Virus record (IMG/VR): IMGVR_UViG_3300019850_000004
Coordinates: 1 to 29,873 of that record
Strand: one strand, 5' to 3'
DNA: 29,873 nt
Origin: a virus
The translations under genes and the position numbers were made by a program. Of this stretch, positions 1 through 29,873 are shown in pieces; the first letter of the stretch is position 1, and each line of letters opens with the position of its first letter. The notes below the pieces were generated by a model, which saw nothing but the letters and a program-made list of their open reading frames with translations, had not been told where the DNA came from and searched no databases.

Positions 1-423
1 ATCCCAGACAGAGATGCGTTGTCCGTCAATTTCGATGAACTGTGCCGTGGCGGCTACATGGAGTTCCGTCAAGACCTCCTCAACACGGGGGTCATCTTGG
101 ACAATGTCGTTGTCTTTTGTCATTTCTTTCACAATCTCCCGTGAGTAAGGGCGGTGGTCATCTAAGACCTTAATTAGTGTGAGGCGATCCCATCCGTTAG
201 GAGTGCCCGCTCTCGTAGCAAACAAGTGGGCGGCGGCGAGATGCTTTACACATTCTAGCCTTCCTCCCGGAGTGTTATGAAGTCGGTTTCCGCTTCTGTC
301 GTCTTTTGCGACGAACTTGGTTTTTCGGCGGCTGGACTTGGCTACGCTGATCTTCGGAGTGTCGTGTTTCCTCGTCCGTGCTTTTGACTTCGCTGATCTC
401 TGTCTTGGAGGTTCGAAGTTCAT
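1..423 (-). CDS. Hypothetical protein with a winged-helix-like C-terminal part; runs off the left edge (partial)
   Basis: The frame is open from an ATG at 423 to the window edge (141 codons seen), so the C-terminus is missing. A very strong Shine-Dalgarno site, TAAGGAGG, lies 7 nt before the ATG. Residues 1-50 are rich in Lys, Arg and Ser. From about residue 56 the sequence looks globular, with a helix containing RLTLIKVLDDH, a second helix SREIVKEMTKD, and a closing strand-turn FIEIDGQRISVW. This pattern resembles a winged helix-turn-helix. The first 149 bases overlap the end of the gene to the right in another frame. A small-terminase-like or regulatory role is possible from its place at the end of the tail block, but I do not recognise the family. 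Confidence 0.7.
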   Translation of the reverse strand, partial: MNFEPPRQRSAKSKARTRKHDTPKISVAKSSRRKTKFVAKDDRSGNRLHNTPGGRLECVKHLAAAHLFATRAGTPNGWDRLTLIKVLDDHRPYSREIVKEMTKDNDIVQDDPRVEEVLTELHVAATAQFIEIDGQRISVWD

Positions 424-616
424 TTGCGAGCCTCCTTATTTCTTTACTTACAATTTCCCGATATAAACCTGCGGGTCCAGAAAAGTTTCCCTTCGGAGGA
501 AGAGAGGCAATATGGATTTCCAAAACTGCTTCTACTTCCTCGTCAGATAAATCTGGTATACCGAAGGCATCTCGTGCTGAACGAAGTACGTCCGTACTAC
601 TGAGCACTTGGTGCAT
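275..616 (-). CDS. Small hypothetical protein, basic C-terminus, overlaps both neighbours
   Basis: A 113-codon frame whose start overlaps the last 20 bases of the 772-aa gene before it. An AAGGGA site lies about 8 nt before the ATG. The N-terminal 70 residues look globular and acidic to amphipathic (LSDEEVEAVLEIHIASLP). The last 40 residues are polar and end in a highly basic stretch, VRRKRRQKRKPTS. From base 423 leftward the region is shared with the next gene in a different frame, so part of the basic tail may be a by-product of overprinting. The family is not recognised. Its position after the internal virion proteins suggests a small virion or packaging-related role, which is inference only. 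Confidence 0.6.
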   Translation of the reverse strand: MHQVLSSTDVLRSARDAFGIPDLSDEEVEAVLEIHIASLPPKGNFSGPAGLYREIVSKEIRRLANELRTSKTEISEVKSTDEETRHSEDQRSQVQPPKNQVRRKRRQKRKPTS

Positions 617-2915
617 TGAATATATCCCTTGTGTCTTGTGGTTGTTGCTGCGTTAGTCCTTGGAGTTCTAGTCCTTCCAGATAAACCTGCTGGATAGCAG
701 GGATCACAACATCAAGTCCGCGAGCACCTTCCATGAGGGCCTCAGGGTCTTTCATGAAGTTTGCAACATCCTGCTTAGTGACCAATCCTTTTCGGAAAGC
801 AATTTGAAGGGCTGCTACATATCCTTGAGGACCTTGTCCAATTTGGAAAGAGCCCGGACCAACAACGATGCCTAGTTCAGAAGGAGATTTTCCAGTTGCA
901 CGTTGTACGGTCTGGAATACTCTCTGCTGTACAATACCATCAAACGTCTTAGGTAATCCTGTCTGAGGATTTCTTTCAGACGGCGTCTTAAGTCCAAGAG
1001 GATCATTACGAAGACGTGTTAGACGGCTCTTGTTCTTGGAAGCCCTAATGTCTGACGAACGTCTTGCTGCTTGCTCACGTAGAACTCTTGCCGAAGCTGC
1101 TGGATTGCTTCTTCGGTTTTCTGCTCTGCGTCGGTTTACAAGGTCTTCGACCTGCGAGCGGTCAGAAGATACAGCCTCTTCGGTGGCTTCCAGTCCTTCG
1201 GACACACTTTCCGTTTCAATTGCTCGACGTTTCAGTGTTCGGTTGATGGCGTCGGCGTTCTTGATGATGTCAGGAGTTGATCTACCATTTATACCATCAA
1301 AGAACCGTCCGGCTGGAGCTGCTAATCTTCCGGGGATGCCTGAAGTTGTCAAGGCACCACCAACTAAGAAGCCGCCCGGACCAAATCCGAGACCGGCAAT
1401 AGCCAGAGGGGTTGCTGAAGCGTCTGCTACTCGTCGGAATGTTGTTTCAAACGGTCCTGCTGAGGCATTACGTCCAACGCCAGCTCTTGATAACTCATCA
1501 ATAACAAGTAAGGACTGAGTAAGGCTCTCTTTAACATCAACGTCCAAATCAAGTTCATTGATCTGATCGATCTGCTTCTGACCAAAGCGCCTATTAGATT
1601 TAGACGCAATGTCCAGAGGAGAGTTCTTTCCGCTTACAGAGTTTACATCATCCAAATCAACTTTAGAGAACGTATTACCATCGGCAATGAGGTCGTCTAC
1701 AATAGTACTCTTTGAAATCTGTCCAGACTTCTTAAGCTCGGACAAAAGTCCAGTGACTTCTCCAGAAATTCTTGCAGCAGACTGCCGTGCTAACTGGGTG
1801 TCTTCTCTGCCTTCTGGTAGAGGTGTTCCGCCAGCTTCTCGGACAGAGGCTCTTTCAGCTTCGATCTCATCAACTGCTTGTTTTGCTGCTACGAGACGGT
1901 TTTCGTTTCCTAGAAGCTCTTTTCCAAGTGATCGGGTATCGTTGACCTCTTGTACAAAGTCTGCTCCTCTCGTGGCAACATCAATGGCTCCACCACCTCC
2001 TGCGCCTACGAGGGCCTCGGTGGCTGCGCTTTCGAGAACCTTACCTAGTGTGGTCCCCTGTTCTGTACCAAGCCCTTGGGCAAGTTCTTCAGCAGCACCT
2101 TGAGGAGCGCCAGTAATGGTCTCTCGTACCGTCTGTCGTCCAAGATCGGAGGCTGCGTCCGATAACTTTTTGAGCTGTCCAGAAGAAGGTCTCAGTGCCT
2201 TAGCTGCTTTTACAGCCTCCGACCCTTTGATACCAATCCGACCAAGAGTAGTGTTGAAGAACGATGCTGCTCCTCCAACTGCGAGGTCTCCAGCGGTTTC
2301 TTCAGTTCTTCCGTCCCTTTGGGCACGTTCTTCAGCGATCTTACGCTGTTCGGCTGTTGCTACGATAGGTGCTCCTCCGGGGAGGGCGAGACCAATACCT
2401 GTGGGTGCGGACGCAATAGTGTTATCAACAACGAAAGATGCCAACGATCCTGCGTCTTTAATATCCTTGAAGCCAACCCTAGATTGGAATTGGGGCTGCG
2501 CTTGCTCAAACTCGTCAAGTCCTTCAGATGCGGACCCAGCGAAGCCTTGAGAATTGAAAGGGTTGTTAGAGATAAGCTCTCTCGCCCTGTCATTGTCTCC
2601 TCGACGGATAGCCCTCTTGGCGCGAGCCAAGGTGATTGCTCCAGAGGCGACATCTCCTACTTCTTCGATATTCTCAAAGGTGTTTGCTGCTAGTTGGACA
2701 GCATTATTTGCGAAGCCTTGGAGAGGATTGTTTGATACCTCTCTCTGAGGCTGAGATGGTGCAGGAATTGACTGAGCACCACTGCCCGCTGGTGCGGGTC
2801 CGAGTGATTGTACAGCTTGAGCAACAGCTCTTTGCTGGTCCTCCGGAGAGAGCGAGCCGAATTGATCATTGAACTGAATTGATCGGCCATCACTCAACTT
2901 AACAGTAGTGCTCAT
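597..2915 (-). CDS. Large internal virion / DNA-ejection-type protein (putative)
   Basis: A 772-residue protein and the largest structural candidate in the window. It is rich in Ala, Gly, Gln, Arg and Ser, with long predicted helical stretches and several Gly/Ala-rich hydrophobic segments (for example around residues 160-185, 300-310 and 495-520) that could insert into membranes. No lytic transglycosylase or other enzymatic motif is visible, unlike T7 gp16. It follows two other Ala/Gln-rich proteins (415 and 386 aa), matching the usual trio of ejection proteins in podoviruses. The start uses AAGGAT about 7 nt before the ATG. The role is inferred from size, composition and position, not from a recognised domain. 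Confidence 0.65.
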   Translation of the reverse strand: MSTTVKLSDGRSIQFNDQFGSLSPEDQQRAVAQAVQSLGPAPAGSGAQSIPAPSQPQREVSNNPLQGFANNAVQLAANTFENIEEVGDVASGAITLARAKRAIRRGDNDRARELISNNPFNSQGFAGSASEGLDEFEQAQPQFQSRVGFKDIKDAGSLASFVVDNTIASAPTGIGLALPGGAPIVATAEQRKIAEERAQRDGRTEETAGDLAVGGAASFFNTTLGRIGIKGSEAVKAAKALRPSSGQLKKLSDAASDLGRQTVRETITGAPQGAAEELAQGLGTEQGTTLGKVLESAATEALVGAGGGGAIDVATRGADFVQEVNDTRSLGKELLGNENRLVAAKQAVDEIEAERASVREAGGTPLPEGREDTQLARQSAARISGEVTGLLSELKKSGQISKSTIVDDLIADGNTFSKVDLDDVNSVSGKNSPLDIASKSNRRFGQKQIDQINELDLDVDVKESLTQSLLVIDELSRAGVGRNASAGPFETTFRRVADASATPLAIAGLGFGPGGFLVGGALTTSGIPGRLAAPAGRFFDGINGRSTPDIIKNADAINRTLKRRAIETESVSEGLEATEEAVSSDRSQVEDLVNRRRAENRRSNPAASARVLREQAARRSSDIRASKNKSRLTRLRNDPLGLKTPSERNPQTGLPKTFDGIVQQRVFQTVQRATGKSPSELGIVVGPGSFQIGQGPQGYVAALQIAFRKGLVTKQDVANFMKDPEALMEGARGLDVVIPAIQQVYLEGLELQGLTQQQPQDTRDIFNAPSAQ

Positions 2916-2926
2916 GTCATGTATCC

Positions 2927-4174
2927 TTATTGTTGGATTTCAAAGGTCAGTCCATCGAAACCGGGGACTGCTTGAGGTCCTGTTGAAGAGCCGTCTCTTA
3001 GAGCGGGGGCGGATGTTTGGTCTGTATTCGGATTAACTCCGAACTTATCCAAGATAGAGGTAAACCTTGGGTCCGGACCACTATCTTCGAGAGCGTCGTC
3101 GTATAATCTAAGAGCTTCCTCAGGGTTCTTTCCCTGATTAACTGCCTCAGATAAGAACTGCTCTCTCTCCTCGGCCCTTTCGGCCTGATAGAGACGAAGC
3201 TCAAGCTTTAACTGAGCTGACTGTCTTGGGTCCTTAACAGACGCAGAAGCTTGGCGGGCCATTCCAATCTCAACGTTAGAGATTGCGCCCTTTAGTTTCT
3301 GTGTTTCGTCGAAGGCCTGAGATGTAGTCAGAGCGTCCAGAAGGTTCGCGGCTTCTACACGGGCTTGCTGTTCGGGAGAAGCAATTCCAGCGGCCACTGC
3401 TGCTTTATCTGCTGTCCGTCCTACTACGCCTGCTGGACCAAACTGTAGGTCCTCTGGAAGACTATTCACGATAGACAGGTTGTCTTGGGCACGGGTCGCT
3501 AGCTCTGAAGCTGTCTGTCTCCGGTCCCTGCTGTCTTCTTGGAATTTGGTCTTAGCCTTACCGTCAGCACTCGAATTGAATGACTGGAGTCCTCCAAGAG
3601 ATGTCTGCTGTACCCCACCTTTGTTCGATCCTTGAACTGCAATGATTTGACCATTAGCATCACGGAAAAACTGAGGTGCAGAGAAAGAGGCATCCCTAGA
3701 ACCAGTTGCGTTGCGTCTAGCGGTGGCTGCGTCTCTCGCCTCCTGAAGATCAAGAGAACGGTCTTGCTGTCCTAACCTACGGTCTGCGTTAGCTTGGTTC
3801 TGTGTGGTTACTTCATTCTGGAAAGCCTGCTGTTGTGCGGCCTGTTCACGAAGAAGGGCTTCTTGCTCTTTTCTCGCTTCTTCCTCTGCGGCTGAGGCTA
3901 ACGTATTTTCGAAAGCTGCGCCGCCTTGTCCGAGTGCGCTGGCAAATCCATTCTGTCCACCTGCAAACTGTGCTGCTGCATTCAGAAGCCCTTGCCTTTC
4001 GGCGGCGGTCTTGTCGCGAGCTATCAGTGTCTCAAAGAATGACCGTTGCTTGGGCAGGGCTGTCGGAGGTTGAAGTCCGACATCCGTTGCTGCTTGGTCT
4101 CTAAGTCTGTTCAGGGAGGCTGCGCCTGCGAGTGGTGCTGCTGAAGCAATTCCAGCATTAATACCAAATGGCAT
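2927..4174 (-). CDS. Internal virion / ejection-type protein (putative)
   Basis: A 415-residue protein starting at the ATG at 4174. I prefer this to an upstream in-frame start at 4204 because AAGGAG lies 6 nt before 4174 and overlaps the stop codon of the preceding gene. The N-terminus is Gly/Ala-rich (PFGINAGIASAAPLAGAASL). Residues about 80-160 form a long Ala/Gln/Glu/Arg-rich helix, probably coiled coil (AAEEEARKEQEALLREQAAQ). The C-terminal part is Pro/Gly-rich and less structured. Composition and place between two other ejection-type proteins suggest an internal core or DNA-translocation component. No enzymatic motif is seen. Confidence 0.65.
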   Translation of the reverse strand: MPFGINAGIASAAPLAGAASLNRLRDQAATDVGLQPPTALPKQRSFFETLIARDKTAAERQGLLNAAAQFAGGQNGFASALGQGGAAFENTLASAAEEEARKEQEALLREQAAQQQAFQNEVTTQNQANADRRLGQQDRSLDLQEARDAATARRNATGSRDASFSAPQFFRDANGQIIAVQGSNKGGVQQTSLGGLQSFNSSADGKAKTKFQEDSRDRRQTASELATRAQDNLSIVNSLPEDLQFGPAGVVGRTADKAAVAAGIASPEQQARVEAANLLDALTTSQAFDETQKLKGAISNVEIGMARQASASVKDPRQSAQLKLELRLYQAERAEEREQFLSEAVNQGKNPEEALRLYDDALEDSGPDPRFTSILDKFGVNPNTDQTSAPALRDGSSTGPQAVPGFDGLTFEIQQ

Positions 4175-4184
4175 AGTGTTCTCC

Positions 4185-5345
4185 TTAAGCTGCTTCTGAG
4201 ACAAGTTTCATGGTTACGCCAAGGCCTTCATAATCGACCTTGAATAATCCATCCTGAACTTCCAGATGTTTCTCGTGTTCAGTTCCAATAAGGTCCTGAG
4301 CCATGACGCCTTCATAAAGGTAGTTAGAAGGGTCGCCTTTGTAGCGGAACCTATAAATGTTGAGGCCAGTATCTTCGTCCGTACCAACCTGTTCGATATC
4401 AGTCTTTGCATTCTCATCAGAGAACAATCCAGCGGCTCCAGAGGCAAAGCCAAGGGCCTGTCCCAAGATACCAGAGCTTCCTCCACGGGAGGTCTGCTCC
4501 GAAAGGACCGTTGGAGGACCAATGATGCCGTTTGCAAGGCCAAGGTTTCTGAACTGGTCGTCTCGTCTGAGATTGAATAAGTCTCGGTTCTCGTTGAGGA
4601 TACCTTGTTCGTTCTGCTGGGCAAGTCCGCCGCCAGTGAACAAGATGTTCTGATTTTGGGCTGCAAGATTGTTGGCTGCTCCCAGTCCAGACAGACCGCT
4701 GCCAAATGCTCCAGACAACTGAGCGTTCGCTCCAAGCCTCTGGTTATTGACTGCGTTCTCTTGGGACAGTGAGCGGTTAAACAGGTCTTGTCTTACGCCT
4801 GCTGAGATGTCAGCAATTCTGTCATCAGCGCCGCGCTGAAGGATGGCCTCTTGAACTCCCGTTCTCGAAGAGCCCCGGTTGCCCGTGTTTGATGCAGCTC
4901 GATCAAGGCGCGGTAAAGCCCCCTCGGTGAGACTACGGACTGTATCCCTTGATGCTGCGCCTACCAAGGCATCTGCGTTAGAGCCTGTGGATGCTGCGAG
5001 GGCGCGATCAAAAGGACCGGAACCAGACAGGTCGTTCAGGATACCCTGAGCGTTACTGCCAAAATTTGAACCTGCCTCCAGATTTCCCAGAGACGCATTG
5101 ATTGCTCTTGATGCGGAGGCTGCTCCGGGTCCAAGCGCGAAGTTGCGTCCGGCGTCGATGCCTTCTTGCTGGGTTTGGTTTAGGCGGGCAAATAGTTGTC
5201 CTTGGAAAGGACCTGTGGCGTTAGCTGAATTTAGAGCACCGATAGCGCCATTTCTTAGAGTATCCAAGAAAGGCTGCTGAGATGGGTCTACAAAAGACTG
5301 GCTGCTCTGACGTGCTGGACCACCAAATAGTTTTGAAAAGATCAT
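4185..5345 (-). CDS. Ejection-type structural protein with C-terminal peptidase S74 (intramolecular chaperone) domain
   Basis: 386 residues. The first 300 are Gly/Ala/Asn/Gln-rich and low in complexity, like DNA-transfer proteins of P22-type and marine podophages. The C-terminus has a recognisable S74 signature: FSDENAKTDIEQVG, then GLNIYRFRYKG and EGVMAQDL. Ser309 and Lys314 have the five-residue spacing of the Ser-Lys dyad that releases S74 chaperone domains in endosialidase tailspikes and MyRF. Only 73 residues follow the dyad, shorter than many tailspike versions. Family knowledge says the domain drives trimerisation and then cuts itself off; whether it does so on this protein is untested. 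AAAAGG precedes the ATG. Confidence 0.75.
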   Translation of the reverse strand: MIFSKLFGGPARQSSQSFVDPSQQPFLDTLRNGAIGALNSANATGPFQGQLFARLNQTQQEGIDAGRNFALGPGAASASRAINASLGNLEAGSNFGSNAQGILNDLSGSGPFDRALAASTGSNADALVGAASRDTVRSLTEGALPRLDRAASNTGNRGSSRTGVQEAILQRGADDRIADISAGVRQDLFNRSLSQENAVNNQRLGANAQLSGAFGSGLSGLGAANNLAAQNQNILFTGGGLAQQNEQGILNENRDLFNLRRDDQFRNLGLANGIIGPPTVLSEQTSRGGSSGILGQALGFASGAAGLFSDENAKTDIEQVGTDEDTGLNIYRFRYKGDPSNYLYEGVMAQDLIGTEHEKHLEVQDGLFKVDYEGLGVTMKLVSEAA

Positions 5346-5346
5346 G

Positions 5347-5730
5347 TTACACCTTTTGTTTTTGGGGACGAAAGTATCCGAACTGTTCTATTAGTACGCC
5401 GTAAACTCTTACGCCTGCTACAAGACAATTCCGGAGGAGGAATGGGACGCCTTCGTCCTTTAATGCGCCATGGAAGATGCCGTCGATAACTCTCCGAGAG
5501 ATATCTCTTCGGTACTTAAGGGCGGCGTCGTGGATGATTACAGACTGGATGTAACGTGGATCAGTCCGTGGGAAGAATAAAGTCAATGGAAAGGGTACAG
5601 AAGCACCATCTGTTGCCATGCCAGCAGGAGCAACAACTGTTCCTCTCTTTCCAGCATCATAAACAAACTTACGCTTCAGCTCCCACTCTTTTGAGTTGGC
5701 GGGTTCTAGCCAAACCGTGCCCTTAAACAT
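5347..5730 (-). CDS. DUF1353 family protein
   Basis: 127 residues. It carries the hallmarks of DUF1353: a strand ending in MATDGASVP (about residues 38-46), a Pro/Phe-rich turn, then the helix IQSVIIHDAALK with a conserved His-Asp pair, and a Tyr/Phe-rich C-terminus. Proteins of this family are common in phage tail and lysis regions, and their biochemical function is not established. AGGAGC precedes the ATG by 7 nt. Only a short gap separates it from the S74-domain gene, so the two are likely co-translated from one late transcript. Confidence 0.8.
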   Translation of the reverse strand: MFKGTVWLEPANSKEWELKRKFVYDAGKRGTVVAPAGMATDGASVPFPLTLFFPRTDPRYIQSVIIHDAALKYRRDISRRVIDGIFHGALKDEGVPFLLRNCLVAGVRVYGVLIEQFGYFRPQKQKV

Positions 5731-5733
5731 CTA

Positions 5734-6315
5734 TTATGCTCCTGTGAAGGTCTGAATTAAGTTATTGGCACTATCCGATAGAGCTGACATGTATGCAGGG
5801 ATAGTTTCCACAGGGATAACCAATAAATCTGCGTAAGCTTTAGCCACCATTCCGTCGATATTAGACGAGGCGATGGCTAGTCCATCAGCCTTAGCAAGCT
5901 GAATGCTAACGAGCTGTTCAACTGTCTCACCAAATCCTCTACTATCTACTTCTGCCTGAAGAATTGCTACGTCGGAAGCGGAGTGTTGGCCTGAACTGAT
6001 CCTTCGAGCCCTAAGCTCTTTTGAAGTCCATGATGCGGCTTCTAAATAGTCAGGATTTCCAGCAATATCAAACCGAGTAGAAGTAGCGAACTCAGTTACA
6101 GACTTTATGGCGTCTTCTCTCGCCATAGTTTCAATTGCGCCATTAATAAGACTTTGAATTTGGGCGTGCTCGGACGTGTTGGGCTCATGGTCGAAATGAA
6201 CAATAACGTCCTGACTGTCAATAGACACCCCATCGAAAACTATTCCAGCGCTTTCGAGAAGTCGGTGGACGGTTGAAGACTTTAGCTTCACTGGTGCGGT
6301 ATAGGTATGTTTCAT
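5734..6315 (-). CDS. Hypothetical protein in tail-fibre cassette
   Basis: 193 residues, soluble, mixed alpha/beta by appearance. The start directly abuts the stop of the previous gene (TAGATG), with AGAAGG upstream. The first 60 residues look beta-rich (VKLKSSTVHRLLESAGIVFDG, VIVHFDHEP). The rest is helical, ending in an amphipathic helix (MSALSDSANNLIQTFTG). No family is recognised. It lies between fibre-like proteins and DUF1353, so a fibre-associated or assembly role is possible; this is inference from position only. Confidence 0.65.
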   Translation of the reverse strand: MKHTYTAPVKLKSSTVHRLLESAGIVFDGVSIDSQDVIVHFDHEPNTSEHAQIQSLINGAIETMAREDAIKSVTEFATSTRFDIAGNPDYLEAASWTSKELRARRISSGQHSASDVAILQAEVDSRGFGETVEQLVSIQLAKADGLAIASSNIDGMVAKAYADLLVIPVETIPAYMSALSDSANNLIQTFTGA

Positions 6316-6960
6316 CTAACTAACCTTCTTAGCCGTAATGATTGCCGAGATAAGAGAAGCTTCCGTTCCGCCCGCGTTAGGAGCGAAGTCAATATCAATC
6401 GTGTTGTTTCCAGACAGGGTTTCTCGAAATACTCTGGTTGCCGGAAACTTCTGATTGGTTCCTGTTGTTAGGAATGCGCCAGCGCTGTCTTGTGGTTCCT
6501 GCTCATGAGGAACATCCATAGGTGCTCCATTAAGATTTACGTTAGAAACAAAGTCGCTACCTGTGGCGTCAAGGTTCCACATATAGTGAACGATGATCTC
6601 GTAATCTCCGGGAACGAAGTTCTCTGTTAGAGACAAATAAGTTGTAGGTGCGGTAGCTGTTGAAGTCGAAACGTCAGGGTTCGTGGGGTCCGTTCCTCTT
6701 TCAGCCGAATAAGTAGTAGGACTTGGGAAAGATAAAGTGACAACATCAGTAACTCCTGAGGTAAGATTAAACTCAAGATCAAATGTACCATCAAGGTTGT
6801 CTGTTGCTGACACGTTATCCAGACCAACAATTCCAAAGCTGTCGGCGAAGTTCTGTGCCGTCATTCTTTCGACCGTTGTATCGGTCATCACTGTAAGGAA
6901 CTCAGAAGGGAGAATAGGCGTGGTACGTAAAGGTGTCTGGTTTAGACGAATGTCTGCCAT
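6316..6960 (-). CDS. Putative tail fibre-like / virion decoration protein
   Basis: 214 residues, strongly beta-rich, with many Thr, Asn, Gly and Asp and no long helices, as expected for a fibre or receptor-binding type protein. The N-terminus (RLNQTPLRTTPILPSEFLTV) is like anchor segments of small fibre proteins. The C-terminal 120 residues could form a jelly-roll or lectin-like domain (VPGDYEIIVHYMWNLD and NNTIDIDFAPNAGG). AGGAGG stands 5 nt before the ATG. It follows a 75-aa protein with a fibre-type N-terminal motif. The specific ligand or fold cannot be told from sequence alone. Confidence 0.6.
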   Translation of the reverse strand: MADIRLNQTPLRTTPILPSEFLTVMTDTTVERMTAQNFADSFGIVGLDNVSATDNLDGTFDLEFNLTSGVTDVVTLSFPSPTTYSAERGTDPTNPDVSTSTATAPTTYLSLTENFVPGDYEIIVHYMWNLDATGSDFVSNVNLNGAPMDVPHEQEPQDSAGAFLTTGTNQKFPATRVFRETLSGNNTIDIDFAPNAGGTEASLISAIITAKKVS

Positions 6961-6969
6961 GGTGTCCTC

Positions 6970-7197
6970 CTACCAAGTTAAAAAGTTGTCGTTCTCGTCT
7001 AACAGATATCCGCATCCGTCCCCAGTGGCTAATCTGTCGCCACGGGGTTGGACTTGAAGTTCTTGTACATTACCTGCGGGGTCTCTGTAGAAAATCTTTC
7101 CGTCTGCTGAGTTTAAGGCAAGTTCGCCTTCTTCTAAGCTGACGGGAACAGCTCCGGGGGTTGAGCTATTCTTTGTCTTGATCACGTTGTCGGCCAT
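6970..7197 (-). CDS. Small tail fibre-type protein with N-terminal GELA motif
   Basis: 75 residues. The N-terminal half (IKTKNSSTPGAVPVSLEEGE, then LALNSADGKIFYRD) matches the segment often seen at the base of phage fibres: 'I-K-x-K/R, then G-x-P, then L-x-x-G-E-L/I-A, then D-G-x-I-Y/F'. The adjacent 268-aa protein carries the same segment at its start (IRIKRRETGVAGAPTTLGAG, then EIAHDQIGGVIYAG). The two are therefore probably paralogous at the N-terminus, this one lacking the long fibre repeat region. AAGGAGG lies 4 nt before the ATG. Confidence 0.65.
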   Translation of the reverse strand: MADNVIKTKNSSTPGAVPVSLEEGELALNSADGKIFYRDPAGNVQELQVQPRGDRLATGDGCGYLLDENDNFLTW

Positions 7198-7206
7198 GAA
7201 GCCTCC

Positions 7207-8013
7207 TTAGTACGTGCCCCCGTCAATAATTGTGTTGCAGAGGTCTACATTATCAATAGTCGTCCGTAATGCTCCGCCTACTGGATCAGTTGACTTAATG
7301 GTAACATCACAGATGGTTCCACCAGTGATTGCTACCGCAGAGGCATCTTGAGTTGCCAGTGTGCCGAGACCTAAGTTAGTGCGAGCTGCCGCTACGTCTG
7401 CCAAGTCTGAAAGGTTGGCTGCGATTTCCAGCTTTCCTGTCAGTGCTGCTTGGTTTCCTTGGACGAATGCTGCGATCTCTCCCAGCGTGTCCAGAGTTCC
7501 CGGAGCGCCATTGATAAGATCGTTGATTGCTGCGTCAACAAAAGCCGTTGTTGCAACTTGAGTTGTCATGGTTCCCAATGCTGCTGTTGGTGCAGTAGGG
7601 ATACCTGTGAGTGCTGCGTTGTCTAGGATTGCGGCTGCATCTACGTTTACAGTATTAGGACCGTTAGACGCATCGATAGTAACGAAGTCTCCAGCGTTGA
7701 TTGTCAGGGAAGAAACCTGTGCATCAACATATGCTTTGTTTGCTGCGTCTGTACCGTTTACAGGAGTTACAACAGACACCGTGCCTGTGAAGTTTTTGTC
7801 ACCTGTGATTGTTTGTGCAGAGGTTAGATCAACGAATGCACCTGTGCCTGCGATAGGAACGATGCTGGTTGCTACACCAGAGCCATTGTCGCCGACGCCA
7901 GCATAGATCACTCCACCGATCTGATCGTGTGCAATCTCGCCTGCTCCCAAAGTAGTAGGAGCGCCCGCTACGCCAGTTTCGCGGCGTTTAATTCGAATTG
8001 TGTTAGTTGCCAT
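7207..8013 (-). CDS. Tail fibre protein with repeat region
   Basis: 268 residues. After the N-terminal GEIA-type segment (residues 1-42), a repeat region typical of phage fibres follows: ALTGIPTAPTA, TTQVATTAFVDAAI, LANLSDLADV-like text (NLSDLADVAAARTNLGLGTL) and AVAITGGTI. Such repeats form trimeric beta structures in known fibres. The protein ends in IIDGGTY, almost the same as the ending of the preceding 141-aa protein (SILDGGTY). The start overlaps that gene's stop (TAATG). The product probably belongs to the distal tail and host recognition apparatus. Confidence 0.75.
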   Translation of the reverse strand: MATNTIRIKRRETGVAGAPTTLGAGEIAHDQIGGVIYAGVGDNGSGVATSIVPIAGTGAFVDLTSAQTITGDKNFTGTVSVVTPVNGTDAANKAYVDAQVSSLTINAGDFVTIDASNGPNTVNVDAAAILDNAALTGIPTAPTAALGTMTTQVATTAFVDAAINDLINGAPGTLDTLGEIAAFVQGNQAALTGKLEIAANLSDLADVAAARTNLGLGTLATQDASAVAITGGTICDVTIKSTDPVGGALRTTIDNVDLCNTIIDGGTY

Positions 8014-8438
8014 TAGTAGGTTCCACCATCAAGAATTGAGTTATGGTCCACGTTGACCCATTTTCCGAGACTTGCGTTATACTGAAGGAGTTCGCAGTCC
8101 TGAGGGTTCACGATCATGACCGTGTCGTTAAAGTTTGTTGAGCCGGGGTCTTCGCCCGTCCACGGATACCAATCAATGTCTCCAACCCCTAAAGGGTCCG
8201 GACCATAATAGTACCACCTATTAGTTCCTGCACCGAGATTTAAGGGTGCTTGAGCAAAACGTAACCATCCACATTGAGGGTTTCGGGGAACTACAGTCGT
8301 AATCTGCGGTGTCCCGTTCACAACAAACTGGAAGGCTGTTTCGACCTTCTGGAGTTCTTGTAGGATGAATGTCCTAAGACTTTCGTCAAACTCCGGAGGG
8401 ATGGCCACCCTATACGGCTGGCGTGGTATGGTAGCCAT
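8013..8438 (-). CDS. Hypothetical tail-associated protein, C-terminal DGGTY
   Basis: 141 residues. The N-terminal 40 residues contain a helix (EFDESLRTFILQELQKVETA) like the base helices of fibre or adaptor proteins. The rest is beta-rich and aromatic (NRWYYYGPDPLGVGDIDWYP). The last seven residues resemble those of the next gene. AGGAGG is 4 nt before the ATG. It lies between the nozzle-like protein and the fibre, which suggests a fibre adaptor or cap; the family itself is not recognised. Confidence 0.6.
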   Translation of the reverse strand: MATIPRQPYRVAIPPEFDESLRTFILQELQKVETAFQFVVNGTPQITTVVPRNPQCGWLRFAQAPLNLGAGTNRWYYYGPDPLGVGDIDWYPWTGEDPGSTNFNDTVMIVNPQDCELLQYNASLGKWVNVDHNSILDGGTY

Positions 8439-8446
8439 TGCGCCTC

Positions 8447-10093
8447 CTATCCTCTAAGTCCTTGGGAAATTACGTCGATGTCTAAACCAGAGAACCAGAA
8501 GTCCTCAGGCTCGTCTACCTGAAGACGGACGGTTAAATATCTACCGCCTTTCCTGAAGTCGATCTTAGTTTGGGTTTCTGGATCAAACGGGATTGGGGCT
8601 ATAACAGTAGGATTATCCCAAGCATAAAGAGATGAGCCAAACGTAAAGTTAAGGATGGCATCATTAAATGCTCTTGCCTGCGGGAACGCTGACAGAACCT
8701 CTTTGTACTCACGAGTTTGTTTTCCTACCTCGTCAAGATCAATTCCTACCCTCTCGACAAATGCAGGAGGGACGACTGCTGTATCTAGCGGCCTACTGAC
8801 TACCGATCCTTCGCCAATTACGTCATAAGCATAGATAGCATTGTTCAGTGGAAGATCGATAGCGTTAAGGTCTTCCCTCTTGATGAGAAAAAGTGCCGTT
8901 CTTAAGCCATCATCTGCACCATTCCAAGAGCCACCAGTCTGGTTCCAAGGATCGGTTACATTGTCCCAAGAGACTACATCAGCTAACACAAGTTCTGCTG
9001 ATCCAACAATCGCTGGCATGTCTACAAAAGACCACGTTCCGTTCTTGATGTTATAGACCGCTGCACGATTAGGGAAGTCTCCTCCATGCCATGTCGCATC
9101 TGCGTCGTTTGATACGTAAAGGAACATGACCTCATCTAAGATTGGGTTTCGGATAACTTTGAAGTTGTTCTTCTTAGACTTGTTGATGTTCGAGAAGATA
9201 AACTCTCTGTTCGAACTATCTCCGTTCTCGTCCTCAAGGATAGACCTCTTATTGATGCCGTCTGTAGTGTAGATGTCGTGCTCACCAAATACATAGTGGA
9301 TGCCATCGATTTGGATGACACAGTTAGTGGAGATACATCCATCGTCATCATATAGACGATCAAAAGTAAATACGAAGTCATCGTTGGAGGGCCTCATGAC
9401 CCAGACTTCTGAATTTGAATAGACTAAGAACCTGTCCTTAAGAGGCCACCCATCTACAATGGAGCCCTGCATATCAGGGAGAGGATTTGATCCCGCAGAG
9501 TTTGTGGTGCTGTCGATAGCATAGTCGTTAGGAGGCAGTCCGTCGCCTCTAACTACGTCCGACCACCTTACTGTCGTCGGTAAGTCTGTTCCACCAATCT
9601 GGTTGTCCAAGAAAATCAAGTGGTCCCGGAAGGATCGAATTACTCCGGCCCTATCATTAGCGTCCCAGTTAAAGTCTGTGAGAGGCTGGAAGGTGTTACC
9701 ACCTCTAGTCAAGACATAAGGGACATCCGTTCTTCGATTAACATATGCACAGTCATCTAGGACTGTCCCACTGAAAGGGTCAATCTCCGTTGTGTTTGGA
9801 GAGAAGCTTACAGGGGTCCTGTCGATATGACCTGCACGGAATGTAAACATCCTGCCATCGTCGTTTGTGTAAACAATGAAGTCCGCTCCAGAGGAGGGAC
9901 GCACCCCGAATGCAAAAGCAGGATCGTTATTGAGAAATGTGTTTACGGTTCTGAAACCCGGAGAGCGTCTCACTCGACCGTTCTCAAACCTCACGTTAGA
10001 GGCGTTGGACCAGCCCGTTAGAGGGAGGTTATATGGTCCGACATCCTTAAAGACGCCGTTGCGTCCAAGTCCCTTGATTGGGAGGATAGCCAT
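8447..10093 (-). CDS. Tail nozzle / stabilisation-type protein (T7 gp12- or P22 gp10-like role)
   Basis: 548 residues, beta-rich. The start ILPIKGLGRNGVFKDVGPYN, followed by LPLTGWSNASNVRFENGRV and RRSPGFRTV, has the layout of podovirus nozzle proteins, in which a short strand is followed by 'N/V-x-x-E-x-G-x-x-R-R-x-P-G'. Further blade-like repeats with Trp and Gly-Asp turns fit a beta-propeller-type nozzle (KDRFLVYSNSEVWVMRPSND; IDGIHYVFGEHDIYTTDGIN). The gene starts 14 nt after the predicted start point of a phage promoter, with AGGAG inside that short leader, so strong late expression is expected. The role assignment rests on general resemblance, not a close match I can name. Confidence 0.7.
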   Translation of the reverse strand: MAILPIKGLGRNGVFKDVGPYNLPLTGWSNASNVRFENGRVRRSPGFRTVNTFLNNDPAFAFGVRPSSGADFIVYTNDDGRMFTFRAGHIDRTPVSFSPNTTEIDPFSGTVLDDCAYVNRRTDVPYVLTRGGNTFQPLTDFNWDANDRAGVIRSFRDHLIFLDNQIGGTDLPTTVRWSDVVRGDGLPPNDYAIDSTTNSAGSNPLPDMQGSIVDGWPLKDRFLVYSNSEVWVMRPSNDDFVFTFDRLYDDDGCISTNCVIQIDGIHYVFGEHDIYTTDGINKRSILEDENGDSSNREFIFSNINKSKKNNFKVIRNPILDEVMFLYVSNDADATWHGGDFPNRAAVYNIKNGTWSFVDMPAIVGSAELVLADVVSWDNVTDPWNQTGGSWNGADDGLRTALFLIKREDLNAIDLPLNNAIYAYDVIGEGSVVSRPLDTAVVPPAFVERVGIDLDEVGKQTREYKEVLSAFPQARAFNDAILNFTFGSSLYAWDNPTVIAPIPFDPETQTKIDFRKGGRYLTVRLQVDEPEDFWFSGLDIDVISQGLRG

Positions 10094-10313
10094 AGGTATC
10101 TCCTCTCTATATGTGTCACTCTGTTTATAATGGAGCGGATGGCCCGCCTATTCGGCTTCGAAGCAGTGTCGCGACCACCGTCTTACACGCATTAAGACCT
10201 CCGCATAATTAAGACCCCTACCATCAGAATAGACCGGCTACTTCTGGCAGTCTCGTTAATTCGAGCAGCGGATGGATCACTGGAACAAGTCACAGGAGAG
10301 CCGGGTCCGGGGT
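10094..10313. other. Gene-free interval with short repeats and a hairpin
   Basis: There is no convincing gene in this 220-base gap. Apart from the promoter it holds two near-copies of a short unit on the plus strand (CGCATTAAGACC at about 10180-10191, and CGCATAATTAAGACCCC starting at 10202). It also has a hairpin at about 10225-10246 in which CAGAATAG pairs with CTA-c-TTCTG. No uridine run follows the hairpin, so it is not an obvious terminator. Confidence 0.5.
10101..10125 (-). promoter_or_regulatory. Phage RNA polymerase promoter-like site before the nozzle gene
   Basis: The plus strand carries CTATATGTGTCACTCTGTT within a 25-base block that is repeated exactly at 13317-13341. Read on the minus strand, TGACACATATAGAGAGGA lines up with the T7 promoter core CGACTCACTATAGGGAGA, with TATA at -4 to -1 and a G start at about 10107. 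This leaves a 14-nt leader containing AGGAG before the ATG at 10093. The phage encodes its own T7-type polymerase, so this is the natural candidate for its recognition site. Confidence 0.85.
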
Positions 10314-10832
10314 TTATCCCATAAGTCCACCGAAGAACTTGAATGCTCTTGTGGTGGCCATGTCGGCAAGTTCGAGACTTTCAATCTCAGCGCCGAAGTC
10401 TTCTACTTTAATATTGGCCCCTACTAGGAGGTCTCCAGCGAATGTCTCGCCTTGGACCTCTTCGAAGTCTCCAACTTTCATATTGTTTGCAATGGAACCT
10501 GTCAGCGCATCGGCAACGGCTTCTTCAACGTCTTCAACTTCGCAGATGGCCTTCTTGATGTCTGTGATCTTCCACCGAGCTACCCCTGTAACTGTCACGG
10601 TGTTTCCATCAGATAGTTCTATTGTTTGTGAGTGCAGACGAACAACTTTGGTTTTAACGTTGTCAGCGTCTACATGTTCTGCCAAAGGGATACGCCAGTG
10701 AAATCCGGGACCCAATGATCTATTGTACTTACCGAAGCGAAGAACTACACCTTCCTCGTATTCGTCGAGAACGACAAAAGGTAATACTTCGTAGAATGAA
10801 CTTATAATGATGTCAAGTAGACGGTTGAACAT
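10314..10832 (-). CDS. SPFH / band 7 domain protein
   Basis: 172 residues. A hydrophobic N-terminal segment (LLDIIISSFYEVLPFVVL, about residues 5-22) is followed by the classic SPFH opening EYEEGVVLRFGKYNRSLGPG, then FHWRIPL, and the strand VRLHSQTIELSDGNTVTVTG. The remainder (ADALTGSIANNM and GAEIESLELADM) follows the band-7 order. Host SPFH proteins form membrane-bound scaffolds; the role of phage copies is not well established. It overlaps the gene before it by 20 bases, and the collar-type protein lies just upstream, so it belongs to the late tail operon. It may act at the host membrane during ejection or lysis, which is inference. Confidence 0.85.
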   Translation of the reverse strand: MFNRLLDIIISSFYEVLPFVVLDEYEEGVVLRFGKYNRSLGPGFHWRIPLAEHVDADNVKTKVVRLHSQTIELSDGNTVTVTGVARWKITDIKKAICEVEDVEEAVADALTGSIANNMKVGDFEEVQGETFAGDLLVGANIKVEDFGAEIESLELADMATTRAFKFFGGLMG

Positions 10833-11193
10833 CGTCCTCTGCTTCCTTATTGAAAAATGCTTCTTGTGCCCACCGAGTTGGATCGGTGGTGGTGGATAGT
10901 CCTTCTTCCAGAGGAACTAACTTAGACGCATCCTCAAGCTCGCCCTTGATATCGAAGTACCTATTGTCAATGTTAACATAGACGTGTCCCTCGATAGGGT
11001 CGTAGTATGGTTCTGCATCTGGAAAGTTCGCTCTGAGCATCTCGTAAAACTTGAAGCACCCACCGCGTGTGAATGTGTGCTCCATGTCTGGATGTGTCTC
11101 CCGTAAGTGTCGGGCAATTTCTTTAGCTGCATGAGACTTGCCATTGTCAAGTTTACTCAGTGCCTCTAATGCCTCCTCGTCCGTATACGACAC
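10813..11193 (-). CDS. Hypothetical protein with Cys-His-Asp pattern (possible papain-like fold)
   Basis: 126 residues from a GTG at 11193, chosen because GGAGG lies 8 nt upstream and the GTG overlaps the TAG of the collar-type gene. A more upstream GTG at 11211 has no comparable site. After a helical N-terminus (DEEALEALSKLDNGKSHAAK) come RGGCFKFYEML, FPDAEPYYD, EGHVYVNI and NRYFDIKGE. Cys at the start of a helix, His on a strand and Asp on the next strand is the order of the catalytic triad in NlpC/P60 and transglutaminase-like proteins. Family membership is not proven. The C-terminal 30 residues are acidic and probably flexible. Confidence 0.65.
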   Translation of the reverse strand: MSYTDEEALEALSKLDNGKSHAAKEIARHLRETHPDMEHTFTRGGCFKFYEMLRANFPDAEPYYDPIEGHVYVNIDNRYFDIKGELEDASKLVPLEEGLSTTTDPTRWAQEAFFNKEAEDDVQPST

Positions 11194-12023
11194 TATGCAG
11201 TCCTCCGCCACATGTAAACTGTGATATAAGGGGGCATATTCTCGTGTCGTGCCGTAGCGCCAGTGTTGCCGGTGTTCTGAGTGGAACCAAAGAAGGCTGG
11301 AGACGATGGTGTAATCGATCCTGCCCGCGTTGCGGCGTACTGTTGATTGTTGTCACCAGTCTGGGTTCCACCTGCAACCTGAACAGTCTGGGTTCTGCTC
11401 GTGAGCAGTCCGGGACTTACAGGGTTCGCATCTGCGGCGAAGATACCATGATTGTGTGAAGGGAGGTTCGTGTTAGAAAGCTCAACCTCGTAATTGCCAC
11501 CTGTGGACCCACCGCCAAAATTACGGTTCTCTTGTCCATCGTTTCCGGTGCCTTCTGAGATAAGCATGCGTCCCTGAGCGTATCGGGTCCACGTACCAAA
11601 GCCAAACAAGGTGGCAGGGTTCGTAGAAACCACGGAGGTGTAGACGGAACCAATTGGCCATGCCCCACTAAGGGCTGCACTGGCACCTGAAGTGGCCCCA
11701 GAGGCAACAGCGTCTAGCTGAGCCTTTGTGACAAGGTCCGTTGCGTTGGTAGCTGCTCCTGCCCCAGTGACACGTTGGCCTCCCATCTGGAGAGGGCCTG
11801 TCATGGATACGGAACCGTCGCGCTTGATGAAGTTACCTACGTCAGCAGCGAGTGTATTCAATGCGGTGTGAGAAGCAGTCAGTGCCCCAGAGATGTTTGG
11901 GAACGTGGCCTGAAGGACTGCCTTGATAAGGCGGATATGGTCGTCGCCTTGTGCTGTCTCGTCTGATCCTGCTGGGTTAGCTGGGACCAGTTCAGAGATA
12001 TCATTTGCTGTTTCAAGACCCAT
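11193..12023 (-). CDS. Tail collar-domain-type fibre protein
   Basis: 276 residues. The N-terminus (DISELVPANPAGSDETAQGD, then DHIRLIKAVLQATFPNI) is the standard opening of many phage and prophage tail proteins. The C-terminal half has the collar-type pattern WPIGSVYTSVVSTNPATLFG, FGTWTRYAQGRML, SNTNLPSHNHG and finally HENMPPYITVYMWRR. Proteins of this type sit at tails or baseplates and often bind surface sugars. Its start overlaps the previous gene's end by 11 bases. It heads the late tail operon here, separated from the other fibre-like genes by the SPFH pair and the nozzle. Confidence 0.85.
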   Translation of the reverse strand: MGLETANDISELVPANPAGSDETAQGDDHIRLIKAVLQATFPNISGALTASHTALNTLAADVGNFIKRDGSVSMTGPLQMGGQRVTGAGAATNATDLVTKAQLDAVASGATSGASAALSGAWPIGSVYTSVVSTNPATLFGFGTWTRYAQGRMLISEGTGNDGQENRNFGGGSTGGNYEVELSNTNLPSHNHGIFAADANPVSPGLLTSRTQTVQVAGGTQTGDNNQQYAATRAGSITPSSPAFFGSTQNTGNTGATARHENMPPYITVYMWRRTA

Positions 12024-12486
12024 CGGTGATCTCCTTCTGGTAATTCGATAATTTCTTCATATCTTCTAGGACTTCGCCGAACGGTTCTGTCCAAGCGGCC
12101 CTATAACACCCGATTGAGATAGGATTAAATTCCCGACCACTCTCGGTCTCGTCGGTCTTATCCAACCAGTCAAAGAATTCCTTCACCTTATCGGCTAGAG
12201 CTGTGTCTGGTCTCGGCTTCCGGGTATAAATCTCAACCCAGTCGGAGCCTACAGCTCTGCAAACCGTTAAAAATTTCGGCATCCCGTCTGCGTCCTCTGA
12301 AGAGGCTCCACAGATGAACGGGTGGTGAGGGCTCAGTGTATGGCTGATAATCGTGGACAGTATTCTGACCTCTTCCGATAGCTCGGAAACAGTCCTTGGA
12401 AGGTCCGCGCCATAGCCTTCGCGGTGGGCCTTGAGCCTCTTGAGTGCCGCTACCGTGGCCTCTTTGTTGTCCGGTTGTTCCGTCAT
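12013..12486 (-). CDS. Hypothetical protein, first gene after the long leader
   Basis: 157 residues, soluble. The ATG at 12486 is preceded by GGGAGAACACA. The sequence begins with a helical region (EATVAALKRLKAHREGYGAD), followed by a mixed segment with several Cys residues (FICGASSEDADG; FLTVCRAVGSDWVEIY) and a C-terminal amphipathic helix. No family is recognised. It is the first coding region after the phage promoter at 13.3 kb, which lies about 840 bases upstream, and it overlaps the collar-type gene, so it is probably expressed late. Confidence 0.65.
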   Translation of the reverse strand: MTEQPDNKEATVAALKRLKAHREGYGADLPRTVSELSEEVRILSTIISHTLSPHHPFICGASSEDADGMPKFLTVCRAVGSDWVEIYTRKPRPDTALADKVKEFFDWLDKTDETESGREFNPISIGCYRAAWTEPFGEVLEDMKKLSNYQKEITDGS

Positions 12487-12510
12487 TGTGTTCTCCCGGT
12501 ATACGTGTGT

Positions 12511-12655
12511 ATGCCTCAGGAGGGCCTCAGGGGCCTCAGGAGACGGATTTAGGGGTGTCAGTGTTGGTAGGGCATGGGCGGTGTCAAATGTCCACCACGG
12601 GCTATCCTCGCTGGAGCATAGGGGTGTCAGAAGAGGGACCCAAGAGACCCAAGAG
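12511..12655. repeat. Cluster of short direct repeats
   Basis: GCCTCAGG occurs three times (12513-12520, 12524-12531, 12533-12540). AGGGGTGTCAG occurs twice (12551-12561 and 12620-12630). The nine-base unit GACCCAAGA is repeated in tandem at 12637-12654. All lie in the untranslated stretch just upstream of the 157-aa gene. They could arise by slippage or be binding sites; the sequence does not say which. Confidence 0.6.
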
Positions 12656-12872
12656 GCCTAGCCTGCTGAAAGAAATCGTCAACACGAAGGGATGGAGCCA
12701 AGAAGAACAACAACATCAACCCTTTAACCCCGTTTTGCGAATGGGTAAGGGAATGGTCTATAATGCCTCGGCGGCTGGCCGGGGTATCCTTAAACGCTAG
12801 CGCTGCGGCGTGGTGATATGGTGAGTGTGTCCACCCTATCAAGCTAAGCTCTTGTTTCTGTTCATGTATATA

Positions 12873-12910
12873 CGGATAGTGTATCCGTTGCGTGTTGATA
12901 CGAACGTATC
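12873..12910. promoter_or_regulatory. Two perfect inverted repeats (possible operator pair)
   Basis: CGGATAGTGTATCCG (12873-12887; arms CGGATA/TATCCG around GTG) and GATACGAACGTATC (12897-12910; arms GATACG/CGTATC around AA) lie 9 bases apart. The centres are about 24 bases apart, a little over two helical turns. Both share GATA/TATC arms. They could be sites for a dimeric regulator or RNA hairpins in the leader. No cognate protein can be assigned. Confidence 0.5.
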
Positions 12911-13316
12911 TCATAGGTACATACTACGGTTGACATTAGCTCCACAAAGACGGACAAGGATTGGCCAATCAACTCGACGACTTAAAACAAGGCCTATCGA
13001 TTATCTTTCCCTCTACCCTTATCACTCCCCTGAGTTCCTCCCTAGCCTCCTCCCAAGTCCCTCCTTAGTGTGCTGTGTATGGCATCGGATAGCAGGGATA
13101 GGCGACAAGGGTTGGCCTTGGTTCCTCTCTTGGTATGGTGACGGGAATAGTTATCATGGTGGTGTTGTGGTTTGGGTAGGGTATCTCATAGCCTCCCTTG
13201 TGGTCCTCTCTAGTTCCTCTATGGTGGGTGTGAGGTGCAAGGGTGTGGCGAGGGTTGGCTTTGGTTTGGGCTTAGGTAGATATCCGTTGCGGTGTCCGGT
13301 GTGGTATCTCTGGCCT

Positions 13317-13341
13317 TCCTCTCTATATGTGTCACTCTGTT
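13317..13341 (-). promoter_or_regulatory. Phage RNA polymerase promoter-like site for the late region
   Basis: This is an exact 25-base copy of the site at 10101-10125. The transcript start would be the G at about 13323, heading left. It sits just downstream of an intrinsic terminator (13369-13400) that closes the accessory-gene block. The terminator-promoter order supports its role as the main switch into the tail genes. Confidence 0.85.
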
Positions 13342-13368
13342 CGGGTATCTTGGGTTAAGTCGTTGATA

Positions 13369-13400
13369 TAACAAGAGAAACCCCGGACGATGCCGGGGCT
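13369..13400 (-). terminator. Intrinsic terminator after the accessory gene block
   Basis: On the minus strand the stem CCCCGG-CATCGT-CCGGGG (13381-13398) is followed by TTTCTCTTGTT. The 5' side is AAAG, and T-rich sequence also follows on the plus strand, so it may work in both directions. It lies about 140 bases past the stop of the 134-aa gene at 13542, ending that transcript before the phage promoter at 13323. Confidence 0.8.
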
Positions 13401-13541
13401 TTGGTTTGGGTGTTGTGATGTGGTGATAAAGGCTAGGATAACCACCGCATTGTGGTATCTAAGACACAGTAGAACACGATGACCTTGAGGACTAAGTGTG
13501 CGATCTTGGTGCGTCTTGAATAGGCGAGGGTGAGTGCATCC

Positions 13542-13946
13542 TTAGTCCACATAAACACGGCCCTTGCCCTCCTCATATGACCACTCGGTGTAGACTTCAC
13601 CTAAGGCTGTGGCGTTGGCGTCGAGTGTGTCCATATCGTCGCCCCATATCTCTGGTCGGTCCCAGAAGCCTGTACCATGTCCATTCTGTGTAAGCCACAA
13701 GTCATGGCCAGCTTGAGCGTAGATGCTCCAGCCATTCGCGCCGATGTTTCCTCTTGCTATAGCGTCTTTGTTTTCCCTCCAGAACCTCCGCGCGATGCTC
13801 TGTAGTTTCTTCATTCCTTCGCCGTCCAAATCATCTTCATTGACGAAGTAATCGCCCGGCCCAATGTTCTCGCCTTCGTCGTGCTCTGGAAGCGTCCAGA
13901 TCATTGCTTCTATGTATGCGTTAAAGAAGTCAGTAAAGCCGCTCAT
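13542..13946 (-). CDS. Conserved-looking phage protein of unknown function
   Basis: 134 residues. The start overlaps the previous stop (ATGA). It opens with a helix FTDFFNAYIEAMIWTLPEHD and contains AGHDLWLTQNGHGTGFWDR, a pattern I recall from hypothetical proteins of many unrelated tailed phages, where 'GHDFWLTRNGHGAGFWDR'-like text is common. The protein is acidic and soluble. The function of this family is unknown to me. It is the last gene of the accessory block, followed by a terminator. Confidence 0.75.
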   Translation of the reverse strand: MSGFTDFFNAYIEAMIWTLPEHDEGENIGPGDYFVNEDDLDGEGMKKLQSIARRFWRENKDAIARGNIGANGWSIYAQAGHDLWLTQNGHGTGFWDRPEIWGDDMDTLDANATALGEVYTEWSYEEGKGRVYVD

Positions 13947-14176
13947 GATATTTTCTCCACATAGACAATGACATGTTTCCCGCCGTAGTTGGCTGAGATG
14001 ATGCCTAAGTTTCCTGTAAGGCTTGAACGGATACAGTCTCTAGGGACGAACGCCAGCCAGTTGAATTGTGCCATAATGCAAGAGCAAGTCGTGACCACCG
14101 CTGAAAGTGCATTGTGGGTAAGGAAAGCCGTTTGCATCTCTTGCCCATTCACTATCGTTTCAATCTTATACATCAT
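13943..14176 (-). CDS. Small hypothetical protein
   Basis: 77 residues, starting at paired ATG codons at 14176 with GAGGG upstream. The sequence is beta-rich with several Cys residues (TTCSCIMAQFNW and FVPRDCIRS) and no membrane segment or recognised motif. It ends in an ATGA overlap with the next gene, which supports translational coupling within the accessory operon. Confidence 0.6.
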   Translation of the reverse strand: MMYKIETIVNGQEMQTAFLTHNALSAVVTTCSCIMAQFNWLAFVPRDCIRSSLTGNLGIISANYGGKHVIVYVEKIS

Positions 14177-14187
14177 CTGTGTCCCTC

Positions 14188-14592
14188 TTAAGTTCTAAAC
14201 ACGTAATAGTCACCAATCATCTCCTCGCTACCATCCCAGTGATTGAAATGGTGTCCGTATCCATCAGCGGAAGCGTAAGCCTCTTGAATATCTGAGATGT
14301 GGCCACCGTTTAGAATGGCTTCACCGATAGCTTGGAATGCGTCGGACTTCTGACAAGCCTCAATCATCGCCAGAGGAATGTCTGTGTGTTCTGCAATGAA
14401 GCCAGCGTTAAAGCATCCTAACACGTACTCATCGCTTTCAAGTTCTTCACACATGATTGCATCGATGTTGTCTTTATGGATGAAACGATAGCTGTCAACT
14501 TCAAAGTCAACTTCGTCCACCGCTACCTGTTCCCACGCTTCTCTATAGTCATTCAAGAGGTTCTTAATTGTTCTTAGGTCTGATAGTTTCAT
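14188..14592 (-). CDS. Hypothetical accessory protein
   Basis: 134 residues, acidic. The ATG overlaps the stop of the preceding 58-aa gene (ATGA), and GGAG lies upstream inside that gene. It is helical in its first 100 residues (LRTIKNLLNDYREAWEQVAV; PLAMIEACQKSDAFQAIGEA) and ends with the aromatic, acidic sequence HHFNHWDGSEEMIGDYYVFR. It is not recognised. Small acidic accessory proteins in this position are often host-takeover or anti-defence factors, but nothing in the sequence proves such a role. Confidence 0.65.
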   Translation of the reverse strand: MKLSDLRTIKNLLNDYREAWEQVAVDEVDFEVDSYRFIHKDNIDAIMCEELESDEYVLGCFNAGFIAEHTDIPLAMIEACQKSDAFQAIGEAILNGGHISDIQEAYASADGYGHHFNHWDGSEEMIGDYYVFRT

Positions 14593-14765
14593 TGTGCATT
14601 CTCCAAATCTGTAATTGCCTTGTGCATACTAAGGGCTAATTGTGAACAAGTCGTAAACTGATCAAGCATTTTCTGAGAGCCTGTGTCATCATAAAGACGC
14701 TCGTAGAATGCTGCTTTCTGTTCCCAGTCGGCTTGTGCTGCTTTCATCAATTCAATGTTTGGCAT
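14589..14765 (-). CDS. Small helical protein (58 aa)
   Basis: A short gene with excellent signals: GGAGG lies 7 nt before the ATG, the start overlaps the previous stop (TAATG), and the stop overlaps the next start (ATGA). The 58-residue product is soluble and helical, starting MPNIELMKAAQADWEQKAAF and ending ITDLENAQ, and could form a coiled coil. Function unknown. Confidence 0.7.
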   Translation of the reverse strand: MPNIELMKAAQADWEQKAAFYERLYDDTGSQKMLDQFTTCSQLALSMHKAITDLENAQ

Positions 14766-14950
14766 TAGTAGTCCTCCAATAATGATCTAAGGCCTTCAGC
14801 CATGCTCTCTTCACGAATGTATTTCCAATCACATTCATTGGCAGGCTTTAGTTTGCATAATTCATCTTCAGCGTGTTCGTATGTCGGAAATGGGCCTAAT
14901 GTTTTTGCTGCGCCACCCTTTGGCTTATAGTCTATATACAAATCAACCAT
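14765..14950 (-). CDS. Small hypothetical protein (61 aa)
   Basis: The ATG at 14950 is preceded by AAAGGAG with a 7-nt spacing. The 61-residue product starts with a strand-rich segment (VDLYIDYKPKGGAAKTLGPF) and continues as an acidic helical part (HAEDELCKLKPANE; MAEGLRSLLEDY). Its stop overlaps the next start (TAATG). No family is recognised. Confidence 0.65.
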   Translation of the reverse strand: MVDLYIDYKPKGGAAKTLGPFPTYEHAEDELCKLKPANECDWKYIREESMAEGLRSLLEDY

Positions 14951-14952
14951 GA

Positions 14953-15144
14953 CTATGCTCCTTTCTTTCCGAACACTGGCTTAGTTGGGAACTGGCGTAC
15001 AACGTTCACATCACTATGCTCTTTCATGGCGTCGGTTAGTTTAGTCCAGCCGTTGCCTTCCCAAGACTTGCGAACGTCTTCCATTGTTGCGTCAATGACT
15101 GGGGCTTTGATAATGTCTTCAATTTTTCTAGTTGCGTTTGTCAT
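14953..15144 (-). CDS. Small hypothetical protein (63 aa), first gene after the 15.3-kb intergenic region
   Basis: The start at 15144 is chosen because GGAG lies 8 nt upstream. An in-frame extension up to 15348 runs through repeats and has no protein-like composition. The 63-residue product is soluble (KIEDIIKAPVIDATMEDVRK; GWTKLTDAMKEHSDVNVVRQ) and ends in a basic segment. It leads the accessory operon that continues to 13542. Function unknown. Confidence 0.65.
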   Translation of the reverse strand: MTNATRKIEDIIKAPVIDATMEDVRKSWEGNGWTKLTDAMKEHSDVNVVRQFPTKPVFGKKGA

Positions 15145-15445
15145 TGTTGTTCTCCGTTGTTGATATTGAATATAGTCATCAATTCCTAACAAACAACTAA
15201 CAGAATGAACTTTTTCAAAAACTTTCTGCGTACCGATCTTATAGAATATAGAGCATATTTCCTCTTTATAGTATGTAGCGCATAAGAGCCTCTTTAGCCT
15301 CCTCTTTAATGGGCCATATGTGACGCATAAACCCCTGATATGGGCCATCTATGAGCCATATGTGACGCAATAAGTCATACCTCTATGAAGGCGACTATTA
15401 CGATTAAATGACCACAATTCGAAAACATTTGCTCTACAGAAGTCG
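15145..15445. promoter_or_regulatory. Intergenic region with repeated promoter-like elements
   Basis: No gene is seen. CCATATGTGACGCATAA (15314-15330) is repeated as CCATATGTGACGCAATAA (15356-15373), 42 bases apart, with a weaker relative TATGTAGCGCATA at 15272-15284. CCTCTTTA occurs at 15261, 15289 and 15301. CCATATGTGACGC agrees with the phage promoter text CTATATGTGTCAC at 10 of 13 positions in the same orientation, and the region follows a terminator, as expected for a promoter. The copies differ from the clear promoters in their 3' half, so they may instead be regulator sites. Confidence 0.5.
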
Positions 15446-15478
15446 AAAAATAGCCCCTCCCAGAGGTACGGGAGAGGC
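15446..15478 (-). terminator. Intrinsic terminator after the RNA ligase region
   Basis: On the minus strand the nine-pair stem GCCTCTCCC / GGGAGGGGC (one G-U pair, eight-base loop, 15453-15478) is followed by TATTTTT. It starts 7 bases beyond the stop codon at 15485. T-rich sequence on the other side means it could also stop plus-strand transcription. Confidence 0.9.
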
Positions 15479-15484
15479 TTTTGT

Positions 15485-16000
15485 TTAGTCTCGGTTAGTG
15501 AGTTGTTCGGCCCACTTACCTTTATCATCGTAGTCGAATGTCTTCTTGAATGTAGTTCCACTCTTGCGGTGGAATAGGACTAACCCTTCAGGGCTTTCAA
15601 AGCCGGGAACTTGGCGGCTTCCATTGACGGACATATCCTCCATCCATTCCTCAGCCATATGGTAAGGGCTCTCAAGGTACTCATTGGTGACAAAGGCATG
15701 TACCTTCTCGACATTGGGAGGAAGATTTGCAAAGTCGTAATCCCTTAGGACATTAAACAAAGCGAACCTCTTATCTCCACCGCTAAGACCATACGTGCGC
15801 TGAATACCAGAGCCGTACCATTCTCCGTAGTGGCGACCAATTCCTAGATTGACAAGCTGCTCAGCGTTGTCGTGAACATATCGGGCGAAGCCGAAGTTGT
15901 CCTTCTCAAGGGAGAGCCAGCGGTTACGTGAACCAGCGTAGATAGCAAAGGTATCGTCTTCAGTTTCAATTACAGCAACGGCTCCTTGATGTAGAGACAC
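15485..16000 (-). CDS. RNA ligase, C-terminal frame (motifs III-V)
   Basis: This is the longest open frame of the split gene. Its first possible start is a GTG at 16000 without a proper ribosome binding site, so independent translation is doubtful. It lacks the motif I lysine and could not be adenylated on its own. See the pseudogene entry for the combined gene. Confidence 0.6.
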   Translation of the reverse strand: MSLHQGAVAVIETEDDTFAIYAGSRNRWLSLEKDNFGFARYVHDNAEQLVNLGIGRHYGEWYGSGIQRTYGLSGGDKRFALFNVLRDYDFANLPPNVEKVHAFVTNEYLESPYHMAEEWMEDMSVNGSRQVPGFESPEGLVLFHRKSGTTFKKTFDYDDKGKWAEQLTNRD

Positions 16001-16113
16001 CCTGAATGCTCTGTCCGAACCACAGCAACCTGTGCGTTAGTGCCATCGATCTTCTCTGTGATAGTCCATCCTTGGCTAAACCGTGTTAGACTTGGGAACT
16101 TCTCGAACTCCAT
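15970..16113 (-). CDS. RNA ligase, N-terminal frame (motif I lysine)
   Basis: A 47-codon frame with good translation signals that carries the KIDGTN nucleotidyl-transfer motif, then runs into TAA at 15970 after losing similarity beyond about residue 32. As written it would give a non-functional peptide. Confidence 0.6.
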   Translation of the reverse strand: MEFEKFPSLTRFSQGWTITEKIDGTNAQVAVVRTEHSGCLYIKEPLL

Positions 16114-16304
16114 TATTCGTCCTCCGCTGGTTTGTATTGGGAGCATCCTGAAGACAGGTCTCCCGCAGACAAAGGAAGACCAAACTCGTTGGCGTCCTTC
16201 GCTAGTTTGGGTGTGATGTATCTAGGGCAATCCACCGCTAGACATTGATTTTCGCCGACTGCCCTTGATTTAGAGCAGAAGGTCATATCCTTATAGCTTA
16301 TCAT
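16113..16304 (-). CDS. Small Cys-containing hypothetical protein (63 aa)
   Basis: The start at 16304 follows GAGGAGG closely; an upstream in-frame ATG at 16340 has no such site. The product has four Cys residues (MTFCSKSRAV, NQCLAVDCPRYI, SSGCSQYKP), a spacing that could bind one metal ion. It overlaps the end of the dNMP kinase gene by 4 bases and the RNA ligase start by one base. Similar short 'C-x-x-x-C-P-R' proteins are common in tailed phages, and their function is unknown to me. Confidence 0.65.
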   Translation of the reverse strand: MISYKDMTFCSKSRAVGENQCLAVDCPRYITPKLAKDANEFGLPLSAGDLSSGCSQYKPAEDE

Positions 16305-16918
16305 TCTTCCTCCTCTGTCTCGTATCCATATAGTTGGCACTGATAGTCCTCAAGCGCCGCCTGAAGTGTTAGGACAAGATCATCAACAGATGCGTCATTG
16401 GTGATCCGGATGTCATAATCCTCGTCCAACACATACTGCTCAGAACTATGTCCCATCGCAGGTACGTCAGGTCTTTCCACTAAGACAAAGGCCGCAGTGG
16501 CATGATGAAGGGCTATCTCAGAGAACTCATTAGGAAATCGAGCGTCTGTTATTACGACTGGATGACCGTCATCGAGAGAGTTCTTTATCTCCGACATCGT
16601 AACCCTGAGCCACAAGGATGTGTCTATAAGATTACGTCCCCACTCAGTACCTAAGGTCTGCATGGCGAACCGTGGAGACACTCCTCCCAAATAACAGCAA
16701 GGAACCTCCTTAAGGTCCCCGTCTGTACGCCTCTCTGCTTCCAGCTCTGATAGACCAAAGGACCTGTAGATGAGACCTAGCATGTCCTTCAAGAGGGACG
16801 CGAACTTTACCCTCCGATATCCGAAGTTGTCCACGAGGTAGTCTGCTGCGGTGTCCTTACCTGAGCCGCTAAGGCCTGCAATTACAACGACTTCTGGTAG
16901 TTCATTATAGAGGGTCAT
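16301..16918 (-). CDS. Deoxynucleoside monophosphate kinase-like protein
   Basis: 205 residues. A P-loop GLSGSGKDT (residues 15-23, Lys21) follows a hydrophobic strand EVVVIAG. The next parts match T4 gp1-type dNMP kinases: FASLLKDMLGLIY, MQTLGTEWGRNLIDTSLW and the Walker B-like strand PVVITDARFPNE. Such enzymes phosphorylate dNMPs to supply phage DNA synthesis, here next to the MazG-like protein and exonuclease. The C-terminus is acidic (ETEEEE). GGAG lies 5 nt before the ATG. The substrate cannot be told from sequence. Confidence 0.85.
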   Translation of the reverse strand: MTLYNELPEVVVIAGLSGSGKDTAADYLVDNFGYRRVKFASLLKDMLGLIYRSFGLSELEAERRTDGDLKEVPCCYLGGVSPRFAMQTLGTEWGRNLIDTSLWLRVTMSEIKNSLDDGHPVVITDARFPNEFSEIALHHATAAFVLVERPDVPAMGHSSEQYVLDEDYDIRITNDASVDDLVLTLQAALEDYQCQLYGYETEEEE

Positions 16919-17180
16919 CGTTTCTCCGTATGTGTTTGTGGACCTTCATTCCGATGATTGCTCCCGTTCCACCGCCAAGTCCGACGAATAGAATGGTGAG
17001 TAGGTCTTGAGCTTGGATTGCATTATATAGGAAGTACACGATCAATGCGTCCATGGCACACATCCCCAGAGACACTGGGTAGATCAACTTGTAGTTTCCG
17101 TATACGACATTAAGCTGCTGCACTGATTTAAAGAATACCTGTCCAAGCATTACTGCAAAGGGGATAAGGTAGTGTAACAT
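16905..17180 (-). CDS. Small membrane protein, three predicted helices
   Basis: 91 residues. Hydrophobic segments are at about 2-17 (HYLIPFAVMLGQVFF), 33-54 (IYPVSLGMCAMDALIVYFLY) and 60-78 (LLTILFVGLGGGTGAIIGM), followed by a basic tail KVHKHIRR. The pattern QQLNVVYGNYKLIYPVS and the GLGGGTGA turn recall a conserved family of phage membrane proteins of unknown function. The ATG overlaps the stop of the MazG-like gene (TGATG) and GAGG lies upstream. A holin-like role is possible but not shown. Confidence 0.75.
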   Translation of the reverse strand: MLHYLIPFAVMLGQVFFKSVQQLNVVYGNYKLIYPVSLGMCAMDALIVYFLYNAIQAQDLLTILFVGLGGGTGAIIGMKVHKHIRRNDDPL

Positions 17181-17548
17181 CAGAACCTCTTTCCTCCCGG
17201 CTTATTACGCTCCTCTGGCTTATGGTCAGATCGAGTTCTGTTATAAGCTTCCTTTTCAGAAATTATGTCTGCCAAGGGTATTCCCATGTGGTAGCAGAAT
17301 TTGATCGTTCTCAGGACCACGTCTGCTAATTCGACATCCATTTCTTTCCGGTGGGGAAGATGCTTATCCATACTATCCCTGCGGTGGCCCTCTATGGCCT
17401 CGCTTGCCTCACATCCGATCAGGGCCAACTGTCGAATGATAAAGAGGTCGTCAATGTTTTTGGGGGCAAATCCATCGTTTGCCGATAACCGAGCAAGCCA
17501 CTGATCCACTTGTATCGGAGCTATTAGGAAATCTTCTTTGGTTCCCAT
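17180..17548 (-). CDS. MazG-like nucleotide pyrophosphohydrolase
   Basis: 122 residues from the ATG at 17548, preceded by GAGG with 7-nt spacing; an earlier in-frame ATG at 17578 has no such site. Metal-binding acids follow the MazG pattern: CEASEAIE (Glu47, Glu50) and VELADVVLR (Glu73, Asp76). KEAYNRTR near the C-terminus is also typical. MazG-type proteins hydrolyse nucleoside triphosphates or alarmones and are frequent in marine phages. The start overlaps the exonuclease end by 25 bases. The exact substrate is unknown. Confidence 0.85.
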   Translation of the reverse strand: MGTKEDFLIAPIQVDQWLARLSANDGFAPKNIDDLFIIRQLALIGCEASEAIEGHRRDSMDKHLPHRKEMDVELADVVLRTIKFCYHMGIPLADIISEKEAYNRTRSDHKPEERNKPGGKRF

Positions 17549-18330
17549 AAGATAACCTCTTTCTTTTCCTTGTCCCAATCATCCCACCGCAGTATGCGAG
17601 CCATACGGGCGTTGATTAGGGCGTTATCTGCGTCACTTCCTTGTTTCTCATAGGTGGCAACAATGGTTGGCCAAATCCAATCAATAATGGACACACCTTC
17701 AGGCCTTACGCCGACTAAGTGGTCCTCTATGATCTTCTCTGCCTTCTTAGGGCCGATACCCGGACACCCTTTGAAGCCGTCAACTGTATCACCTGTGAGA
17801 CACTGCATAGCGAAGAACGTATCGGCATCGTCAACAGAGGACGTATGCTTTGACGGCTCTCTATCCATGAAGCCCATTCTATATAACCTACCGGGGATAC
17901 TCAGGAAGTCCTTATCGTCGCTAACCGCTATGACATTTGATCCGGGCCGGGTCATCATAATGCCAATGCAATCATCAGCTTCAAGATGAGGCCTCTCTAA
18001 GACATCGTAAGGGTAAGACGGTGATCTAACCCATTCCATTATCTCAGCCCATCCCATTGGCTTCTTCATGTCCTTCCGATTAGCCTTATAGTCTGGAAAT
18101 ATCTTCTTACGGAAGTTTTCCTCCGGACTGGACAATACGACGATTGCATCCTTGGCCTTAAGTTCCTCTATGAGCTTCTTTATTCGGTTCAATGAGGAGC
18201 CTTTGACTGCTCTTAGGTTGGTGGTCATTACGATTTGACCATCGCCCCAGTCGGTTTCACTCTGACATGCCGCCGCCGCTCTGTAGAGGAGAAGGTCTCC
18301 ATCTATCAGGAGTGTTGGCTTCTTTCCCAT
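17524..18330 (-). CDS. 5'-3' exonuclease (T7 gp6-like, FEN family)
   Basis: 268 residues. Conserved acids of the FEN/PIN nuclease family are in place: LLIDGDLLLYRAA (Asp10, Asp12), FPDYKANRK (helical-arch region, residues 79-86), LEADDCIG (Glu117, Asp119, Asp120), VSDDKDFL (Asp138, Asp139, Asp141) and LTGDTVDGFKG (Asp181, Asp184). CPGIGPKKAEKI is the helix-hairpin-helix DNA-binding motif. In T7 this enzyme removes RNA primers and degrades host DNA. It follows the DNA polymerase after two small genes, in the T7 order. Confidence 0.92.
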   Translation of the reverse strand: MGKKPTLLIDGDLLLYRAAAACQSETDWGDGQIVMTTNLRAVKGSSLNRIKKLIEELKAKDAIVVLSSPEENFRKKIFPDYKANRKDMKKPMGWAEIMEWVRSPSYPYDVLERPHLEADDCIGIMMTRPGSNVIAVSDDKDFLSIPGRLYRMGFMDREPSKHTSSVDDADTFFAMQCLTGDTVDGFKGCPGIGPKKAEKIIEDHLVGVRPEGVSIIDWIWPTIVATYEKQGSDADNALINARMARILRWDDWDKEKKEVILWEPKKIS

Positions 18331-18560
18331 TACAACTGTCCTTCACCTAATAGGCTTCCGTAGAGCATCAATGCAATCGATACTTCCAATGCCCGACCAA
18401 GGGCGGAGAGGATTATAAGTCCTCCTACAGGATAGACGACAAAACGCCGAAGTGAACGGCTAAGTCTTTCGTGCTGGTTCATAGTCTTCTTCCTTTTGGT
18501 TGTTCTGTTCCAATAATCTCTTTCTAGTTCACGTAATTGTTCGTCCACAGTATTATACAT
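18330..18560 (-). CDS. Small membrane protein
   Basis: 76 residues. A basic, soluble N-terminal part (ELERDYWNRTTKRKK) is followed by a hydrophobic region, about residues 40-70 (VVYPVGGLIILSALGRALEV; SIALMLYGSLLG), that could make one or two membrane passes. GGAGG lies 6 nt before the ATG, and the gene overlaps both neighbours. An internal Met27 could give a shorter form. Function unknown; a lysis-related role is possible. Confidence 0.65.
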   Translation of the reverse strand: MYNTVDEQLRELERDYWNRTTKRKKTMNQHERLSRSLRRFVVYPVGGLIILSALGRALEVSIALMLYGSLLGEGQL

Positions 18561-18870
18561 CTGCTTCCTCCATGAACTGAAGTCCTTTCTTTGTGGGACG
18601 CCACTCTCTTCCCCAAGACCTATCTGGTCTCCTCAGGGTTATGAGCCGCATCTCACAGGCAAGTGCTACTTCAAAGGCATAGCCCTCGTTCGTTACAAAG
18701 CGAGAGGCAACGGTGAAAGGACTTAAGTAAGCCCTTGTCACCACCTTATGAAGCCTAGTGAGTGTCGGCCCAGGAATTTCCGATAGCGTAATCCGCTTCG
18801 ACTGGGGACCGGAACTCGAAGAACTCGCCTGCCTTGAGAGCTTGCGCTTTACAGACTTCTCCGACTTCAT
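18553..18870 (-). CDS. Small winged-helix-like protein overlapping the polymerase end
   Basis: 105 residues from an ATG at 18870 that lies inside the DNA polymerase gene in another frame, with AAGGA 8 nt upstream. The first 35 residues are basic and Ser-rich (SRQASSSSSGPQSKR), as expected of overprinted sequence. From about residue 36 it looks like a winged helix: TLTRLHKVVTRAYLSPFTVA, FEVALACEMRLITLRR and WRPTKKGLQFMEE. A start nearer the end of the polymerase gene cannot be ruled out, but no better ribosome site is visible. The role may be DNA binding, by inference. Confidence 0.6.
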   Translation of the reverse strand: MKSEKSVKRKLSRQASSSSSGPQSKRITLSEIPGPTLTRLHKVVTRAYLSPFTVASRFVTNEGYAFEVALACEMRLITLRRPDRSWGREWRPTKKGLQFMEEADV

Positions 18871-21280
18871 CAGCTATTTCCTTTCTGCATCCAATCTGCA
18901 ACTCATCGTGGACCCATGCACATATAACAAAGTCCGGCTCTTCGCCGTCCACTGTTACCCATCGTCCATCTGCTGTACCGAGGCCGGGCTTATACCCTCT
19001 ACGGACAAGCTCATCAAAGACCATAACCATCCACATCTTACACAAGACAGCGCCAGAGGACTGGAGCATCGTGTTAAGGGCAGAGTGCATGGACCTAACG
19101 TGAAGTTCTCGACCATCAAGACCTGATAGCCAAAGCCTCCCGTCCCTTTCCTCTCTAACAATAAGAGATTTATCGAGGGCGGATAGTTTTCTCCACTCCG
19201 GCATCTTCTTGACTTGATCAGCATACCACTGGTCAGCGTTGGCTCTGGCTTGTCCCTTCTTCATTCCCTTAGCTGAAACTAAGTTGTTGAAGAGTTCTGC
19301 CTTCTTCGCCATCAAAGATTTGGCCTTCTTGCGGAACTTACGGACACCTGCTCCATCGTGAGTAAGCTTCTTAAGAGCCGGAAGAGACTTCAGGAAGCGA
19401 GACTTGAGCCTCTTACCAGTAACAATGGTTGCAATGAGAACATCTGTAGCTGTCCGGTTCTGCTTCTCTAACATCCATCGAACGGTGGAAGCTACTTTAC
19501 TGGCACAACATTCTTCTATCTCTTCGTCTGTTAGAGGCCGGTGAGCTGTGAAGATATTACCTATCTTCTCGTCTCCAGCACCGTATAGGAAGGCGTAGAT
19601 AAAGGTCTTTGCGATCTTATTTCTTGCCGTGTTGTGCCATGGATCGTGTTCGTCTTTCTCTGTCCCTTCAGGAACAAGACCAAGGGCGATAACATTAGCC
19701 CAGTGGATATCTCCTTCTAGGATTTGCTTGAGATAAGCTCCACCATCGTATTTGGCCATAAAGTGGCCAAGGCAACGAAGCTCAAGACCACTAAGGTCTG
19801 AACCAAGAAGGACCCAACCAGCAACAGTACCAAATAGTTCTCGACATTCTTTTCCGTAAGGAACCTTGTCGTCTGCTGCTGGGACTTGTCCGATGTTAGG
19901 GTAGTTGTGGCTTGCTCTCCCTGTAACTGTTCCGTTGACATTGTATGATCCTCTGATAAAGCCATCGTTGACACAGTCGAGCCAAGCCTTACCGCTTGAG
20001 CTTTCTCCGAGCTGTCCAATACGCTTGCTGAGCATGAAGTATGTAGCAAGGTCAGCACATTCGGGTATATGTTCGAGTGCGGATAATGTCTTATCATCGA
20101 CTTCTGGCTTCCCAGACTTGGTGAAAGAGGTGGGTATCCAGTTATACTGTGCCTTGAGGCGGTTTGCGATATCGTCGCGGCTCCCCGGAGAGAACGTAAC
20201 GTACTTGATAGGAGTGAAAGGACACCCTTCGGTGACTGTCTCCTTAGGAGGCCCGACATATGGTTTAAGTTCCTTCCCTGTTTTCTCAGAGAACCTTCTG
20301 ACAGTGATTTCTCTAGGTACTGGACAATCATCTGGAAGGGCTACCTTCTTTGACATGGTCTTAGCAGGTATCTGTACCTTACCAAGTCCGGTATCGTCTA
20401 AGCCCTTCTTAGGTGCCCACCATGAACCAAAGCTCTCTATAAGGCTCACTTCGAGAGACGATCTTCGGACTGCCATCTCTCCATGTAGTTTCTCTGCATC
20501 CTCCACATTGAACTTGAAACCACTTCTCTCGATGTGCTCACACACTTCTGTGGCTCTGTATTCAAGCAGCATTGCTTTACGGGCCAGCTTCTTGTCTCTT
20601 AGCTTGTGCCATAAAGCGGTGGATACCTCAACGTCCTGATCACAGTATTCCTGCATCTCCGGACACCATTCAGCGAAAGGTTCAGTCTCCAAACCAAAGT
20701 GACGAAGAGCAGCTCCTAGAACAAATTCCTCGTTACCTCCTTTGAACTCAAAGTCGCCTGCTGAGAGGATAAACTTTGCACCCTCAATCGTAAGCTCAGG
20801 GAAAAGTCCGTGTGCTCTGAGTGCATTATAAGAGTGCAGGGGAAGGTCCATGTACTCGCCCTTGAAGACACCGAGACGATATCCCCAAGCATTAAGAGAG
20901 TGCTTACCAAAGGCCTTTCCGGGTAGCCTCTTCTTACGCATAAGCATGGCGTCGATAGCATTGATATCAGGATATAGAAGTCTTGATAGGATGAAGGTGT
21001 CCTGAAGTGACTGATCAGGTCTGAGCTGGAAACCGAATAGCTTCCTAAGGACAGGAACGTCGAACTTTACGATGTTGTGTCCAATGATCTCTGAAGCACC
21101 TTTGAGAAGCTCCATGGCATCTTTAATGTCGCCGTCCTTGCGACTATACGAGTTGTCCGTGAACGAGCCAATCTGTGCGTTAGCTGCGTCCGGGTCTTTT
21201 AGGCAGATTGAATGTGCGACTGTTGATTGGTCATAGAAGCCATTCGTTTCAATGTCGAATACTAGCCGGTCATGCGTCAT
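18755..21280 (-). CDS. Family A DNA polymerase with 3'-5' exonuclease (T7 gp5-like)
   Basis: 841 residues, longer than T7 gp5 (704). Exonuclease motifs: FDIETNG (Asp9, Glu11), IGHNIVKFD (Asp74) and YCDQDVE (Tyr212, Asp216). Polymerase motifs: A at GSDLSGLELR (Asp495), B or O-helix at RNKIAKTFIYAFLYG (Arg553, Lys558, Tyr562) and C at WVHDELQ (His791, Asp792, Glu793). The extra length includes segments at about residues 141-205 and 300-360, within and after the exonuclease domain, and around 645-700. All catalytic residues are present, so it should be active. The start overlaps the preceding small gene by 11 bases. Confidence 0.97.
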   Translation of the reverse strand: MTHDRLVFDIETNGFYDQSTVAHSICLKDPDAANAQIGSFTDNSYSRKDGDIKDAMELLKGASEIIGHNIVKFDVPVLRKLFGFQLRPDQSLQDTFILSRLLYPDINAIDAMLMRKKRLPGKAFGKHSLNAWGYRLGVFKGEYMDLPLHSYNALRAHGLFPELTIEGAKFILSAGDFEFKGGNEEFVLGAALRHFGLETEPFAEWCPEMQEYCDQDVEVSTALWHKLRDKKLARKAMLLEYRATEVCEHIERSGFKFNVEDAEKLHGEMAVRRSSLEVSLIESFGSWWAPKKGLDDTGLGKVQIPAKTMSKKVALPDDCPVPREITVRRFSEKTGKELKPYVGPPKETVTEGCPFTPIKYVTFSPGSRDDIANRLKAQYNWIPTSFTKSGKPEVDDKTLSALEHIPECADLATYFMLSKRIGQLGESSSGKAWLDCVNDGFIRGSYNVNGTVTGRASHNYPNIGQVPAADDKVPYGKECRELFGTVAGWVLLGSDLSGLELRCLGHFMAKYDGGAYLKQILEGDIHWANVIALGLVPEGTEKDEHDPWHNTARNKIAKTFIYAFLYGAGDEKIGNIFTAHRPLTDEEIEECCASKVASTVRWMLEKQNRTATDVLIATIVTGKRLKSRFLKSLPALKKLTHDGAGVRKFRKKAKSLMAKKAELFNNLVSAKGMKKGQARANADQWYADQVKKMPEWRKLSALDKSLIVREERDGRLWLSGLDGRELHVRSMHSALNTMLQSSGAVLCKMWMVMVFDELVRRGYKPGLGTADGRWVTVDGEEPDFVICAWVHDELQIGCRKEIADEVGEVCKAQALKAGEFFEFRSPVEADYAIGNSWADTH

Positions 21281-21518
21281 AGAGTTCCCTCATTTGCTGG
21301 ACAAGCTGATCTCTCAACTGGTCGGCTATCTCTTCCAACACTGCACCTCTAAGTCCCTGTGCCATGTAATGCTTCGGTACGTGTACAAAGAACGGTACGT
21401 CCACAGACACTAAAGCCCCCACCGTAGATGAGTGAGGGCTGTCAAAGGTTGAATGTATTCGGATCGGGTGGACATTTTGTTCATGTGCGCTGTCCTCACG
21501 CTTAATAGGTAGTCCCAT
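21270..21518 (-). CDS. Small hypothetical protein between primase-helicase and polymerase
   Basis: 82 residues. AGGAGG is 4 nt before the ATG, and the end overlaps the polymerase start. The middle is beta-rich (GALVSVDVPFFVHVPKHYM) and the C-terminus is a long amphipathic helix (VLEEIADQLRDQLVQQMREL). No family is recognised. Its coupling to the polymerase gene suggests a replication accessory role. A nine-pair hairpin (21414-21440) lies inside the coding sequence. Confidence 0.65.
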   Translation of the reverse strand: MGLPIKREDSAHEQNVHPIRIHSTFDSPHSSTVGALVSVDVPFFVHVPKHYMAQGLRGAVLEEIADQLRDQLVQQMRELYDA

Positions 21519-21556
21519 AGTTCCTCCTCTTAACGAGAGTAAGGGTTGATGAATAA

Positions 21557-23371
21557 TTAGAAGTCTTCGGTCTCCTCGTCCTCTTCTACAGAGTGGGCGG
21601 GGAAGCCATTGTCGTCAAAGTCGTTGCTTTCAAAATCGGGCTCACTTTCTATAAGCCTTCCTGTCGGCTCGTCGTATCGAAGCCAACACGCTGTGCAACC
21701 ATCTTCTCCGGTGAAGCGGTTCTTAAGGATCACGATCTCTGTCCAGCTTCGTCGGACTGGATCACGTTTGTTCCTCTGGAGAGCAATAACGATGTCAGAT
21801 AGCTGGGAGATGGCTTGAGAGCCTCGTAGGTGGCTCAGGGTGATCTCCAGTCCCTCTTCGAAGCCTTTGTTACCGTCTGGCCTCTTAAGGTGAGACACAA
21901 CGATGATAGATACTCCTGTGGCCTCACATAGGTCACGAAGGCGGGTCATGGCGATGTCGAGAGCTTTACGCTCATCTGTGATATCAAGACCCGATATAAT
22001 GATGGAAATGTGATCAAGGATGATCACTTCGCACTTCTGAGCTACGGCCATAAACCTGATCTTGGCAAGGAGACCATCGAAGTCTTCGGAACCCCACTGC
22101 TTGTCGATGGAAATCTTCCCACCGTTGACAATCTCATCAAAGGCCTTCTGGGCCTCTTCTTGATCGAAGTCCTCTATCTGCTTCTTAGATTTGACGATCT
22201 TCTGGATATGCTCAGGAAGTCCCCTGAGAGCCCTCTGTATGTGGATACGCTTACCGAGGTGTAATCCGACCAGACCATCAATGGTGCGGCTCCACGACTG
22301 TTCTCGGTACACTAGGCCTATCTTGCGTTTCTGTTTATAGGCGAGGTCGTATGCCATCTCTGTAGCCACCGCAGATTTACCTACGCCAGTCCCAGCAGTC
22401 AGGGTCACAAGCTCTCCAGCACGAAGCCCCATGGTTACAGCAGTTACACCGTCCCAAGGATAAGGCCAAGCTTCAGCAGCCTCATAGTTGCTCCAGTCGT
22501 CCCGGAGGTCGCCCATGGTGACGATGCCCTCAGGCTTCCACTCACGAGCGTTGAAGATAGCTGAGATAAGCTCTGGATCGCGCTTGGCTAGGATCATGTC
22601 GTTCGCATCCTTCAGAGGAAGGTGAGCGATCTTCACGGTCATGTGGCAGGCAAGCTCCTGAGCCACCTCTTTAGCAGCCTCCTGTCCTTGTTCGTCCATA
22701 TCAAACATGAGGATGATCTCTTCGTAAAGAGAAAGATAGTCTAGGTTCTGGACAACATGCTTCAATGCGTTGCCAGCTCCTCCTCCAATAGACACCACAG
22801 GCCAGCGGTGGTCTTGAGCTTGAGACACGGCCATGGCATCGTATTCGCCCTCAGTGATGATAAGCTTCTTTCCTCCCTTGCCCCATAGGTGCTGTCCGAA
22901 GAGCTGAAGAGGCTCCTTAGGATTGTCTCCCTTAGCCATGCACATCTCTTTAGAGCGTTTGCGGAGCTTCTGAGCCACCACATCGTTGGACTTTATAGAG
23001 CGGTAAGGCATCACCACCGCTTCGAAGGTGTCTATCTTTCTGTTCGTCTCTGCATCCAGAAGGGAGGCTTCCCCTGTGGTTACACTGAACTTCTTCATGC
23101 TTTCTGCGGAGAGACCACGGGACTTTAAGCCAGTTGTCGGCACTTCCCCGTTGGTTACAAGAGGTATCTTGGTTTTGGTTTTAGACATACGTCCTTTACT
23201 CCGTCTTTTGATTTCAACAGTAGGGTTCCCGCTGTCACCTCCTCTTTTCTTCTGGCAAGAGTGGCAGTAGCTACCACCGTTCTGCCATAAGGTGAGGCAC
23301 CCATTGTGACCACAGTCTGGGCAATCGAGGTGCGTTTCAATGGGCTCCTCGTCGTTATCTATGCGCTCCAT
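21557..23371 (-). CDS. Primase-helicase (T7 gp4-like)
   Basis: 604 residues. The order is: zinc-binding domain with CPDC and CHSC (Cys17, Cys20, Cys36, Cys39); TOPRIM primase with LIITEGEYDAM (Glu174) and MFDMDEQG (Asp224, Asp226); linker; RecA-like helicase with Walker A TAGTGVGKSA (Lys332), Walker B EVIILDHIS (Asp453), SHLKRPDG (His494), and the H4 region LRGSQAISQLSDIVIALQRN. The acidic C-terminus ends in EETEDF, like the T7 tail that docks on the polymerase. An internal Met62 with an AAAGGA/GGAG context could start a helicase-only form, as Met64 does in T7. The ring helicase unwinds DNA and the primase makes primers. Confidence 0.96.
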   Translation of the reverse strand: MERIDNDEEPIETHLDCPDCGHNGCLTLWQNGGSYCHSCQKKRGGDSGNPTVEIKRRSKGRMSKTKTKIPLVTNGEVPTTGLKSRGLSAESMKKFSVTTGEASLLDAETNRKIDTFEAVVMPYRSIKSNDVVAQKLRKRSKEMCMAKGDNPKEPLQLFGQHLWGKGGKKLIITEGEYDAMAVSQAQDHRWPVVSIGGGAGNALKHVVQNLDYLSLYEEIILMFDMDEQGQEAAKEVAQELACHMTVKIAHLPLKDANDMILAKRDPELISAIFNAREWKPEGIVTMGDLRDDWSNYEAAEAWPYPWDGVTAVTMGLRAGELVTLTAGTGVGKSAVATEMAYDLAYKQKRKIGLVYREQSWSRTIDGLVGLHLGKRIHIQRALRGLPEHIQKIVKSKKQIEDFDQEEAQKAFDEIVNGGKISIDKQWGSEDFDGLLAKIRFMAVAQKCEVIILDHISIIISGLDITDERKALDIAMTRLRDLCEATGVSIIVVSHLKRPDGNKGFEEGLEITLSHLRGSQAISQLSDIVIALQRNKRDPVRRSWTEIVILKNRFTGEDGCTACWLRYDEPTGRLIESEPDFESNDFDDNGFPAHSVEEDEETEDF

Positions 23372-23388
23372 ATGAGTGCCTCCTTAGT

Positions 23389-23607
23389 TTATTCGCTGTC
23401 CACCAGAGCGCCGATCTTGGCGGCTGCGTTGAGAGCACGCTGGCTTTCTGCCAAGGCTTCATCTCGTGTGGTTACGGCGGTATTGATGATACCATCCTGA
23501 GCCTCTGCCTGAGCGATAGACGCAGCAGAGCGGCGGTTAAGTTCTTCCACCATGGAGGAGAAAGAAGATAGGATGGTAGTAACAGGACGTGGCTTACGTG
23601 TCAGCAT
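23389..23607 (-). CDS. Small coiled-coil-type protein
   Basis: 72 residues from the ATG at 23607, preceded by TGAGGA; a slightly earlier ATG at 23622 overlaps the previous stop but has no ribosome site. The first 15 residues are basic (TRKPRPVTTILSS) and the rest is one long helix rich in Ala, Glu and Ser (MVEELNRRSAASIAQAEAQD; RDEALAESQRALNAAAKIGA). Similar short proteins sit just before the primase gene in other T7-like marine phages, to my recollection. Function unknown. Confidence 0.65.
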   Translation of the reverse strand: MLTRKPRPVTTILSSFSSMVEELNRRSAASIAQAEAQDGIINTAVTTRDEALAESQRALNAAAKIGALVDSE

Positions 23608-23621
23608 TTGTATATTCCTCA

Positions 23622-23891
23622 TTAAACTGCTGCTGTAGCGATGAAGTACCGGGTGTAGCGTTTGCCAGTTACCGGGTTGTTCTTACGCTGTCGATCAACG
23701 GAGTACACTGGACGAATGTCCTCATCTCCCTCAAACCGAGGAGGATGGTTCAATGCTTCGATCTCGGTGATCCTCCGCGTTAGTGATGCGGACGTAATGT
23801 CCAAGTCGATCAATGCCTCTCGTGCAGAGATTGCTCCACCGTTCTTCTTAGTGAAGTCGATGATCCTGCTGGCCAAAGGTGTTAATTTCAT
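23622..23891 (-). CDS. Small winged helix-turn-helix protein
   Basis: 89 residues from the ATG at 23891, which overlaps the previous stop (ATGA); AGGGA lies upstream. ISAREALIDLDITSASLTRR, then ITEIEAL, is a clear helix-turn-helix of the phage type classed with HTH_39. The wing follows (VYSVDRQRKN and KRYTRYFI). Such small proteins are probably DNA-binding regulators or antirepressor-like factors; the target is unknown. Extension of the frame upstream runs through the membrane-protein gene and is not real. Confidence 0.8.
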   Translation of the reverse strand: MKLTPLASRIIDFTKKNGGAISAREALIDLDITSASLTRRITEIEALNHPPRFEGDEDIRPVYSVDRQRKNNPVTGKRYTRYFIATAAV

Positions 23892-24064
23892 AGTTTGTTC
23901 CCTATCCAGACTAAAAGACCACCAACAATGACGCATAGAAGACCTATGGCAAACATAATTAGCGATGGGAGAAGCACTAAGAGCCAACCAATGTTGATCA
24001 GCGCCATGAGCTTCAATACGATAAGCACAGCCGTCAGTAGGTGTGCAATTTGTGCAATGTTCAT
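23888..24064 (-). CDS. Small two-helix membrane protein, holin candidate (58 aa)
   Basis: A short gene with ATGA overlaps on both sides and AGGAGC 5 nt before the ATG. The 58-residue product is almost wholly hydrophobic: segment 1 at about residues 8-24 (HLLTAVLIVLKLMALIN), then WLLVLLPSLIMFAIGL and LCVIVGGLLVWIGNKL. It directly follows the M15 lysin gene. Small two-helix proteins beside an endolysin are usually holins, which make holes for lysin release, so this is my preferred role; direct evidence is lacking. Confidence 0.7.
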   Translation of the reverse strand: MNIAQIAHLLTAVLIVLKLMALINIGWLLVLLPSLIMFAIGLLCVIVGGLLVWIGNKL

Positions 24065-24555
24065 TTCTTGCTCCTAAAATCCCACATATACAAGTCACCG
24101 TTAGGCTTAGGTTCTCGCATGTCGATGTGGATGAACGAATTGTAACGACCAATTCCGTTGAAGCCTCGCTTAATTGCGGCATCTTCAATCATGTCGCCGT
24201 ACTCTTGCCACTTGCCCGGACGTGCGGGTCTAAGTGAGATGTCGAATGCTCGACCTCTAAGATGCTGTGACCGTGTACCACCGCCATCAGCTTTGTTCTG
24301 TGCCTCATCTCTGTAGCCACAGTTGATCCATAGTCCTCCCTTTCCGGGAAGGTATAGACGCAAAAAGTGAGGGTCAGACATTAAGTCCGTTCTAACTCCT
24401 TGGAGACCTTCCATTGCAGGGAGATGGATACGAAGCATTCCTGTGTTCTCTGTAGCCACTGACTTAGGAGAGAAGTTAGGGAACGAATCCTCCCATCGTG
24501 GGTTGTTCTCCCACATGGTGTAGTGGCCAATGATTGGATCAGTCAAACCAGTCAT
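24061..24555 (-). CDS. Peptidase M15-type endolysin (D-Ala-D-Ala carboxypeptidase / L-Ala-D-Glu peptidase fold)
   Basis: 164 residues from the ATG at 24555, set by AGGAGG 6 nt upstream. The M15 zinc motif S-x-H-x-x-G-x-A-x-D is seen as SQHLRGRAFD (His98, Asp105), and the second part is FIHIDMRE (His143). GLWINCGYRDEAQNKADGGG just before is also typical of the M15_3 group. The enzyme should cleave peptide bonds in peptidoglycan. It occupies the place of T7 gene 3.5, whose amidase also inhibits the phage RNA polymerase; whether this lysin does so is unknown. It overlaps the endonuclease end by 17 bases. No signal peptide is seen. Confidence 0.88.
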   Translation of the reverse strand: MTGLTDPIIGHYTMWENNPRWEDSFPNFSPKSVATENTGMLRIHLPAMEGLQGVRTDLMSDPHFLRLYLPGKGGLWINCGYRDEAQNKADGGGTRSQHLRGRAFDISLRPARPGKWQEYGDMIEDAAIKRGFNGIGRYNSFIHIDMREPKPNGDLYMWDFRSKK

Positions 24556-25024
24556 CCGGCACCTCCTTATCTGCATATACGAAGTTGTTCTTCTCACACC
24601 ACATAGCATAGGTGGTCTTAGAACCCTTGCGTATCTTAGATTTGCTCCGTGTGAATACGAAGCGGATATCGCTGTACGGAAGTTCTTTGGCGATAAGGAT
24701 ATGTTTCTGTCTATCTGCGACATCAAAGATACCCTTGCTCTCCACGACGAAGTGTTCCTTCCACCAGTCCTCAGAGAGGTACCAGTCCTCAGGTAGAGGC
24801 TGGACAGGTTCTCTGTCTCGTCGAAGGGTAAAGTCGTGTGTGTACTTAGCAACCCTAGAGGGGATTGTGTACTTAAGAGCAGCCGGTTCAAAAAGGAAAC
24901 CAACCCCACGGTCTGTGAGGTCGGCTCCTATTGTCTCTTCCAGACCAGAACGATACCCGTTTGCGATGGCGCGAGACTTAGCGTCTCTAAAGCCTTTCTT
25001 TCCGGGGTATATCTTTCCAGCCAT
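24539..25024 (-). CDS. Endonuclease I (T7 gp3-like Holliday junction resolvase)
   Basis: 161 residues. It aligns by eye with T7 gp3: YRSGLEETIG (catalytic Glu29), YTHDFTL (Asp64), VVESKGIFD (Glu95, Lys97), then DRQKHILIAKELPYSDIRFV and KGSKTTYAMWCEKN. This is the PD-(D/E)xK-type site that cuts branched DNA and helps degrade host DNA. The first 20 residues are basic, as in T7. The ATG overlaps the stop of the single-stranded DNA-binding protein (TAATG). Between Asp64 and Glu95 it is longer than T7 gp3, with a Trp-rich insert (EDWYLSEDWWKEH). Confidence 0.95.
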   Translation of the reverse strand: MAGKIYPGKKGFRDAKSRAIANGYRSGLEETIGADLTDRGVGFLFEPAALKYTIPSRVAKYTHDFTLRRDREPVQPLPEDWYLSEDWWKEHFVVESKGIFDVADRQKHILIAKELPYSDIRFVFTRSKSKIRKGSKTTYAMWCEKNNFVYADKEVPDDWFD

Positions 25025-25662
25025 TACCAGTCCTGATCTTCCTCATCATCGTCGCCATCTTCATCGGACGGGGTATCATCTTCATCATCCTCGTCGTCTT
25101 CGTCAATGTCTCGACCGCGCTGAGTAGCGATTGCTTCAGTGATCTCGCCTTCTTCAACATCGTCAGATGCGTCATCGAAGCCACCAACTTTAACGAAACC
25201 AATGACCTGTGCGGCCTTAAGGAAGCAAGACACGCTACCGTTATCTTCGTTGTAGGAGAAGCCAACCTTGAGTTTCCCCGTCGATCCTCCGCCAATGATA
25301 GGCAGGGCGTCTTCAGGATAGGGCTCTCCTTTTACGTTGAATACCTCTGGAATATAATCCGAAGACGCATCAATGTAGTATGTGTCGTCTGTCGTCTTGT
25401 AAATCTTGGTGCCAAGGCCACCGATCAGCATGCGCTTACAGCCGGACTTACGCTTGGTGTCCTCGAAAGTCACCTTGCCCGGCTTTTTGCCTGCCTTCTC
25501 GATTAGTTCCTTGATCTTCCCAACAACTTCCATCGCGTCGTCCTTTGACGCAAAGTGTCCCTGAGTTTTGTAGTTGCCATACTTGCTGTCCGGTCGCGTA
25601 ATGTTGCAGTGAATGAACGTTACCTTAGGCGTGTTGGCAGTGAGTTTAACTTTCTTCGCCAT
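25024..25662 (-). CDS. Single-stranded DNA-binding protein (T7 gp2.5-like)
   Basis: 212 residues from the ATG at 25662 with GAGG upstream; the longer in-frame start at 25713 would overlap the previous gene by 68 bases. The middle is beta-rich as in OB folds (KVTFIHCNITRPDSKYGNYK; KLKVGFSYNEDNGSVSCFLK). The last 26 residues are almost all Asp and Glu and end in Trp (DDDEEDQDW). T7 gp2.5 likewise ends in an acidic tail with a terminal aromatic residue that contacts polymerase and helicase. Its place just before endonuclease I fits T7 order. Confidence 0.92.
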   Translation of the reverse strand: MAKKVKLTANTPKVTFIHCNITRPDSKYGNYKTQGHFASKDDAMEVVGKIKELIEKAGKKPGKVTFEDTKRKSGCKRMLIGGLGTKIYKTTDDTYYIDASSDYIPEVFNVKGEPYPEDALPIIGGGSTGKLKVGFSYNEDNGSVSCFLKAAQVIGFVKVGGFDDASDDVEEGEITEAIATQRGRDIDEDDEDDEDDTPSDEDGDDDEEDQDW

Positions 25663-25966
25663 CTTCCTGTTCCTCTTTAAGTGCGTCCCGTAAGTCCGGG
25701 GACAATAATTCACGGACGTTCTTGACCTGAAAGTATTCTTCGTAGGTCATATCGCCGTTATCCCGATACTCCTCCAGTTCCTCTTCAGTTGCCGTTAGAC
25801 AACCACGGACGAATGAAACTATATCATTCATCTGAGCCGCTTGGGCTAGGTGTTCTTTATGAACTCCTGCTTTGATCAGTGCGGTGGTGAGGTCTGTTGG
25901 GATCGGAATTTCCAGTTCCCTAGCCACACAGAATAGTGCGATTAGGTTCATCTTTTCATTGATCAT
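25646..25966 (-). CDS. Small acidic hypothetical protein after the RNA polymerase
   Basis: 106 residues. TGAGGA precedes the ATG, 6 bases past the polymerase stop. Mostly helical (LIALFCVARELEIPIPTDLT; HLAQAAQMNDIVSFVRGCLT) with an acidic C-terminal half (TEEELEEYRDNGDMTYEEYF) and end (EEQEDGEES). In T7 the genes between 1 and 2.5 encode small host-takeover proteins such as the host RNA polymerase inhibitor. A similar role is conceivable but no motif proves it. Confidence 0.7.
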   Translation of the reverse strand: MINEKMNLIALFCVARELEIPIPTDLTTALIKAGVHKEHLAQAAQMNDIVSFVRGCLTATEEELEEYRDNGDMTYEEYFQVKNVRELLSPDLRDALKEEQEDGEES

Positions 25967-25972
25967 AATTCC

Positions 25973-28603
25973 TCAACAGAATGAGTATGTAGAGCGAAGG
26001 ATAGTTCGGATGTCGAAGTCACCCTTCGCCGGTGGTGGTAGAAGTCTCTGGCGTCCTTCTTCCGATAGTTGCTCCCATGCTTCGTCGTATAAGACCTGAA
26101 AGATATCATAGTCTTCATACATCTTGACCATAGCTTCACGGATTAGCCAGAAGAAACGTTCCGTGTCGCCAGCGTGGGTAGCAAAGCTGTCGTGGATCAT
26201 ACTGAAGTCTCTCATACCTTCTTCGAGAGCGTGCAGGACGATCCTCATCAAGTGCGCGGCATCCATGGAGTGGATTACATTAGGGGACACTGCGGATTTC
26301 TGTTTTCGAGCGTTGAGCTTTGGGAGTACTGAAGACCTCATTAGGAACGAGTGGTTCTTCCACACTCTTCCATCGTCTTCGTCATAGTCGTCCTGCTTAG
26401 CTACGTTCGGTATTGTTACGTGACGGTCATAGACCTTTATGTTAAATCTCTTGTTGTCGTAGGTGTTATACTTGTGGACCACGGGGAAACCTACGGGGGT
26501 CATCCAGTAGACACACTTTCCCTCTTGAGATAAGAGACGGGCTACATGCTTGAACCATGACATTCCGGTTGCAGCAGAGACAACTACCTCGTGGATAGCT
26601 ATCCAAATCTTCTTGGCGAGATATCCTACCGCACCAAACTGCGTGGTGTAGTCCTCAAAAGGGTGGGCATCTATCTGACCGTGAAGTACCTGAGTTGTCA
26701 GTGGGCGCATTAAGTCAGCCATGAGCTGGTCTTTGAAGCCGTATTCCTCTGAGCTATACCCATAGGTCATGACCTGCCTTTTGACGGTCTTTCGATCTAC
26801 TCCATGAGCAAGCCACATCTTCGCAAATAATCGTTCACCTGCTTCGCCGGTATGTCGTGATCCATCATTATGTTCAAGTTGTGCTGTTGCAGGGCGTTCG
26901 GCATCCTCTTTAACGCTATCATACACCCTGCTTGATACGGCTGCATATACATCTTGGGGGTCGGGGAGGTCGTGGAGGTTGACAAGTCTGGCATCTTGAG
27001 AGCTTCGTAAAGCTGCTGCATAATGTTGTAGCCCTGAGTTGGAGCCGTCCAGTGCAATTGGTTGATGAGAGATGAAACTGTTTCCTCTTTTGACATATCC
27101 TTCCCATTCGAAACATGCTGCGAGGAACTTGAAGGGTTTCTCTGCGAGTATCCATCCGGTGTTCCCGAAGGGGTCTCGTGCGTAGCTGCAAAGGAGGTCG
27201 CTATTGGACTGGACCCATAGCCACCGATCCTCAAGCTTTCTTTTATGTGCCCCATCGAACTCACCGCATCCGACAATGTGAAGAGCAAGCCAATACGCTC
27301 CGCGAGGTCCAAGGGCTTTTCCGTCTGCAAATTCAAGGAGAGCTGATACATAATCTTCTCGCTGGTGGTTGAAATGTGGAATGGGATAGACACGACCCCT
27401 GAAGTCAAGGTTGTGGGGTAGCCAGAACCGACCGTATTCTGCTAGGTCTTTAGCCTCCGAAATGTCTTTAGAGAAACTAGAGACACCTGTTCTAACTGCG
27501 TCATTAGCTGCTCGAACGGCGGCACTATCTCTAAGGTACGATATCTGTTGCTCCTTAGACAGAGCTTCGAAGTCCTCAGGCTTTGGGACCTCATCTACAA
27601 GGGAGGCCTTAGGGAGCTTATTGATCTCTCCTCCAAGATCAAGCTTCCATGCCCAGTCAATCGCTTCCAGTACCCGCTTGTTGATGCGGTATGGTGTAGC
27701 CTGTATAGCGTTGAGGGCGTCTAAGGCCTCCCTCATCGTTCCCTCGTCACCTGCGACCTTTAGCATTTGTTGCATCTTAGGATCATAGGCTCGTCTAACG
27801 AGAGGTGTTCTCAAGTTGGTCTCAGGTAGAAGGTAAGGGCCGTGTTCTTCAGCAGCGCCTTTCCATGGTGTTGGTGACACCACCATTGGTGAGAACATTG
27901 GACGCATCCAACGCTCAAGCTCATTGTTCTCCTTAAGCCACTCAAGGATTTCCTCGTCGAGGGATAGGTGAGTTACTTCGGTCTTGTTCTTTGTGTCCCA
28001 CTTCTTCTCTGGGAAGAAGATGTCTGTGTAGAATACTGAGTTTAAGATGACGGAACCGATACGGAGACGGGAGCCTTCATCCAGCTTTCCAGCTTCTCTC
28101 TTGAATTTAGATCGATTACGGACTTTCTTCTTAGGGTCAACCCTGTCTCCGAAGAGGCGGGTGTATAGCTTCGGGTCATCGCTCTCAAGACCGTTGTGAA
28201 GGGCTTCCATCTGAATGATGTCAGCGATCCTAACGGCAATGTTTAGGTAGTTAGTTCGGTCCCAATGGCCGAATGCCATGTTGAGGCCAATATAAGCGCA
28301 TTGGAAAAGCCCGCTTCTCTCTATGAGATTAAGCTCAGCTATACGTTGTCCGTTGCGGAGACCATCTCGTAGTCGGGCCAATTCTTTCTCAAGATGCTCA
28401 GCGGTGGCCGGAAGGGCGTTCTGAAGGAGCCTCTTGATAGGAGATGCCCCTAAGTGTTCGTCCCTCGCTGCCATGCTTTCGAGGCCCATGTCGAACCTGT
28501 CAGCGCCCACCTGAGCAGAAATCCTCTCTCGCTCTTCCTGTGCTTGGGTAAGCTCCTGTGTGGCGGCGCTTGTATATCTATATGTGTCATTCTGTTCAGA
28601 CAT
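25973..28603 (-). CDS. Single-subunit DNA-directed RNA polymerase (T7 gp1-like)
   Basis: 876 residues (T7: 883). Key regions are present: LDFRGRVYPIPHFN (residues 399-412), ALDGSNSGLQHY with Asp519 (T7 Asp537), DRKTVKRQVMTYGYS with Lys608 and Tyr616 (T7 Lys631, Tyr639), and NVIHSMDAAHL plus SMIHDSF with His804-Asp805 (T7 His811-Asp812). The C-terminus ends STYSFC where T7 ends SDFAFA. It should transcribe the leftward middle and late genes from the promoters found here. The first ATG has a poor ribosome site, yet similarity to the T7 N-terminal helices begins soon after, and no better start is seen. A phage promoter overlaps codons 3-11. Confidence 0.97.
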   Translation of the reverse strand: MSEQNDTYRYTSAATQELTQAQEERERISAQVGADRFDMGLESMAARDEHLGASPIKRLLQNALPATAEHLEKELARLRDGLRNGQRIAELNLIERSGLFQCAYIGLNMAFGHWDRTNYLNIAVRIADIIQMEALHNGLESDDPKLYTRLFGDRVDPKKKVRNRSKFKREAGKLDEGSRLRIGSVILNSVFYTDIFFPEKKWDTKNKTEVTHLSLDEEILEWLKENNELERWMRPMFSPMVVSPTPWKGAAEEHGPYLLPETNLRTPLVRRAYDPKMQQMLKVAGDEGTMREALDALNAIQATPYRINKRVLEAIDWAWKLDLGGEINKLPKASLVDEVPKPEDFEALSKEQQISYLRDSAAVRAANDAVRTGVSSFSKDISEAKDLAEYGRFWLPHNLDFRGRVYPIPHFNHQREDYVSALLEFADGKALGPRGAYWLALHIVGCGEFDGAHKRKLEDRWLWVQSNSDLLCSYARDPFGNTGWILAEKPFKFLAACFEWEGYVKRGNSFISHQPIALDGSNSGLQHYAAALRSSQDARLVNLHDLPDPQDVYAAVSSRVYDSVKEDAERPATAQLEHNDGSRHTGEAGERLFAKMWLAHGVDRKTVKRQVMTYGYSSEEYGFKDQLMADLMRPLTTQVLHGQIDAHPFEDYTTQFGAVGYLAKKIWIAIHEVVVSAATGMSWFKHVARLLSQEGKCVYWMTPVGFPVVHKYNTYDNKRFNIKVYDRHVTIPNVAKQDDYDEDDGRVWKNHSFLMRSSVLPKLNARKQKSAVSPNVIHSMDAAHLMRIVLHALEEGMRDFSMIHDSFATHAGDTERFFWLIREAMVKMYEDYDIFQVLYDEAWEQLSEEGRQRLLPPPAKGDFDIRTILRSTYSFC
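28572..28596 (-). promoter_or_regulatory. Phage promoter-like site inside the 5' end of the RNA polymerase gene
   Basis: The plus strand reads CTATATGTGTCATTCTGTT (28578-28596), differing at one position from the two other copies. The predicted start is the G at about 28578, inside codon 9 of the polymerase gene. Transcripts from it would lack the polymerase start codon and so would serve the genes downstream. The +2 to +6 bases differ from the other two copies. Confidence 0.75.
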
Positions 28604-28625
28604 TAAACAAGGAAACCCAATTAAA

Positions 28626-28736
28626 TCAATTGACTAAGGAAGGATACGCATTGCAGGCTTGCAAGACAAGTAGAAGTGCTCCACAGCACACCATGAAGAT
28701 ACCATACTCTCGGATGAAGTCATCAGGATCGGGCAT
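28626..28736 (-). CDS. Very small putative membrane peptide (36 aa)
   Basis: A 36-codon frame whose ATG overlaps the previous stop (TAATG), with AAGGGA about 8 nt upstream. It begins with a short acidic part (MPDPDDFIREYG) and has one hydrophobic segment, IFMVCCGALLLVLQA. Its size makes it uncertain; it fills the gap before the RNA polymerase gene. Confidence 0.45.
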   Translation of the reverse strand: MPDPDDFIREYGIFMVCCGALLLVLQACNAYPSLVN

Positions 28737-28957
28737 TACCACAGTCCCTTATATTCTCGAACACCTTCATCGTCTCCAAAGTTGACGAAACTTACGACAG
28801 CCACCATATCCTTGGTGGACACCTGAGCCCACTGAAACTCTCCCACAGAAGATGCAGCACTTCGGGCCTCCTGAATGGTCTCATACGAGCCTTCGAAGTC
28901 TGCAACTCCTCCTATCGGGTAGTGCATCTGTCCTTTGAACACAAGATACTGTTTCAC
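28736..28957 (-). CDS. Small hypothetical protein (73 aa), GTG start
   Basis: The GTG at 28957 overlaps the TGA of the integrase gene and has AGAGGAG 7 nt upstream; an earlier in-frame ATG at 29017 lies well inside the integrase and lacks such a site. The product is beta-alpha by appearance (QYLVFKGQMHYPIGGVADFE; TIQEARSAASSVGEFQWAQV), acidic, without a membrane segment. It may act in early infection or in the lysogenic decision given its place between integrase and polymerase, but this is guesswork. Confidence 0.65.
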   Translation of the reverse strand: MKQYLVFKGQMHYPIGGVADFEGSYETIQEARSAASSVGEFQWAQVSTKDMVAVVSFVNFGDDEGVREYKGLW

Positions 28958-29799
28958 GATAATGCTCCTCTCACATGCTTCATTGCTGTCTCTAGAGTGG
29001 CCGGTGTTAGGTGGCAATATCTCATTGTGGTCTTGAGATGCTTGTGTCCAAGTAACTCCTTCACAACATGTATGTCAACACCTTTATTGTTCAGTATGGA
29101 CGCAAAGGTGTGCCGCAGGGCGTGGAAGGTGAACTCTTCGTCTTCTGACAGCCCCATCTCTTCCCTAGCCCAGTTCCAAGCATCATACATTCGATCACGA
29201 AACCTGTTCTCCCCTGTCGTCTCATAGTTCCAAGGGCAGTAGTCATGGAACAGTTCCACCGCATCCGGAGTAATTGGAATGCTCCTGTGGGTCCCGTTCT
29301 TCGTGTCTCTGAAGGTTACGACACCATCAACTACATCTGTCTTAGGATTTACCTTAAGTATCTCGCCTCTTCTAGCACCTGTCAGCAAGGCAAGCCTACA
29401 AAAGGCCGCAGTGGCATATCCCAGCTCTCTTGAGGGGTACTTCAAGAGGGTACTTATGAGCGTCTCTCGTTCCTCTGGGGACAGCCACCGCGACTTCGGG
29501 GCGCTTTCCTTCTGCCAATCGAAGGAAGGCACTTCATCCAAGTATCCGTTCTTTACGCAAGCTTGTAGAAACTTCGACATAGCGGACAGATATCTGTTTA
29601 TCGTTGAACCTGAGACCTCGCTCTCATAGAGGTGGTCGATCAAGGATCGGATGTCAGCGTAGTTTACCGTTGATACATCCTTCTGTTTCCCTAAGAAAGC
29701 TAAGGAGACTTCGAGGCGTGCGTACGGCATCTTCTGATCCTTGGCTCCACGCCAAAGGGAAGGTCCGAGTTCTCTGTATGCTTCCTCTAGGGTTTTCAT
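28954..29799 (-). CDS. int: Tyrosine-family site-specific integrase
   Basis: 281 residues from the ATG at 29799, with GGAG 6 nt upstream; a TTG at 29811 is in frame but less likely. The N-terminal half holds a SAM-like core-binding domain (SLAFLGKQKDVSTVNYADIR; INRYLSAMSKFLQACVKNGY). All catalytic residues are visible: Arg143 (LLTGARRGE), Lys167 (DTKNGTHRS), His226 and Arg229 (FHALRHTFA), His252 (LLGHKH) and Tyr261 (TTMRYCHLT). It should therefore be active in integrating the phage genome. Integrase upstream of RNA polymerase is known in some marine T7-like phages. I found no attachment site or tRNA fragment nearby. Confidence 0.96.
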   Translation of the reverse strand: MKTLEEAYRELGPSLWRGAKDQKMPYARLEVSLAFLGKQKDVSTVNYADIRSLIDHLYESEVSGSTINRYLSAMSKFLQACVKNGYLDEVPSFDWQKESAPKSRWLSPEERETLISTLLKYPSRELGYATAAFCRLALLTGARRGEILKVNPKTDVVDGVVTFRDTKNGTHRSIPITPDAVELFHDYCPWNYETTGENRFRDRMYDAWNWAREEMGLSEDEEFTFHALRHTFASILNNKGVDIHVVKELLGHKHLKTTMRYCHLTPATLETAMKHVRGALS

Positions 29800-29800
29800 A

Positions 29801-29873
29801 TTATACTCCAATCATAGAAGGTATCGTGCTGAGTAGCAAGACCAGTGCCAGAATACCCATCTCAACAATACAC
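29801..29873 (-). CDS. End of a small hydrophobic protein (partial at the right edge)
   Basis: The frame is open from the window edge to TAA at 29801-29803, giving CIVEMGILALVLLLSTIPSM and then IGV. The stop lies within the spacer between the integrase ribosome site and ATG. This is probably the C-terminus of a small membrane peptide; an internal ATG would give only 19 residues. Too little is seen to name it. Confidence 0.4.
   Translation of the reverse strand, partial: CIVEMGILALVLLLSTIPSMIGV

Follow-up and report, generated by a model that had tools for sequence, protein, structure and literature searches.

A promoter-like repeat within the first codons of a T7-type RNA polymerase gene on a metagenomic virus contig

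We found a promoter-like site that, as judged from the sequence and a structure model, very probably lies inside the coding sequence of a T7-type RNA polymerase (RNAP) gene, in the part encoding the disordered N-terminal tail of the protein. It is likely that this site is a promoter of the phage's own T7-type RNAP, located within codons 3–9 of the polymerase gene and driving the replication genes without full-length polymerase being made. A promoter inside an RNAP gene is already known from phage Syn5; what is new here is the position at the 5' end of the gene and the contrast with related loci, and no published case of a promoter within the opening codons of an RNAP gene was found in open-licence papers. 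The polymerase gene of T7-like phages determines how quickly an infection becomes committed, and in temperate-like members a promoter before this gene is thought to give positive feedback. Placing a promoter directly behind the start codon would be a minimal means of holding the polymerase low and host-set, yet driving the replication genes.

The virus fragment and its three-copy repeat

The window (the whole stretch of DNA that was analysed), a virus fragment of 29.9 kb from IMG/VR, carries its main genes on the minus strand. Read leftward, the gene order is integrase, two small ORFs, RNAP, gp2.5-like ssDNA-binding protein, endonuclease, primase/helicase, DNA polymerase A, exonuclease, dNMP kinase and probable virion genes. 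The run of RNAP, ssb, endonuclease, primase/helicase, DNA polymerase A and exonuclease on one strand is of the Autographiviridae type; no head genes or terminase were seen within the 29.9 kb fragment. The 876-aa ORF, which the first-pass annotation had taken for the phage's own RNA polymerase, is indeed a T7-type single-subunit enzyme: it matches the Pfam family RNA_pol (1.9e-88) and T7 RNAP in the PDB (5e-94), and the alignment includes the PF00940 catalytic domain with the invariant palm and finger residues. A stretch of this protein aligned with the T7 specificity loop (residues ~720–765) has an insertion of ~20 residues relative to T7. The features discussed below are:

28954–29811, minus strand: tyrosine integrase, upstream of RNAP
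28626–28736, minus strand: 36-aa ORF between a 93-aa ORF and the RNAP gene, ending 22 nt before the RNAP ATG
25973–28603, minus strand: T7-type RNA polymerase gene, 876 aa (Pfam RNA_pol), with an ATG at 28603 that has no Shine-Dalgarno sequence
28577–28595, minus strand: phage-RNAP promoter-like site nested in RNAP codons 3–9, one mismatch to the other two copies
28578, minus strand: putative transcription start, the G of TATAG as +1, placed by analogy to the promoters of T7 and SP6
21557–23371, minus strand: primase/helicase, a replication gene downstream of the nested site
18755–21280, minus strand: DNA polymerase A, a replication gene downstream of the nested site
13378–13401, minus strand: intrinsic-terminator-like hairpin, just before the site at 13322–13340
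13322–13340, minus strand: exact second copy of the site, in an intergenic region preceding late genes
10106–10124, minus strand: third copy of the site, exact, immediately before the structural gene 8447–10093

The 19-mer ACAGAGTGACACATATAGA is found exactly at 10106–10124 and 13322–13340, and its copy at 28577–28595, which reads ACAGAATGACACATATAGA, differs by one base; all three copies point leftward, and a search of the window allowing up to three mismatches returned no others. The first-pass annotation had described a 19-base core with one mismatch to two other leftward sites, and this description holds: 100 dinucleotide-preserving shuffles gave no match to the 19-mer with up to three mismatches, and by our own estimate one additional copy with no more than one mismatch would arise by chance at ~1e-5 per window. 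A general repeat search identified the 19-mer as the only three-member repeat family in the window.

The two intergenic copies are identical across 24 bases (..AGAGAGGA) and share the initial transcribed sequence GAGAGGA, which is absent from the nested copy (..AGATATAC); the latter agrees with them no further than the A that follows the presumed +1 G. Counted from the G of TATAG (28578) as +1, the mismatch of the nested copy falls at -12, and given this mismatch and the missing GAGAGGA the nested copy may be weak. At the copy next to the structural gene 8447–10093, the +1 region merges with the Shine-Dalgarno sequence of that gene.

The repeat is thus a conserved sequence of ~17–23 bp, in a single orientation and repeated ahead of genes. 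Its core GTGACACATATAGA resembles the SP6 promoter GTGACACTATAGA, with one extra base, and the motif CACATAT.GA is common to this core and to a four-copy repeat of the Bordetella phage vB_BbrP_BB8 (the closest isolate). Because of its placement, its resemblance to SP6 and the motif common with BB8, we read the 19-mer as a putative promoter of the phage's own T7-type polymerase, with +1 probably at G28578.

This evidence comes from one metagenomic contig without close relatives: no near-DNA relatives were found among isolate phages, and single-protein scans of viral contigs returned only two RNAP relatives (29–30% identity), with no relatives by DNA polymerase and none in bacterial genomes. The 15-mer GTGACACATATAGAG matched 33 stretches of other viral contigs, with one match each, which we estimate to be no excess over chance for a collection of that size. 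None of these 33 stretches encodes homologues of the tested window proteins; such homologues were found only in L004 and L005, both from the single-protein RNAP scan.

The start codon of the polymerase gene

In the ORF at 25973–28603 the nested 19-mer covers nucleotides 9–27, from the third base of codon 3 to the end of codon 9, and thus begins 8 bases past the start codon. The first-pass annotation was right to place it within the first codons of the polymerase, and slightly wide in extending it over codons 3–11. ATG 28603 is the only in-frame ATG, GTG or TTG upstream of codon 32, and between the presumed +1 and codon 32 there is no ATG, GTG or TTG in any frame, which also rules out that a frameshift or sequencing error hides a start after the site. 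The proposal that transcripts from the site lack the polymerase start codon is therefore upheld: since no start precedes codon 32, which lies beyond the invariant Glu26, RNA beginning at ~28578 should not encode full-length RNAP.

The N-terminus that starts at ATG 28603 agrees with the relatives and with the predicted structure. Glu26 is conserved in all 207 relatives aligned at that column of a profile alignment, and in an AlphaFold model of the RNAP residues 1–11 have pLDDT <50 and are followed by a continuous helix (residues 12–51). In one related locus (L047, 36% identity) the ATG likewise lies 75 nt before Glu26, there with a Shine-Dalgarno sequence. In contrast to nearly all other window genes checked, ATG 28603 has no Shine-Dalgarno sequence, and the mode of translation of the polymerase is in doubt. 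The small ORF in front (28626–28736) might provide translational coupling into this start. Its 36-aa product is hydrophobic, and its own ATG overlaps the stop codon of the preceding ORF (TAATG).

Polymerase loci of relatives and characterised phages

We collected 80 viral and 80 bacterial loci from a first RNAP alignment, and added viral loci from a closer alignment. Altogether 207 loci were anchored on Glu26, and 199 with enough upstream sequence were scanned for 19-mers recurring within one locus with at most one mismatch. With loci picked by RNAP similarity rather than at random, and start codons set by an automatic rule, a promoter-like repeat was found upstream of the chosen RNAP start in 68 out of 199 loci (59 distinct upstream regions), at a median distance of 38.5 nt from the start. 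Across all remaining RNAP coding sequence, which is far longer, the same scan gave only 10 repeats; repeats are thus strongly enriched upstream. Of the 68 loci, 44 also have a partner repeat near the RNAP stop (-30 to +150 nt). Two copies bracket the RNAP gene in, e.g., L046, L049, L051–L053 and L227, and in several bracketed loci the second copy lies across the RNAP stop codon or directly next to it.

A repeat overlaps the coding start in four loci, the window among them. The other three were rejected as comparable cases from the survey tables: L254 has an ambiguous start, and a downstream ATG would place its repeat upstream of the gene; L152 has a second repeat well upstream, and the overlap is probably due to chance; L168 has a single repeat partner, located upstream of the gene, and is probably due to chance as well. 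Judged from these tables, the window appears to be the only clear 5'-end case of a promoter-like repeat after the start codon. What would set the window apart from many relatives is thus where its start codon lies with respect to the repeat. No copy is found at the RNAP stop of the window, nor is there any other copy of the 19-mer between 28577 and 13340, so that the nested site is the only known candidate phage promoter ahead of the replication genes within the window.

Promoter-like sequences deeper in the RNAP gene were observed as well. In L142 (at 6603), L116 (at 4506) and L096 (at ~2065) such a sequence is located in the same variable RNAP loop, ~1.7 kb into the gene; the RNAPs of L116 and L096 are homologous to that of L142 (about 62–64% identity), and the mid-gene sequences of L142 and L116 match repeats of their own locus closely, that of L096 with mismatches. 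By sequence comparison these loci seem to form an additional mid-gene case beside Syn5. In L203–L205, whose RNAP is 38% identical to that of the window, a promoter-like GCCGCACTATAGC is found just before the RNAP start; this start is only 15 nt before the Glu26 codon, giving a very short N-terminus for the clade.

Among characterised phages, Syn5 has only two phage promoters, one of them inside the RNAP gene (PMC3950665, PMC6834552); we located this intragenic promoter (ATTGGGCACCCGTAA) at 4929 in the RNAP CDS (4120–6459), ~270 codons in. The window resembles Syn5 in having the candidate site after the start codon, within the RNAP ORF and on the same strand, in the position of a promoter whose RNA cannot encode full-length RNAP and enters the downstream genes (PMC3950665, PMC6834552). 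It differs in that the site is 8 bases after the start codon instead of ~270 codons into the gene, and in that the promoter sequence of Syn5 is unrelated to the 19-mer. LUZ100, a temperate-like Pseudomonas T7-like phage, has the promoter phi1 upstream of the RNAP gene, with positive feedback proposed (PMC10134795). Like the window, it has its integrase gene upstream of RNAP and, at the RNAP 5' end, a phage promoter, in the window a candidate one (PMC10134795); phi1, however, precedes the RNAP gene, whereas in the window the start codon precedes the promoter-like site, which is therefore not placed as an autogenous promoter of the phi1 kind. Among isolates the closest RNAP is that of BB8 (32% by tblastn), which has its genes in the same order, integrase first, then RNAP and the replication genes as far as exonuclease, and a promoter-like repeat in four copies, with one before and one after RNAP. 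The upstream copy of BB8, however, lies outside the gene and starts 117 nt ahead of the RNAP ATG, and its copy just after RNAP has no counterpart in the window. KP34 also has a phage-RNAP initiation site within the RNAP gene (PMC6834552), but there it is weak, lies at the 3' end (PMC6834552), and is of a sequence class distinct from that of the strong KP34 promoters.

Proposed transcription scheme and alternatives

In the scheme that we favor, the first polymerase mRNA would be made by host RNA polymerase, probably by read-through out of the integrase operon; no convincing sigma-70 promoter was seen between integrase and RNAP. The phage polymerase would then initiate at ~28578 and transcribe leftward, first through the remaining part of its own gene, which would form a 2.6 kb leader of the phage-made RNA, and on into the replication genes. 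Having neither the AUG at 28603 nor any start before codon 32, this RNA should give no full-length polymerase. Where relatives have a promoter at this place but ahead of the start codon, phage RNA would carry the polymerase start and could feed back positively; in the window phage this positive feedback loop would be cut. Polymerase output would presumably be low, given the missing Shine-Dalgarno sequence and the lack of feedback, and interference of the nested site with the host-driven polymerase mRNA is possible. The residues encoded by the promoter would fall in the disordered N-terminal tail, allowing one DNA stretch to serve both roles. That the downstream replication genes would be switched on without more polymerase being made, as the first-pass annotation had suggested, is the best-fitting reading, with a published parallel in Syn5; it predicts RNA starts near 28578 that never encode the polymerase.

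If the start were misannotated and the polymerase began at GTG codon 32 or ATG codon 39, the site would be an ordinary autogenous promoter with positive feedback, as proposed for LUZ100; the missing Shine-Dalgarno sequence at ATG 28603, the weak purine-rich stretches ahead of codons 32 and 39, and the many relatives in which a promoter-like repeat shortly precedes the RNAP start all point this way. We consider this quite unlikely, because either start would cut the helix that begins at residue 12 in the model and drop Glu26, conserved in all 207 aligned relatives; moreover, the sequence from the site to codon 32 offers no start in any frame, and L047 begins at an equal distance from Glu26. On these grounds codons 32 and 39 were rejected as starts. 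It is also unlikely that the nested copy is an inactive relic, i.e. an ancestral promoter that turned coding when the start codon moved upstream and no longer works: the -12 mismatch and the loss of the conserved initial transcribed sequence would be expected of a relic, but 18 out of 19 bases are retained inside coding sequence, and the replication genes would be left without a known phage-polymerase promoter within the window.

T7 promoters can double as replication origins, and with just three copies of what is a putative promoter, the repeats could in principle be another signal, such as a replication signal or a binding site of a phage regulator. This is very unlikely, as the copies share a single orientation with the genes, stand in front of late genes and behind a terminator-like hairpin, are not palindromic, and combine the initiation motif TATAG with likeness to the SP6 and BB8 sequences.

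As for the origin of a nested promoter, we tentatively suggest that a self-amplifying circuit was rewired by a shift of the start codon to the upstream side of a promoter already in place, leaving the downstream genes driven without feedback and the promoter sequence tolerated as disordered tail. The window would add a 5'-end case to the little-studied promoters inside polymerase genes, and if the start codon did shift in this way, then together with Syn5 and the mid-gene sequences of L142, L096 and L116 it would imply that promoters have repeatedly become buried in the polymerase genes of T7-like phages.

Two more terminator-like hairpins were observed on the minus strand of the replication region, at 15452–15479 and 24896–24928.
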